Assembly: GCA_029260165.1 (NCBI GenBank)
Contig: JAJDDT010000053.1
Span: 1 to 64,000, forward strand
Source of the DNA: Phycisphaerae bacterium
GTDB taxonomy: Bacteria; Planctomycetota; Phycisphaerae; UBA1845
Length of the DNA stretch: 64,000 bases
Direction: 5' to 3'
Shown here: in pieces, positions 1 through 64,000 of the stretch
Layout: every line of letters starts with the position of its first letter
Position numbering within the stretch: the first letter of the stretch is position 1
Notes under the pieces: generated by a model
The model's database searches: none
Told to the model about the DNA's origin: nothing
The model's input: only the letters and a program-made list of their open reading frames with translations
Position numbers and translations under genes: made by a program

Positions 1-117
1 TGGATTGGCCGTTACCGTCGGATGAGCAAAGATTACGAAATGTTGCCCGTCAGCAGCGAAGCCATGGTGCTATTGACCATGATCAATCTGATGATTCACC
101 GGCTAAAACCAGGATGA
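1..117 (+). CDS. IS5-family transposase, C-terminal end (cut by window edge)
   Basis: The first 38 codons are open from the window edge and end in TGA at 115-117. They read RYRRMSKDYEMLP followed by a hydrophobic stretch ending in LMIHRL. This matches the extreme C-terminus of IS5-type DDE transposases, where an R-[YF]-RR-[LM]-[AS]-KD-[YF]-E motif precedes a helix that closes the RNase-H-like fold. The catalytic residues would lie upstream of the window. Its stop codon overlaps the ATG of the K+ channel gene by an ATGA junction, so the right end of the insertion sequence must lie inside, or right before, that gene. Family assignment rests on about 30 residues; a relative in the same transposase superfamily is possible. 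Confidence 0.75.
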   Translation, partial: WIGRYRRMSKDYEMLPVSSEAMVLLTMINLMIHRLKPG

Positions 118-854
118 TCTTGCTTCTCACACACCCTCTTATAGACTCGCGCACGGCAATTGGCAGACGGTTTGACTGGTTTATCCAGGTGCTCATCGTT
201 CTCTCGCTTGGTCTCTTCGCGGTGGAGACCTTACCGGAGGCAGCACGATTCAAGTCCTGGTTCGAATGGTCAGAGCGCGTCATCGTTATAATTTTTACCC
301 TTGAATATATTGTGCGGCTATCTCTCCAACGGACGGCCTATCTATTCAGTTTCTTTGGCATAGTGGATTTGCTTTCGATTCTTCCGTTCTATTTCTCTCT
401 CGGAACAATAGATGCGCGTTCACTTCGTATTCTTCGCCTGACGAGGTTGCTTCGATTGGCCAAACTGCGGCGATACGGAACGGCTTGGCAGCGACTGCGT
501 CACGCGGTGGCTGAAATCAAGGACGAACTTGTCGTCTACTTCGGAATGACAGTTATTCTCATCTTCCTCTCGTCGGTCGGTATCTACTACTGCGAGCACG
601 ATGTGCAACCGGAGGCATTCCGTTCCGTTTTTCATTCAATGTGGTGGGCCGTCGCGACGCTGTCCACGGTCGGCTATGGCGACATTTATCCTGTCACCCT
701 CGCAGGTCGTCTTTTTACGTTCATCATCTTGATCCTTGGGTTAAGCATCGTATCCGTGCCGTCGGGACTACTCGCATCGGCGCTCGTCAAACCGTCCGAG
801 GGCAACACAAACAATGGATTGGCAGCAGTTGATGATGAGAAGATGTCTTGCTGA
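114..854 (+). CDS. voltage-gated potassium channel, 6-TM Kv-like
   Basis: A 246-residue six-helix K+ channel of the inner membrane. S1 is at about residues 21-40, S2 at 54-70, S3 at 79-96, and the S4 voltage sensor at 102-121 carries regularly spaced arginines (ARSLRILRLTRLLRLAKLRR). S5 is at about 138-158, the pore helix at 171-184, the selectivity filter TVGYGD at 185-190, and S6 at 198-222. This is the usual length for compact bacterial Kv channels without a C-terminal RCK domain. The start shares four bases with the transposase stop and has no good ribosome-binding site at normal distance, so the native start or promoter may have been altered by the insertion. Function is clear; the exact start is not. 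Confidence 0.88.
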   Translation: MILLLTHPLIDSRTAIGRRFDWFIQVLIVLSLGLFAVETLPEAARFKSWFEWSERVIVIIFTLEYIVRLSLQRTAYLFSFFGIVDLLSILPFYFSLGTIDARSLRILRLTRLLRLAKLRRYGTAWQRLRHAVAEIKDELVVYFGMTVILIFLSSVGIYYCEHDVQPEAFRSVFHSMWWAVATLSTVGYGDIYPVTLAGRLFTFIILILGLSIVSVPSGLLASALVKPSEGNTNNGLAAVDDEKMSC

Positions 855-1092
855 CTCATCTGCGAATCCATCTCGTAATGTCACGGCATCGCCAGGCGTG
901 CCTCCGGAATATCTGTCCCTGCCCTTGCAAGTAGGCGCTCGCCTAAAGATTATTCTTCGATCGCCCCGCGTGTTTTTGGGATAGGAAAAGATCACCCACG
1001 ATCGGCGTGGAATTGTGACCAAAGGCGACAACCAAACGGGAGCCCGTATCGGTTGACGGGTCTGGGTGTGTATGGTTCAATTGCGTGTGGAT

Positions 1093-1169
<77 letters not shown>

Positions 1170-1191
1170 TTGTAACACATCGTGAGAAAAG

Positions 1192-1229
1192 GACTTACGC
1201 CATTTGTTGGCGTGAGTCGTTGTTTCTTT
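1192..1229 (+). terminator. terminator downstream of tRNA-Pro
   Basis: Stem GACTTACGCCA (1192-1202) pairs with TGGCGTGAGTC (1208-1218) with one G-U pair and loop TTTGT. The T-rich run GTTGTTTCTTT follows. Confidence 0.7.
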
Positions 1230-1337
1230 GATACGCCCGGCGCCACCCTCGCAAAGCGACCGCTGGGCGGTGGATAGCGGATATAGGGTGGTCAAGAAGT
1301 CGGAGACTGGAGGGTCGTGTTCAAGATCAGCGAGCAC

Positions 1338-1366
1338 AAAAAAGGAGGGCCACCAAATGGTGGCCC
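1338..1366 (-). terminator. intrinsic terminator of the RRM gene
   Basis: On the minus strand, GGGCCACCA pairs perfectly with TGGTGGCCC (1347-1366) and is followed by CTCC and a run of six T. It lies 28 bases past the stop of the RRM gene. Confidence 0.85.
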
Positions 1367-1393
1367 CGGTGATTTCCGTTGCATTCCTGTGGT

Positions 1394-1702
1394 TTAGTAA
1401 CGGTCTCGGCGACCTCCGCCTCCGCCTCCGCCGTAACCACCACCACTGCGCGGTTCGCGGGGCTTGGCTTCATTTACCTTGAGAGCCCGACCACCTTGAT
1501 CCTGGCCGTCCAGGGCCGAAATCGCCGATTGCGCTTCCGCATCGGAACTCATCTCCACGAACCCGAACCCTTTGCTCTGCCCCGTGCTCCTGTCCATGAT
1601 GACTTCTGCACTCTGGACGGTTCCGTGCGGCGACACGAGCGCCTCCAGGTCCGCATTGCTGACATCATAGTTCAGGTTTCCGACATACAGTTTTTTGCCC
1701 AT
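1394..1702 (-). CDS. glycine-rich RRM RNA-binding protein
   Basis: A 102-residue protein with one RNA recognition motif and a Gly/Arg tail. RNP2 is KLYVGNL at residues 3-9, RNP1 is KGFGFVEM at about 43-50, and the C-terminus is GGGYGGGGGGGRRDRY. This is the layout of bacterial single-RRM proteins (the cyanobacterial Rbp type), which bind RNA and are often cold-induced. The start was chosen at 1702 because AGGAG lies about seven bases before it; the reading frame stays open further upstream, but that extension is not RRM-like. The gene lies alone between the two tRNA-Pro repeats and has its own terminator. No cold-shock element can be proved from sequence alone. Confidence 0.9.
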   Translation of the reverse strand: MGKKLYVGNLNYDVSNADLEALVSPHGTVQSAEVIMDRSTGQSKGFGFVEMSSDAEAQSAISALDGQDQGGRALKVNEAKPREPRSGGGYGGGGGGGRRDRY

Positions 1703-2366
1703 TTTAATCTCCTGCTTAATGGCATGACCGACCCGTTTTGCCTTCAGGGTCGCATGTGAAGGTGACTGCCGTTCCAGCCTCGTAGGTAGCGAGGACGCTC
1801 TCGGAAATGCAACCCAAGCTTGGCTTACCAAGGTCAGGTTCACGCCTCCTTGAACAACGCAACCGGCGCAAGCATACTGCGAACTCAGTAGAAGTAAATC
1901 CCGATTGCTTCCGTGATTGGCAGTCGGGACTCGGCCACCCCGACGCGAGACGCTAGGATATGGACTTGTGAGCCCAATCGGGCAGCGAGTACTCCATGGC
2001 GTATCTTTGAAAACGGTCCAGTGGCAACTATTGACCAACCTCCCTTTCACATCCAGAAACCACGTGATTCTACACGCAGCCTGGAGTCGTACTTGGGGGG
2101 CAGGTCAGCTTCGCTGGGGCCACGAATATGCTTTTGGTGTTCCAGCCCTGGAAAGTGAACCAGCCGATCCGCGTCTTTGACCATCACGTCATGACAACTG
2201 ACCTTTGGAACTGCGGTTGGCATGCGACGTGGCGCGACGTCCACAGCCGTCTACTTTCTGTCAACGCTCTGTCTAGACATCGTTGGCGTGACTCAACAAG
2301 AGGGCGTGTCGTAAGCGCTGGCGCGTGTTGGACTTAGCAACGATTCATGGCACTGCCTTGGACAAT
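1703..2366. other. non-coding stretch inside the tRNA-flanked segment
   Basis: About 660 bp with only short overlapping frames in several directions, none with a good ribosome-binding site or recognisable motif. The part next to 1702 is the RRM leader and promoter region. I see no integrase remnant here. Confidence 0.6.
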
Positions 2367-2411
<45 letters not shown>

Positions 2412-2635
2412 CTTCCAACCACTACAAAACAACGGACTTGCGTCGCCGGTCGGCGCGGATCCCCGGCTCATGAATTCTCCGCTCGCGGCCAGATGGCCAC
2501 CATCCGGAACCGTATCGTTTTTTTCAGGACGAATATTTCGGAGATTGACGGACCGTACCCGTCTTGCTCAATCCATGCGAGATGTGGAATTACGGGTTTC
2601 TGAAGCAAACTGTGGCGGTGCGCACCGCGCAGCCC

Positions 2636-3427
2636 CTACGCGGAATTCGGCGGGTCGAGCGCGAAATAACCGCCCGGCGTGGTGCCCAGAACCCGCTTGA
2701 ACATCGCGATGAACGCGCTCGTGCTGTCGTAACCAACGGACAACCCGGCGCAGGTCACCGAATCGCCGGCAGCAAGTCGCTCGAGTGCGTGGAGTGCCTT
2801 TACCCGCTGCAACCACCGCCCAAAGGTCATCCCGGTTTCCCGAAGGAAGAGTCTTTCGATCGTTCGCACGCTCGCTCCGCAGTTTTCCACGAGTTCGGAA
2901 ATCGGTTGCGACCTCGACAGGTCAGCCTGGGCGTTCTGCGCGACCCGGCGTGCACGCGAATCCGATGGCAGTTTGATTTGAAGCGCTGCTTCGCGCGTGC
3001 GCACAATCTGGTCTGTCAGGACCGCCGCCAACCGCGCGTGCTCTGGAACACTCTCGTCGAGCATGTGGAGACGCATTGTCTCCAGGATCAGCTCTCGCAA
3101 CAGCGGCGTCACGGTGATCACGCAACAGGACTCCGGCAGGCAGCCCGAAATGTCCGGACGAAAATAGAGCGTCCGCATTCTCACCTGCCCCGTCATCCTC
3201 ACCGCATGCTCAACGCCCGCAGGTATCCACACCGCCCGGTGGGGAGGAACAACCCATTGGCCGATCCGGGTGTCCACCGTCATCACCCCCTCGGTCGCAT
3301 AGACCAGTTGATGCCACCCGTGTGCATGTGGATCGATCCGATGATCGGACCGAAGGCGCAGGCCCAAAGACCGGACAGCGATGGTCTTCTCGGTAACGCC
3401 CCCGGATGTATGACGTTTTTTCGGCAT
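2636..3427 (-). CDS. AraC-family transcriptional regulator
   Basis: A 263-residue cytoplasmic regulator. An N-terminal cupin-like sensory domain (about residues 30-110, with DPHAHGWHQLVYATEG and PPHRAVWIPAGVEH) precedes a two-helix-turn-helix AraC DNA-binding domain at about 160-250 (SVRTIERLFLRETGMTFGRW and the second recognition helix around LSVGYDSTSAFIAMFKR). The ATG at 3427 was chosen because a longer frame to 3502 would overlap the divergent VOC gene. The two genes face away from each other across 67 bp, so the regulator may control the VOC/lipoprotein pair. The effector is unknown. Confidence 0.9.
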   Translation of the reverse strand: MPKKRHTSGGVTEKTIAVRSLGLRLRSDHRIDPHAHGWHQLVYATEGVMTVDTRIGQWVVPPHRAVWIPAGVEHAVRMTGQVRMRTLYFRPDISGCLPESCCVITVTPLLRELILETMRLHMLDESVPEHARLAAVLTDQIVRTREAALQIKLPSDSRARRVAQNAQADLSRSQPISELVENCGASVRTIERLFLRETGMTFGRWLQRVKALHALERLAAGDSVTCAGLSVGYDSTSAFIAMFKRVLGTTPGGYFALDPPNSA

Positions 3428-3494
3428 ATGATGACAGGATACCGCAAGACAGGCAGGCAATGAAACACTAATCTTCGGATATTTGGAGATAACC

Positions 3495-3869
3495 ATGCCC
3501 AACGATATCGCTCACTTCGCCATTCACGCTGATGACTGCCAACGCGCGAAGACCTTCTACGAAAACGTATTCGGCTGGACCTTTGAACCGTGGGGACCGC
3601 CAAACTTCTGGCGCATCCACACCAGCCCGGGAGCGGTTCACGGTGCTCTGCAGGAGCGGCGAACACCTGTCACCGGACAGGGGATGATTGGGTTCGAGTG
3701 TTCGGTCGCGGTCGACGACGTTGTCGCCGTGTCCGGGGCGATCGAGGCGAACGGTGGAAAGGTGACCATGAAGCCCTTCGAGATTGAAGGGGTTGGAACG
3801 CTCGTCATGTTCGAGGATACCGAAGGCAATGTCGCCGGGGCGATGCAATACCTGGAGGGCGTTCGATGA
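3495..3869 (+). CDS. VOC-family (glyoxalase-like) protein
   Basis: A 124-residue single-unit vicinal-oxygen-chelate protein. It opens with NDIAHFAIHADDCQRAKTFY, the typical first beta-alpha unit with a metal-ligand His, has FGWTFEPWG in the second strand, and ends with the second half VGTLVMFEDTEGNVAGAMQY containing the usual acidic ligand. Such proteins bind a divalent metal and include lyases, dioxygenases and resistance proteins; the substrate cannot be read here. GGAG lies six bases before the ATG at 3495. Its stop overlaps the ATG of the next gene (ATGA), so the two are translationally coupled. Confidence 0.88.
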   Translation: MPNDIAHFAIHADDCQRAKTFYENVFGWTFEPWGPPNFWRIHTSPGAVHGALQERRTPVTGQGMIGFECSVAVDDVVAVSGAIEANGGKVTMKPFEIEGVGTLVMFEDTEGNVAGAMQYLEGVR

Positions 3870-4390
3870 ACGCGGCTCGATCATTCGGAAAATTCTGTAC
3901 GATCCTCGGACTGGCAGTAATAGCAGTCCTGCCGGTTGGCTGTGCTTCGTCCACCGGAAAAACCAGCTTCACCCGAATCGAAATCGAAGTGAAGGCCTTC
4001 ATCTCACACTACATCACAACGCTCGAGCGTGGAGAACGCGAGGACATCCGATCGCTCTTCATCGCCGACGATCGCTTCGCGTGGTATACCGACGGCGCAC
4101 AGTCCTACGCCTCCGCTGACGACGTCCTTGCAGGCATGGATCGTTTTGCTGGTATCCGCTTCAGGACGGACATTTCAAGGATTCATGTGGTCCCCATTAC
4201 CGCATCTCTGGCATCCGTGCGATCGAATTTCGTGACCACGCTCACGATTCCAGGAAAGGACAATTACGAATACAGCGGCGTGATCACCTGGCTTGTCGAG
4301 AAGGTTCAAACGTCCGGAAAGTGGAGGGTACATCTGGGGCACACCTCAACACCCGGCGGTCCACCGAGTCGCGACGACAAACAAGGGTGA
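3866..4390 (+). CDS. SnoaL/NTF2-like lipoprotein
   Basis: 174 residues with a lipoprotein signal peptide (lipobox LPVGC, Cys at about residue 26). The mature part looks like an NTF2-fold SnoaL/DUF4440-type domain: a first helix IEVKAFISHYITTLERG, then DIRSLFIADDRFAWYTDG, and late strands SVRSNFVTTLTIPG and WRVHLGHTS. These cone-shaped folds bind small ligands or act as simple enzymes. It is coupled by a 4-base overlap to the VOC gene. Fold assignment is by pattern and is moderate; the lipoprotein call is firm. Confidence 0.75.
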   Translation: MNAARSFGKFCTILGLAVIAVLPVGCASSTGKTSFTRIEIEVKAFISHYITTLERGEREDIRSLFIADDRFAWYTDGAQSYASADDVLAGMDRFAGIRFRTDISRIHVVPITASLASVRSNFVTTLTIPGKDNYEYSGVITWLVEKVQTSGKWRVHLGHTSTPGGPPSRDDKQG

Positions 4391-4471
4391 CACTCGCGGA
4401 CAAAAAACGTCGGTCTTTTTCGGCGGACGACCGAGACCGCCTCGTTGCCCGGATTTTCTGTACACGTCGTG

Positions 4472-6193
4472 CTATCCCCGTTTTTGGCCAATCCAATCAA
4501 TAACGTCGGTAATCTCCCGCGTGTTCAATACATGGTCCGCTGTTGTCCAGCCCCGGCGAGCTGTTCTGATCCCATACCCCATCTGATCGAACTGCGACAT
4601 GTGATGACTATCCGTGTCGATCGTCAGCATCACACCCGTCTCGATCGCCTGACGCACATGCAGGTCCTTCAAATCCAGCCGCCGCCACGACGCATTGATC
4701 TCCATCGCCGTATGGCTCGCCGCCGCGGCGGACATTACCCTGCCCATGTCAATATCCATCGCCGGTCGTCGATTGATCAATCGTCCCGTCGGGTGACCGA
4801 TGATCGTCACATATCGATTGTCAATCGCACGCAGCAACCGATCCGTCGGGTCCGCCTTCGCTCCGGTCATGCCCGTGTGAATGCTGGCCACCACAACATC
4901 ACAGTCTGCCAAAACGTCATCCGGATAGTCCATCGAACCGTCCATCAGAATGTCGCATTCACAGCCAACCAGAATCCGAATTCCATGAATACGAACGTCA
5001 GCCGCCCGAATGTCGCTGATATGCTGTTTCATCCGCTCGACAGAAAGCCCGCCGGCAACGACGGAACTTTTCGAGTGGTCCGTAATGGCGATGTACTCAT
5101 AACCCCGCTCCATCGCCGCCCGAGCCATCTCTTCGATCGTTCCCTTTCCGTCGCTGGCGACGGTGTGCATATGCAAATCACCGCGGATATCGTCAATCGT
5201 GATCAGGCTCGGCGTCACATCGACATCAAACTCCCCCCGATCTTCCCGAATCTCCGGCGGGAAACACGACAACCCCAACGACTCGTAAATCTCCGCCTCG
5301 GTCTCGCCACCAATCTGTACGTCACCATCGAAAAGCCCATATTCATTCAGCTTCAGATTTCGCTTCACCGCCAACTCGCGAACACGAACGTTGTGCTCTT
5401 TCGACCCCGTGAAATATTGCAACGCCGCACCAAACGACCCCGCAGGCACCACCCGCAGATCCACCTGCAACTCCCGACCATTCCCAATCGCCACCGTCAC
5501 CGAACTCTTCGTACTACCCTTCGCCAACACACGCTGCACGTTTTCCTGCGACACAAACGCCTCCATCACCGGGTCAGCCTCATCACACGCGCACAGTAAA
5601 TCAACATCCCCGATCGTCTCCGCCCCACGCCGCAACGAACCGGCAATCTCAACCCGTGTCACGCCAGGCCATCCTCGAAGCGACTCCGCCATCGCCACAG
5701 CAATTGGCCAGGCGATCCCCAAAGGCGTCCGCCCCCCCGATTTCTCCAGAAACGAAATCCCCTCCGAAATTCGTTTCACACTTTGCACACCAAACCCCGC
5801 CAACCCAGCCACCGCACCCGCTTCGATCGCCGCCTTTAAGTCATCAACACCGCCGATCCCCAATTCCGAATGCAAAACCGCAATCTTCTTAGGCCCCAAC
5901 CCCTGAATGCGCAGCAAATCCGGTAACGCCGCCGGCAACGTCTCCTGAAGCGCCGCCAACGCCCCGATCGTCCCGGTCTCAACAAACTCGACGATTCTCT
6001 CCGCCGACGACTTGCCAACCCCGTCCAGTGTTGTCAGCCGACCCTCCGCCGCGACGACCGCCAAATCCTCCGCATGTGCCTTGATCGTCCGCGCAGCCCG
6101 TCGATACGAATTCACGCGAAAACCGCTCTCGCCGCTGATTTCCATCAGGTCGGCAATCCGGTTGAAAGCAGACGCAATCTCGCCGTTGATCAT
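4472..6193 (-). CDS. polX: DNA polymerase X family with PHP domain
   Basis: 573 residues in the bacterial PolX order: helix-hairpin-helix 8-kDa domain (1-100, with VGKSSAERI and IQGLGPKKI), polymerase beta-like palm with nucleotidyltransferase motif AGSLRRGAETIGDVDLL near 185-201, then a C-terminal PHP metal-dependent exonuclease domain (about 330-573). PHP ligands are visible as DLHMHTVASDG, AITDHS, GCECDI, ASIHTG, GHPTG and DTDSHH. Such proteins fill gaps and trim 3' ends in base-excision repair. Length is normal. The start at 6193 opens with the usual first helix (NGEIASAFNRIADLMEI). Confidence 0.96.
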   Translation of the reverse strand: MINGEIASAFNRIADLMEISGESGFRVNSYRRAARTIKAHAEDLAVVAAEGRLTTLDGVGKSSAERIVEFVETGTIGALAALQETLPAALPDLLRIQGLGPKKIAVLHSELGIGGVDDLKAAIEAGAVAGLAGFGVQSVKRISEGISFLEKSGGRTPLGIAWPIAVAMAESLRGWPGVTRVEIAGSLRRGAETIGDVDLLCACDEADPVMEAFVSQENVQRVLAKGSTKSSVTVAIGNGRELQVDLRVVPAGSFGAALQYFTGSKEHNVRVRELAVKRNLKLNEYGLFDGDVQIGGETEAEIYESLGLSCFPPEIREDRGEFDVDVTPSLITIDDIRGDLHMHTVASDGKGTIEEMARAAMERGYEYIAITDHSKSSVVAGGLSVERMKQHISDIRAADVRIHGIRILVGCECDILMDGSMDYPDDVLADCDVVVASIHTGMTGAKADPTDRLLRAIDNRYVTIIGHPTGRLINRRPAMDIDMGRVMSAAAASHTAMEINASWRRLDLKDLHVRQAIETGVMLTIDTDSHHMSQFDQMGYGIRTARRGWTTADHVLNTREITDVIDWIGQKRG

Positions 6194-6229
6194 GGGTTGA
6201 CCACTGTGAATCGAAACGATTTGAGGAAT

Positions 6230-6302
6230 GACCCCAACGGGATTCGAACCCGTGTTGCCGGCATGAAAAGCCGGTGTCCTAAACCACTAGACGATGGGGC
6301 CG
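6230..6302 (-). tRNA. tRNA-Glu (anticodon TTC)
   Basis: A 73-nt cloverleaf on the minus strand. Acceptor GGCCCCA pairs with TGGGGTC (one G-U), discriminator A, anticodon stem CCGGC/GCCGG with loop TTTTCAT, T-loop GGTTCGAATCC. No CCA is encoded. Confidence 0.95.
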
Positions 6303-6369
6303 CCGCGACCGGGTAAGCTAACCAGCCCACCCGTCGTTGTCCAGCAAGTCCGAATCAGGAACAGCAGTC

Positions 6370-6933
6370 CTATTGACCCGTCAGAGACGCCCGCGCCAAT
6401 GGCAAACGCATCTCCAGCCGATCGGATAAGTGCTCTCCCCGCGGACTATGGTACGTCACCGAAACCAGAACCGCGCTACCCGGGGAAACCGATATAGTCT
6501 CCAGCGAAATCGCCACCGGCAGTTCAAACATCTCCAACGATCGACGCCACCGCATCTCCAGGTCAGCCTCTGTCTCCAGAGGGAAATCCCAGATACCGAC
6601 ACGCTCACCCTCTGCCAACCCGGACGCCCGACCCTTCAGCCAAACCTCCACATAAATCGACCCCCCGGCACGCGTCGGAATCCCGTCGGCGTCCAGGGGA
6701 CGAACGTAAACCGTCAAACCGTCGATCCCCACAAGCCCGTCAAAATCCGACCACGATGAAAACGTCTCCGCGATCTCAATCGACTCGGGAAGGGCTGATC
6801 CCTGCGATGTCGCTGAAACCTGTTCGATCATCTCAGGGGCCGATTCCGATTCATGGCAACCGGAAACCGCAACCGCAAACGAACATGCGACCAGCGTCAA
6901 AATGCCGCGACAGTAGATCAGGAGAGAATTCAC
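6370..6933 (-). CDS. hypothetical lipoprotein
   Basis: 187 residues with a lipoprotein signal peptide (hydrophobic core LTLVACSFAVAV, lipobox VSGC). The mature part is acidic, rich in beta-strand-like segments (GLTVYVRPLDADG, SIYVEVWLKG, AVLVSVTYHSP), and contains MRWRRSLEMFELPVAISLET. I do not recognise a family. It follows the tRNA-Glu gene on the other side and stands alone on the minus strand. Confidence 0.75.
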   Translation of the reverse strand: MNSLLIYCRGILTLVACSFAVAVSGCHESESAPEMIEQVSATSQGSALPESIEIAETFSSWSDFDGLVGIDGLTVYVRPLDADGIPTRAGGSIYVEVWLKGRASGLAEGERVGIWDFPLETEADLEMRWRRSLEMFELPVAISLETISVSPGSAVLVSVTYHSPRGEHLSDRLEMRLPLARASLTGQ

Positions 6934-7203
6934 GCACGAAAGTCTATCCAGTGGGATTCTCTTCTGTCAAATCCTGCCCGTGCACAAGGATGCCGGGAGG
7001 TGTGCCTCACGATTCGTCTCTCGTTTTGCGTATGCACCTCGCTGTGATATGCTCTCTATCGTCAATCGTGCAGTTACGATCGGCCATCCGCAGGGTGTCC
7101 ACCGATCCGGCAGTCATCGGGAGATGCCTCAAATTGATGTGGAATTCGGTGTGTCGCCGACCAACCGAATCAGAGGAAGTATCAACTGCACCGGATCAAC
7201 AGG

Positions 7204-7329
7204 ATGATCGATAACAACGCCGCGGACACAAAACATCGTCTGTTGGAAAAGCTGCTGATCGCTGCCGCCGCTGTGATCGTCGCCATGGGTATTCTGCTCT
7301 GGTGGACCCAACCGATCATCCCCTCGTAA
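7204..7329 (+). CDS. small single-pass membrane protein
   Basis: A 41-residue frame, MIDNNAADTKHRLLEKLL then a hydrophobic helix AAAAVIVAMGILLWWTQP. It has the shape of a small membrane protein with a charged cytoplasmic N-terminus. The ribosome-binding site is weak (a purine stretch right before the ATG), so expression is uncertain. Confidence 0.4.
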   Translation: MIDNNAADTKHRLLEKLLIAAAAVIVAMGILLWWTQPIIPS

Positions 7330-7385
7330 CAACTCAGCCGCCGGTCTCGCCGCCACTCGTGCATCGGATCGCGCGTCCAAGTGAA

Positions 7386-7898
7386 TCAAGCCAGCCTTTC
7401 GGGCCACCATGTGAACACGCCCAACTGCAGCAATCCCACGATCACCGGGATGGCCGACAACGCCACCGCCCACTCCGACAGCTTGAATCCCAGATGCGCC
7501 CGACGTCGTCCGATCACGTCACAGTTGATGATTACAAACAGCACCAGCGCAAATTTGTATCCAATCAACCCCCACGCGCCCCGATGCTGAATCACGGCGT
7601 CCGCCAACGCATTGAGCTCCACTCCGTCCAGCCTCAGAATCATCCACGTCACCACGACGTCCAACGCCGACAGAAAAACAAACCAGACATACTGCGCTTG
7701 ATGCAGCATGGGCGGCAAATCAAACCAGCCCACGCGCGCCCGCGCCGCCGAAGCCCGGTCCACCACGACCGTCCCGCCGCAACTCGGACAAGCCGACACC
7801 GACAACGTCGCCGCCCGATACCCGCAACGCCGACAAACGGCTGACAAGTTGTCGCCCAATCCACCAGACATGACCCCCATTCTATCGCCCAATCGCAT
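7386..7898 (-). CDS. zinc-ribbon membrane protein (DUF5658-like)
   Basis: Up to 170 residues. A CRRCGY...CPSCGG zinc ribbon is followed by three hydrophobic helices (about residues 70-90, 115-135 and 145-165), the first beginning QYVWFVFLSALDVVVTWMIL, which resembles DUF5658-type membrane proteins. Probable starts are the ATG at 7898 or one of the nearby internal ATGs (MGVMSGG, MSGG). Function unknown. Confidence 0.7.
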   Translation of the reverse strand: MRLGDRMGVMSGGLGDNLSAVCRRCGYRAATLSVSACPSCGGTVVVDRASAARARVGWFDLPPMLHQAQYVWFVFLSALDVVVTWMILRLDGVELNALADAVIQHRGAWGLIGYKFALVLFVIINCDVIGRRRAHLGFKLSEWAVALSAIPVIVGLLQLGVFTWWPERLA

Positions 7899-7934
7899 CC
7901 AATAGCGAAGAAAATCCAGCCAATCGCCGTTTAT

Positions 7935-8744
7935 TCAACCCGTCAAACTCCGCTCAAAGAACCCCACAAGTCGCTCCCGCCCCGGCTCCTCCCGCGTCGT
8001 ATCCGTATGCCCACCACCCTCAATCACACACAACTCTCTCGGCTCACCGGCTGCATCGTGCAACGCTACTGTCTGCCGATAATCCACAATCCGGTCATTC
8101 GTCCCGCAAACAAAGAATGTTGGCCGTGGTGCGATCTTGCCAACCCAATCGATCGGCTCCAACCCATCCGAAATCAAATGCCTCGCCAACCACCCCGCGA
8201 ATGGGCGCGTCAGCACATTCCCGCTCGTCACAAACCCCGCCTCCCGACGATAGTTACTGAACGCTCCCTCCACCGCCAACGCACGAACCCCTCCCCGCTG
8301 ACCCGTTACCACCGTCGCAATCGCCCCCCCGAGCGACTGTCCGAACATCACCACCCGCTCCCCATCCACATCGCCCCGCCCCAGCACACAATCCAACGCC
8401 GCATGCGCATCATCAACCGTCCCCTGCCGCGTCGGCTCACCCTCCGACTGCCCATACCCGCGATAGTCAAAACAAAACACGCTCCACGCCCGCTCCGGCA
8501 ACCATTTCACAAACTCAAAATGCCCCGTAACGTTCCCACTGTTCCCATGACAATGGACAACCGTTCCCTTCACCTCGCCAACCGCCGGAAAAAACCACCC
8601 ATGCAGCATAGGCCCATCGGGAGCGTTGAAATGCACCGATTCGTATCGCAGTTGATACGTCTCAGGCCGACCATAAACCGCCCGCGTCGGAAAGTAGAAA
8701 AGCTTGTCACCAATCGCCATCGCGACCCTCGCCACTCCGCTCAT
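7935..8744 (-). CDS. alpha/beta hydrolase
   Basis: About 269 residues of a serine alpha/beta hydrolase. It has an oxyanion/HG region VVHCHGNSGNVTGHF, the FDYRGYGQSEG segment, nucleophile elbow GQSLGG, acidic residue in GTNDRIVD, and catalytic His in EGGGHTD. It resembles the BEM46/YfhR-type hydrolases that begin near a FPTR motif (here KLFYFPTRAVYG). The ATG at 8744 was chosen; the frame continues upstream into the divergent gene at 8850, so the start is uncertain and a membrane anchor typical of relatives is not obvious. Substrate unknown. Confidence 0.85.
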   Translation of the reverse strand: MSGVARVAMAIGDKLFYFPTRAVYGRPETYQLRYESVHFNAPDGPMLHGWFFPAVGEVKGTVVHCHGNSGNVTGHFEFVKWLPERAWSVFCFDYRGYGQSEGEPTRQGTVDDAHAALDCVLGRGDVDGERVVMFGQSLGGAIATVVTGQRGGVRALAVEGAFSNYRREAGFVTSGNVLTRPFAGWLARHLISDGLEPIDWVGKIAPRPTFFVCGTNDRIVDYRQTVALHDAAGEPRELCVIEGGGHTDTTREEPGRERLVGFFERSLTG

Positions 8745-8849
8745 AAACCGTCGCCCATTCGGGCCGCACATCCTCCACTGCTGACATCCAATTGACAACC
8801 CCATACAATCCCCCGAAGGAATCGGCACAACGCTGCAAGGAGCGTGATC

Positions 8850-10676
8850 ATGACCAGTTTGCCCCACATCCTTAGCACTGTTTTTGAGGAAATCGAGAAT
8901 CGCACCGAGCCCATCCATGAGTTTGAGGTGGCTTCTCAGATAGAGAAGGTCGCTAAGTGTCAGGAGGCAAACGGCAAAGACATTCCGATGGAGCTTCAGG
9001 CCGAGTTCATGGCCTTCCGTTTTTGCACGCGTGACGCTGACGAGGATTCACATTGGAACACATTTTTCGCGCCAGTGTTGGCGATCCCGCAAGGCGATGG
9101 AATGTACGAACTCCCGAGCGTAAGCTCGGTGACTTCTGAAATGCTTACCTACTGGGAGGTCAGATCGAATGAAGCAACGCACCCAATCTTGAAGGCACGG
9201 TATGCAGACCTTGTATGGGACTTGACGCGAAAGGTCACTCAAGAGCCCGCCAACGGTGTTAACACGGCTTTCACAGCAATCGATTCATATTTGACGGCGG
9301 TGGAGAATCAGAACTGCCCGGATCAGATCGACGGCCGCAACAGGGTTTCCAGGGCGCTCTCTCTAGCGTTGAGCGTAAAGGACAAGAATCGTACCGAAAG
9401 AGCGGTCAATACCATCATCGAGTACGAGAAAGCGATTGCAGAAGCGGGAAAGCTGGGCACATGGGGCTTCAGCTACGACTTGTTAATAGAGAATCAGCGC
9501 GTCGAATTAAGTCAAAACCAAAGCGATACGATAATCAGTCGGCTCGAAGAACAGCTCGCTGAAGCAGTACAGATTCCGGATGGAGCGGACTCGTCGCGTA
9601 ACCATTTTGCGGCTCGGCAGGCCGCGATGCGATTAGCCAGCTATTATCGCCGGTCAGGCATGCGCGACGACGTTCAACGTGTACTGGCCCAATACGCCGC
9701 TGCCGTTCAGTCGTGGGCGGGAAAGGCATGGCCAATAATTGTCGTCGCTTGGCTAACGGAGGTGTACGAGACATTCATTGACTTTGAGCTTTCGGACGAG
9801 GCCGACAAAATCTCTGTCATGATGCGCGATTTAGGTGAAAATTCGCATAAGAACATGACAACCATCACCCACAAAGTGAAAATCTCAAACGACGAGATCA
9901 CAAGCTACGTTGATGAAATGCTTCGCGGGGATGACGACGAAATAGCCGCACGGATTGCTCAACACTTCATCCCGAATCCTCACGAAGTCGAGAAGCAGGT
10001 CAGGGTACTTGCAAAGCAGTCGCCGCTCTCAAGCATGATTACCCATTCCATTCAGGACTCAGACGGACGTGAAATCGCGAGCATCGGATCAGTTGAAGAC
10101 GACCTTGATGGCCGTGTCGTGCTCATGATGAATCAAAACATGCAGATTGAAGGGATGTCGTTGGACTTGGTGATGAAAGGGTGGATCAATCGTTCAAAAC
10201 TAACTGATGATGCGTTTCTTGATCGCTTGATGGTATCTCCGTTGTTCACCGACGACCGTCGTGAAACGCTGACGCGCGGTCTTGCCGCTTACTTTGCAAA
10301 AGATCATCTCAGCGCAGTGCACTTGCTGGTGCCACAAATTGAGAACGCGTTTCGTCGCCTCCTGATTGCTACTGGGAGAAGCATCTACAAGCCTTCAAAC
10401 GCGAAGAAGGGGGTTCGTAGGGGAATTAGCCTCAAACTTCTGCATGCTCTTTTGAATGACACTGTATGTGAACAAGTGTTTGGTCCGAATGCTGTCAAGT
10501 ATTTCAAGGTCCTACTTACCGATTCGAGGGGATGGAATCTGAGAAACGTATTGTGTCATGGCTTCGAACCGCTACCTGTGGACAGTCCGGCTTTGAGCAA
10601 CCGCGTTATGCATGTCTTGCTGATACTCTCGTTCGCAAGAGAGCAAGAAGAATCGACTTCGTCTGAGGAAGGGTAA
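8850..10676 (+). CDS. DUF4209 protein with RNxxxHG (HEPN-like) motif
   Basis: 608 residues, mostly alpha-helical and without membrane segments. The C-terminus carries NLRNVLCHGF with Arg565 and His570, matching the invariant RNxxxHG signature of DUF4209; before it lies the typical helix HLLVPQIENAFRRLLIATG. That spacing also fits the R-N-x3-H active-site pattern of HEPN ribonucleases (inference). AAGGAG lies seven bases before the ATG at 8850. Base composition and codon use are more AT-rich than in the flanking genes, and the gene is alone between an alpha/beta hydrolase and cstA, which fits horizontal transfer. A defence or toxin role is plausible but unproven. Confidence 0.82.
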   Translation: MTSLPHILSTVFEEIENRTEPIHEFEVASQIEKVAKCQEANGKDIPMELQAEFMAFRFCTRDADEDSHWNTFFAPVLAIPQGDGMYELPSVSSVTSEMLTYWEVRSNEATHPILKARYADLVWDLTRKVTQEPANGVNTAFTAIDSYLTAVENQNCPDQIDGRNRVSRALSLALSVKDKNRTERAVNTIIEYEKAIAEAGKLGTWGFSYDLLIENQRVELSQNQSDTIISRLEEQLAEAVQIPDGADSSRNHFAARQAAMRLASYYRRSGMRDDVQRVLAQYAAAVQSWAGKAWPIIVVAWLTEVYETFIDFELSDEADKISVMMRDLGENSHKNMTTITHKVKISNDEITSYVDEMLRGDDDEIAARIAQHFIPNPHEVEKQVRVLAKQSPLSSMITHSIQDSDGREIASIGSVEDDLDGRVVLMMNQNMQIEGMSLDLVMKGWINRSKLTDDAFLDRLMVSPLFTDDRRETLTRGLAAYFAKDHLSAVHLLVPQIENAFRRLLIATGRSIYKPSNAKKGVRRGISLKLLHALLNDTVCEQVFGPNAVKYFKVLLTDSRGWNLRNVLCHGFEPLPVDSPALSNRVMHVLLILSFAREQEESTSSEEG

Positions 10677-10740
10677 CTGCAGCACTTGCCCCCGTCGGGG
10701 ATGATGACACACTCGCTCTCGCCCCCTAAAATTCGCACCC

Positions 10741-12474
10741 ATGTCACCGCTCGTCGCCACTGTCATCGCTCTTTTGCTTTACGCGTTCGGATACGGCATC
10801 TACGCGCGCTACCTCGCCAAACGCATCTTCAAACTCAACGACAGCAATCCCACCCCCGCCCACACCATGACCGACGGGATCGACTACATCCCCACAAATC
10901 GTTTCATCCTCTTCGGCCACCACTACGCCTCCATCACGGGACTCGCCCCGATGCTCGGACCGGCCGTCGCGGTTATCTGGGGTTGGCTTCCCGCCATGAT
11001 ATGGGTCGTCCTCGGCGCCATCCTCGTCGGATGCGTCCACGACTTCGGCGCGTTGGTCGTCTCGATGCGTGCGCAGGGGCAATCGGTCGGAAAGGTGGCA
11101 GAGGGTGTCATCGGAAGCCGCGCCAAAATGCTCTTTCTCGCCATCATCTTCTTCGGCGTCGCACTCGCCATGGGCGTCTTCGTCTTCATCATCGCCAAAC
11201 TTTTCGCCATAGGCCCCGATTTCGATCCCCAAAACCTCGCGGCTGCGACCGACTCCTTCCCGTCCGCCGTTTTGCCATCCGCCGCCCTCATGATCATGGC
11301 CATCGTCATGGGATTCCTGCTATACAAGAAAAACTTCCCGCTCGCGCCGACCACCGTCGTCGGATTCGTTCTCATGCTGCTCGCCGTCTGGCTCGGAACG
11401 ATCTACCCCACGTTGGGCCTCTCCCACGAATCTTGGCCAACCCAAAAATCATGGACATGGATCCTCCTCGCCTACGCATTTGCCGCCTCCGTCCTGCCCG
11501 TCTGGAGCCTTCTTCAAGCCCGCGACTTCCTCAACTCTCTGCTTCTCTACCTCGGACTCGCCGCCGCCTACGTCGGCTTCTTCATCCTCCAACCAACCTT
11601 CGCAGCCCCGACCATCAACCCAAACCCGCCCGGCGCACCGTCGCTCTTTCCCTTCGTCTTCATCATCATCGCCTGCGGAGCAGCTTCCGGTTTCCATGGC
11701 CTCGTCTCGTCAGGCACCACCGCCAAACAAATCGACACCGAATCCAACGCCCGATTCATCGCCTATGGTGGCATGATCGGCGAATCACTCCTCGGATTGC
11801 TCGCGGTCCTCGCCTGCTCGGCCGGTTTTGAATCCGCCGACCTCTGGCAAACCGCCTACCTCGATTGGTCCACCATCGAAGCAGGCCTGTCCGCCAAGCT
11901 CGGCGTCTTCATCAAGGGAACCTCCGCCTTCATCTGCGCCCTCGGCGTCCCGCAGGAACTCGCCGCCGCATTCATCGCCGTCATCGTCGTCTCATTCGCC
12001 CTGACCACCCTCGACTCCGCCACAAGACTCCTGCGTTTCAACGTCTCCGAAATCGGCACTTCCCTGAAACTCAACTTCCTCGACAACCGCTACCTCGCCA
12101 CCACCATCGCCGTCGCAGCCATCTGCTTTTTCGCCTTTTACAAGATCGACAGCAAACCCGCAGGCCTCGCACTCTGGGAACTCTTCGGAATCACCAACCA
12201 ACTTCTGGCGGGACTCACCCTCCTCGTCGTCACCCTTTATTTACACCAGCGACGACGAAACCCGTTCTACACAGGCCTACCCATGGCGTTCATGCTCATC
12301 AGCACCTTCACCGCCATTTTTGAAAAACTCAAGGGTTTCTGGAAAAACGATCAGCACCTGCTGTTCGCCGTAGGCTCCGTTCTCCTGCTCATAGGCCTCG
12401 GCATCATCATCGAAGGCATCCGCGCATTTCGCCGCAACGACCGCCACGCCACCGACAACATCACATTCACCTGA
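10741..12474 (+). CDS. cstA: carbon starvation protein CstA family transporter
   Basis: 577 residues with about 15 hydrophobic helices. Family motifs include the N-terminal FGYGIYARYLAKRIF, DGIDYIPTNRFILFGHHYAS, ITGLAPMLGPAVAVIWGWLP, GCVHDFGALVVSMR and GFHGLVSSGTTAKQ, followed by the C-terminal CstA-5TM region containing TTLDSATRLLRFN. CstA proteins import peptides or pyruvate across the inner membrane. It is shorter than E. coli CstA (about 700 residues), as in many non-enteric relatives. It is transcribed alone. The coding strand is strongly C-rich, unlike the + strand genes beyond 30 kb. Confidence 0.95.
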   Translation: MSPLVATVIALLLYAFGYGIYARYLAKRIFKLNDSNPTPAHTMTDGIDYIPTNRFILFGHHYASITGLAPMLGPAVAVIWGWLPAMIWVVLGAILVGCVHDFGALVVSMRAQGQSVGKVAEGVIGSRAKMLFLAIIFFGVALAMGVFVFIIAKLFAIGPDFDPQNLAAATDSFPSAVLPSAALMIMAIVMGFLLYKKNFPLAPTTVVGFVLMLLAVWLGTIYPTLGLSHESWPTQKSWTWILLAYAFAASVLPVWSLLQARDFLNSLLLYLGLAAAYVGFFILQPTFAAPTINPNPPGAPSLFPFVFIIIACGAASGFHGLVSSGTTAKQIDTESNARFIAYGGMIGESLLGLLAVLACSAGFESADLWQTAYLDWSTIEAGLSAKLGVFIKGTSAFICALGVPQELAAAFIAVIVVSFALTTLDSATRLLRFNVSEIGTSLKLNFLDNRYLATTIAVAAICFFAFYKIDSKPAGLALWELFGITNQLLAGLTLLVVTLYLHQRRRNPFYTGLPMAFMLISTFTAIFEKLKGFWKNDQHLLFAVGSVLLLIGLGIIIEGIRAFRRNDRHATDNITFT

Positions 12475-12520
12475 CAGAATTGATTGGATCAAGAACCACC
12501 AATCGCCATGGGTGCGTGCC

Positions 12521-12562
12521 GGGTGGCCCATCGCTTTAGCGGTGGGGGAGTCGAATCGTCAC
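12521..12562 (+). repeat. intergenic hairpin repeat, type 2
   Basis: CCCATCGC pairs with GCGGTGGG around loop TTTA, followed by GGGGAGTCGAATCGTC. A related sequence with stem CCCACCTC/GAGGTGGG lies at 15342-15375. Confidence 0.55.
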
Positions 12563-12623
12563 CCTCACTTGACCCCACCATCCCGTTCGTCGTATCGTAC
12601 CTCCTGACAACGACCTGACTGAA

Positions 12624-12654
12624 ATGTAGCGTCACCCCTTGTGGGTGACGAGAT
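12624..12654 (+). repeat. palindromic intergenic repeat (REP-like), forward copy
   Basis: A 31-bp unit starting AATGTAGCGTCACCCC and ending GGGTGACGAGA; the inner arms GTCACCC and GGGTGAC are complementary. Eight related copies lie at 15106-15265 (four), 24722, 35082, 36332 and 36415. Confidence 0.85.
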
Positions 12655-12724
12655 AACCAGACCATGTGAGCGCACGGATCGGACGCAACGTTTTCAGCGA
12701 GTTTGCTCCGGATCAGGAATAATC

Positions 12725-12976
12725 ATGACCGACACCCGACAAGCCATCGACGTCCTCAACCGTGATTTTCTTGAAATCCGACGGGACATCCTCAGCATCG
12801 CCGCCGCCATCGACCGCATCGGTGCCACCGACGACCACGACGCCCTCCGCACCGACCCACGCGTCGCCCGGATTCTCCAGGCCTTAAACGTTCTTACCGA
12901 CCCGGACCGCGAAAAATCCGTTCGTGTCCAGATGACCTTCTCGAACCCCTACGACCCCGAGTGGCAAACCAGCTAA
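12725..12976 (+). CDS. hypothetical small protein upstream of TatD-like hydrolase
   Basis: 83 residues, hydrophilic and mainly helical: an N-terminal VLNRDFLEIRRDILSIAAAI coiled-coil-like helix, then DPRVARILQALNVL. AGGAA lies about five bases before the ATG. It ends 35 bp before the probable start of the EboB-like gene, so the two are probably co-transcribed. No family recognised. Confidence 0.65.
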   Translation: MTDTRQAIDVLNRDFLEIRRDILSIAAAIDRIGATDDHDALRTDPRVARILQALNVLTDPDREKSVRVQMTFSNPYDPEWQTS

Positions 12977-13011
12977 ACGTCACACAGCAGCACCCCAGGG
13001 AGATACACCCG

Positions 13012-13824
13012 TTGGACTACATCGACCCACACATCCACATGGTCTCGCGAATCACTGACGACTACGAAAGACTCGCCCGCGCGGGTTGCGTCGCCATCTC
13101 CGAACCTGCCTTCTGGGCGGGATTCGACCGCGGATCCGCCGACGCATTTCGCGACTACTTCAAACAGTTGATCGACTTTGAACGCAGCCGCGCCGCACAA
13201 TACGGCATCCAGCATTTCTGCTGGTTGTGCATCAACGCCAAGGAAGCCGAAAACGTCGAACTCAGCCGCGAAGTCATCAGCATGATTCCCGAATTCCTCG
13301 ATTCGCCAGGCGTGCTCGGCATCGGTGAAATCGGTCTCAACAAGAACACCAGGAACGAATCCACCATTTTCCTGGAACAGGTCGAACTCGCCGCCAGACA
13401 CGACGAGTTGATCCTCGTCCACACCCCACACCTCGAGGACAAGTACCAGGGCACGCGCATGATTATCGACATGCTCAAACACGACTCGCGCATCCGCCCC
13501 GACCGCGTCCTCATCGATCACGTCGAGGAACACACCGTCAGGCTCGCTCTCGACAACGGCTTCTGGTGTGGCATGACACTGTACCCAATCACGAAATGCA
13601 CGCCAGCAAGATCAGCCGACATCATCGAAAGACACGGCACCGAACGTATCATGGTCAATTCCGCCGGAGACTGGGGCCCCAGCGACCCCACCGCCGTCCC
13701 CAAGTTCATCCACGAATTGCGCATGCGCGGACACAACGAATCCACCATCCGCAAAATCGTCTACGACAACCCGCGCACCTTCTTCGCACAAACCAGTCGC
13801 TTCGACTTCAAGCCGCGACAATAG
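13012..13824 (+). CDS. TatD-family metal-dependent hydrolase, EboB-like
   Basis: About 270 residues of an amidohydrolase-fold TIM barrel. Metal and active-site motifs: YIDPHIHM near the start, GVLGIGEIGLNKNT, ILVHTPHLEDKYQGT, RVLIDHVEEHTV, and NSAGDWGPSDP. These features match EboB, the TatD-like member of the ebo cluster used for moving secondary-metabolite precursors to the periplasm, more closely than DNase-type TatD. TTG at 13012 was chosen because AGGGAG lies nine bases upstream and the protein then opens MDYIDPHIHM; a longer frame from GTG 12961 overlaps the preceding gene. Other ebo genes are not in the window. Confidence 0.85.
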   Translation: MDYIDPHIHMVSRITDDYERLARAGCVAISEPAFWAGFDRGSADAFRDYFKQLIDFERSRAAQYGIQHFCWLCINAKEAENVELSREVISMIPEFLDSPGVLGIGEIGLNKNTRNESTIFLEQVELAARHDELILVHTPHLEDKYQGTRMIIDMLKHDSRIRPDRVLIDHVEEHTVRLALDNGFWCGMTLYPITKCTPARSADIIERHGTERIMVNSAGDWGPSDPTAVPKFIHELRMRGHNESTIRKIVYDNPRTFFAQTSRFDFKPRQ

Positions 13825-13872
13825 CCCACGGTGTCAGGGTTTGGTGGGACGGAATTGTCCATGGCACCACCG

Positions 13873-14370
13873 CTACGCAAACACCGGCGTCATGCCCAAC
13901 GACTTCCGCGCAAACGTCAACTGTCCCGCGTGCATCCCTTCATGCCACGCAACCGTCCCTGCCCACGACGCATGATTCGGTGCAAAACCGGCCAACTCCT
14001 CCGGCAACGAAGCCGACAACTGTTCTTCGCTCAAACCACCGTACCACGTCAGCACCGTCTCGCGCAGATTGTTGAACTGTTCCCGAATCTGCGAAACAGG
14101 CGGGTACGAACCGGCATCCGACGACGGTGCAGACCCCATCCCAAATTTCTCACCCCAGTCCGCCGGCAACGCCGACAGCTTACCACCGAGCTTCTGGAGA
14201 AAATAATCATCCGTCCACGCCAAATGTCCCACGATCCACATCGGATGGTTACACCCGTCGACGGCCTGATGACACCACTTGTCCTCCGGGATCGTATCCA
14301 GAAAACCCGTCAACGCCTGACGCGAAAACGTCATGGCTGCCAGACCCGCTTCCTTCGCACTCACATTCAT
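13873..14370 (-). CDS. DinB-family four-helix protein
   Basis: 165 residues. The DinB/YfiT four-helix bundle is indicated by NHPMWIVGHLAWTDDYFL in the second helix region and AWHEGMHAGQLTFARKSLG near the end, giving the three-histidine metal site. These proteins often act as metal-dependent thiol transferases. The start at 14370 has AAAGGA before it and overlaps the stop of the upstream M14 gene by four bases (ATGA), so both are in one operon. Confidence 0.88.
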   Translation of the reverse strand: MNVSAKEAGLAAMTFSRQALTGFLDTIPEDKWCHQAVDGCNHPMWIVGHLAWTDDYFLQKLGGKLSALPADWGEKFGMGSAPSSDAGSYPPVSQIREQFNNLRETVLTWYGGLSEEQLSASLPEELAGFAPNHASWAGTVAWHEGMHAGQLTFARKSLGMTPVFA

Positions 14371-15107
14371 TTGATCAGTCCTTTCGATATCAAACCTGTC
14401 GACTCCGAAAACCCACACGCAACCGCCAACGCAGCCCGGTTATCCTCCCAGCATCGCTTCGGCGAGTGATGCGACGGCAGCTCCAGCGTCACCGTCGCAA
14501 TACCACGCTCAACCCCTGCCCACGTCCCCAGACTCCCCGGCGTCGGATAACCGATCGTCGCCCGCACCGGATAACCGTTCCGCCGCGACATCATAGTCGC
14601 CAACCGCTTTCCAGGCCCATCATAATTATTGCAATACCGGTGCTTGTCGATCGAATGAATCGTCACGATACGCGTCGGCCTCTCCCGCTCGATCAGTCGC
14701 ATCACCGCCCGCGTCTCACGCTCCGAACCAGCCGACGGCCCAGGATAATACCGCGACCGCTTCCGACCACCGCACCAGTCCCGCGTCGGAAAATTTCGAT
14801 TCAGATCAACCCCCCGACCATTCACCCGCCGTCGAACCGCGTATCCTTGCAGATTCACCACCGGCACCACAACAATCCGATTCGCCGACGCGCGCGTCGC
14901 CGCCCAGTCCAGAAACCGCCTCACCAGGTCCACGCTTTTAGGCTCATCACCATGCACGCCCGCAAGAATCACCACCGAAGATGACCCGTCGCAGTCACCA
15001 ATGATTCCCGACTGAATTCGCGATACTTGAAAAGTTGCGGTAGTCACGATTATAAAATCATCGCCCCATGAAACCGAAGCCTGCATCCGGACCACGTTCG
15101 ATCCCAA
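14367..15107 (-). CDS. M14-family zinc carboxypeptidase (MpaA-like)
   Basis: 246 residues or slightly fewer (internal ATG at 15086 possible). Zinc ligands sit in AGVHGDEPKS (HxxE) and in IVTIHSIDKHRY, the substrate Arg motif is DLNRNFP, and the catalytic Glu is in TVTLELPSH. This matches short M14 carboxypeptidases of the murein-peptide amidase MpaA type, which act on gamma-D-Glu-diaminopimelate bonds; the substrate is an inference. No signal peptide is seen. Translationally coupled with the DinB gene. Confidence 0.87.
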   Translation of the reverse strand: MGSNVVRMQASVSWGDDFIIVTTATFQVSRIQSGIIGDCDGSSSVVILAGVHGDEPKSVDLVRRFLDWAATRASANRIVVVPVVNLQGYAVRRRVNGRGVDLNRNFPTRDWCGGRKRSRYYPGPSAGSERETRAVMRLIERERPTRIVTIHSIDKHRYCNNYDGPGKRLATMMSRRNGYPVRATIGYPTPGSLGTWAGVERGIATVTLELPSHHSPKRCWEDNRAALAVACGFSESTGLISKGLIK

Positions 15108-15265
15108 TGCAACGTCACCCCAAATGGGTCGCGGGAAATCTCAACCCCAATGTAACGTCACCCCACATGGGTGGCGGGAAATCTCAACACCAATGTAGCG
15201 CCACCTCTTGTGGGGGCCTGGAAATCTCAACCCCAATGTAGCGCCACCCCTTGTGGGTGGCGGGA
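15106..15265 (+). repeat. array of four REP-like units with 43-bp period
   Basis: Units start at 15106, 15149, 15192 and 15235, exactly 43 bases apart. Each is a variant of the 31-bp palindrome (AATGTAGCGCCACCCC...GGGTGGCGGGA) followed by an AATCTCAACCCC linker. Some arm changes are paired on both sides (GTCACC/GGTGAC to GCCACC/GGTGGC), consistent with selection on structure. It fills the space between the M14 gene and the FG-GAP gene. Confidence 0.9.
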
Positions 15266-15341
15266 AGACCAAACGGTGCCCGCAACCGCCACGCGTCCCC
15301 CCCCGCATCTTCAGCCACGCGTCCCCCACCTCTCCAGACAC

Positions 15342-15375
15342 GGGTGGCCCACCTCTTCAGAGGTGGGGAACTCGA
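15342..15375 (+). repeat. intergenic hairpin repeat, type 2
   Basis: CCCACCTC pairs perfectly with GAGGTGGG around TTCA; the flanks GGGTGG and the following GGGGA-CTCGAT match the element at 12521. Confidence 0.6.
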
Positions 15376-15456
15376 TTCGCGTCCCGGATCAAACCCCCTC
15401 AACGCCAACGCCACACGCCGCAAGTCTCGCGATCTCACCCTGACCCTGCGTCGGTA

Positions 15457-17820
15457 TCACGGAATACACTCGCCCAGCAGAACAGAGACGTTGTCGTCGC
15501 GACTATTGACGACGGTCAGGTCGAGATCACCGTCGCCGTCCATGTCGCATATGGATACAAAGTTGGGCCCATCGCCAACATCATAGCGATCGAAGACGGC
15601 GAATGTCGCGTCACCACTATTCAGTAGTATCGAGACGTTGTCACTTCTGAAATTTGCCACCGCCAAATCGATATCCCCGTCACCGTCCAGGTCGCCAATA
15701 GCCACAGCTCTAGGGTCAACATCCACCGTGTAACGCACATCAACGGCGAATGTCCCGTCGCCGTTATTCAGGAGTATCGAAACATTGTCACTTCCGTAGT
15801 TAGCCACAGCCAAGTCGAGATCGCTATCACCGTCCAGGTCGCCCATAACCACAGACCAAGGGTTAACACCGACCGCGTAGGGAACGTCGATCGCGAATGC
15901 CCCATTGCCGTTATTCAGGAGTATCGAAACATTGCCGCTATCGTAGTTTGTCACGGCCAAGTCGAGATCGCCGTCACCGTCCAGGTCGCCAGTCGTCACC
16001 GATGAGGGGCCTTCACCGGCCCTGTAGCGAAAGCTATACAGGAATTCCGCGTTGCCATAATTCAGGAATATCGAGACGTTGTCACTTCCGTAATTAGCCA
16101 CGGCCAAGTCGAGATCCCCGTCACCGTCAAGATCACTCATGGTCACCGCGGTAGGAGAGGCACCCGTTACGTACTTACAGTGGCGCATAAATGAACCTTC
16201 GCCATCGTTTAGGAAAATCCATACCCTCCTGAATGCGTTGTCGACAACTGCCAAGTCGACATCTCCGTCGCCATCCAGGTCGCCCGCAGCCACTGCATTA
16301 GGGCGGCCACCTCTGAAGAAGCGAGCCTCACCTGAGAAAGTCCCGTCGCCGTTGCCTTCGAGAATCGAGACGTCTTGGCTTTCACTGTTAGCGACGGCCA
16401 AGTCCATATCGCCATCGCCGTCCAGGTCGCCAATTGCCGCGGACTGAGGGCAAGAACCTACTCCAAAACGCACTTCGCCCACAAATGTTCCGTCGCCGTT
16501 GCTTGCGAGGACCGAGACGTTGTCGCTTCCGTAGTTAGCCACGGCCAGGTCGAGATCGCCGTCACTGTCGAGGTCACCCATAGCCACAGATCTAGGGCCG
16601 TCATCTACCGTGTAGAGCACGTCGTCTGCGAAAGTCGCGTCCCCGTTGTTAAGGAGTAGCGAAACGTTGTCGTCTCCGTTGTTTGCCACTGCCAAGTCGA
16701 GATCGCCATCTCCGTCCAGATCACCCATGGTCGCATCCCAAGACAAGTTGCCCGTTTCGTAAGTCTCAAAGCTTGGAAATGCCCCGGTGCCATCATTCAG
16801 GTGGACCGATATGCTCCCGACGCTGGCGCCGACGTTGGTACCGAATAACCCCGCTGCCAAATCGAGATCTCCATCACCATCGAGATCACCAATCGACACC
16901 GTCCAGGGGCGCATACCCACTGGGTAGCGCAAGTTGGCCGAGAATGTTGCATCACCGTTATTCAGAAGAACAGAGACGTCTCTGCTTAGTGAGTTAGCTA
17001 CTGCCAAATCGAGATCGCCGTCACCGTCCAGGTCGCCCACGGCAACTCCAATAGGATTGACTCCCACCGCGTAAGACACATCGTCCAAGAATGTCGCATT
17101 GCCGTTATTCAGGAGAACCGAGACGTCGTCATCAACAAAGTTGGACACAGCTAAATCGAGATCGCCGTCGCCGTCCAGATCGCCCATAGCCAACGAAGCG
17201 GGTTCAATACCAACTTCGTAGTTCGCAGCGTCCGAAAAACTCCCGTCGCCCTTGTTTAACATGACCGAGACAGAGTCACCGATGCGATGAGCAAAGGCTA
17301 GGTCGAGATCATCGTCGTTGTCCAAGTCGCCTATGGCTACAAACCCGGTACCCACCAACTCGTATTGCACGTCGTCCGCGAACGTCCCATCCCCGTTGTT
17401 CAGAACAATCGAAAAATAGTCGCCGCTGAATTGCGAAACTGCCAAATCGAGATCGCCATCACCGTCCAGATCGCCAATACGAATGTATTGAGGTATGTCC
17501 ACCACTCCAAGCTGTAGTTGGGGTGCGGACAATTCGAGAAGCGATGCCCCGAGGGCCACACCGAACACACGTTGCACCTCGCCGAAGTCAAGCAGGTCAA
17601 CGTCGCCGTCCGTGTCCCGATCAACAGGACCACAACCCGCCGGCAATGGACCGCCCGCAGGGCCGGTGACGCAGTCAGTGAACCCCGCAAGGTCGCCCAG
17701 GTCCACCGTCCCGCTCCCGTCCGGATCGCCGTGCATACACTGTGCCGAAACCACCGGCGATAACAGCACCAGGATCACGAACGCCGACAAGGACAACTCG
17801 CGCAATTTCAAAATGATCAT
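15457..17820 (-). CDS. secreted FG-GAP/VCBS repeat protein with dockerin-like N-terminus
   Basis: 787 residues. A signal peptide (ends near VVSAQ) is followed by a dockerin-like module (GDPDGSGTVDLGDL, Cys, TGPAGG, Cys, then DTDGDVDLLDF) and about 14 FG-GAP repeats of roughly 51 residues. Each repeat carries GDLDGDGDLDLAVAN, NVSVLLNNGDGTF and a V...R/P linker. They are calcium-binding beta-propeller blades, so two seven-bladed propellers are possible. An outer or surface location is likely. GGAGG precedes the start; GTG 17823 or ATG 17820 are both possible. The repeats are also visible as a DNA tandem repeat of about 153 bp. Confidence 0.92.
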   Translation of the reverse strand: MIILKLRELSLSAFVILVLLSPVVSAQCMHGDPDGSGTVDLGDLAGFTDCVTGPAGGPLPAGCGPVDRDTDGDVDLLDFGEVQRVFGVALGASLLELSAPQLQLGVVDIPQYIRIGDLDGDGDLDLAVSQFSGDYFSIVLNNGDGTFADDVQYELVGTGFVAIGDLDNDDDLDLAFAHRIGDSVSVMLNKGDGSFSDAANYEVGIEPASLAMGDLDGDGDLDLAVSNFVDDDVSVLLNNGNATFLDDVSYAVGVNPIGVAVGDLDGDGDLDLAVANSLSRDVSVLLNNGDATFSANLRYPVGMRPWTVSIGDLDGDGDLDLAAGLFGTNVGASVGSISVHLNDGTGAFPSFETYETGNLSWDATMGDLDGDGDLDLAVANNGDDNVSLLLNNGDATFADDVLYTVDDGPRSVAMGDLDSDGDLDLAVANYGSDNVSVLASNGDGTFVGEVRFGVGSCPQSAAIGDLDGDGDMDLAVANSESQDVSILEGNGDGTFSGEARFFRGGRPNAVAAGDLDGDGDVDLAVVDNAFRRVWIFLNDGEGSFMRHCKYVTGASPTAVTMSDLDGDGDLDLAVANYGSDNVSIFLNYGNAEFLYSFRYRAGEGPSSVTTGDLDGDGDLDLAVTNYDSGNVSILLNNGNGAFAIDVPYAVGVNPWSVVMGDLDGDSDLDLAVANYGSDNVSILLNNGDGTFAVDVRYTVDVDPRAVAIGDLDGDGDIDLAVANFRSDNVSILLNSGDATFAVFDRYDVGDGPNFVSICDMDGDGDLDLTVVNSRDDNVSVLLGECIP
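15480..17500 (-). repeat. coding tandem repeat, ~153-bp period, about 14 units
   Basis: DNA-level repetition underlying the FG-GAP units; + strand motifs such as CCGTCACCGTCCAGGTCGCC recur once per unit. Units are diverged from each other. Confidence 0.8.
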
Positions 17821-18053
17821 CACTCGAAAACCTCCACAACGCCTGATACAGGAACCCCCGCGCAGACCGAATCGCCCACCCGGTTTTCAAAGACTCCCGA
17901 TTGTCGTGGCTCGCCAGCCGGGCTGATTTGACTTCAAACCGAAACAGGCCCCAAGTGTAACGTTCCGCCAGGACCGTTTCAATGCGGACGTTCGTCCGGA
18001 TGCCCGACCGAAGTCGGCGAAAGAGGGGGGAAGCAGCTAATTGAAAGTCAGCT

Positions 18054-19187
18054 CTAACTCGCAGCGTCTTTGGAAGGCGTCGCCGGATCCTTCACATTTC
18101 GTCCACCACCGCCGTTGGCAATGCGCGTAGTCGCGGGCGTGCGCTTCGGATTCCGGGGTTTCGGTTTTTGGGCAACGTCGGACGGGGCATCGAAAAAGCT
18201 CGCGATGTTGCGAAATCGCTCATAGCGACGCCTGAGCACCGTTTCGATCCTGGGACGCTTCAATTCACGCAACGTGTTGATCAGATATTTTTCCAGATTC
18301 GCCGACGCCTGAACCGGATCGCGGTGCGCACCACCGACAGGCTCAGCGATAATGTCATCAATCAAATCGAGCTTCTTCAAGTGCTTCGCCGTAAATTTCA
18401 ACGCCTCAGCCGCACGCGATTTCTGCTCGTGCGTTTTCCACAAAATCGCAGCGCAACCTTCCGCGGAAATCACCGAATAGAACCCGTGCTCCATCACCGC
18501 CACCCGATCACCAACACCGATGCCCAACGCGCCACCGCTGCCACCCTCACCAATCACCACGCAGACAATCGGCGTCCGAAGCCGCGACATCTCCATCATG
18601 TTCACCGCGATCGCGTGCGAAATACCGCGTTCTTCCGAGCCAACCCCAGGAAACGCACCCTGTGTGTCGATCATGCACACGATCGGCAGTTTGAATTTCT
18701 CAGCGAGCTTCATCTTCAACAGCGCCTTGCGATATCCTTCCGGATGCGCACAACCAAAATTGCACGCAACACGTCCCGGCGTATCCTTGCCCTTGTTGTG
18801 TCCGACGATCATGATCTTGTGGCCACCGATACGCCCAAAACCAGTCACCATCGCCCGATCGTCCCCGAAGGTTCGGTCACCGCTCAATTCGCAAAAATCA
18901 GACACGAGATGGTTGATATGATCCGTAATCAACGGACGCTGAGGGTGACGCGCAACAAGCACCGTCTCCCACGGCGTAAGGTGCTGATACAGACGCTTCA
19001 GTCTCGCCTGATATCGCGACTCCTGCTGAGCAATTTCCGCCGTCAGGTCGCGACCGGTTTCCTCTTTCTCAACCTTGAGCAGGGCAATGTCGTTTTCAAT
19101 TCGCGACAGGGGCTGCTCAAATTCCAGATATTGAATCGGAGCCGTCGTCAGGCCCCGATCAGGGCTGTTAACCGTCTGCATAACCAT
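18054..19187 (-). CDS. accA: acetyl-CoA carboxylase carboxyltransferase subunit alpha
   Basis: 377 residues. Carboxyltransferase alpha features: N-terminal helix YLEFEQPLSRIENDIALLK, then HPQRPLITDHINHL, DRTFGDDRAMVTGFG, CMIDTQGAFPGVGSEERG and the GEGGSGGALGIGVGD oxyanion region. It transfers carboxyl from biotin to acetyl-CoA to make malonyl-CoA for fatty-acid synthesis. The core ends near residue 325; a basic, proline-rich tail of about 50 residues (KPKPRNPKRTPATTR) extends it beyond the usual length. The beta subunit is not nearby. Confidence 0.96.
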   Translation of the reverse strand: MVMQTVNSPDRGLTTAPIQYLEFEQPLSRIENDIALLKVEKEETGRDLTAEIAQQESRYQARLKRLYQHLTPWETVLVARHPQRPLITDHINHLVSDFCELSGDRTFGDDRAMVTGFGRIGGHKIMIVGHNKGKDTPGRVACNFGCAHPEGYRKALLKMKLAEKFKLPIVCMIDTQGAFPGVGSEERGISHAIAVNMMEMSRLRTPIVCVVIGEGGSGGALGIGVGDRVAVMEHGFYSVISAEGCAAILWKTHEQKSRAAEALKFTAKHLKKLDLIDDIIAEPVGGAHRDPVQASANLEKYLINTLRELKRPRIETVLRRRYERFRNIASFFDAPSDVAQKPKPRNPKRTPATTRIANGGGGRNVKDPATPSKDAAS

Positions 19188-19543
19188 GAATCAAATCCAC
19201 CATCAACTCGAAGCCGTCTGTCAAATTCCGCCCGGGATTCCCAATGGAATGCGCCGGGGTCCACGCCAAACCGTATACACTACCCGCCCGCAACGGTTGA
19301 GCAATCTTTTTCCACCGGCGTGACAGCCTGCAACCACCTGTTATACCACCTCAAAACGCCGTATCTTTCTGTAAAAACCGGGGTTACGCCAAAAATCACA
19401 TATCCGGACAACAGGCCGTCAAAGATGTACAAAAATGTCGAACCACTCATCGCTCAGCGTCGATAACCCTAACGGTTGGCTGGCACCCGTCCTGCCGCGG
19501 CGGGGGTTGCCTTCAGGTTCGCGAGCAGTCCGATAACACCCCG
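19188..19543. other. divergent intergenic region between accA and the GGDEF gene
   Basis: 356 bp that must hold promoters for both genes. I see no repeat, RNA gene or convincing riboswitch fold. Confidence 0.5.
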
Positions 19544-20899
19544 ATGGGAACACGCGTGTCACAAAAAAACGCGATCAACACCGCGCTGGCGAGGTGCACA
19601 TTTTTCCACGTTCTTGGTGTGGCAACAATCCTGGGCACCATCGGGTTGTTCTCGCTGCAATCCATTCGCGCACAGGCCTATGACGAAAAAACGCATCTGT
19701 TAGCCGACCTCGGCGTTAACCTCGCGACAGCCCATTCCACCAAACCAAATGACCCCGCTGGAACGCTTTTTTTCAAATACTGGTCGACGGCTGCCATCCA
19801 CACTGGAACGGTACACGGCTGCCTGTTATTGGACCCTGATGGCAAGGTCATCGCATACGAACCGCCCAACCTCGTCGCAACCCATGACGTACCAACGAGG
19901 TTCATCATCGACGCGCCGACCGTACCACGATCTGTTGAAATCGACCGGCCCACAACAACGTCGTCAGAATCAAGACTCGTCTGGTCAACGGGCCAGTCAG
20001 GATCGCATTTGTGTCTGTTGATCTCGCCACGGGATGCGTGGGCAGACCTGACCGGGGACGCCAAAATAGTGATTCCGCTGACGCTGCTCCTGACGTGTGC
20101 GGGTACAGGACTGTTGTACCTGGCGCAAAGGCGATTGATCCAACGACCACTAAATCAACTCCTGGCTGCGACCGCTGCGGGAGCCGAGGGGAAGTTGTCA
20201 CCCGTGTCCCGTTGCAACGACGAATTCGGAAGACTCGCCACCAACATCGATCGGATTCTTCGCGACTGGCACACGATGCGATCCCGGGTGGGACGCATGG
20301 AACGAACACTCGACCAAAGGGTGGCAGACCAGACGCGGAGGATCGAAAACCTGCTGACCAAAGCCGAGCGTGAGGCATGGATCGATCCGTTGACCGGTCT
20401 GGGCAACAGACGACTCCTGGAGGATCGCCTTGAAACACTGGTCGACGAGCAACGAGCCACGGGACAGGACCTTGCCATCGCCATTTTCGATCTGGACAAT
20501 TTCAAGCCACTCAACGATCAGAAAGGACACGCCGCCGGCGACGACATTCTCCGATTCGTCGGGGAACTGCTCCGAAGCTGTCTGCGATCGACCGACCTCG
20601 GATTGCGTTATGGCGGTGACGAATTCGTCACCATTCTCCTGGACACGTCGGCGGAAGACGCTGTCCGACTCGTGACCCGTATCATGAAACTCTTTTCCCA
20701 GAGAGCGTCCACCCTGGGCGTGACACCGAAGGTCTCGATGAGCGTCGGGGTGGCCTCGTTGAACGAACATCAGCCCGCCGACGGAAAGGAACTGCTGTCG
20801 TTTGCCGACGCAGCGTTGTACACCGGCAAGCGTGCCGGCAAGGCGCGGGTTACCCTTTTCGATCACCAATCATCCTGTACGCCGCGCAGCAACACCTGA
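19544..20899 (+). CDS. membrane-bound diguanylate cyclase (GGDEF)
   Basis: 451 residues. A first membrane helix (about 22-42) leads to a periplasmic sensor of about 120 residues, then a second helix (IVIPLTLLLTCAGTGLLYL), a HAMP-like linker, a short coiled coil and a C-terminal GGDEF domain. The active motif is RYGGDEF. An RSTD inhibitory site sits five residues before it, so product feedback by c-di-GMP is expected. No EAL domain. The ribosome-binding site before ATG 19544 is weak; GTG 19556 is an alternative. Transcribed alone. Confidence 0.93.
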   Translation: MGTRVSQKNAINTALARCTFFHVLGVATILGTIGLFSLQSIRAQAYDEKTHLLADLGVNLATAHSTKPNDPAGTLFFKYWSTAAIHTGTVHGCLLLDPDGKVIAYEPPNLVATHDVPTRFIIDAPTVPRSVEIDRPTTTSSESRLVWSTGQSGSHLCLLISPRDAWADLTGDAKIVIPLTLLLTCAGTGLLYLAQRRLIQRPLNQLLAATAAGAEGKLSPVSRCNDEFGRLATNIDRILRDWHTMRSRVGRMERTLDQRVADQTRRIENLLTKAEREAWIDPLTGLGNRRLLEDRLETLVDEQRATGQDLAIAIFDLDNFKPLNDQKGHAAGDDILRFVGELLRSCLRSTDLGLRYGGDEFVTILLDTSAEDAVRLVTRIMKLFSQRASTLGVTPKVSMSVGVASLNEHQPADGKELLSFADAALYTGKRAGKARVTLFDHQSSCTPRSNT

Positions 20900-20905
20900 C
20901 CCACA

Positions 20906-22657
20906 TCATGCGCGAGCAAGGGTGTCGTCGTTTTGTGGTTGCCGCCGAAAAATGATCGTCCCGCAGGTGAGAATCAGGCAGCAAAAAATGACCTGCCCCC
21001 ACGTTGAAACAGTAGGGACGCCAAGTGTAAAGGTCAGCATCAACGTCGTTCCAGCCGGAGTGCCGGGAGGCGGTGCGTCCAGGGTGACGGTTCGGTCGTG
21101 TGGTATGCCATCGTAAATCGTCACGACGTCGTTGGGCCATTCGACCCGAAGTTCGTCGATGCTGGTACAGGCTCCGATACCGAAATGCGCGCTCAGTTCG
21201 CTTTGGCTCATATAGTTCGAGCCGCCGTCAATGATGCGAACATATTCCTCGACACCACATTTTGCGACAAGCCTCGTTCCGAAACCATCCGGGGCGATGG
21301 CGGGATTGTTGGATGTGTCAAGAAAAACACGCAGCCAATGATTTGAATTGACCGAGTCGTTGCGATAAAGCTCGAGCCGTTCGGAGGTGGAGAATATCAC
21401 GAAATCCTGATCGCCGTCGTTGTCATAGTCAAAATTGGCTAGCCCCCGTCCCTGACCCGTGTGGGTAAATCCCGCGCCAGCAGCCACGTCCGCAAACGTG
21501 CTGTCGCCCTGATTCATGAACACCCTCGCGGGCTGGTTTGAAAAGAACTGCGGACCACCAACGGCATCGGTCCACCCATTCACCTCGACGATGTCCAGAA
21601 ATCCGTCGTGGTCAATATCGACAGCCACCGTACCCCAGCCCCAGCGACCGTCGATGACGCCCGAAGCATCCGCCGTCTCAGAATAGGTGTGTCCGCCCTG
21701 ATTGATGTAGAGCATGTTGCCACACCGTCGAACAGGCTCCAGTTCAAGGAAAATATTGCTGACGTACCAGTCCATCATGCCGTCGTTGTTGAAATCCCCG
21801 ACGGTCTGTCCCATCGCGTTGCAGTCCAGGCCGGTTCCCGATGTGACGGTGGAATCGGTAAAGGTTCCGTCGCCGTTATTGACGTAATACCGGGCGGTTT
21901 CAAAATCTGCTGTCAGGAGGAGTTCAGGATACCGATCGCCGTCCATATCCACAAATCGAGGTGCGAACCCGTAAACCCCGAGTTCAAGAAGGTTGGCCGC
22001 CGCGGTGACATCCGTGAAAGTCTCATCGCCGTTGTTGCGAAACAGGCGATTCCCACCAACGCTGCCGGCACCGATTTCCCAACCAGCCACCATCAGATCC
22101 AGATCCCCGTCGAGATCGTAATCACCAAACGCAGCACCGTAGGCGTTGGGAACATCGTCGTTCCAACTCACGCCCGCATTGACAAGCTCAACAAAACCCG
22201 TTCCACCGACGTTCTTGTACAATTTGTTGCTGTTTGGACTCATAAGTCCTGACGCATCGCCGTTGCTCGTCACGAAGATGTCCAGCCAACCGTCACCGTT
22301 GATGTCGCCCACCGCCGCCGCCGCTCCCATGTGCAAATCATTCAACCCCCACGCGTCAGCCTCATCGACGAATTGTCCGTTACCCTGATTAATGTACAAA
22401 TGGTCCGGCGTGGTCCCTCCCGATATGACGAACAGGTCCTGCTTCCCGTCACGATTGAAATCGCCGACGGCTCCACCCACGGTCACGAAGGCGACAGGTG
22501 CCATGGCGCCGTTCACGGCGATATAATTCGGACCCGGTGCGTGGAACTGATTCACGTTGGCAGCAGACGCCCGCTCCTGAAACAGCACCTGAGACAAACA
22601 CGGACTCGCAAGTCCAACAGCAAGACACACCACCAAAAACAATCGACTGGCCAACAT
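20906..22657 (-). CDS. secreted CRTAC/ASPIC-UnbV FG-GAP protein with IPTL-CTERM-like tail
   Basis: 583 residues. Signal peptide, then several FG-GAP/VCBS blades (VGDFNRDGKQDLFVISGG, GDINGDGWLDIFVTSNGD, GDYDLDGDLDLMVAG), then the ASPIC/UnbV domain (RLVAKCGVEEYVRIIDGGSN, YMSQSELSAHFGIG) at about 450-540. The C-terminus has VPTVSTWGQVIF, a hydrophobic helix and an arginine (FRR), resembling the IPTL-CTERM sorting signal processed by exosortase-type systems. GAGGAG precedes the start (GTG 22660 or ATG 22657). No exosortase is in the window. Confidence 0.9.
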   Translation of the reverse strand: MLASRLFLVVCLAVGLASPCLSQVLFQERASAANVNQFHAPGPNYIAVNGAMAPVAFVTVGGAVGDFNRDGKQDLFVISGGTTPDHLYINQGNGQFVDEADAWGLNDLHMGAAAAVGDINGDGWLDIFVTSNGDASGLMSPNSNKLYKNVGGTGFVELVNAGVSWNDDVPNAYGAAFGDYDLDGDLDLMVAGWEIGAGSVGGNRLFRNNGDETFTDVTAAANLLELGVYGFAPRFVDMDGDRYPELLLTADFETARYYVNNGDGTFTDSTVTSGTGLDCNAMGQTVGDFNNDGMMDWYVSNIFLELEPVRRCGNMLYINQGGHTYSETADASGVIDGRWGWGTVAVDIDHDGFLDIVEVNGWTDAVGGPQFFSNQPARVFMNQGDSTFADVAAGAGFTHTGQGRGLANFDYDNDGDQDFVIFSTSERLELYRNDSVNSNHWLRVFLDTSNNPAIAPDGFGTRLVAKCGVEEYVRIIDGGSNYMSQSELSAHFGIGACTSIDELRVEWPNDVVTIYDGIPHDRTVTLDAPPPGTPAGTTLMLTFTLGVPTVSTWGQVIFCCLILTCGTIIFRRQPQNDDTLARA

Positions 22658-22782
22658 CACAAGTGCTCCTCAAGACCGAACGGTCATCCCCAACCCCTGA
22701 CCACTCATTGTACAAAATCAGTCTCTCGGTGAACAGTGGGAACATATTCGGACCCTCCAGGGGGGCATGACAAGATCGGTGG

Positions 22783-24573
22783 CTACAGGAAACCGCAGGG
22801 CAGGTCGTTGTTCCGCGCGAGCGGAATGTTGACCGGCCGTTCCAGATACAGGGGCGAAACCTTCGGTCGCAGTTTTCCGATCAGCCCCTGAATGGTCTCA
22901 ACGGCGTTTTCGGGCGTGATCCTGTCAGCATCGCCGCCTGTGCGTTGTTTCACCTCCACCACACCATCACTCAAACCGCGCCTGCCAACCGTCACGCGAA
23001 TGGGCACGCCGACCAGATCGGCGTCCTTGAACTTGTGCCCCGGGCGGACATCGCGATCATCCAGCAGCGTCTCCACCCCAGCCGCCTCCAGATCATCATG
23101 CAGCCTGGTCGCCACCGTCATGACAGCCTCTTCCCGAACGTCCAGTGCGCAGATATGCACCGAAAACGGCGCGATATTGACAGGCCAACAAATCCCCCCG
23201 TCATCATGGAACGACTCAATCGCCGCCGCCAGCACGCGATTGGCACCCATCCCGTAACACCCCATGACAAATGGCTGACTCCTGCCGTTTTCGTCGAGGA
23301 AATGCGCCTTCATCGCGTCTGAATATTTCGTCCCCAGCTTGAAAACATGACCAGCCTCGATGCACTTTTCAAAAACCAGAGGCGACCCGTTCGGCGATCT
23401 GTCGCCCTCGACCGCATAGCGAATGTCGCCCGACTCCCTGATCTCAAAATCACGCCCCGGATTCACACCCGTGATGTGATATTCGGTCTTGTTCGCACCG
23501 GTCACGGCATTGTGCATCACAGTCACAGCCTGATCCGCAATCACCCGCGCCCCGTCAAGTCCAACCGGCCCCGCAAATCCGACACCCGCACCAGTCAGCT
23601 TCTCAATCTGCTCAGGCGTCGCAGCCGCCAACCCCGACACGCCCGCAACACGAGACAGCTTCATCTCGTTGACCTCATGATCCCCGCGCACCAGCGCCAC
23701 CAAAATCCCGTCAGAATGCTGAAAAATGATCGTCTTGATCATCTCCTGTGGACGACATTTCAGAAACCCGCTTACCTGCTCGATGGTCGCCATCCCGGGC
23801 GTGTGCACCTCCGCCACCTCCGACATCGCGTCACAACCCGCGTCCGCCACGGGCATCATGGCTGCTCGCTCGAGGTTGGCAGCATACGAGCCGTCTTCCG
23901 CCCGAACGAGATAATCCTCCCCCGCATCGGTCACGACCATGAACTCGTGCGACGCATCACCCCCGATCGCACCCGACTCCGCCTCCACCGGCGTGTATGG
24001 CAACCCGCACCGCTCGAAAATACGGCAATAAGCCGCATACATCTTCTCGTAGCTCGCATCGAGACCAGCCTTGTCCACGTCGAACGAATACGCGTCCTTC
24101 ATCAGAAACTCGCGCGTCCGCAACACACCGCTCTTGGGTCTCTGCTCATCGCGAAATTTCGTCTGAATCTGGTACAAATTGATCGGCAGTTGCTTGTAGC
24201 TGTTGATGTACGCCCGTGCGATTTCCGTAACGATCTCCTCATGCGTCGGACCCAGCACCGTCCCCTTACGCCAAGGCTGATCCGGTAGATGGATCAGCGT
24301 CGCCCCCATCGCCTCGACCCGCCCGGTTTCCTCCCACAGCTCCACCGGATGCATCGCCGGCATGTTCAGCTCGATCGCACCGGCTCGGTTCATCTCCTCG
24401 CGGATGATCGCCGTCACCTTCTGCAACACGCGGTAACCCAGTGGCAGATACGAGTACGCTCCCGCCACCGTCTGACGCATCATCCCCGACCGAATCATCA
24501 GCACATGCGAAGGCACCACCGCATCGGAGGGCGTTTCCTTCACCGTTGGTATGAAAAATTTTGTCCACAACAT
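22783..24573 (-). CDS. proS: prolyl-tRNA synthetase
   Basis: About 596 residues of bacterial-type class II ProRS. It opens MLWTKFFIPTVKETPSDA, has motif 2 FRDEQRPKSGVLRTREF and motif 3 GCYGMGANRVLAAAIE. Between motifs 2 and 3 lies the YbaK-like editing insertion (about 240-390), and the C-terminal anticodon-binding domain starts near 495. It charges tRNA-Pro and edits misacylated Ala. ATG 24573 was chosen because family members begin at this point; an upstream TTG at 24609 is less likely. Confidence 0.96.
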   Translation of the reverse strand: MLWTKFFIPTVKETPSDAVVPSHVLMIRSGMMRQTVAGAYSYLPLGYRVLQKVTAIIREEMNRAGAIELNMPAMHPVELWEETGRVEAMGATLIHLPDQPWRKGTVLGPTHEEIVTEIARAYINSYKQLPINLYQIQTKFRDEQRPKSGVLRTREFLMKDAYSFDVDKAGLDASYEKMYAAYCRIFERCGLPYTPVEAESGAIGGDASHEFMVVTDAGEDYLVRAEDGSYAANLERAAMMPVADAGCDAMSEVAEVHTPGMATIEQVSGFLKCRPQEMIKTIIFQHSDGILVALVRGDHEVNEMKLSRVAGVSGLAAATPEQIEKLTGAGVGFAGPVGLDGARVIADQAVTVMHNAVTGANKTEYHITGVNPGRDFEIRESGDIRYAVEGDRSPNGSPLVFEKCIEAGHVFKLGTKYSDAMKAHFLDENGRSQPFVMGCYGMGANRVLAAAIESFHDDGGICWPVNIAPFSVHICALDVREEAVMTVATRLHDDLEAAGVETLLDDRDVRPGHKFKDADLVGVPIRVTVGRRGLSDGVVEVKQRTGGDADRITPENAVETIQGLIGKLRPKVSPLYLERPVNIPLARNNDLPCGFL

Positions 24574-24947
24574 CGGCACAGAGATACCGAAAGCGCCCGT
24601 TTTTCGCAAGTGTGCCGACGCAACCTCATGAAGATTCAGAGGCCCGGAAGCCGCGGTGTACGACCACCAACCGGAATCCGGACTTTGGGAGACGGGACAA
24701 TCTCAATACTGCGCAATCCCAGATGTAGCGTCATCCCCGTTGGGTGACGGGAATACCAACCAACCCCGAAACAGCCACAACATGACATTCCCCTCAGGAA
24801 CTCTTCAATACGAATCAATCTTCCCATGCTTCAACCGGGTGCACCATCGCGTCAGCGGGAAGCTCCCTGGGGGAGCCGAATCGTTAGCCCCGACAAACCC
24901 GAATCATTGAGTCTTTGCTCAATCGCAATAACCACTCCGTGTTCCGT
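24574..24947. other. intergenic region with repeats
   Basis: 374 bp between two minus-strand genes. Contains a REP-like unit (24722-24752) and, at about 24849-24866, GGGGGAGCCGAATCGTTA resembling the tail of the type 2 hairpin element. Nothing else recognised. Confidence 0.6.
24722..24752 (+). repeat. palindromic intergenic repeat (REP-like), forward copy
   Basis: GATGTAGCGTCATCCCC...TGGGTGACGGGA, a diverged copy of the 12624 element in the same orientation. Confidence 0.8.
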
Positions 24948-26765
24948 CTACGGCGCGGGGACTTCGACAAGGCTGTACTCCCATGTGGCGATGCAGCCGC
25001 CGGGGGCTCCAGTGGCCGTCCATGTGACGTCGAAATGACGCGGCACCGCGTCGCCGTCGAATTGTCCAGCGACTGTGCAGATAGTCCACTGCGGCGCGAT
25101 ATCGCTGCAGCCACCAATGAACGGACCGTTGAATTCACCATCAGGGCCCAGCGTGCCTTCAAAGACAGGGAGTAGTTCCCCTGTATCTAGGAGAGCGCTT
25201 AGCGAGATCAGACCGCCAGAGACGCCGACAGAGTAGGTAACGTCGAACGGGGTGCAAACTGCTGGTATCGTCGGGCAATTCACACAAAGTTCTCCCGTAC
25301 CACTGAAAAAAAACTTGCAATTCTCGGCATCACACACATCACCGATCTCGTCCTCGTCGCAATCCTCCTGCCCCGGATTGGGAAGAGACGGACAGTTATC
25401 GCAGACGTCGCCCACCAGGTCGCCGTCGTTGTCGAACTGCCCGGGATTGGCATCGTTCGGGCAGTTGTCACAACGATTGCCAAGCTCGTCCCCGTCACTG
25501 TCCGATTGACTGGGATTCGATCTCATCGGGCAGTTGTCGCAAACATCGCCGACCTCATCGCCGTCACCATCAAGCTGCCCGGGATTCCCAACCTCCGGAC
25601 AATTATCACACACGTCGCCAAACCCGTCGCCGTCCGAGTCCACCTGCCCGACGATTGGAACGAGTGGGCACGGATCGCAAGCGTCCCCGAGTCCATCGCT
25701 GTCGTCGTCCGCCTGATCCGAGTTGGGCACGAATCGGCAATTGTCCACCCCGTCAAGCACCCCATCACAATCGGAGTCAATAAAGCACACCATGTGGTTC
25801 GAGCAAAACCCAATGGCATCGGGGTCGCCCATGATCGCGATGTGAGCCACAACCGAAAAGCAGGTTTTGCAACCCGCTTCAAGCGGCGCCTCACCTCCGA
25901 GCACGAAGTCGTGCACCGCATCGTGTCGCCACACGAACTCGCTCACAAACTCCGTCTGAACCAGCTCATCGTCCAGTATGCGGACAACTTCGGGGTTTAA
26001 TCGATTTGTGAACGTGAGTCTGGGTTGGACGACCACGCGACTCTCAACCGTCCCACCCTCAGGCGTCAGCTTGGTCGCCATTAGAAATCCAAGATGCGTC
26101 GTCGCAACATCGACAGCCACATCCCACTCCGTCGGCGCCCCGTCGCACATGACCGTGATCGGAGCCGTGGACACAAGACTCAATGCCACGAGTTCGACAT
26201 CAACCATTCGCGTCGTACCGACAGGATCAGCCGGTACAATCGGGTCCGCAGCACGAAGCACAATCGTGTCAGCCGGCTCGTCTTCACCCCCCAACGCAAC
26301 GCCCACAAACGATGCCGTACCCGAAAACGCACTGCATGTGTGACCACCAAAATCAAAGAACCCCGCCGCAAGGGGGGCCTCCGACAGATCAATCGTCGCA
26401 GCGTCAGCCTCGGTCCGCCAGAAGTCCGTCCGAATCGGGAGACCAACCTGAAAGATAGCGAAATCCAAAAGGTCGACAGCCTCGCTCCGATCGTAATCGT
26501 ATTGACGCAGACACTCAGCCGTCGATGCATCCGAAGCGCACGCGTCAAACCCGCCAAACGCAAGAAGCCGATACGCCGATGAAGTCAGAATGCCCTCGAA
26601 TTCCACCGCACCCGCGTCACCGCGTAATGACGCCGCATCAAACGTCGATTCGTCCACAACGCCGGCGCCGGGAAATGGCTGGCGAATTGAAAAATCGTCC
26701 GCCGCATTCAGCATCGAGGAAGCCACAACAAACAAGACGGGTACGGCGAGCCTTTGAATCACCAT
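24948..26765 (-). CDS. secreted protein with thrombospondin type 3-like repeats
   Basis: 605 residues. Signal peptide (MVIQRLAVPVLFVVASSMLNA). A divergent dockerin-like stretch lies near 75-105 (Cys pair, then YDYDRSEAVDLLDFAIFQ), then a beta-rich region. About 320-490 holds six to seven thrombospondin-3-like calcium repeats of the form DSDGDGFGDVCDNCPEVGNP. A cysteine-bearing C-terminal beta domain ends the protein. GGAG lies five bases before ATG 26765; a longer frame to 26912 lacks a signal peptide at its start. Probably cell-surface or secreted; partner unknown. Confidence 0.88.
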   Translation of the reverse strand: MVIQRLAVPVLFVVASSMLNAADDFSIRQPFPGAGVVDESTFDAASLRGDAGAVEFEGILTSSAYRLLAFGGFDACASDASTAECLRQYDYDRSEAVDLLDFAIFQVGLPIRTDFWRTEADAATIDLSEAPLAAGFFDFGGHTCSAFSGTASFVGVALGGEDEPADTIVLRAADPIVPADPVGTTRMVDVELVALSLVSTAPITVMCDGAPTEWDVAVDVATTHLGFLMATKLTPEGGTVESRVVVQPRLTFTNRLNPEVVRILDDELVQTEFVSEFVWRHDAVHDFVLGGEAPLEAGCKTCFSVVAHIAIMGDPDAIGFCSNHMVCFIDSDCDGVLDGVDNCRFVPNSDQADDDSDGLGDACDPCPLVPIVGQVDSDGDGFGDVCDNCPEVGNPGQLDGDGDEVGDVCDNCPMRSNPSQSDSDGDELGNRCDNCPNDANPGQFDNDGDLVGDVCDNCPSLPNPGQEDCDEDEIGDVCDAENCKFFFSGTGELCVNCPTIPAVCTPFDVTYSVGVSGGLISLSALLDTGELLPVFEGTLGPDGEFNGPFIGGCSDIAPQWTICTVAGQFDGDAVPRHFDVTWTATGAPGGCIATWEYSLVEVPAP

Positions 26766-26979
26766 AAAACGCTCCACACAAAAAATCCCGGCTACCCAAC
26801 ACCACTGGACAGCCCGGGACAACACAGAACGGGGCAAATACGCACAGGCTCGCACGCAATAAATCAGAACAACAGAATCGGACAACCCCAGCCAATAGAC
26901 CTCAAACCGCAATCGTACCCAATCGAACCCCAGGATTCAAGCGAAATGACCCCTCTACCCGCATCCCCACCGCCCAACC

Positions 26980-27831
26980 TTAATACGAATCAATCTTCCC
27001 GCGCTTCCGCAGTTTCGCCTTCGCATTGTACACCCCAACCGCCGCCTGCACCTCTCGCCAAACACTCTTCCAATCACCCCCACCACAAACCCGCCGCAAA
27101 AACCGACACCGATCCGCCCGACTCAACCCGACAGCCCCACTCAAACTCGCCGCCAACCGAACCACCATCCGACGCTCATCCGCCACCGAAACCCGCCCAA
27201 CTTTTTCCAACCCATCCAAATCCACCAACCAGGCCCGACAACCCTCCGCCCCAGCATCCCAACCCGTCAACAAAACATTCGACGCCTTGAAATCCCGATG
27301 TCGCCACCCTTTCTCTACCAATCTCTCAAACAAATCAGCCAAACATCGCACCACGCCGTCCACGACCACCCGCCGACGATCACGCCCCACCCCCACAACC
27401 AATCCACCCAGCACACGATCCAGATCCACCACACCATCAATCGCTTCAGTGATCAGCCAACCCTCACGTTTCCACCACCCACGCTCCAGATACGCTATCG
27501 GACCTGCCGTCGGAATCCCATCCGCCACCAACGCGTTCGCCCGATCCCAGTTCCGCCGCTCCCGCGACCCCCGCAAAACCCCCGCCAACCGCGCCCGCCA
27601 CCCGGAGGCCAAACTCCGCTTGCAAACCACATCCAACCCATTCTCCCCATCCCCCAGCCGACAACCAAAAACCTCCACCGTCCCGGAAGTCTTAAAAACC
27701 ACCCGCCCCGAAACACCCGCAGGATTCGCAACCAACGTCTCCAGCCCCGCGCGCAACCCGTCCTGTTCGTCCACGGACGCAATCCAGCCACGCCATCCAC
27801 CCGCAAGGACAACCCGTTTCATTCTCCGCAT
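26980..27831 (-). CDS. lipopolysaccharide core kinase-like protein (Kdo/WaaP family)
   Basis: About 283 residues with a eukaryotic-like kinase core. Visible elements are VFKTSGTVEVF and the Lys in VCKRSL (ATP-binding lobe), the catalytic loop HRDFKASNVLL and the metal-binding VDLDG in place of DFG. This matches the WaaP/KdkA group, which phosphorylates sugars of the lipopolysaccharide core. The Arg-rich insert (GRDRRRVVVDG) is peculiar. The start could be 27831 or 27822. The downstream TolC-like gene lies on the same strand 193 bp away. Confidence 0.85.
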   Translation of the reverse strand: MRRMKRVVLAGGWRGWIASVDEQDGLRAGLETLVANPAGVSGRVVFKTSGTVEVFGCRLGDGENGLDVVCKRSLASGWRARLAGVLRGSRERRNWDRANALVADGIPTAGPIAYLERGWWKREGWLITEAIDGVVDLDRVLGGLVVGVGRDRRRVVVDGVVRCLADLFERLVEKGWRHRDFKASNVLLTGWDAGAEGCRAWLVDLDGLEKVGRVSVADERRMVVRLAASLSGAVGLSRADRCRFLRRVCGGGDWKSVWREVQAAVGVYNAKAKLRKRGKIDSY

Positions 27832-28024
27832 CTCACCAACACCATTCACCCAAACGTCGTATCCTCTCCGGCACGCGACGCGTGGAAAGAGACGAAAACC
27901 AAACGCCAACCGGCCCGTCTGTGTCGACGACCCACGCACGTTTCCAGGCAAGACCACGTTGGACGGGCTTTGCGACAGGGAGCGTCGATTGAATCGGCGT
28001 CAACTCGCTCCCAATCGCGGTCGA

Positions 28025-29602
28025 TTATTCAGTCTTGAGGTTCTTGTTGTCTTCAAGGAACTCGAAAAATTTCCCGGTGGCGGCACAAAGCTCCGCCACG
28101 TTCGCACCGATCAGAAACGTCAGATTCGAGATTTCCTCTTCCTGATCAAAAACATTCTCCCGACGCTGCAACAAGTCATCAATGCTCATCTTCCCCACTG
28201 TGTACGTCGCCTCGCCCTCCTCGAAACTCGTCCTGAATCGTGGAAGATTCTCCAACAACTGCTTCTGACTCGCGCCAAGCGTGTCGATCCGAATGACAGG
28301 CTCCAGAAGATCGACGAAAATCTGATTCTCCCGCGCAACGATCGCCTCGGTGAATCGGTTGATTCGCGCCTGCGCTTGTCTCGCAAGGCTTGTCGTCACC
28401 CGCGGATCGACGTGGCCAACATCCAGGCCGACCGACGCGCTCCAGTCCGACACACCTTCATCCGAACCACGTCCCTCGAGATTCCCCGCCCCCGAAATCA
28501 GAAGCGACACATCCCACGTCCCCCGCCTCGCGAGATTGAGCTGCACGGTGGCGTTGTCCACCTCATTGCGAAGCGTCGCGATCTCGGGATCGGTCTCAAT
28601 GCTGATTCTCAGAAGCTCATGATGCGGGATTCCCTCAAACGGGTTGAATTCCGCGTTCTCAAGCACCAGTTGCGCATACATCGGAACCCCGATCGACGCC
28701 TTCAACCGACCCATCTCCACGTCATAACGCCCATGCACGATCCGCAACTCAGACGCAACCCGCGTTCGCTCGGCACGAAGACGCTCGACATCCGCCGACG
28801 TGTCCCGCCCTTCAATCGCACCAAGCTTCTCGAGCAACCGTTCCAGGGTGGTCAGCCACCGCTGCGCGTTGTCCATCCGCCTGTCATAATGCACCACTTC
28901 GTAAAACTGAAACATCGCGTTGCGAAGTCGACGCCGAACCTGCTGAATATACGCAAGCTGCGCGTCGTTCATCAGATTACGCCGAAATATCTCCTCGCTC
29001 GATCGCTCCAGTCGTTCCCGCGAGGCGAACAGTGGGTAACGAAGATCCGCGAAGACAAAGGGCTGATTTCCGATGTCGTCGTCCACGTCCGCCGACGAAT
29101 AGCCGACACCGACGTTCAATTCCGTCGTATCGAAAAACAGCTTCTCAACGGACAGTTCCACGCTGTTCTGGTATCGTCGTGTCACCGTTTCCGTGGCTCG
29201 ACCTTCGGAAAAATCGTTCCGGATGCGAAGCTGCGGCGTCAGCGAATCTCGCGACACGACGAAAAAATCATAACGAGCCTCCTCGGATTTGAAGGCTTGA
29301 TAGCTCGACTTGACATTCGGTTGCAGGTCAAATGCAAGGTCGATCAACGTGCGAGGCGACACGTCGAAGACATCGTCTTTCCGCAGCGGCGAGAGTCGGT
29401 CCTCGCTTGGTTCCGACACGATCGACGCAGGGATGGGAAGCCTGACCGTTTGCCGCAGTTGTTCGGAGGGCATCAGGGTCGTGCATCCCGCAGTGAAAAG
29501 AAAACAGGCCGTCACCCAAAAAAGACCGAAACGACCCGTTGAAAGAGAACCACCAATCGAAAGTCTTGTTTTCAAGGAAATCAGGTATCCCGTGGCTGCC
29601 AT
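28025..29602 (-). CDS. TolC-family outer-membrane lipoprotein
   Basis: 525 residues. Lipoprotein signal (hydrophobic core then FTAGC, Cys near residue 40), followed by two outer-membrane efflux-protein repeats with long helical segments (LERSSEEIFRRNLMNDAQLAYIQQVRRRL and the second set around RIDTLGASQKQLLENLP). Usually TolC relatives partner with inner-membrane transporters, but none is next to it. ATG 29602 was selected because it gives a proper lipoprotein signal; the frame remains open upstream into the divergent sigma gene. Confidence 0.87.
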   Translation of the reverse strand: MAATGYLISLKTRLSIGGSLSTGRFGLFWVTACFLFTAGCTTLMPSEQLRQTVRLPIPASIVSEPSEDRLSPLRKDDVFDVSPRTLIDLAFDLQPNVKSSYQAFKSEEARYDFFVVSRDSLTPQLRIRNDFSEGRATETVTRRYQNSVELSVEKLFFDTTELNVGVGYSSADVDDDIGNQPFVFADLRYPLFASRERLERSSEEIFRRNLMNDAQLAYIQQVRRRLRNAMFQFYEVVHYDRRMDNAQRWLTTLERLLEKLGAIEGRDTSADVERLRAERTRVASELRIVHGRYDVEMGRLKASIGVPMYAQLVLENAEFNPFEGIPHHELLRISIETDPEIATLRNEVDNATVQLNLARRGTWDVSLLISGAGNLEGRGSDEGVSDWSASVGLDVGHVDPRVTTSLARQAQARINRFTEAIVARENQIFVDLLEPVIRIDTLGASQKQLLENLPRFRTSFEEGEATYTVGKMSIDDLLQRRENVFDQEEEISNLTFLIGANVAELCAATGKFFEFLEDNKNLKTE

Positions 29603-29647
29603 ACATCCGCGCTTTGACCAGCAATAGACTGTCGGGAAAATAACGGC

Positions 29648-30301
29648 ATGAGTGCAAAAGGGCGACCCCCACAATTCAACCCATCCCCCGACGATCCGGC
29701 GCGCGAGGAAATCAACCGTCGGGACGCCAAGCTCGCCCGCGGTGTCCAGGCAGGCGACACCGAAGCACTCCGCCGGCTGATGCACCATCAGGACAGGCTC
29801 GTACGCTTCACGATTTATCGGACCCTCAAGGACGCCTGCACCCGCGACCCCCACCTCATCGACGCCGTCGCCTCCGAAGTCTGGACCGGATTCGTCGCGT
29901 CCATCAACCGCAAAGGCGTTCCCGACGGTTCCATCCGTGCCTACCTCGTGACCATCGCGCGAAACAAAGCCACCGATTTTCTCCGCAGGGAAAGCCGGCG
30001 ACCCAAGGCCGATGGCGGGGACCTGGGCGATTTGGTAGTTAGTGATGCTGATCCAATGTCAGTGATAATGGATGCCGAGCGGGTCGATTTCGTTCGCGAC
30101 TGCATGGCTGACCTGGCCGGTGATGACCGTAACCTGTTGCAGGAAATGGAGTTACTCCTCAACTCGCGATGGCGGGAAGCTGCTCAGGCACTGGATATCC
30201 CGGAATCCACCCTGCGTTCGCGCTGGAAAAAGGTGTTGGATCGCCTGCGACGCTGCGTGGAAAAAAAACTGCGTGAAAATCCGGAAAATCTCGCGCGGTA
30301 G
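29648..30301 (+). CDS. ECF-type RNA polymerase sigma factor
   Basis: 217 residues. Region 2 spans about 45-115 (RLVRFTIYRTLKDA, AYLVTIARNKATDFLRRESR, the -10 binding part) and region 4 about 150-205 (helix-turn-helix REAAQALDIPESTLRSRWKKV). A 30-residue charged N-terminal extension precedes region 2. It is divergent from the TolC-like gene and followed, 74 bp on, by a single-pass protein that could be its regulator. The + strand changes from C-rich to G-rich within this gene, at about 30.0 kb. Confidence 0.93.
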   Translation: MSAKGRPPQFNPSPDDPAREEINRRDAKLARGVQAGDTEALRRLMHHQDRLVRFTIYRTLKDACTRDPHLIDAVASEVWTGFVASINRKGVPDGSIRAYLVTIARNKATDFLRRESRRPKADGGDLGDLVVSDADPMSVIMDAERVDFVRDCMADLAGDDRNLLQEMELLLNSRWREAAQALDIPESTLRSRWKKVLDRLRRCVEKKLRENPENLAR

Positions 30302-30375
30302 GGGGTTGGCTACGACAACTGCGGTGTATTGGGTCAGCGATCGGCGTGTGCCGGTTTGCAATCCGAGGCGAAACA

Positions 30376-30894
30376 ATGCAGTCAGAACATGAAACAACCC
30401 GCGATTTTGAGGATCTGCTGAGGATGGCGGTTGAGGCTGAGCAGGCGGGCGTTTTTCGCCCGACACCGGCTGACCCTGCCGCGATCATGTCCGATCCGCA
30501 TCGGAACGCGACGCGGGACGATGCGAGCCGTCAGGCGACGCGGGAATCGGAATCCGGTTTCGCAGGTCACAGGTTGGTGCTCCGTTTGGGGCGTTTGGCA
30601 GGCTCGTTGGCGGCTTGTCTGGTGATTGCGGTTGGAATTTCGCAGATTTGGCCGGCGGGTGGTGGTCAGTCGTCGCATGTCGCCAACCTGTCGCAGAGTA
30701 CCGGTGCCACAATGTTGGTGGATTCGGTTGAGCGGTGCAGCAGTGATTTTACGTTGTTCAACACCTGTTTCACGGGCCCGTCGATCGATGGTTTGACGAG
30801 CGATTGCAGGTGTGTCGATTTTGATCGTGATGGTGATGTTGATTTCGCCGACTTTGGTTTGATGCAGCGAGCGTCAGCCATGTCGAACGGATAA
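30376..30894 (+). CDS. single-pass membrane protein with extracytoplasmic dockerin-like module
   Basis: 172 residues. A hydrophilic N-terminal part (1-70) opens DFEDLLRMAVEAEQAG. One membrane helix follows (about 72-92). The C-terminal extracytoplasmic part at 124-170 is a dockerin-like EF-hand module: Cys-FTGP...Cys-x-Cys, then DFDRDGDVDFADF. The position right after an ECF sigma gene and the cytoplasm-helix-exterior layout suggest a sigma-regulator or signal-relay protein; no recognised anti-sigma domain (ZAS) is present. GAGG lies seven bases before the ATG. Confidence 0.72.
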   Translation: MQSEHETTRDFEDLLRMAVEAEQAGVFRPTPADPAAIMSDPHRNATRDDASRQATRESESGFAGHRLVLRLGRLAGSLAACLVIAVGISQIWPAGGGQSSHVANLSQSTGATMLVDSVERCSSDFTLFNTCFTGPSIDGLTSDCRCVDFDRDGDVDFADFGLMQRASAMSNG

Positions 30895-30975
30895 TCGTTT
30901 TGGAAAGCACGTCGCGTCGGTTCTGCCGGCGTGGACAATAAGATGGTTCACTCATACAGGATTGGAGTTACGAAA

Positions 30976-32217
30976 ATGAAAAGTTTTGCAACAGTATTGA
31001 TCGCCCTGACGATCGCCGGCGTTGCGTCGGCGGATACGTTGACGGCTCAGGTGGAATTGCTCGGGGCTGACTCGGCGGGTACAGGCGAGGCGATTCCGTT
31101 CCGCGTCGTTGGTTCGTTGACCAGTGACGATCCCGGCAACGACGGTCTCGCGTTTATCAGCATGGACTTCTCGCTTGTCAGTCTCGCAGACAACAGCACA
31201 CCCGTCGAGCTTGGAACGGCCATGACATTGGCTGCCCCTGGTGACGGCACGATGGACAACTTTGTTCAGCCGCTTGGTTACGACGCCAACTACGGTGGTA
31301 CAGCCGTTGGCAACGACATCGTTCAGGCTGGTGGTGCACAGAATACCATCGGTAACAACCCCGGTGCTGATCCGTTCCTGGCGTTTCCGTCAGCGGAATT
31401 CATCAGCATCAACGTTGGCCAGGGTGGTCAGGTCGTTTTTGAAGGTACGCTGACGTTCTCTGCCGGCGATCCTTTTGGTGATTACGAAATTCGCGTCAGC
31501 AACGTTTTGGCGAATGTCATCTCCAGCGGTGCCGCAGCCGGTTCGTTCGCGATTTATCCTGTTGAAGCAGCCACGGGCGTTGCTGGTGGTGCTGTCACGG
31601 TTTCTCACCAGGAATGTGCTGCCCTTGCGTTTTCCGAAGGTGCGGCTGACATCTCGGCTGAAGGGCGTATGTTCGATGGTTACATCGATCCGCGTGCTGA
31701 TACCACGGGTGGGAACCCGGTCGGTCTTGACTCGTTCGACATCGTCTTCACAACGCCTGCCGAGAACACAGATGGCAGCTCGCTGGATATGTCGGCGTTC
31801 ACTGTTTCCCAGACGGGTGGCAATGCGGTTGCACTAGCTGGCATCGCGACCGAGGATGGTCGGGTTGTGACGATCAATCTCGATGGTCCGCTGCCGGTTG
31901 ATAACTGGGTCACGATTTGTGTTGCCGCTCGTGCTGCCTGCTCGGGCAACGACATTTCGCCGGGCGATGACTGCATCGACATCGGTTTCCTGCCTGGTGA
32001 TATCGATCAGAGTGGTGGTGTCAATCCGATCGACCTGTTCCGCTTCCGTCAGTTCATCAACGGTGTTTCAGCGCCTACGTTTGGTACGCTGGAGGATTTC
32101 ATTGATACCGATCGCAGTGGTACGGTTTCTCCGCTCGACCTGTTCCGTCTCCGTCAGGGGTTGAACGGTGTTGGCGAAGACCCATGGGCCGATGCTTCGT
32201 TGCCGGCTCAGCCATAA
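30976..32217 (+). CDS. secreted dockerin-domain protein
   Basis: 413 residues. Signal peptide (MKSFATVLIALTIAGVASA). Residues 20-205 form a beta-rich, cohesin-like region (IPFRVVGSLTS, VVFEGTLTFSAGDPFGDYEIRV), then an Ig-like region with a GMFDGYID-type motif, and finally a type I dockerin pair (GDIDQSGGVNPIDLFRFRQF and DTDRSGTVSPLDLFRLRQGL). GGAG lies eight bases before the ATG. A strong hairpin follows the stop. It lies 81 bp after the preceding gene, so the three genes from 29648 may form one operon. Confidence 0.87.
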   Translation: MKSFATVLIALTIAGVASADTLTAQVELLGADSAGTGEAIPFRVVGSLTSDDPGNDGLAFISMDFSLVSLADNSTPVELGTAMTLAAPGDGTMDNFVQPLGYDANYGGTAVGNDIVQAGGAQNTIGNNPGADPFLAFPSAEFISINVGQGGQVVFEGTLTFSAGDPFGDYEIRVSNVLANVISSGAAAGSFAIYPVEAATGVAGGAVTVSHQECAALAFSEGAADISAEGRMFDGYIDPRADTTGGNPVGLDSFDIVFTTPAENTDGSSLDMSAFTVSQTGGNAVALAGIATEDGRVVTINLDGPLPVDNWVTICVAARAACSGNDISPGDDCIDIGFLPGDIDQSGGVNPIDLFRFRQFINGVSAPTFGTLEDFIDTDRSGTVSPLDLFRLRQGLNGVGEDPWADASLPAQP

Positions 32218-32245
32218 GCTGAACTGTTAACAAGTTGTAAAATAA

Positions 32246-32280
32246 CGACGGGCCGTGCGAATATGTCGCACGGCCCGTCG
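32246..32280 (+). terminator. strong inverted repeat after the dockerin gene
   Basis: A perfect 15-bp stem, CGACGGGCCGTGCGA against TCGCACGGCCCGTCG, with loop ATATG. It lies 28 bp after the stop. No T-run follows, so it may protect the 3' end or work with a factor. Confidence 0.75.
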
Positions 32281-32352
32281 CGTTGGTGGGGGGGGGAAAG
32301 CAGAAAATCTTGTCCCGTCTGCCGCAGGATTTTTTTTGTTTGCCGTCGGTTG

Positions 32353-32646
32353 TCAGTAGCGTATTCCGACGATCTGGTCTCCTTTGTGGCTTTTCAGGAA
32401 TCCTGACGCATCGCGGTTTTTCCAAAGGACGGTAAACGCCCTTTGTGCATCGTCGGGATTGATGTAGTCGGTCTCGAAGATGACTCCCTCGTCGGACAGT
32501 CCATAGAGCCTTGTTTCGCCCTCGACGAGCTGCTCGATGGAGTGCTCGAGGGATTCCTCGCAGGATTGAGGCTGGCTTTCGTTTTCGGTTTCAGTGTTCA
32601 TTGGGACAGTCCGCGTGTGTAGCTGATCAATGGCATCGAGATACAT
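32353..32646 (-). CDS. hypothetical small acidic protein
   Basis: 97 residues, acidic (ETENESQPQSCEESLEHSIE) with a more structured end (RLYGLSDEGVIFETDYINPD, AFTVLWKNRDASGFLKSHKG). A near-perfect AGGAGG lies seven bases before the start. No signal peptide or known family. A terminator-type hairpin at 32716-32746 lies upstream of it on the same strand. Confidence 0.68.
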   Translation of the reverse strand: MYLDAIDQLHTRTVPMNTETENESQPQSCEESLEHSIEQLVEGETRLYGLSDEGVIFETDYINPDDAQRAFTVLWKNRDASGFLKSHKGDQIVGIRY

Positions 32647-33202
32647 GTTCGTTCCTCCTGGGCACCTCAGTACGAACGACGTAAATGTATACGGCTTACT
32701 TACCGCTACTTTTGAAAAAAGGGGCCGCCGCGTGGTCCGGCGGCCCGCGGACGACACGCGTTGCAGGACGCGGCGTCCGAAGATGGCTCCTCTTGTTAAC
32801 TCTTGAGACCATTGGCCTCTGTGGCGTGTCGATCGTCCTTGTTGAACAAGCCACTCACAGGTAGCGACGGGCCAATCCTTTGGCGGGTACGCGCTCGTTT
32901 GGCTGACGCGACGGTGATCTAATCGACGAACCATTGTTCGTCACGAGTCCCTGTCAGCCCATTTCTGGAATGCGTAGCTTACCGCAAATTACTGGTAATA
33001 GTCCAGCCCAAAACAGTGAATTGTTTGTGAAATCTTTGGGTTTCGTCCATCGAAAATGCGTTCACCTCAAGATGTGGTGGTGGTGATCTGCGGGGGCGGT
33101 ATTGGTGGTGTGGTTTGGGTGGTTCACCGTTTCAAGAAAAATTACGACTGGTGGAATCGGATACGTCTGGTTGCTCCCTGTGTTGGCTTGTGGTGGTGGG
33201 AT
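32647..33202. other. 556-bp gene-free region
   Basis: It contains the terminator-like hairpin at 32716-32746 (minus strand). An open frame to 32934 is only the upstream continuation of the 97-residue gene and lacks a start signal. An uncharacterised RNA ending at the hairpin is possible. Confidence 0.5.
32716..32746 (-). terminator. intrinsic terminator on minus strand, source transcript unknown
   Basis: GGGCCGCCG pairs with CGGCGGCCC (32722-32746, 7-nt loop) and on the minus strand is followed by a run of six T. It lies 476 bp past the GH20 stop and 70 bp ahead of the 97-residue gene, so it could end a small RNA, end a long GH20 3' UTR, or attenuate the small gene. Confidence 0.75.
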
Positions 33203-34912
33203 TCATTGGATTCGGGCGTTTTTCAGTGCGTGGGTGATGTCGTGAAGTCGGTCGGGCTTGTTGTTTTGAAGCCAGCAGGTTTCGTAGTCGGTGATCAATG
33301 TGCCGAGTTCCCGGGACCATTGGGAGCTTGAAATGAGTGGTCGGTCGGCAATGAGTCCGGCTGCGTGGCAGGCGAGGAGCCATTCCTCGATTTCGGGGTT
33401 TGAAGGGTCGCACTGGTGTAGTCGTTGGAGGGCGATTTGGGCTGCGGTTTGCAGGGTTTGTGCGTGTTCCAGTGGCAGGGGGTCGGTATTGTCGAGCTGT
33501 TGGAGGGTAGGCCAGGACAACGAGCCGGCCAGGGGTCTGGAGACGTTTTTGAGTGCGGCGAACATGTCGCCCGGTCCTTTGGGGAACAGCCAGTTGTTGA
33601 TGGCGTGGTCGAGGGTTGGTGATTGAAGGGCGTTTTGATTCCATGCGAGGCTTGCGGTGAGTGCAATGGCGGGCAGGGAGCAGGCGGGGAGATTGAAGTG
33701 TCCATCGTCGCCCCAATCGGTCACGATCAGACCTGTGGCGTGTTGAGTGTGCGCTGCGTTGGCTGCTTTGGAGATGTTGGTCTGGGCTGCGGTGAAATCG
33801 TTGATAACGCGTTTCCAGCCACTGGTTCCGGGGCAGGCGATGACGTCGCGGTTGCGGCGGTGGGGGGATGTGAGAGCGGGGAATTCGGAGTCGGGTTCGT
33901 ATCCCCAATCGAGGAGGATGGCGTCTTCGGGGAGTTCGCAGAGCAGTTCGGGGTGGTTTCGGATGATGTCGCCCCAGAACATCATGCGTTTGCCGTGACG
34001 GCGGCAGGAATCGGCGAGAAATTTGAGGTGATCGACGTAGAGTCGTCCTGTTCCGACCTTTTCGGCGAGGGATTTGTTCCTGCCCTGGCCCAGGTCGTGG
34101 GTTTCGTCGGCGCAGACGTTGGCAAGTTTGCTGGAGAATAGTGGGAGAAATTCGTCGAGCATTTTGGTCAGGAGTTCTTGAGAATCGGGGTTGGTGACGT
34201 CGATGGTGAGTCCGCGTTGGCGTTGGAGCCAGGTTTGGTTTTCCCACGGTGTGTTTGTTGGGATTTCGGCGAGGTGTTGGTATTGGGGGAGGGAGAGGAT
34301 GCGGCCCATGTGTCCGAATGTTGCGAGGGAGGGGACGAGGTCGATGAAGCGGTCGCGGCAATATTTGTCGAGGGTGCGGATGTCGTTGGCGGTGAGGGGT
34401 GAGCAGTTGTGGCTTATGTCGGGATCGAAGGAGAAGGCGAAGGTGTGTTCGACGTAGAGTTGGAGGTGGTTGATCTTGAGCTGGGCGAGGCGGTTGGTGA
34501 GACGGAGGAGGGTTTGGAGCTTGGGGACCCTGCCTCGGGAGACGTCGAGGGAGAGTCCGCGGATGGGCAGGTCGGGCGCGTCGTGGATGGTGAAGCAGGG
34601 GGTGGGGGTTTTGCGGTTGCGTGTGATTTGGCGGAGCGTCTGGAGTGCGTGGAACAGTCCTGTGTTGTCGGCGGCGTTGATGGTGAGGTTGTTGGTTTCG
34701 GCGATGATGGTGTGGGCGTTGTTGGGCTCATGATTCGAGATGGTGGCGTGGAGGGGTAGTGATCGAGGTGATGTGGTGAACAGGTCGGGAAACAGGGGGA
34801 TCATGTGTTTGCAGGCGTCGGGGAGATTGGGGGTGAATGTTGGTTCGGGGAGATTTCCGGAGTGTTGGGCGAAGGATTTTGGTGGGGGCAGGAGCGATTG
34901 ATCGGGGTTCAT
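33203..34912 (-). CDS. GH20-like beta-N-acetylhexosaminidase
   Basis: 569 residues. An N-terminal small domain (about 1-130, with NNLTINAADNTGLFHALQTLRQI) precedes a TIM barrel beginning at DLPIRGLSLDVSRGRVP. Barrel landmarks are INHLQLYVEHTFAF, DLVPSLATFGHMG, the catalytic Asp-Glu in VCADETHDLG, RMMFWGDII and VTDWGDDGHFN. GH20 enzymes use substrate-assisted hydrolysis of GlcNAc/GalNAc ends. No signal peptide seen, so a cytoplasmic role such as amino-sugar recycling is possible. ATG 34912 was chosen; upstream frame runs through a REP-like element. The + strand is G-rich here although the gene is on minus. Confidence 0.85.
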   Translation of the reverse strand: MNPDQSLLPPPKSFAQHSGNLPEPTFTPNLPDACKHMIPLFPDLFTTSPRSLPLHATISNHEPNNAHTIIAETNNLTINAADNTGLFHALQTLRQITRNRKTPTPCFTIHDAPDLPIRGLSLDVSRGRVPKLQTLLRLTNRLAQLKINHLQLYVEHTFAFSFDPDISHNCSPLTANDIRTLDKYCRDRFIDLVPSLATFGHMGRILSLPQYQHLAEIPTNTPWENQTWLQRQRGLTIDVTNPDSQELLTKMLDEFLPLFSSKLANVCADETHDLGQGRNKSLAEKVGTGRLYVDHLKFLADSCRRHGKRMMFWGDIIRNHPELLCELPEDAILLDWGYEPDSEFPALTSPHRRNRDVIACPGTSGWKRVINDFTAAQTNISKAANAAHTQHATGLIVTDWGDDGHFNLPACSLPAIALTASLAWNQNALQSPTLDHAINNWLFPKGPGDMFAALKNVSRPLAGSLSWPTLQQLDNTDPLPLEHAQTLQTAAQIALQRLHQCDPSNPEIEEWLLACHAAGLIADRPLISSSQWSRELGTLITDYETCWLQNNKPDRLHDITHALKNARIQ

Positions 34913-35081
34913 GGGGGAAGGATGCGCCGTTGATGTGGGTGACGCAAGTCGTGGGTGTTGTTGTGCGGTTGCGTGGGTGGGGATAGCGACCGTACAATCC
35001 GGCGGAGACCGGAAGGCGGGGCGGGTTTGGCGGCGGTTAGGCGGTTGGAGATTGGGTTCCTGCGGATGGGGTCGCTGGTTT

Positions 35082-35112
35082 TCTCGCCACCCACAAGGGG
35101 TGACGCTACATT
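35082..35112 (-). repeat. palindromic intergenic repeat (REP-like), reverse copy
   Basis: TCTCGCCACCCACAAGGGG followed by TGACGCTACATT; reverse orientation relative to the copies left of 25 kb. It lies 52 bp before the acyl-CoA dehydrogenase ATG. Confidence 0.85.
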
Positions 35113-35163
35113 GTATTGGCTGCGCTCGGGTTGGGTGACGGCTTTTTTTTCTGGAGAGGACGT

Positions 35164-36327
35164 ATGGCATCGATGGATCCGTTTGATTTTTTTGGCTTGA
35201 GGGATTCCCTGAGTGACGATGAACGTCAGGTTCAGGAAACTGTGGCGCGGTTTGTGGATGACCGGGTGATTCCGATTGTGGATGAGGCGTTTGAGGCGCA
35301 TCGGTTTCCGCAGGAGTTGATCGCTGAGGTGGCTGGGTTGGGGTTGTTGGGTTGCAACTATGAGGGGTATGACTGCGCGGGGTTGAACAACGTTTGCTAT
35401 GGTTTGGTTTGTCAGGAACTGGAGCGTGGTGACAGCGGGTTGCGGAGTTTCGTTTCGGTGCAGGGTAGTCTGGTGATGTACCCGATTTACGCGATGGGCA
35501 GTGAGGAGCAGAAGCAGCGTTGGTTGCCTGCGATGGCGCGGGGGGAGAAGATCGGTTGTTTCGGATTGACGGAGCCTGATGGTGGCAGCGATCCGGGGAT
35601 GATGAAGACGCATGCGAAGCGCGACGGTGGTGACTGGTTGATCAGTGGTGCGAAGATGTGGATCACGAACGGGTGCATCGCGGATGTGGCGGTGGTCTGG
35701 GCGGAGACTGAGGACGGTGTGCGCGGGTTTCTGGTTGAGAAGGACATGCCCGGTTTTTCGACGCGTGAGATCAAGCGGAAAATGTCGCTGCGTGCGTCGA
35801 TCACAAGCGAGTTGTTTCTTGACAACGTTCGGGTGCCGGATTCGAGCCGGTTGCCTGGTGCGGAGGGATTGGCTGGTCCGTTGAGTTGTCTGACGCAGGC
35901 GCGTTATGGGATTTGCTGGGGTGTGATGGGGGCGGCGATTGCTTGTTATCAGGAGGCGCTCGAGTATTCGAAAGTGCGTGTGTTGTTCGGCAAGCCTCTT
36001 GCGCATACGCAGACGGTGCAGCGTCGATTGGCGGACATATCGCGGCGGATCACGTTGGGTCAGTTGATGGCATTGCAACTCGGTCGTTTGAAGGATGATG
36101 GGAAGATGCATCACACGCAGGTGTCGATGGCGAAGTGGAACAATTGTCGGACGGCGATTGATGTGGCGCGGGATGCTCGTGATTTGTTGGGAGCGTCGGG
36201 GATTTGTGTGGAGTGTTGTCCGATTCGTCATATGTTGAATCTGGAGAGCGTGATTACCTATGAGGGGACGGAGACGATTCATGAGTTGATTGTGGGTCGT
36301 GAGTTGACGGGGTATGCGGCGTTTTAG
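35164..36327 (+). CDS. acyl-CoA dehydrogenase, glutaryl-CoA dehydrogenase type
   Basis: 387 residues with the three-part acyl-CoA dehydrogenase fold: N-terminal helices, FAD-contacting beta domain (IGCFGLTEPDGGSDPGMMKT, WITNGCIADVAVVW), and C-terminal helices. The catalytic Glu lies in ITYEGTETIHELIVGRELTG, a form typical of glutaryl-CoA dehydrogenase, which oxidatively decarboxylates glutaryl-CoA to crotonyl-CoA in lysine and tryptophan breakdown. GGAGAGG lies just before the ATG. The neighbouring fused E1 gene fits a role in 2-oxoacid or acyl-CoA catabolism. Confidence 0.9.
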   Translation: MASMDPFDFFGLRDSLSDDERQVQETVARFVDDRVIPIVDEAFEAHRFPQELIAEVAGLGLLGCNYEGYDCAGLNNVCYGLVCQELERGDSGLRSFVSVQGSLVMYPIYAMGSEEQKQRWLPAMARGEKIGCFGLTEPDGGSDPGMMKTHAKRDGGDWLISGAKMWITNGCIADVAVVWAETEDGVRGFLVEKDMPGFSTREIKRKMSLRASITSELFLDNVRVPDSSRLPGAEGLAGPLSCLTQARYGICWGVMGAAIACYQEALEYSKVRVLFGKPLAHTQTVQRRLADISRRITLGQLMALQLGRLKDDGKMHHTQVSMAKWNNCRTAIDVARDARDLLGASGICVECCPIRHMLNLESVITYEGTETIHELIVGRELTGYAAF

Positions 36328-36331
36328 GAAT

Positions 36332-36360
36332 AACGCCACCCGCAAGGGGTGACGCTACAG
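36332..36360 (-). repeat. palindromic intergenic repeat (REP-like), reverse copy
   Basis: ACGCCACCCGCAAGGGG followed by TGACGCTACAG, just after the stop of the acyl-CoA dehydrogenase gene. Confidence 0.8.
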
Positions 36361-36414
36361 AGGGAGCGCCGGTGGTAAACGGGGATTGGTTCCTGCGAAC
36401 AGCGCCGTTGGTAT

Positions 36415-36445
36415 TCTCGTCACCCACAAGGGGTGACGCTACATT
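36415..36445 (-). repeat. palindromic intergenic repeat (REP-like), reverse copy
   Basis: TCTCGTCACCCACAAGGGG followed by TGACGCTACATT, 36 bp ahead of the E1 start and within the probable leader. Confidence 0.85.
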
Positions 36446-36480
36446 ACAACGCGCGGTCGCGCGGATGTTACGGGATAGTC

Positions 36481-38745
36481 ATGTCGGTATTTAATCGGGC
36501 CAGGGTTGTCGATGAGAATTTCGTGCGATTCGTTCAGAATTGGGACGGGGCGGTTGTCGATCGTCTGGATCGGTCGTCGGTGGTGGATGGTGCGTCGTCG
36601 CTGACCGGCGGGGATTTGATCGAGTTGTTGGAGTCGATGATTGTCTCGCGGCATCTGGATTTGATTGCTCGGGAAATGCGGACTGAAAATAAATCTTTCT
36701 ACACGATCGGCAGCAGTGGGCATGAGTGTAACTCCGTGGTCGGTCGGGTGGCGCGGCATACGGATCCGGCGTTCCTGCATTATCGCAGTGGGGGGTTCAT
36801 GGCGGAGCGTTCGCGGAAGGTGCCGTCGATCGACATGGTTCGCGACACGGTGTTGTCGCAGGTTGCGTGTATTGATGAGCCGATATCGGGTGGGCGTCAC
36901 AAGGTTTGGGGATCGAAGCCACTGTGGGTTCCGCCGCAGACGAGCACGATTGCGAGCCATTTGCCGAAGGCGGTGGGGACTGCGATGGCGTTGCAGCGTG
37001 GGGTGAAGCTGGGAGTGGATTTGCCGGTGCCGTCGGACAGCATCGTCGTTTGCAATTTTGGGGATGCGACGACGAATCATGCGACGGCACAGAGTGCGTT
37101 CAACATGGCAAGTTATGCAGCCTATCAGCGTTTGCCGTTGCCGGTGCTGTTTGTGTGTGAGGACAACGGGATCGGGATTTCGGTGCATACGGCGGACGGT
37201 TGGATCGCGACGAATTATGGTGGTCGTCCTGCGATGCGGTATGTGGCTGTTGATGGTTTGGATGCGGTGGAAGCGTTTGAGGCTGCGGAGCGTGCGGTTT
37301 CGATGTGTCGCGACAAACGAGTGCCGGTGTTCCTGCATTTGAAGGTGGTGCGGTTGTTGGGGCATGCGGGGACGGATGTGGAGCTTTCGTATCATTCGGC
37401 GAAACGGGTGGAGGCGGCGGAGGCGCGCGATCCGGTGTTGGCGACGGCGAAGCGGGTGGTTGAGTCGGGGTTGATGTCGGTGGTGGAAGTTGGTGCGCTG
37501 TATGAGGATGTTCGTCGTCGTTGTCGGGAGGCGGCAGATCATGCGGTAAGTCGTCCGAAGCTGTTGACGGCGGAAGAAGTGATGAAGCCGTTGGCACCGC
37601 TGGATGTGCAGGCGGTGATGGAGGAGGCGAAGCGGTCGGCGGGGAAGGGTGCGCGGGTGAAGGCGTTTGGTGAGAAGTTGCCGGAAGATGCGCCGCCTGA
37701 GCATATGGCTCGGCAGATCAACCGGGGGTTGTATGATTTGATGGCGATGCATTCGGACATGGTGGTGTTTGGTGAGGATGTTGCGCAGAAGGGTGGGGTT
37801 TACGGGCTGACGAAGGATTTGTACAAGGCGTTTGGGAATGGGCGTGTGTTTAATACGCTGTTGGATGAGACGTCGATTCTGGGGTTGGCGCAGGGTTTTG
37901 GGTTGATGGGAATGTTGCCGTTTCCGGAGATTCAGTATTTGGCGTATTACCATAATGCGGAGGATCAGATTCGCGGTGAGGCTTGTTCGTTGCAGTTTTT
38001 CTCGACGGATCAGTTTCGCAATCCGATGGTGGTTCGGGTGGGGGCGTTTGGATATCAGAAGGGGTTTGGCGGGCATTTTCACAATGACAATTCGATTGCG
38101 GCGCTTCGGGATATTCCGAGTTTGATCGTGATAGCGCCGTCGCGAGGGGATGATGCGGTGGCGTTGTTGCGGACGGCGACGGCGATGGCGCGGGTGAGCG
38201 GTCGGGTGATTGCGTTTTTGGAGCCGATTGCGTTGTACATGACGCGGGATTTGTATGAGGAGGGGGACGGGAAATGGTGTACAGAATATCCCGCGCCGGG
38301 GGTTGTGGCTGAGATTGGAGCGCCGCGGGTTTATCATGAGGACGCGACGGATGTTTGTATTATCACCTATGCGAACGGGGTTTATTTTTCGCTGCGTGCG
38401 GCGGCGGAGTTGGCGCGTGAGCATGGGGTGAGCGCGCGGGTGGTGGATTTGCGTTGGTTGAATCCGTTGAATGAGGAGGCGATTGTTGAGCAGGTGTCTG
38501 AGTGTGGGGCGGTGGTTGTGGTTGATGAGGGTCGTCGGACGGGTGGGATTGGTGAGGCGATTGTGGCTTGTGTGGCGGAGCGGTGTGATCCTGTTCCACC
38601 GGTGACGCGTGTGGCGGGACGTGACACTTATGTTCCGCTGGGACCGGCTGCCCGGTTGGTGATGCCGACGGAGCCTGATATTGTGGCGGGTGTGATCGGG
38701 TTGCTGGATCGCCGGGGGGCGGTGTCCGGTGGCGGGTCAGAATAG
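36481..38745 (+). CDS. fused 2-oxoacid dehydrogenase E1 alpha-beta
   Basis: 754 residues that join both E1 subunits in one chain. Residues 1-370 form the alpha-type half (SLTGGDLIELLESMIVSRHLD, SSGHECNSVVGR, and the thiamine-diphosphate motif GDATTNHATAQSAFN). Residues about 415-754 form the beta-type half (MARQINRGLYDLMAMHSDMV, FGEDVAQKGGVYGLTK, LDETSILGLAQGFGLMG, and C-terminal GGIGEAIVACVAE). This resembles branched-chain or acetoin/pyruvate-type E1 rather than the single-chain AceE family. E2 and E3 genes are not in the window. It tail-overlaps the next gene by nine bases. Confidence 0.9.
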   Translation: MSVFNRARVVDENFVRFVQNWDGAVVDRLDRSSVVDGASSLTGGDLIELLESMIVSRHLDLIAREMRTENKSFYTIGSSGHECNSVVGRVARHTDPAFLHYRSGGFMAERSRKVPSIDMVRDTVLSQVACIDEPISGGRHKVWGSKPLWVPPQTSTIASHLPKAVGTAMALQRGVKLGVDLPVPSDSIVVCNFGDATTNHATAQSAFNMASYAAYQRLPLPVLFVCEDNGIGISVHTADGWIATNYGGRPAMRYVAVDGLDAVEAFEAAERAVSMCRDKRVPVFLHLKVVRLLGHAGTDVELSYHSAKRVEAAEARDPVLATAKRVVESGLMSVVEVGALYEDVRRRCREAADHAVSRPKLLTAEEVMKPLAPLDVQAVMEEAKRSAGKGARVKAFGEKLPEDAPPEHMARQINRGLYDLMAMHSDMVVFGEDVAQKGGVYGLTKDLYKAFGNGRVFNTLLDETSILGLAQGFGLMGMLPFPEIQYLAYYHNAEDQIRGEACSLQFFSTDQFRNPMVVRVGAFGYQKGFGGHFHNDNSIAALRDIPSLIVIAPSRGDDAVALLRTATAMARVSGRVIAFLEPIALYMTRDLYEEGDGKWCTEYPAPGVVAEIGAPRVYHEDATDVCIITYANGVYFSLRAAAELAREHGVSARVVDLRWLNPLNEEAIVEQVSECGAVVVVDEGRRTGGIGEAIVACVAERCDPVPPVTRVAGRDTYVPLGPAARLVMPTEPDIVAGVIGLLDRRGAVSGGGSE

Positions 38746-39267
38746 CTTGTCCACGAATTGCGGGTCGGTTGGTTTTTGTGGTGGGGCGGGTGCCTGTTTT
38801 TTGAGAAACTGGTGGCTGCCTGCTTCGGTGGGTTGACCGAATTGTCCGAGCACGCCTTTGACGGTGTCGATGGCTTCGAGGATTTCGGTGCGCGTGGTGG
38901 CGGGTTGCCTTTCGACGTATCGTTCGATGGTTGAGACCAGCTCGTCTGCGAGTTTGTTGAACTCGCGATGACGACGGATCATCTCGATGGCCTGGGGTGG
39001 AGATGGTTTGAGTTGGCAGATCCTGCGCGCAATGACTTTAAGGGCATGGTCACTGTCGATACGACCCAATTCGTCGAGAACGTCTGGTTTGTTGGCCAGC
39101 CATTGCGAGTGTGGGTCGTCTTTGAGGATCGCGAGTGCACGTTGGCGGTGCACTTGTTGAGCAATTTGTTTTGCATTTCGGACCATTTCTTTTCCGGGTT
39201 TCTGGCGAACCCCCATCGGGGCTCCGGGCGCATTCGTTTGTCGGGGCAGGGGCAAACTTTTCATCAT
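38737..39267 (-). CDS. hypothetical helical protein
   Basis: 176 residues, basic N-terminus (PRQTNAPGAPMGVRQKPGKE), mostly helical and hydrophilic (ARRICQLKPSPPQAIEMIRR, TTRTEILEAIDTVKGVLGQF). No signal peptide, membrane segment or known family. Its end overlaps the convergent E1 gene by nine bases. GGAG lies a few bases before the start. Confidence 0.65.
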   Translation of the reverse strand: MMKSLPLPRQTNAPGAPMGVRQKPGKEMVRNAKQIAQQVHRQRALAILKDDPHSQWLANKPDVLDELGRIDSDHALKVIARRICQLKPSPPQAIEMIRRHREFNKLADELVSTIERYVERQPATTRTEILEAIDTVKGVLGQFGQPTEAGSHQFLKKQAPAPPQKPTDPQFVDKLF

Positions 39268-39579
39268 GAAGGCTCCATTCGGCGGGAGACTGTCACCCGT
39301 CACCCGTCACCGATACACATGGAAGTTACGATTTGGGTCCCTGGGATGGGAAACGCTTTTATCTCAAGGTGGGAAAAAAATTCGCGATAGCGTCCGGGCG
39401 GAGGTGGGGTGGTTTGTTATTGGTCGTATGCGCGAAGGGTTTCATGTTCTACCTTGAATCTTCCAGTATCCGTTTGCATTCCAGTGACCCGCTCCCCAGG
39501 AGTTGAAACAGGCATTTTGAGGGTTCCAAGGCCCGCGGCGATCCGCGCGGATCAAATCAAGCCACAACCGCCATGTTTT
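39268..39579. other. intergenic region between two minus-strand genes
   Basis: 312 bp. A short perfect palindrome GATCCGCGCGGATC lies at about 39539-39552, shortly after the stop of the next upstream gene; it has no T-run. Nothing else recognised. Confidence 0.5.
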
Positions 39580-42500
39580 TCAGCCGGCGTCCGGACTCCC
39601 GAACAATTGCTGAAAATCGCCGTAATCGAGCACGTCAATAGCGCCGCTGCCATCGATGTCGGCACTGGCACAATCGCCTTCATTGGCGTCCGGGTCCATA
39701 CCGACGCAGTTGGTGAAGAGATCGAAGTCGCCCAGGTCGGTATCACCATCTCCGTCGATGTCGCCGCTTGGTTCCTTGCCGGCGATCAGGGTCAACTCGA
39801 CGTCAATGCGAGCACCGCAGAACAAGGTATCGTTGGCGATGCCCCGATACATTCCCGGTTCCAGCGACTTATCAATATGCCATGCGATGGCCCCCGCATC
39901 CATGTCCACCAACTCCAGCGTCTCAATCAACTCGAATCCCTGTTTAACACGAAAGATGTTAAATCGAAACTGTCCGATCGGGTGAAAATAGTCCCATTTG
40001 AACTGTACCGTTGTTCCGATCTCCACTTCCATGCCCGTTTTGGGTTCCGTCAGTGCGATCACCGGCAGGTCGCCGCTCCCCTCACCCAGGATCGAGAAGG
40101 GTGGAGAAACGGACACCGAAGGTGGTGTGTATTCAGCATGGGTCAGTTGATATCGATAGCCATCGTCGGCTCGCAGCGCCGGACAAAGCGTCAATGTCAT
40201 GGACCCGTCAGTGATCGGGCGGCAGCGCCCCAGGCCGATACGACCGCAATCGCGATACAGACTTGTGCAAATGGTCCCCTCTATTTCGGTGTCCCAGGCG
40301 ATCTCAATCGAGTCACCAGCCATGAACGCTTCGCCGGGCGTGTTGGGGCTTAGGACCGTAATCAATTCCGGGTTGTCCGTTGGGACGCCACACGGAGCGC
40401 ACGGTTGCCCGTTCAAAGACCCGTCGTATGGCTCGACGTCCTGGAGGGGATTGAACACCAACGGGCAGTTATCACAAGCGTCCGCGACTCCATCGCCGTC
40501 GATGTCCACCTCGCAATCGTCGGGCAAGCCGTTTCCGTCGCAGTCCGGCTCCTCCTCATTGGGAACCCCGTCGCCATCGCAATCAATCTCGCAGTCGTCC
40601 GGGATGCCGTTGCCGTCTGAATCCGATTCGCAGTCGTCAATCGAGCCGTCGCCGTCGCAGTCCGTTTCGACATGATCCGGAACACCATTCACGTTGCAGT
40701 CTTCGGACAAACCCAGTTCGATCTCGAGCTCGTCCGGGATACCGTCGCCATCGGCATCGGACTCCGCGCCGTTGGGCAGGCCATCGCCGTCACTGTCGGC
40801 GTCGCAGTCATCGGGAATCCGATTGTGGTCTGCGTCAGGCTCGCTGCCTGGCGGCACACCGTCTTCATCACAGTCCTCGTCGATGACACAGGGTGGATTG
40901 TTGCGGAATTTTCTCATGCCAATAACGAACATGTCGGGATCGGACAATAGCCTGAATCCCATGACACCACAAGGTTCGCATCTGGCCGCAGAAACAACCA
41001 CCTGTTGCGGGCTGACGGCAGGGTCAGGGTTGAGGTAATCGAAAATCGTATTGATGAAAAATGGGGAGATCTCAAACGTGTCATTGCACCGGATATCCAG
41101 GTCCTGGACAAATGAGATTCCTTTCAGGAAATGGAACTCACTGAAAACAATTTCGTTGTTCAGGAAATGACGAAGAGTGACACGTTGCGCATGAATCACC
41201 GGTACGTCGAAGAACAGCTTGTCACCGATCTGGTGATTTGGTATCTGGACCGCGTGAATCGCACCCTTTTGGCCCTGAAAGTCGACGTATTGAAAGAGGT
41301 CGGGGGATCCATTGTCCTCATTGAAGGATCTGATGGTACCGAATCCGGTGATCGAGCCATTCTCGGAAAGAATGCTCACTCCGTCACCGTCGAGCCTGAT
41401 GTCGCCACCGACCATGTTCTGATCAGCATCGCCAAGACTGATATCACCACCTCGCGTTTGTGAGAGCGTGCGCGCGATGCGCACAACACCGGTCTTGGCC
41501 TCGAATCTGCCCGAGGTGGTGACACGAACCTCCAGGTCGGCCGTTGGCGAGATGTCGACATCCCCACAATCGTCGCAAAGGTACTGTTCAAATCGCATTG
41601 TGCCTTCGTTGAGAAGCACGGGCGGATCGAATTTCGAGGGGCTGTCCGGTATGATACGCGATCCTTCGAGCACCTGGATCGTCGAAGATTCCCGATTCGT
41701 TATGTCACCGTCAAGTCGCAGCGTCCCATTGGTGAAGAACTCAGGACCAATCCCCTCATTACCCTGCAGATCGCGCCCGAGAAACAGATAGTGGTCAGGC
41801 AAAACGCGATCCTGTGGAAGTGTCAGCTTCGCCCCGCCATACACCTGGACGATTCCTGGCTGGATTGGCGTTTGGTCATCCGAGCAACCCACCTCGATTT
41901 TCGCCGTTTCGCCGCAGATGACCAACGTGCCGATTTGGTCTTCTGTCGAAGTGCGAAATGTTCCTCCACAAGCGTCAACGCGACTGACGAACGGAGAGCA
42001 GACTGTCGCGGTGGCGCCCGTGGCCACATACATACGGCTCGCGGTCATGCTTTGGGCAGTTAATGTCGCAGGCATCGCCTCCGGAATCTCAGGAAAATGG
42101 CAGCAATGATCGAGTTGCTGTTGCGTAAAATTGCCGACCACGATGGCACCCACTCCAGCCGTATCTATCTCCCCGCCGATCTCGGCCGTCCCGCTTGGCG
42201 CAACCCACAACCCACTGACGGTGGCGTCTCCAGCGACCTCAAGCGTTCCGAACACCCACGGGTTGGCACTACCTGACAGCGAGAGTACGTTCAGCGTGCC
42301 ACCACCAAGCACCTGAAGGAGAGATGCCCTGACCGCACCGCCTGTGACGTTGTGTCTGATGAAAACTCGGTCGACTTGTCCAGGACTGGGTATGCAGGCG
42401 CATTCGTTCGGTGTTTTCGGCAAACAATCAGGTAAGACGTTTCCCCACGTAGCAGGTGATGACCAACTGCCGTCTTGCTGTGACGTGTACATGCATCCTG

Positions 42501-42588
42501 GTGGCGCACTGTCGGCGAGAACCGATTTTCCAGTGCCGAGACAGATCAGACCGATAATTACAGCCGAATTCAAACGTACCCAATACAT
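39580..42588 (-). CDS. secreted G8-like/TSP3-like surface protein with dockerin-like end (paralogue 1)
   Basis: 1002 residues. Signal peptide from MYWVRLNSAVIIGLI. The first mature section has DGSWSSPATWGN and DRVFIRHNVTGG, resembling a G8 domain, followed by a long beta-helix-like region. Residues about 560-710 are an Asp-rich calcium-binding array (DADSDGDGLPNGAESDADGD and similar). Near 935-1000 lies a dockerin-like pair (DIDGDGDTDLGDFDLF and ADIDGSGAIDVLDYGDF). It is a tandem paralogue of 42728-45724. AGGGAG lies seven bases before ATG 42588. A longer in-frame start at 42642 would cover the conserved leader. Confidence 0.87.
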   Translation of the reverse strand: MYWVRLNSAVIIGLICLGTGKSVLADSAPPGCMYTSQQDGSWSSPATWGNVLPDCLPKTPNECACIPSPGQVDRVFIRHNVTGGAVRASLLQVLGGGTLNVLSLSGSANPWVFGTLEVAGDATVSGLWVAPSGTAEIGGEIDTAGVGAIVVGNFTQQQLDHCCHFPEIPEAMPATLTAQSMTASRMYVATGATATVCSPFVSRVDACGGTFRTSTEDQIGTLVICGETAKIEVGCSDDQTPIQPGIVQVYGGAKLTLPQDRVLPDHYLFLGRDLQGNEGIGPEFFTNGTLRLDGDITNRESSTIQVLEGSRIIPDSPSKFDPPVLLNEGTMRFEQYLCDDCGDVDISPTADLEVRVTTSGRFEAKTGVVRIARTLSQTRGGDISLGDADQNMVGGDIRLDGDGVSILSENGSITGFGTIRSFNEDNGSPDLFQYVDFQGQKGAIHAVQIPNHQIGDKLFFDVPVIHAQRVTLRHFLNNEIVFSEFHFLKGISFVQDLDIRCNDTFEISPFFINTIFDYLNPDPAVSPQQVVVSAARCEPCGVMGFRLLSDPDMFVIGMRKFRNNPPCVIDEDCDEDGVPPGSEPDADHNRIPDDCDADSDGDGLPNGAESDADGDGIPDELEIELGLSEDCNVNGVPDHVETDCDGDGSIDDCESDSDGNGIPDDCEIDCDGDGVPNEEEPDCDGNGLPDDCEVDIDGDGVADACDNCPLVFNPLQDVEPYDGSLNGQPCAPCGVPTDNPELITVLSPNTPGEAFMAGDSIEIAWDTEIEGTICTSLYRDCGRIGLGRCRPITDGSMTLTLCPALRADDGYRYQLTHAEYTPPSVSVSPPFSILGEGSGDLPVIALTEPKTGMEVEIGTTVQFKWDYFHPIGQFRFNIFRVKQGFELIETLELVDMDAGAIAWHIDKSLEPGMYRGIANDTLFCGARIDVELTLIAGKEPSGDIDGDGDTDLGDFDLFTNCVGMDPDANEGDCASADIDGSGAIDVLDYGDFQQLFGSPDAG

Positions 42589-42670
42589 GCAACAACTCCC
42601 TTTCGGGGCAATTTGCGTCCGATAAGTGTTTCCGTTTGGCATCGCCTGAATGGAACGGTCCCATCCCGCA
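42589..42670 (-). promoter_or_regulatory. conserved 82-nt leader, copy 1
   Basis: Matches 45725-45806 at 81 of 82 bases. On the transcript, CCGTT pairs with AACGG around an inner GGC/GCC hairpin, and CCC-CGAAA-GGG overlaps the ribosome-binding site. Could be a regulatory leader; unknown. Confidence 0.6.
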
Positions 42671-42727
42671 ATTCACAATAATCGAAAAAACGGTCCGCGT
42701 GTCGGAAAAATTATCCTGCCCGCGCCC

Positions 42728-45724
42728 CTACATTGGTCCGGTAAACATGGCCTGGAACCGGGCGAAGTCGAGCACGTCTACGGCACCGCTGCCGTCGATG
42801 TCGGCTGTAGCGCAGGTACCGCCGACGCTGGGGTCCATGCCGACGCAGTCGGTGAGAAGATCAAAATCACCCAGGTCCGTATCACCATCGCCGTCGATGT
42901 CGCCACTGGGATCATTCGCGGCGATGAGGATCAACGGGTCTACGTCCGCGCTCACGCCGCAGTTGGACAGGTCTCTCACGAACACCGCATAGGTACCAGG
43001 TTCCAAATCCGCCGCGATGGGCCATGCGACGGTGCCGTCGGTCATGTCGACAGGTCCCAGGTTTGCCGCGAATTCAAAGCCTGGGCCGACGCGACGAAAC
43101 ACCGAGAATTGCAATTGCCCGCTTGCGTGGAAGTGATCCCATGTAAACTGGACCGTCGAACCGATCTTCACCTCGGAATTCTCATCCGGTCCTGTCATGA
43201 CGATCACCGGCAAATCACCGCTCCCCGCACCGCTTATCGAAAATGTCGGGGTCACATTGATGGACAGTGGCCTTGGGGAGTTGACGTGCTGGAGTCGAAT
43301 GCGATAGCCATCGTCGGCACGAAGCTCGGGGCAGAGTGTCACGGTGGCTGACCCGTCTGCAATGGGGTTGCAGGTCAGCCCCACGACAGCTCCGCAATCG
43401 CGGTGCAATGACAGGCACACCAGCCCGGGCAGATCGCTCTCCCAAGCCAGGTCGATCGATTCGCCAGCCATGAATGTTTCGCCCGGAAGTGGGCTTAACA
43501 CGGTCAGCAATTCGGGATTGTCGGTTGGGACGCAACGAGGTTCGCAGAGCTGCCCGTTCAGAAACCCGTCGTCGTTTGGCTCAACGTCCTGGAGGGGATT
43601 GAACACCAACCGGCAGTTGTCGCAAGCGTCGGGAATTCCGTCATCGTCAATGTCCACTTCGCAATCGTCGGGCAAGCCGTTTCCGTCGCAGTCCGGCTCC
43701 TCCTCATTGGGAATTCCATCGCCATTGCAATCAATCTCGCAGTCGTCCGGAATACCGTTTCCGTCTGAGTCCGTTTCGCAGTCGTCAATCACGCCATCAC
43801 CGTCGCAGTCCGTTTCGACATGATCCGGCAGACCGTTCAGATTGCAGTCCTCGGAAAGACCGGATCCGATCTCGGTATCGTCCGGGATGTTGTCGCCATC
43901 AGCATTGGACTCCGCCCCATCGGGCAGGCCATCACCGTCGCTGTCGGCGTCGCAGTCATCGGGAATTTGATTGCCATCCGCGTCAGGCTCACTGCCTGGC
44001 GGCACGCCGTCTCCGTCACAGTCCAGGTCGACAACACAGGGGGGATTGTTTCGGAATTTTCTCATGCCGATAACCCAAAGGTCAGGGGAGGACGAGAGCA
44101 TGAAGCTCAAGACGCCACAAGGCTCGCATCGCGCCCCAGCGACAGTCACCTGTTGCGGAATGAGTGCAGAGTCACTGCCTACATAATCGAAAATCGTTTC
44201 GATGAAGAATGGGGATATCTCAAATGTATCAGCACACTCAATCTCCACGTCATAAACGTATGAGAATCCTTTCAGGAAATGGAACTCGCTGAAAACAACT
44301 TCATTGTTCAGAAAATGCCGGAGAGTGATGTTCTGGGCATGTATCACAGGCACGTCGAAGAACAGCTTATCGCCTTGCATGCCGAATGGGCCGCTTGGAA
44401 GTTGTACCGCGTGAATCGTGCCCTTCCTGCCCTGGAAGTCGACGAATTGGAAGCGGTCGGGAAAATCCTTGTCCTCATTGAAGGATCTGATGGTACCAAA
44501 ACCAGTGATCGAGCCGTTCTCGGAGAGTATGCTCACTTCGTCACCGTCGAGCCTGATGTCGCCGCCGATCAAGTTCTGCCCACTGTCCCCAAGGCGAATA
44601 TCACCACCGCGCGGCTGCGTGAGCGTGCGTGCAATGCGCACAACACCAGTCTTCGCCTCAAAAACACCCGTGTTGGTGACACGAACCTCGAGGTCGGCTG
44701 ATGGGGTGAAGCTGCCATCCTCGCAACCGTCGCAATTGAACTGTTCGAATTGCAGTATTCCTTCGTTGAGAAGCACGGGCGCATCGGTTTTTGAAAGACT
44801 GTAGGGTACGATACGCGATCCTTCGAGCACGCGGATCGTCGAAAACTCCGGATTCGTCATGTCACCGTCGAGTTGCAGCGTACCATTGGTAAAAAACTCT
44901 GTAATTTCAACAAGAGGATTATCAGATATGCGCCCGAGGTTCAAATGGGCGCTTGGTTGAACACGATCCCCGGGTATCGTCAATGTGGCGCCACCGAAAA
45001 CCTCGACAACAAGCGGTTGGATCGGCGTTGGGCCTGATGAGCAATCGGTGGCGACCCTGGCCGTTTCACCGCACATAGCCAGTGTGCCGATAATCGCACT
45101 GGTCGACGTCTTGAATGTCCCACCACACACATCAACACGACCCACGGTGGGGAAACACACCCTGGCTGTCGCGCCGGTACCAACAGTTATGCTGTTTCCT
45201 GTGAACCTGGTGACAAAAGCGGTCGCCACCCCCTCGTCCGGGAGATGTCCATTTTTGCAACAGTTCACGGGGGGGTTGCCCACAAGCAAGTCGGACGCAT
45301 TCAACGTTTCGCCTACGCTGAGCAACCCACCTGGGCGAACAATCACGCCATTGGAAATCATCCCGAATTCGACATCCATTGTGCCACCGATGGAGAATCC
45401 GTCTATGGCACCGATGACGGTTTTGACGTTGAGATTGGCACCGGGGAATACGTCTACGGAAAACCCACCGACAGCCCCCCCAGTCACGTTGGAGTGGATT
45501 TCGACGATGTCCCGCTGGCTTGACCTCGGCGTGCAGGCGCAATCGCCGGGTTTCTGCGGCTCGCAATCGGGAGAAACGTTTCCCCAGGTCGACGGCGACG
45601 ACCAACTGCCGTCTTTAACCGACGAATAGTTACATATCATCCCTTCAACGGCGAGGACCGTCGACGAGGTAAAAGAACAAAGCAGACCGATAATAACCAC
45701 CGAATTCAAGCGAGACCAATACAT
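42728..45724 (-). CDS. secreted G8-like/TSP3-like surface protein with dockerin-like end (paralogue 2)
   Basis: 998 residues, same domain order as the gene at 39580: signal peptide, DGSWSSPSTWGN, beta-helix-like region with FDYVGSDSALIPQQVTVAGA, Asp-rich array (about 560-705), then a CDNCRLVFNPLQ segment, a domain with GETFMAGESIDLAWESDL, and a dockerin-like end (DIDGDGDTDLGDFDLL, ADIDGSGAVDVLDFARF). The Asp-rich array and the C-terminal module are the best conserved parts; the N-terminal third diverges. The tandem position and near-identical leader point to duplication. Surface exposure is inferred. Confidence 0.87.
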   Translation of the reverse strand: MYWSRLNSVVIIGLLCSFTSSTVLAVEGMICNYSSVKDGSWSSPSTWGNVSPDCEPQKPGDCACTPRSSQRDIVEIHSNVTGGAVGGFSVDVFPGANLNVKTVIGAIDGFSIGGTMDVEFGMISNGVIVRPGGLLSVGETLNASDLLVGNPPVNCCKNGHLPDEGVATAFVTRFTGNSITVGTGATARVCFPTVGRVDVCGGTFKTSTSAIIGTLAMCGETARVATDCSSGPTPIQPLVVEVFGGATLTIPGDRVQPSAHLNLGRISDNPLVEITEFFTNGTLQLDGDMTNPEFSTIRVLEGSRIVPYSLSKTDAPVLLNEGILQFEQFNCDGCEDGSFTPSADLEVRVTNTGVFEAKTGVVRIARTLTQPRGGDIRLGDSGQNLIGGDIRLDGDEVSILSENGSITGFGTIRSFNEDKDFPDRFQFVDFQGRKGTIHAVQLPSGPFGMQGDKLFFDVPVIHAQNITLRHFLNNEVVFSEFHFLKGFSYVYDVEIECADTFEISPFFIETIFDYVGSDSALIPQQVTVAGARCEPCGVLSFMLSSSPDLWVIGMRKFRNNPPCVVDLDCDGDGVPPGSEPDADGNQIPDDCDADSDGDGLPDGAESNADGDNIPDDTEIGSGLSEDCNLNGLPDHVETDCDGDGVIDDCETDSDGNGIPDDCEIDCNGDGIPNEEEPDCDGNGLPDDCEVDIDDDGIPDACDNCRLVFNPLQDVEPNDDGFLNGQLCEPRCVPTDNPELLTVLSPLPGETFMAGESIDLAWESDLPGLVCLSLHRDCGAVVGLTCNPIADGSATVTLCPELRADDGYRIRLQHVNSPRPLSINVTPTFSISGAGSGDLPVIVMTGPDENSEVKIGSTVQFTWDHFHASGQLQFSVFRRVGPGFEFAANLGPVDMTDGTVAWPIAADLEPGTYAVFVRDLSNCGVSADVDPLILIAANDPSGDIDGDGDTDLGDFDLLTDCVGMDPSVGGTCATADIDGSGAVDVLDFARFQAMFTGPM

Positions 45725-45806
45725 GCAACAACTCCCTTTCGGGGCAATTCGCGTCCGATAAGTGTTTCCGTTTGGCATCGCCTGAATGGAACGGTCCCAT
45801 CCCGCA
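45725..45806 (-). promoter_or_regulatory. conserved 82-nt leader, copy 2
   Basis: Differs from 42589-42670 by a single base, although the adjacent signal-peptide codons have clearly diverged. Confidence 0.6.
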
Positions 45807-45913
45807 GACCATGATAACCGAACAGACGGCCGATGTGGCAGGGAAACTCAACCTGTTCCAAGCCGCTAAAACGGACTGTTGAACATGTGGCCTGGAACAA
45901 GGCGATCGGGTTC

Positions 45914-48900
45914 TCAGGGCGTGAACAACCTTTGCAGCAGGCTGTAGTCGTTGAGATCGATATCGTCGTCGTTATCGAAATCAGAGCAGTCGCACCCGAT
46001 GGCGGTTCCGCCGGCGGGTCCTGAAACACATCCGTTGAAGGTTGCGAAAGCGGACAGATTCACCGGGATGCCGAAATTTCCGGGACATTCGCATTCGTCG
46101 GGAACGGCGTTCCTGTTTGCATCCCGCGACGTCTGGAATGCGATGTCGCAGTCGTCCGGTACGGTGTTTTGGTTGCAATCGATGTCCGGTGTGGATGCGA
46201 TTTCGCAGGCATCTCCCAACCCGTCGTCGTTGCAATCGCCCTGACCAGGGTTCGGTTCACCGACACAGTTGTCGCAGGCGTCGCCCACGCCGTCCATGTC
46301 GTTGTCGGCCTGGTCGAGGTTGGATTTCTCCGGACAGTTGTCGTGGAGGCAGATGCCGTCGCCGTCGGGATCGTTCTCGTCGTTGGCGGACGTTGGGCAC
46401 AGGTCACAGGCATCGCCGACGTTGTCGCCGTCGAAATCGTCCTGGGTCGGGTTGTCGTCGTCGGGACAGTTGTCACAACTGTTGCCGACCCCGTCACCAT
46501 CGCTGTCTGTCTGTGCGCTGTTGCTGTCATTGGTGCAGTTGTCGATGGAGTCGGGGGTGCCGTCGTTGTCCGCATCGGCGGGGGGGCCTCCGGTGCATAT
46601 GTCGTGGCACAAGACCTCCGCGCCGCAGTCAGTAACGAATCCGGTACCCGCGCAGGCGGCGTCCCATTCGTTGTCGCAGCAAAACGGATCGCAGGCACAG
46701 ACGGCTGATCGGCAGGCGGCATCGTCGCAGCCTGGTGAACCGTTGCCCTCACAGCAGTTGCTGGTTTCGATCGGGGCGGTGCCGACGTTGATGTTGATCG
46801 ACGTGGATCCTGTTTGCTGATCGGCGTCTTCGGCAGTGAGCGTCACGGTATACGGACCGGGGGGCAGCCCCTCAATGGTGGTTTCCCGTCCGGTGCCGAC
46901 AATCCCCCGGCCGTTGACCGTCCATGTCAGATTCGCAGTGTTTACGGGTCCGTCTTCGGCATCGTATCCGCGTCCGCGGAGGAGGATTGTGTCGTTGTGA
47001 AAAAATGATGCGCCGTCACCCGGACTGGTAATGATTGCCGACGGTGCGTGTCGGGGGAGTCGGAACCGTTTGCTGAGGGCTATTGACGTGTTGATTCCAT
47101 CGCTTGCGATCACGCGAATTCTGGACGAACCGGGAAAAATCAGCGACTGCGATCCTGGAATGTTCAGTCCGTCGACACCGGCGATTGTCAGCGTGTTCGT
47201 CCCTGTTCCGTTATCAGGGTAAACCGGGTTGATCGGGTGCCATGTGCTGCCGTTGTCGGGGCTGTACTGGATTGAATAGATGATCGCGTCCGCGTCGTCA
47301 TCAGAGCCATTCCACTGGATGGTGAGGTTTGGGGATTGAAGCGTTCCTAATTCGGGTGCGGTGATGTTCACTGACGGTGCGTTGGCGGTTACGAATCTTT
47401 CGGCGACGATTCGTTCGTTTTCCAGAATGCGGAGTCTCCTCGTTTGAGAATCGAAGGGAAGGTGGACAGTGAACGTCTCGGTGCGTGTCACATCATGGGC
47501 GGAATTCTCGCGTATCCGGACGGGCTGAGAGGTGATCAGTCCGCCTGATTCGTCAACAAGTGCTACGCTGTAACCGTCGTGTCCGGCTGCATCACTATCG
47601 GATTCGGTTGGGGATAAATCGAAATCGTCGACATGGAGAAATCCATCCGGTGCGCGATAGGCCAGCACGATTTCGGCGGTGCCTTCGTCCGGTCTGGCCA
47701 ATCCCGCGATGGTCAGCATGTCCGAGTCGCTTTGGAAACAGGTGTTGCAGAGCAATTCCGCACCGCAACCGTTTCCTTGAAATCCCGTTCCCGCGCAGAA
47801 TTCATCCCATCCCGTTTCGCAGCAAAACGGATCGCACGCGCAAACGGCTGCACAGCATTCACCATCGTCACAACCCGGGGTTCCGTTGTCGGCGCAGCAA
47901 TCACCACCGTCACCGCAACCGGTGGGCGCGCAATCGGTGCACTGGTCCTCGGCGCGTGCGGCGCAGATGCTGTCCCATTCTTTTTCGCAGCAGAACGAAT
48001 CGACGCTGCAAACAGCCTCGCAACAGGTGCTTTCGTTGCATCCCGGGGTTCCGTTGTCTGCGCAGCAGTCACCCGAACCCAACGTGCAGTCTGCACCAGT
48101 CACGGCTGAATCGGAGATGTCCGATGATCTGGTCGGTCCGGTGCTGTTCGATGATCTTGTCGGTTTGGTGTCGCTCGATGGTCTGGTGGAACGGGTGACA
48201 ACGGGTGCGGACGCGGCGAACACGCTCTGAAGCGCGCCCCATGTGTAATCAGAGACCCATCGCGGACCGCAATAGGAGAGAAAGTCGCGCGAAGCCGTCG
48301 GTGAGATAGCGGTGTTGCTGGTCAGGTCGTAGCCCCAAAGCCCGGTTTCAGTTTCCGGTGGACCGATCGCGTTGCACAATGGCGGGGGATCGGATTCGCA
48401 GGGGTCTTCGCAGCATTCGGTCCCGCTGCAATACGGATATCCGAAATCGACGCTGGCTGGGCAGCCGCAACTGACGTGTTGTCGCCCCTTGTTGTGTGCA
48501 ATTTCCTGGGCCATCACGCCCCCGGCGCGGGGTCGATTGTAGGCCGGTCCCCAACCGGTGCTTTGCATTTTCACGAACGAGGTTCTTCCCGGTCGATACG
48601 CCATCCCGCCCGGTCCGCCCGGTGCGCTCGGATCAATCATTCCCATGTAGAATTCGTTCAACCCGCAGGCGAACGGGAATTGCGTGAACCATTGAAACGC
48701 CAATATGGTGAACAGAATGACGTCCTCATCGTCGTCATATTCGAAGGAATCCAGAAACAGTACGGGAAATGGGCCGAAGAATTCGCAGCATTCGAGTTCC
48801 TCGAGCACGAAGTCGGTGGCGTTTACGCGAACTTCGGCGACAGGCCACACCGTTTCGAAGCGGTCTATGATGTCCCAGAAACCCGGGTCCGAAGCTCGGT

Positions 48901-50368
48901 AGATACCGCCATCGGTTGAAATCGGGACAGCGAAGACACAGGTCGGTCCGCCGGGCGTAAACGTTACCGTGCGACTCGTCATGTTGTTTGCAATGTTTGT
49001 TTCGGGAGAGGCTCGGTTTGGGTTGATGACCACCTGCAACGACACGGTCCCCGATCGCCACTCCGGCGGCAGGCGAAATTCAAACAGATCGCGTCCGTCC
49101 CGGTCCACACCAACGCCGGCTCCGACGAAAACCAGCTCACGCCTTGCTCGCAACGGTGATCCGGGAAGCGGAGCGCCGGAGCGCGTGCCGCGCAACTCCG
49201 CGAAAACAGCCGGTCGGTCCTGTGTACTCGTTGGAAATGCCCGGACAACGGTAGACTTGCCCTCGATCAACGTGATGTTCGGATCGGTCGGAATCGTCTG
49301 GAGCACCTGAGTGATTTCAAGACCCACCCAACTCAAGTCGGGCAACACCTTGGCAGCGTCCTTTCGGACCCTGAAAACGCGTGAATCGGCGAAATAGATG
49401 TGGGCATCGTTCTGGACCGGCGATGTCGGGAAATTGAGATTCGCGACCATGGGCGTGGTAGCGCCACCGGATCGTGGAACACGCTGAACCAGACCGTTTG
49501 AACTACCTGTCGATTGTGTCCAATAGACGTTCTCATCATCGACCACGATACCAAGTACGTCCGGGTTGCCATTATTGTTAACCAGTGTTTGCAGACCAGT
49601 CCCGTTACTGCGGACACGTCGGATGTCGCCATCCCCCTCCGCCCAGAATACGAATTCCTCGTCATGGAAACCGGCGGTGTTGACCGACAGATGGACTGGC
49701 GCGTTGAGCACCGGCGTGATATCGTCGGGGATGGCTGAGGAGGTCTTGTCTCTGCGACTGATGAGCTGGGAGTTGCCTGGAAGCCCGACGAGCCAGAACA
49801 CGCTTCCGGTGCGGTATTGGGTGATGGCGATCTCGCTGATCTCGGCAAAGATCGAGTTTCCCTGATACAGGCTTGCAACGCCACCCGCCTTCGGCGCGTA
49901 CTGGATCCCGTCGTCATCGACCCACCAGATGCGCGTTTCATCCACTTCGAGGTCAGTTACCGAACCGTTGGCGGTCGCCAGCGTTTCAACGTCGCCACCG
50001 CCAATCCACAATCGCCTGATCACATCGGGGGTAGGTTCCGCGTCTACAAAATAGACATAAGCGCCGTCGTTGCGGAGCAGTCTGGCGCGTGGTGAGCAAA
50101 ATGACCCAGGCAGGATCGTCGACGTGAATCCTGTTGTGCCTGCCGATTTTTTGTCAATCCGTCCGGGCCCCAGTCCCGTGAAGCAATCCGGACCGGGCTG
50201 GACACTCCAATAGAGCTTTCCATCTGCATGCGTGATGGACGCGGTGGCTGTGTTGACAACCTGCTCATGCTCCGCGACAGCCGTTGGTGGGATGGTTGCG
50301 GCACAAATGACGATCGCCAGGACGATCGCGCGACGTACCGGCGCATTGGCCGGGTTCGAAAAGACCAT
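45914..50368 (-). CDS. giant secreted protein with degenerate zincin motif, Cys-rich, TSP3-like and dockerin-like modules
   Basis: 1484 residues. Signal peptide (1 to about 33), a beta-propeller-like region (40-330, blades such as DETRIWWVDDDGIQYAPKAG), a CARDB-like adhesion domain (about 345-460), a metalloprotease-like domain with QEIAHNKGRQH at 621-631, two Cys-rich sets (760-880 and 1203-1256, CCADNGTPGCDDGECCAAVC type), Ig/PKD-like segments, a thrombospondin-3-like array (1270-1390) and a dockerin-like end (VSGPAGG, DFDNDDDIDLNDY). In HExxHxxGxxH proteases the first residue is His; here it is Gln (CAG at 48506-48508 on the + strand as CTG). AGAGGTGA precedes ATG 50368. Confidence 0.88.
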   Translation of the reverse strand: MVFSNPANAPVRRAIVLAIVICAATIPPTAVAEHEQVVNTATASITHADGKLYWSVQPGPDCFTGLGPGRIDKKSAGTTGFTSTILPGSFCSPRARLLRNDGAYVYFVDAEPTPDVIRRLWIGGGDVETLATANGSVTDLEVDETRIWWVDDDGIQYAPKAGGVASLYQGNSIFAEISEIAITQYRTGSVFWLVGLPGNSQLISRRDKTSSAIPDDITPVLNAPVHLSVNTAGFHDEEFVFWAEGDGDIRRVRSNGTGLQTLVNNNGNPDVLGIVVDDENVYWTQSTGSSNGLVQRVPRSGGATTPMVANLNFPTSPVQNDAHIYFADSRVFRVRKDAAKVLPDLSWVGLEITQVLQTIPTDPNITLIEGKSTVVRAFPTSTQDRPAVFAELRGTRSGAPLPGSPLRARRELVFVGAGVGVDRDGRDLFEFRLPPEWRSGTVSLQVVINPNRASPETNIANNMTSRTVTFTPGGPTCVFAVPISTDGGIYRASDPGFWDIIDRFETVWPVAEVRVNATDFVLEELECCEFFGPFPVLFLDSFEYDDDEDVILFTILAFQWFTQFPFACGLNEFYMGMIDPSAPGGPGGMAYRPGRTSFVKMQSTGWGPAYNRPRAGGVMAQEIAHNKGRQHVSCGCPASVDFGYPYCSGTECCEDPCESDPPPLCNAIGPPETETGLWGYDLTSNTAISPTASRDFLSYCGPRWVSDYTWGALQSVFAASAPVVTRSTRPSSDTKPTRSSNSTGPTRSSDISDSAVTGADCTLGSGDCCADNGTPGCNESTCCEAVCSVDSFCCEKEWDSICAARAEDQCTDCAPTGCGDGGDCCADNGTPGCDDGECCAAVCACDPFCCETGWDEFCAGTGFQGNGCGAELLCNTCFQSDSDMLTIAGLARPDEGTAEIVLAYRAPDGFLHVDDFDLSPTESDSDAAGHDGYSVALVDESGGLITSQPVRIRENSAHDVTRTETFTVHLPFDSQTRRLRILENERIVAERFVTANAPSVNITAPELGTLQSPNLTIQWNGSDDDADAIIYSIQYSPDNGSTWHPINPVYPDNGTGTNTLTIAGVDGLNIPGSQSLIFPGSSRIRVIASDGINTSIALSKRFRLPRHAPSAIITSPGDGASFFHNDTILLRGRGYDAEDGPVNTANLTWTVNGRGIVGTGRETTIEGLPPGPYTVTLTAEDADQQTGSTSININVGTAPIETSNCCEGNGSPGCDDAACRSAVCACDPFCCDNEWDAACAGTGFVTDCGAEVLCHDICTGGPPADADNDGTPDSIDNCTNDSNSAQTDSDGDGVGNSCDNCPDDDNPTQDDFDGDNVGDACDLCPTSANDENDPDGDGICLHDNCPEKSNLDQADNDMDGVGDACDNCVGEPNPGQGDCNDDGLGDACEIASTPDIDCNQNTVPDDCDIAFQTSRDANRNAVPDECECPGNFGIPVNLSAFATFNGCVSGPAGGTAIGCDCSDFDNDDDIDLNDYSLLQRLFTP

Positions 50369-52309
<1,941 letters not shown>

Positions 52310-52553
52310 AATCGTTTCCGCGTCACCACCCCGAAGGGCGATCACGATTGGATACGAAAAAAGGGGCTACATTCGCTTACTGGCGTTCGTAAGAAATGTA
52401 ACATCAATCCACCATTGGCATGGCAGACTGAGAATGATGCTCATCTTTCGATTCACATCAAATCGACAACGCTGACCCGAAGCAGCCACAAGGACTGCTT
52501 CACGCTCCAAATCAACGTCGCCTCACATTCCCACGACGACAATCGCTGTTCAC

Positions 52554-52566
52554 TTGTCAAAGAGCA
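52554..52566 (-). promoter_or_regulatory. boxA antitermination site in the 16S leader
   Basis: TGCTCTTTGACAA on the minus strand, one base from the E. coli rRNA boxA core TGCTCTTTAACAA. It lies about 245 nt upstream of the 16S 5' end. NusB-NusE binding is expected. Confidence 0.75.
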
Positions 52567-52603
52567 GCACCCGAGTGACTCACGCCCCTCAGGTGCGACG
52601 CGT

Positions 52604-52631
52604 AGAATACCAGAGGCTCGAAACCCGTCAA
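52604..52631 (-). promoter_or_regulatory. sigma-70-type promoter for 16S rRNA
   Basis: -35 TTGACG (52626-52631) and -10 TATTCT (52604-52609) with a 16-bp spacer on the minus strand. Predicted transcription start is about 52597, just upstream of boxA. Confidence 0.6.
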
Positions 52632-52747
52632 CCCGCCACGAGCCTTTTTTTGCGGATTTTGAAGATTTTTCCGCCACCCCGATAGGCCTGGTCGGAAACC
52701 GTTTTTACGCCCAATGCTATGGCTGGGAAACCTCGATATGCCAAGCC

Positions 52748-53311
52748 TTACCCACCCAGAATCAAGCCCAAAACCATCTGAATCGGTAGCAGGGCAAGGA
52801 GGACAAAGGCGGCGATCGTGAGACGGCGTCGAACAGGGATTCGGACCGCGAGTATTGCGCAAACCAGGCCGGCAATCCAAACCAGCAACGACAGGCATCC
52901 CCCCAGCATCAGGACCAGAAACCACGGTGGGATGTCGCCCGCATCGATTTTGTCCTGCAGGAAAGTCAGCATCTCCGGCGTGCTTGGTTGGGCGTTGCCC
53001 ATGTCCCTGGTCATCCCCGGAACGGCGATGGCGGAAGCTGCAAATGAAATTACCAGCCAGCTAATTGACAGCACAATGGCATAGACTGCGAGTGCGTTGC
53101 CTGACCGAGCGGGGAAATCCTGTGGCGGCAGAGAGGAGGCGGGTTGTCCCATCGGTTGGGCCATCGGAATTCCCTCCGAAGGCAGATAGGTCGACATCGC
53201 GGGGGCAGTCACTGTGTTGTGACAATACGGGCAGGCCACGGGTTTTCTGCCCCATATATCGTCGATCTCGATCGGGTTTCCGCACGATGGACATGCAAAC
53301 TGGATAGACAT
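52748..53311 (-). CDS. zinc-ribbon multi-pass membrane protein
   Basis: 187 residues. It opens MSIQFACPSCGNPIEIDD with two CxxC pairs (CPSCG and CPYCHN), a proline-rich linker (MGQPASSLPPQDFPARSG), then three hydrophobic helices (about 75-97, 130-160 and 165-187). The design, a cytosolic zinc ribbon plus a DUF4190-like membrane domain, is frequent in planctomycetes. Function unknown. The start at 53311 is the natural begin of the ribbon; a longer frame is open to 53410. Confidence 0.78.
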   Translation of the reverse strand: MSIQFACPSCGNPIEIDDIWGRKPVACPYCHNTVTAPAMSTYLPSEGIPMAQPMGQPASSLPPQDFPARSGNALAVYAIVLSISWLVISFAASAIAVPGMTRDMGNAQPSTPEMLTFLQDKIDAGDIPPWFLVLMLGGCLSLLVWIAGLVCAILAVRIPVRRRLTIAAFVLLALLPIQMVLGLILGG

Positions 53312-53427
53312 GGCTGGACGATAGCGGGCCGATATCGCATGGTCAATCGTCGTTGACGGATGTTTCAAACGTTCGTCAACGACGACGGTTACCCATGAAT
53401 TGGTGGACAAACAATCCGTGATATCCG

Positions 53428-56400
53428 CTATGGTGCAGGAGCAAAATCCTTGAACACGGTCATCGAATCATTCTGGTCCACAACGATGATCCGCAAGGTG
53501 AAAGCATTCGTCAAGAACTCCGAGGCACAAACCCCGAAACTGTTCGTCAGAGCGATGTCACGCTCCCATACATCGCCGCCGATTGCAGTAAACGTGGTGC
53601 TCAGATTCACGCCACCGCCGCCGCGTATCGAGAACGTCGGATTTTCCATGCCGTCAACGAAGATCGTTGGATCGACGCCGTCAATGTACGGATTGACGAA
53701 TATCCGTTCGATTCCCCGTGGTGAGGAGGCTGTCACGCGAACGACGAGCTTGCATTCCGCGTCGTCCATTCGGTACGAAATATCGCTGATCGTCGGGAAA
53801 TTCGACAGATTCGCGTTGCCGTGATGCAGGACGTACACGCCGAACGGACTGCCCGCAACCAAAATCGAGCCGTCGTCATTGAGTCGCGGATTGCTCCAGT
53901 CAGGTATGAATTTCTGCGTTCCCGCTGCGATTTTTCCGTTGGTAGCGAGCGTTTCGAAAACCCCTGTTCCGCCACCGCAGCAGCCATCGGTCCGATAAAA
54001 TGCAACGCCGCCATCGTCAGCCAGTTGCAATGCAACGTTGGTCGTGCGCCCGTCGCCGAATTGCGTCGCGGTTGCACCTCCCACGGGTTGGACAAAGCAG
54101 GGCGTCGGCGAGTTGATCCCGGTGGCTGCCTCGCAATAAGCATAACTCGTTCCGTCGCCCGAAAGATTAAGGGTCAGCGAACTGATGAACGGATTGGTGA
54201 AATTCACCTCCAACGTCGATCCACCACCCGAGCCGATCCAAATTGGTTGATTGCTGTTCGGGGTTAGAGACGAGCTGAACACGGATGAGCCGAAAACCCA
54301 ACGCGAACCGTCCGCCGACATGTCGATGTTCGTGCCCAGGCTGCGCGAACCGATGCCCATGAATTGCAAGGACGACCCGGTTGAGATTTCCTGTGGCACG
54401 TTGGTCGCGAGGTTGACCGTGTAAATCTTCGTGTCCACGAAGCTCCGATAGACCATCGTCGTCGCATTGTCGTCGATCCTGAATTCGCCCCGGATATCGC
54501 CGAATACAAAGCCATCGGCATCTGTGAAGTAGGCAAACGCGGTGGTTGCTGCCCCGCCGGGTGTGGCGCGGTACATGACGCCCTCGCCACGATTGTCGGC
54601 GTAGCAGATCATACCGTTGTCGGTTGTCTCGACGCCCAATGCAGCGTTGAGCGTGTCGGCCGGCAAGGTCGATCGCGATCCGTTCGATCCGTCGGCGTCC
54701 ACGCTCCACAACTGCGTCTGCGGATCACCCTCGACGTCGGGGAATTGGTCGAAAAGGGAGAACCATACCTTGGAACCGTCGCCGCTGATGGCCATGCGTT
54801 TGTAGCCCGCGGTTCCATACCCCGCCGGCGTGACCGTGCTGACTGTCGCATCGACGTTCGCACCCGCCACGATGTGCTCCGCCCCTTCATGCACGATCGT
54901 CGCCGTCGTGAATCCCGCGTTGACGGGTTCATCTGCGGTACAAGCCAGGGGTGTCGCCGACGGTGTGCCCGCGGTTCCAACCAGCGTGATGGCTGACATC
55001 GATTGGGCGAACAGAGTTGGCGACGGATTCGTGGGATCACGCAGCGACACGAACGGAGCCGCCGGATCGAGGGCGAGCTTGATACACGTCAGCGTACGGT
55101 TGCTGTCGAGTTCGAGCATCCCCGCGTAGGAGTTGGCCATGTACGCCGACGCCGAGCCGATCGTGGCGGTGTATGAATAAAGCGCGGGGGGAGCGGGGTG
55201 TGCGACACCGCCGAAAAGGGTCGTGTGCTCCTCGCGACCGAAGGACCACTCCGCCGTGTTCAACCCCATGACAAAATCGATCGTCGTTGGGTCGCCGCCC
55301 TCGGCGTATTCGCACGTCAGCGTCGCAGCCGTCACGCCACCCGGGACGTCCGGTGCGAATGAGCTGAATGTGCCGTAGTGGAGGGCGTCCACCGACGAAA
55401 ACCCGAGCGCGCCGAGATCAATTGCAATCGAACCAGGCCAGCGTGCGGCAGGGGAATCGGGTGTCAAGACCTCCATAATCCCTGCGTTTTCGTCGGCAGT
55501 CCCAACCCAGTAATCGATCTCGCCAATCGTGTCGTTGGCAGCCATCGCAGTTCCGCTGCTGTTGATCGGCACCTGAAGTGTGTCGGGCGTCGCATCCTCT
55601 TCACACGTCCCGTTGTTGCACGTTTGCCCGGCTGCACAATCACCGTTGGTGACGCATCCGGTCGGCGCGGGTTCACACGCGTCATTTACGCAAACCTGAC
55701 CTGATGGACAGTCGTTCGAGGTGAGACAGGCGTTGATCTCCTCCAGGCAATCACCGAGCAGGCAAAACTGACCCGCGGGACAGTCCGTATCGTTTTGGCA
55801 ACCGGAGGGCGGGTCATCCATCCCGCCCGGCGGCGTATCGTCTGGCGGAGGTGTGTCGTCAGGCCCGTCGCCCGGACCGGGATCATCTGTCGGCGGGCCG
55901 AAATCAACGTCAATACTGTCGATGACAATCGTCGCGTCGAAGTTTGCGGACATCTCCAGGCACATCGCGAAATTTCCGGAAACCAAATCAGCCAGGAGCT
56001 GTGCCGGCACATCAAGATCGGCACTGATATTGGTCACGATGTCGTTCGCCACATTGATCGTGATTGTGCCAATGTCGATGCCGTCGGTGCAAGGGGCTGT
56101 CGAGGTCGCCGGCGCGATCGCGATCGACAAATCAGCCGTCCCACTCAACGCCTGCAATGCGGGACGGGTTTTTGGGTTATCCAGCGAGATGACGCGTACC
56201 GCGGACCTGTCCAGCGAGATGGCTGCACTCCGCGGCATGTCGGCTGGCGCTTCCGCAAACAGGTTGATCAGAATCTGTCGCTGCACGGGTCCGGACCCGA
56301 TACGAAGATCGAAAACCCCGTTCGCATCGAGCGTCACGCTGAAGACCTGATTCGAAATCATGATCGATTCGCCGGGATTGACCGTGATCATGCAAGCCGC

Positions 56401-56460
56401 CACGAGACAGGCAGATACACAGGTTGACAGTTGCAGGAGCCGAGCAGCGCGCTTCGTCAT
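53428..56460 (-). CDS. large lipoprotein with Cys-rich repeats and beta-propeller-like region
   Basis: 1010 residues. Lipoprotein signal with LVAAC (Cys23). A first beta domain (about 30-180) and a Pro/Asp-rich linker (PGPGDGPDDTPPPDDT) lead to three Dickkopf-like cysteine repeats at 220-285 (NDTDCPAGQFCLLGDC type). About 555-900 shows TolB/WD40-like blades (RMAISGDGSKVWFSLF, IDMSADGSRWVFGSS). The C-terminal part is beta-rich with SSPRGIERIFVNP. GGAGGT precedes the start. Surface attachment via lipid is likely. The partner is unknown. It follows the CvpA-like gene by 119 bp. Confidence 0.85.
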   Translation of the reverse strand: MTKRAARLLQLSTCVSACLVAACMITVNPGESIMISNQVFSVTLDANGVFDLRIGSGPVQRQILINLFAEAPADMPRSAAISLDRSAVRVISLDNPKTRPALQALSGTADLSIAIAPATSTAPCTDGIDIGTITINVANDIVTNISADLDVPAQLLADLVSGNFAMCLEMSANFDATIVIDSIDVDFGPPTDDPGPGDGPDDTPPPDDTPPGGMDDPPSGCQNDTDCPAGQFCLLGDCLEEINACLTSNDCPSGQVCVNDACEPAPTGCVTNGDCAAGQTCNNGTCEEDATPDTLQVPINSSGTAMAANDTIGEIDYWVGTADENAGIMEVLTPDSPAARWPGSIAIDLGALGFSSVDALHYGTFSSFAPDVPGGVTAATLTCEYAEGGDPTTIDFVMGLNTAEWSFGREEHTTLFGGVAHPAPPALYSYTATIGSASAYMANSYAGMLELDSNRTLTCIKLALDPAAPFVSLRDPTNPSPTLFAQSMSAITLVGTAGTPSATPLACTADEPVNAGFTTATIVHEGAEHIVAGANVDATVSTVTPAGYGTAGYKRMAISGDGSKVWFSLFDQFPDVEGDPQTQLWSVDADGSNGSRSTLPADTLNAALGVETTDNGMICYADNRGEGVMYRATPGGAATTAFAYFTDADGFVFGDIRGEFRIDDNATTMVYRSFVDTKIYTVNLATNVPQEISTGSSLQFMGIGSRSLGTNIDMSADGSRWVFGSSVFSSSLTPNSNQPIWIGSGGGSTLEVNFTNPFISSLTLNLSGDGTSYAYCEAATGINSPTPCFVQPVGGATATQFGDGRTTNVALQLADDGGVAFYRTDGCCGGGTGVFETLATNGKIAAGTQKFIPDWSNPRLNDDGSILVAGSPFGVYVLHHGNANLSNFPTISDISYRMDDAECKLVVRVTASSPRGIERIFVNPYIDGVDPTIFVDGMENPTFSIRGGGGVNLSTTFTAIGGDVWERDIALTNSFGVCASEFLTNAFTLRIIVVDQNDSMTVFKDFAPAP

Positions 56461-56578
56461 CGTACAAACCTCCAATATCAGAGCGTCACCCGGCCCGGAT
56501 GCGTAACCTGACATCGCTTCAAACCAACCCAAGCTATGTAAGTGGTGATTGTAACGGGAGTTACGTCCCGATGACAAG

Positions 56579-58279
56579 TCAATTCGGGGCGACAAGGTTG
56601 AGGAAGGACAAGTCCATCGATTTTCGCCCGGTGCTGAATTTGGTCAGCTTCACGCCCGGGTCGACGAGAAACAGGTAGACAAGCTGATAGTCGCCACGGT
56701 CGAAATGACGTTTTTTGACGAGGCGAAAATCACGAATTCCACCTCGATTGCTCCCCGAAACCGCTTCGGGATAGTACTGAACCTCGATCACCTGCTCACC
56801 GTCAACGTCTGCCACCACAAACTGACCGTAGACCGGAATCCGATTTCCCTGCTCATCGGTCAGTGTGTAGTTCTTCACGCTCGTGACGGCGAATTGCAAA
56901 GCCTTGCCGAGTGTGCTGCCCGCCTGCAATTTGCGAACGTCCAGTTGGAACATTCGCTTGTCGCTCGGAATCGTGAACGTCGAAATCCTGCGGCTTGATC
57001 CGCTCGACTGGTCCGCGACTTTTCCGTAAACATGTCCGGTCGAAAGATCGCTCCCGCGACCGTCGGCACCGGTGGCTTGATAACTGGTCAGCGCCATCGG
57101 AATCTCATTGGAGAATCGATGGCCTTGACTGCCCAAACGGACCCCGGAGACCCGCCCGCTGTTGTTGGGCGACGACGGTTTTGAAGAAAGAAAGCCCGAC
57201 GATAATGACGACGCCGTGGTCGATGGCGTCGACTTCGGTGCAGGCGGGGCGTCTCCCGATCCTTGCCCGGAGGTCTTGGGAATCTTCACCCTCGCCCCGA
57301 TCTTGTACTCCACAAACTCCGGAACAAACGATTCGGGTACCTCAAACACAACCGACACCTCGCCATCGTTGTATGGAGCGTAGAGTTTTTCATCCACAAT
57401 TGTGTAGGGTGACTGCTGAGGATCCTCGTCGTCCTGAATCGCCACCGGCGACTTGTTTACGTTTGGCCCGCTCTCGTTGTCCGTGCCGACAAGGCGGATT
57501 TGTCGACGAGCGAAACGATGCTTGTCGTCCTCGTCCTTCGCCTCAGACAGCAGCGCGATCCGCACGAGCAGGTATTCGTGTCCATCTGCCGGATTGACCC
57601 GATCCGGGGATTCACCACGTTTCTTTTTTTTCCGGAATATGTACGGCAATTCCCCCTGGCCTCGTTCTATTCTCACGAATCTGATTGATTCGGGAGGCAC
57701 GAGGTGACGCGTGTCGTAGTGGGCTGACTGACTCCAGGATATTTCCTCGATGAAGTCGGGATGATCCTCGGAAAATGGCCGATTCCCGCCGAACATCCCG
57801 TCCGAAAGGAAGGACGCCATGTGTACCGCGAACTGATCCGGACCCATCCATAGACTGTTCACCTCGCCGGATTCGACATCGAGGCTCTGGAAACCGAGAA
57901 AAGAGTTACCAAACGGTGTCATGCGAATGGTGATCCCCAACATGCCCGTTACGACAAAGGCAGCCACGATAGCGCACCCCGTACCCAACACCCGATCGAT
58001 CAGCGCAGGTATGAGGTTCGATCTGCCGACATAGTGATCCAGCACCAATCGCAACACAATCAAGGGCGTAACAAACGTCCCGATGAATGCGGCGGGCAAC
58101 GCAAGGTCTCCCAGCGGGCCCATCAAAACCTCGATCGCCACCCACTCGTAGGTCGCGAACGCAAACACCGCACACAAAATCGCCAGCACGCACGCGATCA
58201 TCGCGCTGACCAGACCCTGAATGAGCTGCAAATACGCAACCGCCACCAACATCGCCAACAGGAACAGCGAAAGCCACAT
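56579..58279 (-). CDS. CvpA-family membrane protein with large C-terminal domain
   Basis: 566 residues. Four membrane helices (about 4-22, 26-48, 58-80, 98-118) match the CvpA/colicin V production fold, with GLVSAMIACVLAILCAVFAF and the DRVLGTGCAIVAAFVVTG turn. The remaining 440 residues are hydrophilic, with a Ser/Pro-rich linker (about 350-395) and a beta-rich end (VYGQFVVADVDGEQVIEVQYYP). That extension is much larger than in ordinary CvpA. It begins 11 bp after the GspE-like gene, so the three genes from pilT are one operon. Confidence 0.82.
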   Translation of the reverse strand: MWLSLFLLAMLVAVAYLQLIQGLVSAMIACVLAILCAVFAFATYEWVAIEVLMGPLGDLALPAAFIGTFVTPLIVLRLVLDHYVGRSNLIPALIDRVLGTGCAIVAAFVVTGMLGITIRMTPFGNSFLGFQSLDVESGEVNSLWMGPDQFAVHMASFLSDGMFGGNRPFSEDHPDFIEEISWSQSAHYDTRHLVPPESIRFVRIERGQGELPYIFRKKKKRGESPDRVNPADGHEYLLVRIALLSEAKDEDDKHRFARRQIRLVGTDNESGPNVNKSPVAIQDDEDPQQSPYTIVDEKLYAPYNDGEVSVVFEVPESFVPEFVEYKIGARVKIPKTSGQGSGDAPPAPKSTPSTTASSLSSGFLSSKPSSPNNSGRVSGVRLGSQGHRFSNEIPMALTSYQATGADGRGSDLSTGHVYGKVADQSSGSSRRISTFTIPSDKRMFQLDVRKLQAGSTLGKALQFAVTSVKNYTLTDEQGNRIPVYGQFVVADVDGEQVIEVQYYPEAVSGSNRGGIRDFRLVKKRHFDRGDYQLVYLFLVDPGVKLTKFSTGRKSMDLSFLNLVAPN

Positions 58280-58290
58280 GATAAATTCCG

Positions 58291-59961
58291 TTACTTCTTC
58301 GCGCTGTCTCGTAATCCGCGAATGATTTCGTCGAGGCTTGTCGAACCATTGATAACCTTCAACAAGCCAGCCTCCTGAAGATAATACATTTTATGCGCCC
58401 GCGCCTGAGCCTTGATCTGCTTGATCGGTGCCCCGCCCGCGATCAGTTTCCTCACTTTTTCATCAATTTCCAGCAGCTCAAAAACCGCGGTTCGGCCAAC
58501 GTATCCGCTGCCCTGGCAGGACTGACAGATGATCTCGCGACCCTTCTTGTCAAAAACAGCCTCGGTTGGCGGGCGGTGAAAATTCTCAATTTTGTTGACA
58601 GGCAGATTTGCTTTTCTCAGCAGACTCTCATCGGGTTTGAACGACTGCCGACAGGAACCGCAAAGCAGGCGAACAAGTCGCTGATTGATCACTCCGATCA
58701 CGCTGTTGGCAACGAGTTTGTTATCCTCCGCGAAGTTCATCAATCGCGACAATGCGTCAAACGTGCTCTTCGCTTCGATGGCCATGTAAACCTTTCGACC
58801 ACCCTCCGCCGCCCGAAGTGCGATTTGAGCGGTCTCGCGGTCCTCACAATGACCAACGCCGACAATGTCAGGCTCGCGACGGAGCACGCTCTGCAACTGA
58901 CGGGCAAAGCTGACATCGCTCGACGCCCCCTTGTGTTCCGCCTGTGTAATGTTATCAAGTTCGTATAGAGGCCTGGACTCCAGTGTGTGGATGTTCTCCA
59001 TGAACGCGTCATGCTCGCGCAGAATGGAATAAAGCGTCGTCGTCACCCCGCTCTGATTCGGTCCGCTGACCACGAACAACCCGCCGTCCCGCTTGATAAA
59101 CGTCCTGACCAACTCCAGTCTTGACGATGCCAACCCAATCTCGCCAAGTCGTCTTTTGCTGGCTGACTGCTGCACACGAATCCGAACCCGCTCGCCAAGT
59201 GTCGAACCCGAAGTTACCACGCCGATTCGACTCATTTCCGCATCACCGAGAAGACCCGCAAAAAACGCGCCCTCCTGCGGACGGCGGATTTCATCCGGAT
59301 TGAGGCCCGCGAGCTTTTTGATGAACGTCAACGCACGCTCACCCTCCTCCCGCGAGACCACGTCCTCCCGGGAACTCGTCACCCCGTCGATCTTGTAGAC
59401 GAGACGAAGCTCCTCCTTCCCAACGAGAATCTCCGCATCCGACGACCGCCGCCACAAAATGTCGAACATTAGATCCTGTACCGCTGCATAATGTTCAAAC
59501 GCCTCGCGGTCGGTCGGTCGGCCAATGTCTTTTTGCGTATGGTCCGCGAGCTGAATTCGCTGGCCCTTGTCGATTTTGGCGGTCTCGTCCTTTTCTCCGC
59601 CCGCGACAATTCGCTTCAAATGAGCAATCGTCAGGACCTTTTGATCCGGAATCACCCGCCCGTTTCGATGCATGACGTAAAGCAGCACCGACCCGCCAGC
59701 CATAACGATGTAAAACGCTAATCCAAGAAAATACGCGCTGCCCGCCCAGGGGATCAGAAACATGATCGCCAATCCGCCAAGGCCGCCGACAAGAACGATG
59801 AGGTTCCATCGCTCACGACGCGTCTTGACCCGATCCGTATCAATGTCGACCCATTGATAAGCGAAGCAGATACCCACAAACAAAACCGCAACGACACCGA
59901 GTTTGATGAGGCTGAAATATTCCGCAGGCCCGGAGACCTGCAGCAGAATGGTCAGATTCAT
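58291..59961 (-). CDS. GspE/PilB-like protein with altered nucleotide-binding motifs (pseudo-ATPase)
   Basis: 556 residues. Three N-terminal hydrophobic helices (about 15-38, 52-73, 76-97) are unusual for this normally cytosolic family. Then follow an N2-like domain and the RecA-like core. Walker A reads GPNQSGVTTT, with Val306 in place of the essential Lys. Walker B/Asp box reads VGVGHCEDRETA, with His371 where the family has Glu. The tetracysteine zinc motif (CGSCRQS and CQSCQGSG) is intact. Frame and coding pattern are sound, so this is not a decayed gene. A structural or regulatory partner of an active ATPase is a likely role. Confidence 0.88.
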   Translation of the reverse strand: MNLTILLQVSGPAEYFSLIKLGVVAVLFVGICFAYQWVDIDTDRVKTRRERWNLIVLVGGLGGLAIMFLIPWAGSAYFLGLAFYIVMAGGSVLLYVMHRNGRVIPDQKVLTIAHLKRIVAGGEKDETAKIDKGQRIQLADHTQKDIGRPTDREAFEHYAAVQDLMFDILWRRSSDAEILVGKEELRLVYKIDGVTSSREDVVSREEGERALTFIKKLAGLNPDEIRRPQEGAFFAGLLGDAEMSRIGVVTSGSTLGERVRIRVQQSASKRRLGEIGLASSRLELVRTFIKRDGGLFVVSGPNQSGVTTTLYSILREHDAFMENIHTLESRPLYELDNITQAEHKGASSDVSFARQLQSVLRREPDIVGVGHCEDRETAQIALRAAEGGRKVYMAIEAKSTFDALSRLMNFAEDNKLVANSVIGVINQRLVRLLCGSCRQSFKPDESLLRKANLPVNKIENFHRPPTEAVFDKKGREIICQSCQGSGYVGRTAVFELLEIDEKVRKLIAGGAPIKQIKAQARAHKMYYLQEAGLLKVINGSTSLDEIIRGLRDSAKK

Positions 59962-60057
59962 ATCAGTTTTCGAGGGAAAAATTTCCGAAAAGAAGCCAAT
60001 CTCAACCCATCCGCACCGCGCGATGGTTCACCGATTTCAAACGTCCCGACGCGAAAC

Positions 60058-61188
60058 CTAGCCTATGATCCCGCCACTGGAAACCGAAATGCCCTTCAGA
60101 CGCATTTTCAACTCCTCGGGATTCGGGGCAGCCTCATACGCCGCCTGGGCGGAAATATACTCGTTTTCGACCAGATAGCGAAGGGATTCGGTGAAATCCT
60201 GCATACCCTCCTGAAACGACCCGCGAATCACGCTCAACAGCTCTGTATCACGCTTTTCCTTGATCATCTTCCGAACACTCGGATTCGCAAGCATGATCTC
60301 CACCGCGGGAATTCGCGGGATATCAGGACGAACGCACTTCAAAAGCTTCAAAACGACCACCGCCTGCAGATTGAACACCAGCGACGTCCGAGCCAGCTCG
60401 CGGGCCTCGGGGGGAAACAACTCCAGAACACGCGTCACCGTACTGGCTGCATTCGACGCGTGAACCGTTCCAAACGCGAGGTGCCCGGATTCCGCCGCGT
60501 GAAGGGCTGCTTCAAATGATTCCCTGTCACGCATCTCGCCGATCAGCACCACATCGGGGTCTTCACGCATCAGATATTTCAACGCGTCGTGAAAATCTGT
60601 CACGTCCATCCCGATCTCACGCTGGTTCACAAACGCCTGCTTGTCCTCAAACATGAACTCGATCGGATCCTCCAGCGTGACAATGTGGCACATCCGCGTG
60701 CAGTTGATCTGCTCGATCATGGACGCGATCGTCGTGCTCTTTCCGCTGCCGGTGATGCCGGCCACGAGAACCAGACCCTGCTGGACCGATGCGATTTCCT
60801 TGAGAATCTCCGGAAGGTGTAAATCCTCATATTTCAGAATGTCGCGTGGAATATGCCGCGCCGCGATCGACGTCATGCCCCGCTGGCGAAAAATGTTGAT
60901 GCGAAAACGGTTCTCCCGGTCAAGCTGGTACGAAAAGTCCGTGGACCCGCGGTCCGCATATTGCTGACGCTGTTTGTCACTCATGATATCGAAGATCATC
61001 TTCTCGATCTTCTCATTGGTCAGCGGATCACCGGTCAGGGGGCGCAGTTTCCCCTTGACTCGAACACGGGGGTTCGCGTCCGCCTTGAAATGAATGTCCG
61101 ACGCGCCCATCTGCGACATCGCATCAAAATAACGACAAATTTTAGGCCTTGATTTTTTCCCGGAAGACTTCTTTTCTGATTCGCTCAC
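60058..61188 (-). CDS. pilT: type IV pilus twitching-motility ATPase PilT
   Basis: 376 residues. N-terminal PAS-like domain (MGASDIHFKADANPRVRVKG), then the RecA core with intact Walker A GITGSGKSTT, Asp box TLEDPIEF, Walker B REDPDVVLIGEMRD, and His box GHLAFGTVHASNAA. PilT hexamers drive pilus retraction. GTG start with AAAGGAAA before it. It heads an operon with the pseudo-GspE gene (96 bp on) and the CvpA-like gene. The active PilT may partner the degenerate ATPase. Confidence 0.95.
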   Translation of the reverse strand: MSESEKKSSGKKSRPKICRYFDAMSQMGASDIHFKADANPRVRVKGKLRPLTGDPLTNEKIEKMIFDIMSDKQRQQYADRGSTDFSYQLDRENRFRINIFRQRGMTSIAARHIPRDILKYEDLHLPEILKEIASVQQGLVLVAGITGSGKSTTIASMIEQINCTRMCHIVTLEDPIEFMFEDKQAFVNQREIGMDVTDFHDALKYLMREDPDVVLIGEMRDRESFEAALHAAESGHLAFGTVHASNAASTVTRVLELFPPEARELARTSLVFNLQAVVVLKLLKCVRPDIPRIPAVEIMLANPSVRKMIKEKRDTELLSVIRGSFQEGMQDFTESLRYLVENEYISAQAAYEAAPNPEELKMRLKGISVSSGGIIG

Positions 61189-61516
61189 GTGCTTTCCTTT
61201 GATCCTCGATGCTGCCGATGCTCAACGATGCCCAACTGCAACAATCCACCATTCCATATGTTTCGACCATTCTAGGCATGCCAGGCTGAGCTTCAAGACC
61301 GACGACGCCTCACCAGATGCAACCCCGAGCCGTCCGGTCGAATTCCCCGAGACCCGATATGCTCTCTCCCGCCGAAGGGTGTTGGTGGTTGGTTTCAGCT
61401 AACTTGACAATCACTTACAGTGACGATTGAATCTGAGGCGGCGACCTGTGACCTGTCGATCGCGTGGGCGATTCGGCGATTTTGCACGGGCGATGGTCAA
61501 TTCGGACGGCGGATTC
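61189..61516. other. divergent intergenic region between pilT and the small lipoprotein
   Basis: 328 bp carrying a candidate + strand promoter (61404-61432). Otherwise nothing recognised. Confidence 0.55.
61404..61432 (+). promoter_or_regulatory. candidate sigma-70 promoter for the lipoprotein/TPR operon
   Basis: -35 TTGACA (perfect), 17-bp spacer, -10 TTGAAT (four of six). About 80 bp upstream of ATG 61517. Confidence 0.5.
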
Positions 61517-61684
61517 ATGGCGAACAAAAGACGCATGCGTGTGGTTGCCTGGCTTGTCGCCGGGGGTTTTCTGGGTCAGATGAGCGGGTGCTTGCTGGAT
61601 CCGGACATTTTGCTTCGGGCGGGGCTTTCTGTCGGGTCGGACCTGACCGTTTTTCTCCTGGAAAATCTTTTTGCCTCGATTTAG
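61517..61684 (+). CDS. small lipoprotein 1
   Basis: 55 residues: MANKRRMRVVAWLVAGGFLG then lipobox QMSGC, and a mature part of about 30 residues (LLDPDILLRAGLSVGSD and a hydrophobic end). A second small lipoprotein of the same plan follows 44 bp after its stop. Confidence 0.6.
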   Translation: MANKRRMRVVAWLVAGGFLGQMSGCLLDPDILLRAGLSVGSDLTVFLLENLFASI

Positions 61685-61728
61685 ATGTCGTCGGCGTTGG
61701 TTTGCGGTAGCGAGACGGAATTTTGGAA

Positions 61729-61923
61729 ATGGGAATGAACATGCGAATGATGCGCCGTGGGACGTTGCTTTCGGTGTTGGCGGGTGTGTGCCTGTTGGCC
61801 GGTCCGTGCGGAATCACGACATTGCAATTTCGTGAATTCGTGGAATCGACCGCGATTCGCACGGCGACGAGCACTTTTTTTTCGATCCTTGAGGCAGCCA
61901 CCCTTGCACAGGCAGCCGGTTAG
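61729..61923 (+). CDS. small lipoprotein 2
   Basis: 64 residues (start could be 61735 or 61741): basic N-terminus RMMRRG, hydrophobic core LLSVLAGVCLLA and lipobox-like AGPC. The mature part is about 40 residues (REFVESTAIRTATSTFFSIL), one amphipathic helix. Same layout as small lipoprotein 1. It precedes the TPR/barrel gene by 81 bp. Confidence 0.6.
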   Translation: MGMNMRMMRRGTLLSVLAGVCLLAGPCGITTLQFREFVESTAIRTATSTFFSILEAATLAQAAG

Positions 61924-62004
61924 CCTGGTCCGGTGGCGGGCGTGGATTGGTTTTGCCATTTCGTGCGTGCGGCGAGGCCGACACAGGGGCGAGTGGGATT
62001 AACA

Positions 62005-64000
62005 ATGCGACACCGAGCGAGCATCGTGACGATTGCGTTGGCGGGGATGATGGTCGGAGGACTGTCGGCTCGTTTGTCGGGGCAGGAGGATCAGGCTGAC
62101 CTGCCTGATCCCGACGTTCTTGTCGATTTGCATACGGGTATTTTCAATTATTTGCAGGGGCATCAGGACGTCGAGGAGTTTTCCCACTACGGCGAAGCTG
62201 TCGAATTGTTCACGTCCGTGCTTGAGCGTGATCCCGGAAATCCGACAGCGTTGCTCTTTCGAGCGCTTTGCCAGGGGCGCATCGGGTTGGCACATCGGGA
62301 ATCGCGTTTGAAGGTCGGGGACAGGGAAGTCACGCGAATCGAAGGCATCATTGAAATCCGCGAGAATCCCGACCTGCGCGATCAATACGAACAGGAGAAG
62401 GCCGAGTTTGGAAAGATGCTGGCTGACCCGACGCTGGAAGCATCCAGCCGGAGCATTGTTACGCTTGAGCATAATACGCTGGAGACGCTTCTGTTCTTTG
62501 ACAAGCGTCGAGAGGATGCGCCGATCGATCTGTTGAGGTCTGAGATTGCTGAGGCGAAGGTCAGGATTGCGGAAATTGCACGTCGAGAGCGCCGGATGTA
62601 CATCGCGATGCTGGATGATCTTGAGCGGATTCTGACGGTTGTTGACGAGCCTGAACCGGTGATCCGGTTGCTGGAGGTTGTCGCGAAGACGAAGGCGGCG
62701 AGGCTCGATGAAGAGGAGGCCATTGGATTACTGGACGGTGAGATATCCGCCGCTAACGCGAGCGGTCCGCCGGAAGCACTGCGGGAAGCGTCAGGAGTTG
62801 CGTTGGGGGAGGCAGCGGACATACTCGAATCGATCCGGTCCGATCAGCTGACGGAAGAAGACGCCATCCGTTCGAAATTTTTTCTGGGTGTTATTCGATT
62901 TCGACAGGCGGTTCCGCGTCAGCCGAAGAAGGAACCGGTCGAGCGTGACATGAAGCTGCTCGACATCGCGGAGCGGATCATGACGGACATCGTGGAGGAT
63001 GATCCGGCGAGTCAGACGTGGAAGAGTTACGCCGCGTTGTACCTCGGTTTGATCATTCCGATTCGGGCGGTGTCCGAATCGACAGAGGCTGCCCGTGATG
63101 AGGCGTTTGATGAGGCGCTGAGCAGACTGACCCAGGCGGCTGCGTTGAATATTGTCCGGCCTGATGATGGTAGCGAGCCGTATTCCTACAGCGATGGTAT
63201 TCCACTGGTCGTGAGTCGTCAGCGGCAGGTCATCGAGGAAGCGCGCGAGCAACCTGTGGCTGCCCCTCGGTTTGTGAACGATTTGCGTTTTACGCTTTCG
63301 GCTGGGGTTCATCGCGATTCAAACGTTGTCCTGCTCGGAGAGCGGACGGACCTGCCACGCGGGATCGGTGACAAGGATGACTATGGATTTCGGTTGGGTT
63401 TTGTTGTTGACCATACGCTGGACCTTGGTCTTCTTGATCCGGACCTGAAGAAATGGACGTTGGGTCTGCGCGGGCGGACGTCTCAATTGTGGCATGTCCA
63501 GATTGATACGTTTGACGAGCAGGACTACGGTGGCAGTATCGCTTTGCAATACGAACTCGTCGGTGAAGAGGACGGGCGGGGGCCTGTATTCGCTCAGTTT
63601 CAATACGATTTTGATTACACGCTGCTCGGTCGACAGCCGTTTGTGTCGACCAACGCACTTTCGTGGCGGATTCGTTCCTACCGGGACGAACGTCGCGGAA
63701 GTTCAGATGTCTATTTCCGGTTCGAGATTCGTGATTACAGCGAACCGCTTTTCGACGGCAGGTTCAATCGGGACGGTCACTATTTTCGCCTTGGTTTTTT
63801 TCACAGCCACAAAATGCTTGATATGACGCCGATTATCGAGGGTTGGGGGATGCCGGTTTGGGGTCATGAGAACGATGACGCAATCGCGCAGGAAGACGGG
63901 GATTATCCGGCCCGGTATCTCACGCCGTTTGTGGGATTTGAGTATGGTTGGGATTCGACGGCTGGGGATGAGTTCGATCTTCGGCAGTACAAATTCACGC
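62005..64000 (+). CDS. TPR and outer-membrane beta-barrel protein (partial, runs off the window)
   Basis: At least 665 residues, open to the edge. Signal peptide from MRHRASIVTIALAGMMVGGL. The region 40-430 is helical with a TPR-like unit (YGEAVELFTSVLERDPGNPT, LLFRALCQGRIGLA). From about 430 the sequence shows alternating strands ending in aromatics (FTLSAGVHRDSNVVLLG, WTLGLRGRTSQLWHVQI, YFRLGFFHSHKMLDM) typical of a beta-barrel. The plan, periplasmic TPR then barrel, resembles surface-lipoprotein assembly modifier proteins. Located right after two tiny lipoproteins. Start chosen at 62005 after a short GGGA. Confidence 0.8.
   Translation, partial: MRHRASIVTIALAGMMVGGLSARLSGQEDQADLPDPDVLVDLHTGIFNYLQGHQDVEEFSHYGEAVELFTSVLERDPGNPTALLFRALCQGRIGLAHRESRLKVGDREVTRIEGIIEIRENPDLRDQYEQEKAEFGKMLADPTLEASSRSIVTLEHNTLETLLFFDKRREDAPIDLLRSEIAEAKVRIAEIARRERRMYIAMLDDLERILTVVDEPEPVIRLLEVVAKTKAARLDEEEAIGLLDGEISAANASGPPEALREASGVALGEAADILESIRSDQLTEEDAIRSKFFLGVIRFRQAVPRQPKKEPVERDMKLLDIAERIMTDIVEDDPASQTWKSYAALYLGLIIPIRAVSESTEAARDEAFDEALSRLTQAAALNIVRPDDGSEPYSYSDGIPLVVSRQRQVIEEAREQPVAAPRFVNDLRFTLSAGVHRDSNVVLLGERTDLPRGIGDKDDYGFRLGFVVDHTLDLGLLDPDLKKWTLGLRGRTSQLWHVQIDTFDEQDYGGSIALQYELVGEEDGRGPVFAQFQYDFDYTLLGRQPFVSTNALSWRIRSYRDERRGSSDVYFRFEIRDYSEPLFDGRFNRDGHYFRLGFFHSHKMLDMTPIIEGWGMPVWGHENDDAIAQEDGDYPARYLTPFVGFEYGWDSTAGDEFDLRQYKFT

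Follow-up and report, generated by a model that had tools for sequence, protein, structure and literature searches.

The locus raises the question of what a membrane protein, encoded directly behind a sigma factor gene and carrying a dockerin-like module on its predicted outside part, might report to that sigma factor. A first-pass annotation of the window (the whole 64,000-nucleotide stretch of Phycisphaerae DNA analysed here) had proposed a three-gene signalling operon of ECF sigma factor, dockerin-tailed membrane protein and secreted dockerin protein, laid out like the clostridial SigI/RsgI systems and with the third protein as possible signal or target. All three open reading frames were found in the window at the positions given there, on the same strand, and the outer limits of the annotation agree with the start codons (Table 1). 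For the third gene a start at 30976 is more probable than one at an upstream GTG at 30931, because the alignment of its relatives begins at that Met.

Table 1. Features of the sigma factor locus, in window coordinates.
Feature	Position	Strand	Description
Promoter-like site TTGACC-N16-GAAAAT	29614..29641	+	6 bases 5' of the sigma ATG
Sigma factor gene	29648..30301	+	217 aa; ECF; one-copy orthologue throughout the window's family
Partner membrane protein	30376..30894	+	172 aa; putative anti-sigma factor ending in a half-dockerin outside the membrane
N-terminal cytoplasmic helix and motif ExxLLxxAxxAExAGVFxxTxxD	30391..30474	+	Partner residues about 6-33; proposed sigma-binding part
Single transmembrane helix	30589..30651	+	Partner residues about 72-92; hydropathy
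Outside tail	30748..30891	+	Partner residues about 125-172; FNTCFTGP....C, then 12-residue Ca loop DFDRDGDVDFAD and F-helix
Third gene, secreted protein	30976..32217	+	413 aa; two-loop C-terminal dockerin; confined to a subclade

Domain model searches with the sigma factor gave scores above cut-off for TIGR02937 (46.8 bits, cut-off 42.9) and Sigma70_r2 (33.8, cut-off 24) and a weak score below cut-off for Sigma70_r4 (15.8, cut-off 24.1); an ESTLRSRW motif is conserved in region 4. Region 2 and region 4 are thus the only regions present, together with a match to the ECF superfamily model, and the assignment of the protein to the ECF group stands. Among the 25 of its 49 NCBIfam matches listed, the best were ECF models and no SigI-type model was present. 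The protein is the single strong match in its own genome, the second-best having an E value of 1e-10, and is encoded by 48 of the 51 genomes from the window's family of uncultured Phycisphaerae. Two genomes of this family, G089 and G091, have an additional partial sigma match on a different contig.

The membrane protein encoded downstream, hereafter the partner, was present in all 48 sigma-bearing genomes of the family and immediately followed the sigma gene in 46 (45 of 47 fetched sigma loci plus the window itself); in the two non-adjacent cases, one of them at a contig edge, it was encoded elsewhere in the genome. Flanking genes varied freely among the fetched loci while the pair persisted, the next commonest neighbour family occurring in at most 13 of 49. 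Conserved linkage in other genomes, the point on which the first-pass annotation had said its proposal could fall, was therefore borne out together with the treatment of sigma factor and membrane protein as a unit. In a sister family, 20 loci were fetched on the basis of weaker sigma or partner matches; a weaker sigma factor with a homologous partner directly downstream was present in 13 and a partner of this kind was missing from the other 7. Profile comparison of the partner families of the two lineages gave a probability of 98.4 and an E value of 4.4e-15. In other families the f1+f8 sigma profile picked up generic ECF factors (80 of 80 genomes), and at 30 such loci, fetched with 1.5 kb flanks, neither of the two most hydrophobic downstream frames shown on the same strand contained a Ca loop, so that the unit is unseen beyond the two families. 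Judged from sequence and gene order, sigma factor and partner are a conserved regulatory pair, a two-gene signalling unit. On the same comparative grounds the partner design and its linkage are far beyond chance, since two conserved blocks are kept in 48 proteins and 46 of 48 genomes share the linkage.

The layout of the partner was constant in all homologues compared. Mean pairwise identity among the 48 partners was 44% in the tail and 42% in the N-terminal helix, with 11-17% in the linkers. A membrane helix was indicated by hydropathy in 48 of 48 partners and by the partner model at residues 65-89. Within the 15 residues flanking it, Lys and Arg averaged 3.2 on the N-terminal side and 1.15 on the C-terminal side (48 partners), a bias from which alone the N-terminus is inferred to be cytoplasmic and the tail to lie outside. 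The claimed regulator layout, in which a predicted cytoplasmic N-terminus is joined through a single membrane helix to a Ca-loop module outside, is in this respect upheld and RsgI-like in plan. The model was of moderate quality overall (pLDDT 74); it predicts helices at residues 6-23, 34-38 and 44-52 preceding the membrane helix, with pLDDT values of 93 for residues 11-20 and 86 for residues 21-30, within the conserved block.

The outside module had been described as dockerin-like with paired cysteines. Two cysteines were indeed present in 48 of 48 tails, and the Ca loop carries Asp at positions 1 and 12 in 48 of 48 and at positions 3, 5 and 9 in 46 of 48. Two Ca-loop/F-helix repeats with a Dockerin_1 match, as in a type I dockerin, were not found; exactly one Ca loop was present in 47 of 48 partners, the remaining one having a degenerate loop, and the partner of the window did not match the Dockerin_1 model. 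The tail is therefore not a dockerin but half of one, or a single F-hand. Foldseek matches of the partner model all had E values of 2.6 or worse; 8 of 10 were cohesin/dockerin cellulosome structures.

This half module corresponds to the second half of a two-loop module that is found C-terminally on many secreted proteins of the same cell. The tail had 103 matches in its own genome, and 23 of 29 non-regulator modules viewed end within 6 residues of the C-terminus; the F-helix of the tail runs to near the C-terminus of the partner. An earlier comparison of tail and secretome was discarded as circular because the modules had been collected with the tail profile, and was repeated with loops picked independently via Pfam Dockerin_1: 35 from the genome of the window, the one genome sampled for its family, and 59 from the sister family, taken from the best 30 dockerins of 9 genomes. 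Own-family dockerin loops outscored those of the other family for every partner tail (48 of 48) and every sister tail (13 of 13). The tail is thus of the same tag as the cargo in both families, as in a cargo-tag reporter, although it is half of the tag only. Each of 13 sister genomes contained 31-90 matches to the sister-type tail; 3 genomes from the family of the window contained none. The F-helix sequence differs between the families in step with the dockerins of each. The sister tail extends into a different C-terminal helix. This family-specific match could stem from shared drift, within a lineage, of a module widespread in the genome and not from selection for mimicry.

These features also bear on a simpler reading, in which the tail simply senses Ca2+ or redox conditions, its Ca or disulfide state shapes the anti-sigma factor, and its dockerin likeness reflects domain origin only. 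The near-invariant Ca ligands, the paired cysteines of the partners and the retention of one canonical loop in all 13 sister tails are consistent with it, as is the Caulobacter CaBP-SigV system, in which an EF-hand Ca protein outside the cytoplasmic membrane is coupled to an ECF sigma factor (PMC13171946), although CaBP, described as soluble and periplasmic with three EF hands, is not a membrane anti-sigma factor. However, conservation extends beyond the Ca loop into the F-helix that tracks the dockerins of each family, the cysteines of the sister tails vary, and the loop of one family member is degenerate, so that a plain sensor appears unlikely, if worth serious consideration.

With respect to the cytoplasmic part, none of the 48 partners matched RsgI or any known anti-sigma domain (Pfam, E 0.1), and neither a conserved Cys nor the zinc motif (HxxxCxxC) frequent in class I anti-sigma factors, which have a three-helix domain, was found there. 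The membrane helix starts near residue 56 (median of 48 partners), leaving a short cytoplasmic segment. Both the missing domain and this shortness might be expected of a membrane-bound co-factor, activator or anchor of the sigma factor that is not an inhibitor. Such a role is nevertheless judged quite improbable: sigma/anti-sigma pairs usually consist of a sigma factor followed by a one-helix membrane protein with an outside module (PMC6056542), and short class II anti-sigma factors such as CnrY, whose very short cytoplasmic segment has two helices, are known (PMC7406223). Any likeness to CnrY would lie in this segment; the partner has no Pfam similarity to any anti-sigma family and its outside part is unlike that of CnrY. 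From the conserved pairing, the best reading of the partner is a new, minimal kind of anti-sigma factor, and that the two genes form an anti-sigma pair is considered highly probable.

The third gene was correctly called as encoding a secreted dockerin protein. It contains two repeats and scored 24.5 bits against Dockerin_1 (cut-off 22.9) over residues 340-397, as in a type I dockerin, and its profile matched solved dockerins with an E value of 0.0012. The model of this protein was poor (pLDDT 54) with beta-sandwich-like N-terminal regions; the top hit, to a cohesin-FN3 construct (E 1e-5), ranked alongside many antibody domains and therefore shows beta sandwiches only. In favour of the proposed three-gene signalling operon, with this protein as signal or target, is the gene order in one subclade, where the third gene invariably comes immediately after the partner gene (6 of the 49 fetched loci plus the window), and does so in one genome although the sigma gene sits on a separate contig. 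By tblastn (E 1e-5) it was missing from the remaining 43 of 49 fetched loci, and its two-loop dockerin without cysteines is unlike the partner tail. As a general arrangement the three-gene operon was therefore rejected, the third gene being present at only 7 of 50 loci, and a role for its product as signal or target is improbable.

Least probable is that the partner is a structural surface or complex-anchoring protein that adjoins, through inherited gene order only, a sigma factor controlled by something else, since, although a cohesin/dockerin 'planctosome' has been proposed for freshwater Phycisphaerae (PMC6461901), the pair stays together while its flanking genes change and recurs in the sister family, the tail lies 21-59 residues off the membrane, a distance unlikely for a surface anchor, and the N-terminal helix is conserved as strongly as the tail.

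The sigma transcript is likely leaderless, because the promoter-like site ends 6 bases before the ATG. A motif of the form TTGAC[C/G]-N15..19-NA[A/T/C]AAT-N3..9-[A/G/T]TG preceded the sigma gene at 26 of 47 loci versus 1 of 284 neighbour genes, and 24 of the 26 have an in-frame ATG 6-7 bases past the -10 element. Counted by hand, the strict form TTGACC-N16-SATAAT had 76 matches in 51 genomes, and a control with spacing 13 had 27; judged by their coordinates, about 15 of the 76 belong to the sigma operon. The motif may be a strong vegetative promoter, since other matches precede tRNA-like frames and housekeeping genes, including mnmE-like and gltX-like frames (named by eye). Autoregulation is common among ECF systems; the sigma promoter gave no sign of it, and no regulon emerged from the motif scan of the 51 genomes. 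Autoregulation via a shared promoter motif was accordingly rejected, the motif appearing vegetative.

Among known systems, SigI/RsgI resembles the pair in its plan, a sigma factor gene with, behind it, the gene for a one-helix membrane protein whose N-terminus is cytoplasmic and whose sensing module lies outside, and in its hosts, cellulolytic clostridia that carry dockerin-bearing secreted proteins (PMC6056542). One membrane helix (by hydropathy and model) and an outside module (orientation from the Lys/Arg bias) were likewise found here. The present system differs in that the sigma factor is of ECF type, the RsgI domain is found in 0 of 48 partners, the outside module is half a cargo tag and not a carbohydrate-binding module, and there is one pair per genome and not a set of paralogues. 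Membership of the SigI/RsgI group was rejected on the first two of these grounds. In type IX secretion of Porphyromonas gingivalis, the PorA-PorXY-SigP pathway allows a protein with a cargo-type C-terminal domain to report to an ECF sigma factor controlling the machine (PMC7712824). There a two-component system relays the signal and the tagged protein resides at the cell surface (PMC7712824), whereas here half a tag would sit directly on the membrane regulator; homology is not claimed. The planctosome proposal concerns a dockerin-bearing secretome in the same class, but is structural, and the available portion of that account describes no regulator (PMC6461901).

An anti-sigma pair with a cargo-tag decoy as its tail is the best explanation of the whole and is regarded as probable. 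Granted the anti-sigma pair, a decoy role for the tail towards a tag-handling system is by itself plausible at somewhat below an even chance. In such a mechanism the partner would hold the sigma factor at the inner membrane via its short N-terminal helical segment, and the membrane helix would display the putative Ca-binding half-dockerin outside. The tail would act as a decoy, rivalling tagged proteins for a periplasmic or surface receptor, assembly or processing system. The tail would change state once this handling system became free, overloaded or damaged, and the sigma factor would be released, by regulated proteolysis or change of shape, to adjust genes of the tagged secretome or of its handling system. 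Canonical cohesin is unsupported as the general tag receptor, because PF00963 (E 0.001) was present in 24 of 36 family genomes and absent from the other 12, all of which carry the pair. We tentatively propose a new kind of anti-sigma sensor, possible rather than probable, in which half a cargo tag is displayed, sigma activity depends directly on whether the periplasmic tag receptor or assembly system is free or busy, and the decoy tracks the cargo tag across lineages.

In Phycisphaerae genomes, dozens to about a hundred secreted proteins end in dockerin-like Ca modules. The single-copy, family-wide pair offers a handle on these proteins, as the tail could be used as bait for the tag receptor and the sigma regulon should expose the tag-handling machine. 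If the proposal is true, an anti-sigma factor can sense the flow of cargo by copying the cargo tag, and one pair per genome would be the control point for dozens to about a hundred tagged proteins. These findings suggest that a decoy tag may let the cell watch its own secretion or surface-assembly system.

The positions of the three reading frames proposed in the first-pass annotation were confirmed; the first is the gene of an ECF sigma factor. The product of the second is a 172-residue partner with a soluble N-terminus, a single hydrophobic helix and a C-terminal tail in which two cysteines accompany a single canonical Ca loop of 12 residues. This module fits the earlier description as dockerin-like with paired cysteines, but it is half a dockerin rather than a full one, and Pfam Dockerin_1 did not match it. 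Among the 48 partners from the uncultured Phycisphaerae family of this genome, conservation is concentrated in two blocks, one at residues 8-33 (motif ExxLLxxAxxAExAGVFxxTxVD, 42% mean pairwise identity) and the other the tail at residues 125-165 (44%), with linkers at 11-17% identity. The distance from membrane helix to tail varies from 21 to 59 residues, and the tail stops 5-11 residues past a conserved Gln. Both tail cysteines are present in all 48, with exactly one Ca loop in 47 and a degenerate one in the remaining partner; loop Asp residues occupy positions 1 and 12 in 48/48 and positions 3, 5 and 9 in 46/48. Lys and Arg beside the helix average 3.2 on the N-side vs 1.15 on the C-side (N-side richer in 37 partners, equal in 7), favouring an orientation with the N-terminus inside. 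The predicted structure (pLDDT 74) has helices at 6-23, 34-38 and 44-52 ahead of the membrane helix, and its tail is small and helical; the structural matches were weak (E 2.6 or worse) and mostly dockerins.

Features of the sigma locus and its neighbours in the window
Feature	Position	Strand	Remarks
Kdo/WaaP-type kinase	26983-27825	-	Pfam
Outer membrane efflux protein (OEP)	28028-29566	-	Pfam; upstream of and divergent from sigma
Promoter upstream of sigma	29614-29641		TTGACC-N16..18-NATAAT pattern; ATG from 29648
ECF sigma factor	29648-30301	+
Partner	30376-30894	+
Third gene	30976-32217	+
GH20 hexosaminidase	33206-34849	-	Pfam

When the partner was used as query in 60 relatives, 18 short full-length homologues were found among the fetched loci, 16 with an ECF sigma gene directly upstream on the same strand; for the other two, one contig ends about 90 bases upstream and the other has 863 upstream bases without sigma. 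A sigma profile run on 114 genomes of the order matched strongly (E below 1e-25) in 48 of the 51 genomes of the window's family, the window's own genome carrying a single strong copy, and only weakly elsewhere in the order. Retrieval of the remaining 47 sigma loci, along with two more partner loci, placed the partner immediately downstream of sigma in 45 of the 47. In one exception sigma is at a contig edge and the partner at the edge of another contig; in the other (genome G021) they are on separate contigs. With the window included, the pair is adjacent in 46/48 and both genes occur in all 48 sigma-bearing family genomes, bearing out the conserved linkage in other planctomycetes proposed as a check. 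Sigma is missing from family genomes G020, G023 and G088; when 397 genomes of the class were searched for the partner, G020 and G023 gave no match and G088 only one (E 1e-3, covering part of the profile). Neighbour clustering of 49 loci placed the commonest other neighbour in 13, and with nothing else around it conserved the pair is retained for its own sake rather than through general synteny. A named-genome scan returned 36 loci, 35 titled Phycisphaerae, Phycisphaerales, Phycisphaera or Planctomycetota and one Alphaproteobacteria; the latter (locus L139, JANQQE010000032.1), in which a 252 kb contig bears the sigma of this planctomycete pair, is probably a mislabelled genome. Second partial sigma copies, each with its own TTGACC promoter, were seen in two fragmented genomes (G089:C318 and G091:C194).

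The three-gene operon proposed earlier was not supported as a general arrangement. The third gene, whose secreted product has a true Dockerin_1 domain of the type without cysteines, directly follows the partner in the window, but homologues do so in only 6/49 fetched loci (even in a genome with sigma elsewhere), a distribution that places it as a subclade member outside the core unit. The operon's promoter is conserved, its expression being matched in 26/47 loci and at 1/284 neighbour genes; in 24 loci an in-frame ATG lies 6-7 bases past the -10, making a leaderless sigma mRNA probable. Because the pattern also precedes tRNA-like and housekeeping frames, it is not taken as a sign of autoregulation.

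In the sister family f8 of the same order, weak partner matches adjoin weak sigma matches. A homologous partner lies directly downstream of an ECF gene in 13 of 20 loci fetched, these 13 all being from different f8 genomes, and has an N-terminal LESLLxxLGEAxxAG, a single membrane helix and one Ca loop; profile comparison with the window-family partner gave a probability of 98.4 (E 4.4e-15, 124 columns). The tail style differs: after CDYNGDGVVDGRDIQAF comes a C-terminal helix that often closes with LLG, and the cysteines are not invariant. In f8 partners L252, L253, L255-L258, L260-L264, L266 and L269 this short helix has an R-x-L-L-x-G-like ending (e.g. QRCLLG), absent from the dockerins viewed and possibly a separate recognition or processing signal.

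Sigma/anti-sigma systems usually have an ECF gene with a one-helix membrane protein encoded next downstream, as outlined in PMC6056542, and class II anti-sigma factors that are short and have two helices are noted in PMC7406223. We interpret the partner as a minimal anti-sigma factor; no Pfam anti-sigma family matched any of the 48 partners at E 0.1. Among the papers listed on planctomycete ECF sigma/dockerin, anti-sigma with dockerin or EF-hand, or Phycisphaerae dockerin/anti-sigma, none was seen to describe such a pair; those on anti-sigma with dockerin mostly had clostridial or general titles. An unnamed ECF group in comparative work on planctomycetes (PMC3497475, PMC7286433) may already include this sigma.

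The tail profile gave at least 103 matches in the window genome (150 of 389 candidates scored). Of 29 viewed non-regulator matches, 23 have the module's end no more than 6 residues from the C-terminus, and in nearly all 29, by eye, a first Ca loop, lacking in the regulator, lies upstream of the module. Two dockerin styles were seen in this genome (L327-L346; window 31993-32166), a Cys-pair type (DGDVDLADFxxFQxxFTG), of which the regulator tail is half, and a type without Cys (PxDLFxFRQLxNG), to which the third gene's dockerin belongs. The f8 tail profile gave 31-90 matches per genome in 13 f8 genomes but did not match in three genomes of the window's family. Conversely, each of the six f8 genomes among the 60 relatives had no match or one to the window-type query. 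To avoid circularity, loops were drawn from Pfam Dockerin_1 hits rather than tail-profile matches (35 loops from 20 hits in the window genome; 59 from the best 30 hits in nine f8 genomes). The window genome's loops gave the higher score for all 48 window-family tails (mean 25.0 vs 9.7), and f8 loops did so for all 13 f8 tails (36.4 vs 16.5), indicating at the sequence level that in each lineage the regulator's outside module matches the local dockerin style.

The main rival reading is of the tail as a plain Ca or redox sensor, and in Caulobacter the coupling of an EF-hand protein to SigV is reported (PMC13171946). The lineage match could also reflect shared drift of a common module. A classical cohesin as general receptor was not supported, since the Pfam cohesin model matched in 24/36 family genomes and not in the other 12, all of which have the pair; PMC6461901 nevertheless proposes complexes of cohesin and dockerin for Phycisphaerae. 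In our proposal the receptor or handling system of tagged secreted proteins would be a site of competition between them and the tail, and contact lost or gained would release sigma; the direction of response, the release step and the targets of sigma are inferred. A decoy imitating the C-terminal dockerin tag of secreted cargo would be expected to look like such a lineage-matched tail.

Follow-up and report, generated by a model that had tools for sequence, protein, structure and literature searches.

The gene at 58291-59961 on the minus strand of the window, the 64,000-nt stretch of a Phycisphaerae draft genome (4.43 Mb, 119 contigs) analyzed here, encodes a membrane-anchored pseudo-ATPase of the GspE/PilB family, 556 amino acids long, from which most of the residues that would contact phosphate are gone. 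Our preferred reading, to which we assign a probability of roughly 0.62, is that the protein has become a catalytically inactive ring or scaffold within a membrane complex that includes the CvpA-like protein, and that PilT can dock on it. The initial annotation of the locus, made from the sequence alone, had proposed a dedicated membrane-bound pseudo-ATPase acting as a docking ring or regulator. The first part of this proposal is well supported by class-wide conservation, by a dN/dS of 0.085, by the loss of the Walker A lysine in 98 of 99 Phycisphaerae orthologues, by the three membrane helices, and by the loss of the arginine finger and the HIS box in most Phycisphaerae; the second part describes what is most likely the role of the protein.

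The assignment to the GspE/PilB family rests on domain, model and fold searches. A Pfam search places the T2SSE domain (PF00437) at residues 161 to 548 (E = 4.5e-56), and in the AlphaFold model (mean pLDDT, 88.3) a core resembling GspE/PilB comes after three long helices. The top Foldseek matches of this model are Thermus PilF, Geobacter PilB, and Vibrio GspE (E values down to 6e-37), with TM-scores against PilB, PilF, and GspE of up to 0.89 by target length, and the Pfam and Foldseek results together identify the N2D plus CTD fold of the GspE/PilB branch of the PilT/VirB11-like secretion ATPases. The tetra-cysteine zinc motif of the GspE/PilB clade is complete, with Cys434, Cys437, Cys479, and Cys482 arranged as CxxC...CxxC in the C-terminal domain (58516-58662, minus strand); the statement in the initial annotation that zinc motif and fold remain is thus borne out. 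The protein scores well below the NCBIfam equivalog cutoffs for GspE (TIGR02533, 226.6 versus 630.25 bits) and PilB (TIGR02538, 201.4 versus 675.65 bits). Two catalytically intact orthologues likewise fall short of the GspE cutoff (433 and 439 versus 630 bits), and intact members of the subfamily are therefore also outside the curated GspE and PilB models. A search for a defense role with PADLOC gave no match for the pseudo-ATPase.

Hydropathy identifies three hydrophobic segments near the N terminus, at residues 16 to 34 (59860-59916), 54 to 72 (59746-59802), and 78 to 96 (59674-59730), all on the minus strand, and these correspond to helices 18 to 45, 49 to 69, and 76 to 100 of the model. 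Helix 1 is predicted to run from the periplasm to the cytoplasm, and the loop between helices 1 and 2, DIDTDRVKTRRERW, is rich in Arg and Lys and is therefore probably cytoplasmic; the positive-inside rule would then place the core on the cytoplasmic side and the N terminus on the opposite side. Helix 3 is followed by a conserved HRNGRV motif and then by the cytoplasmic core; among 66 sequences, Tyr95 and Arg99 are invariant and Asn100 is nearly so. The three helices had been described as added to a dead protein. Their presence is confirmed, but the same N-terminal region is found in catalytically intact orthologues of other classes, and the idea of an addition that accompanied inactivation is rejected.

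The active site was examined by motif alignment, with residue equivalences set by landmark spacing against Geobacter PilB (PMC5424180). In the P-loop, GPNQSGVTTT (residues 300 to 309; 59035-59064, minus strand), the position of the Walker A lysine is occupied by Val306 (codon 59044-59046), with Gly305 and Thr307 retained. The Walker B/catalytic segment, VGVGHCEDRETA, begins at residue 367 (58828-58863, minus strand) and has His371 in place of the catalytic glutamate, so both of the substitutions listed in the initial annotation are present. By spacing, PilB R271 and R286 correspond to Ala232 and Gly247, E395 corresponds to His371, and T411, H413, and H420 correspond to Gly387, Arg389, and Glu396; the arginine finger (R286) is thus a glycine, and the former HIS box (residues 387 to 398; 58768-58803, minus strand) has lost both histidines. 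PilB R455, an inter-subunit contact, falls on Arg431 by exact spacing, and E357, the Mg-coordinating glutamate of the ASP box, aligns with Glu328; PilB T411 and H413 are part of a nucleotide-dependent inter-subunit contact (PMC5424180). Missing from the window protein are therefore the Walker lysine, the catalytic glutamate, the two arginine fingers, and the pair of HIS-box histidines; still present are the Mg-coordinating residue, Arg431, and the four zinc cysteines. None of the sequence tests for an active motor that could be applied to the protein was passed. Six canonical GspE/PilB paralogues encoded in the same genome retain the lysine, the glutamate, and the HIS box. A relocation of the lysine to P-loop position 302 or 303 was considered and rejected, since Lys or Arg occurs inconsistently there and the window protein has Asn and Gln.

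Comparison with characterized systems shows what the protein shares with secretion motors and where it departs from them. With PilB/PilF (Thermus PilF, 5oiu and 5it5; Geobacter PilB, 5tsg and 5tsh), which give the best fold matches, it has in common the N2 and C-terminal ATPase domains, the tetra-cysteine zinc domain, and the inter-subunit arginine; unlike them, it has three membrane helices in place of the N1/MshEN domain, has lost the Walker A lysine, arginine finger, HIS box, and catalytic glutamate, and is not adjoined in the window by a gene for a platform protein (PilC). GspE/EpsE (1p9r, 4pht, 4ksr) includes the best single-sequence match (1p9r, E = 5e-48) and shares the zinc domain and the QRLVR motif, but the window protein lacks the GspL-binding N1 domain, is self-anchored in the membrane, and is catalytically degenerate; in contrast to GspE, it would presumably need no GspL for membrane attachment. 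PilT and PilU belong to the same superfamily, and PilT is the upstream neighbor, but the window protein sits on the GspE/PilB branch and lacks the active-site groups, and PilT/PilU have no zinc motif (PMC5424180). PilU, which depends on PilT, is a precedent for an accessory motor (PMC13142100) and is described as an ATPase.

Conservation was assessed in 157 syntenic relatives, of which 99 are from Phycisphaerae. These were drawn from the family and order (37 of 40 genomes) and from the class (185 of 298 genomes; E ≤ 1e-70, single sequence), together with 80 loci in named genome records found with an alignment query and with a draw from the whole phylum; a single-sequence search of the named records, by comparison, yielded no confirmed locus. 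All 80 loci carry planctomycete titles except one titled "bacterium" and one that is evidently mislabeled. The latter, L070 (JANQQE010000014, 228256 bp), is titled "Alphaproteobacteria bacterium," carries the Phycisphaerae module, and is probably a mislabeled bin. In the phylum draw, all 41 Phycisphaerae genomes contain a profile match that spans the membrane region, unlike canonical paralogues, which match the profile only from about residue 100 to 160 onward.

The Walker A lysine is absent from 98 of the 99 Phycisphaerae orthologues and is kept in all 10 canonical paralogues and all 26 intact-type orthologues, a pattern far beyond chance. Position 306 is instead Val (32 sequences), Leu (30), Ile (15), Arg (12), Met (3), Ala (3), or Thr (2), the remainder being a single Lys (L134) and one other residue. 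The initial annotation had suggested that conservation of both Val306 and His371 be checked: the loss of lysine is general, with Val the commonest replacement, but His371 is private to the window, where the class otherwise has Glu (49 of 99), Asp (25), or a scatter of other residues. A functional replacement by His371 is accordingly rejected, since His at this position was found only in the window genome. Across R247, K306, E371, H389, and H396, none of the five is kept in 43 of the Phycisphaerae sequences, one in 48, and two in 8. Individual zinc cysteines are present in 96 to 99 of the 99, and all four in 96. Close relatives in named records, JANQQK010000036 at 79% protein identity among them, are metagenome-assembled Phycisphaerae of the Planctomycetota. 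Nei-Gojobori estimates against the nearest relative (79% identity) put dN/dS at 0.085 for the pseudo-ATPase; PilT gives 0.066 and the CvpA-like gene 0.146, ratios that are rough because synonymous sites are near saturation. The pseudo-ATPase gene is thus maintained under purifying selection. The zinc site is also gone in four relatives, with three of four cysteines lost in L156, L157, and L158 (family f10) and all four in L193 (family f120); the zinc domain, too, is therefore not an absolute requirement.

Outside Phycisphaerae, the same membrane region occurs with complete motifs (GPTGAGKSTTLY, GEIRD, and TGHMVFSTVHAND) in a second class of Planctomycetota, probably Planctomycetia, and in families f59, f73, and f121. 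The 26 intact-type sequences retain all five catalytic groups, and intact orthologues mostly share the neighbors of the Phycisphaerae locus. The second class also contains a degenerate clade (f93, f102, f119, f126, f127, f129, f130, f132, and f133) in which Leu or some other residue replaces the lysine, as well as single degenerate members of f122, f124, and f125; some f120 members keep the lysine, have Asp at the catalytic glutamate, and lack the HIS box. In one f93 genome (L195, G732), the pseudo-ATPase gene is followed in tandem by a second GspE-like gene, whose product keeps the Walker A lysine and has a degenerate catalytic segment, and then by the CvpA-like gene. When the motif columns were left out of the alignment, the resulting gene tree placed the canonical outgroup at its base together with families f59, f73, and f121, each of these groups being intact, and joined all Phycisphaerae with full support. 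Parsimony on this tree gives two changes between intact and degenerate states. Its deep branches are poorly resolved, and trees constrained to make either the second class or family f120 monophyletic are not rejected (p-AU = 0.475 and 0.565, respectively); any count above two therefore rests on genome taxonomy, which, if followed, would mean four or more losses. Ancestral activity followed by repeated loss is the better-supported direction on this evidence: an active membrane-anchored motor would have lost catalysis at least twice, and probably four or more times.

The gene order pilT-pseudo-ATPase-cvpA-like is conserved among related loci. In the window, a PilT-family retraction-type ATPase is encoded at 60058-61188 (minus strand), 96 bp upstream of the pseudo-ATPase gene, with a GTG start at 61188 and an alternative ATG at 61119. 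The description of this neighbor as intact is upheld by its P-loop, GEMRD motif, and HIS box and by a TIGR01420 score of 394.6 bits against a cutoff of 319.1. Beginning 11 bp past the pseudo-ATPase stop codon is a gene for a membrane protein of 566 amino acids (56579-58279, minus strand), which we call CvpA-like on the basis of the Pfam matches of its orthologues. A Pfam search with the window's own protein gave no match, but its orthologues match Colicin_V/CvpA with E values down to 2.4e-13, several of them to PF02674 through the N-terminal membrane region. The protein differs from CvpA/Colicin_V in its length and in its C-terminal half, which is predicted to be beta-rich and for which a fold search with the model returned no convincing match. 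We know of no settled biochemical function for CvpA.

The CvpA-like gene lies directly downstream in 144 of 150 loci, and PilT lies upstream in 110 of 145, making the CvpA-like protein the steadiest partner and PilT a frequent but dispensable one. Two genomes (G009 and G010) keep the pseudo-ATPase and CvpA-like genes and have no close orthologue of the cognate PilT; docking of PilT is thus not the sole or obligatory role. The operon link to PilT drawn in the initial annotation stands as a frequent adjacency, and the case for PilT as an obligate partner is weakened. That annotation had recorded neither the steadier association with the CvpA-like gene nor the loss of the arginine finger and HIS box nor the private nature of His371. 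All three genes are missing from G020, a 96% complete genome of the window's family, which suggests loss as a unit. In four Phycisphaerae loci, a GspE gene with an FHA domain and an intact Walker A motif lies directly upstream of the pseudo-ATPase gene (L101:5957-7846, L109:6127-7872, L110:512-2353, and L112:6037-7797), and its product could be an active partner that is controlled through phosphothreonine. The window contig (C68) was found to carry neither a PilC/GspF nor a secretin gene, leaving the module without a linked platform protein or secretin; the PilC/GspF genes of the genome are on contigs C5, C37, C50, C56, and C90, and its secretin genes are on C50, C56, C89, C103, and C107. Near the module, at 52748-53410 (minus strand), is a gene for a 220-amino-acid membrane protein that carries a Cys-rich motif (CPSCG...CPYC) near its N terminus, homologues of which are encoded downstream of the module in L056, L057, L064, L088, L092, and L100. 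Farther away, two adjacent open reading frames of about 1,020 codons (39580-42642 and 42728-45778, minus strand) encode nearly identical N termini (MPNGNTYRT.IAPKGSCCMYW) and represent a tandemly duplicated gene for a large protein that is probably exported.

What remains of the nucleotide site bears on whether the protein could instead be a nucleotide or phosphate sensor, in which the altered P-loop would bind nucleotide without hydrolyzing it and occupancy would switch a CvpA/PilT complex. Binding through main-chain contacts, Thr307, and Glu328-coordinated Mg would agree with the retention of Gly305 (99 of 99 Phycisphaerae), Ser or Thr at 307 (97 of 99), and Glu328 (95 of 99). However, the gamma-phosphate-contacting arginine at the arginine-finger position, 247, is mostly Glu or Asp (60 of 99), both HIS-box histidines are lost (His396 is retained in only 6 of 99), and the second P-loop glycine is variable; these changes disfavor phosphate at the site, and the retained residues may be merely structural, so that we consider a sensor unlikely. 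Far less credible is an active but unorthodox ATPase in which basic residues such as Arg/Lys389 and Lys390 replace the Walker lysine. Position 389 is His in all 36 intact orthologues and canonical paralogues, as invariant among them as the arginine finger and His396, and is recurrently Lys or Arg in Phycisphaerae (68 of 99) and in other degenerate sequences (26 of 32), and Glu/Asp persists at position 371 in many. Against this, position 389 corresponds by spacing to PilB H413, which sits where subunits meet, away from the gamma-phosphate (PMC5424180); finger 247 and His396 have disappeared as well, and the window protein has no catalytic glutamate.

The protein could also be an inactive subunit that tunes a mixed hexamer with active GspE/PilB or PilT, for which one can cite the inter-subunit Arg431, invariant in the class (99 of 99), the active GspE genes that adjoin it in some loci, and the several active paralogues in the genome. 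We think this improbable, and more so than a sensor: the arginine finger that would serve a neighboring subunit is also gone, leaving the pseudo-ATPase unable to complete the active site of a partner, and most genomes, including that of the window, have no fixed active GspE partner gene linked to it. Finally, missing catalytic residues are what one would see in a decaying pseudogene or an annotation artifact, but an open frame of full length in nearly all relatives, purifying selection at the ratio given above, the match across the membrane region in all 41 Phycisphaerae genomes of the phylum draw, and nearly invariant zinc cysteines leave this explanation with practically no standing, and it is rejected.

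We therefore return to a dead ring or scaffold as the preferred reading and propose the following. A subfamily of GspE/PilB motors, here found only in planctomycetes, would attach itself to the inner membrane with three helices of its own, not through GspL or PilM, and would descend from a complete ATPase. The Walker A lysine, the trans-acting arginine finger, and the HIS-box histidines have disappeared from the Phycisphaerae proteins and, independently, from those of other planctomycete lineages, whereas the fold, the zinc domain, the Mg-coordinating glutamate, and the inter-subunit Arg431 have been maintained under purifying selection. The residues involved argue strongly that canonical catalysis has been lost, and it is very likely that the protein no longer turns over ATP. 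It may still bind nucleotide, or hydrolyze it slowly by another route, since Gly305, Thr307, and the ASP-box Glu328 remain. The chances seem about even that it assembles independently of nucleotide, as a full or partial ring anchored in the membrane together with the CvpA-like protein. That such a ring would position or regulate an active partner motor, either PilT where present or an adjoining active GspE in some lineages, is plausible but somewhat less probable.

A point against a dead ring is the persistence of Glu or Asp at position 371 in 74 of the 99 Phycisphaerae sequences. Position 387 is acidic in 57 of the 99, and an acidic 387 occurs together with a basic 389 in 39 of the 99 and in 12 of the 32 other degenerate sequences; the window protein has Gly387 and Arg389. 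These recurrent changes hint that the inter-subunit contact has been rebuilt to hold without nucleotide, which we regard as a lead. A bolder version, which we put forward tentatively and would not expect to hold in full, is that each loss of catalysis yielded a permanent, nucleotide-independent ring with a rebuilt 387/389 contact, which forms the core of a previously undescribed envelope machine that contains the CvpA-like protein and can take on PilT as an optional part.

In the openly accessible journal literature that was searched, we found no description of this pseudo-ATPase family or of class-wide conserved, catalytically dead members of the secretion-motor superfamily. The occurrence of one membrane-anchored protein in intact and dead forms within a single phylum allows a direct test of what a motor fold can do beyond ATP hydrolysis, and the same pairing bears on what selects for giving up catalysis. 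The results also mark pilT-membrane GspE-cvpA as a conserved planctomycete envelope module and link CvpA, a widespread protein, to the secretion-motor superfamily. If the proposed course of events is true, a series leading from motor to scaffold would be preserved in living species.
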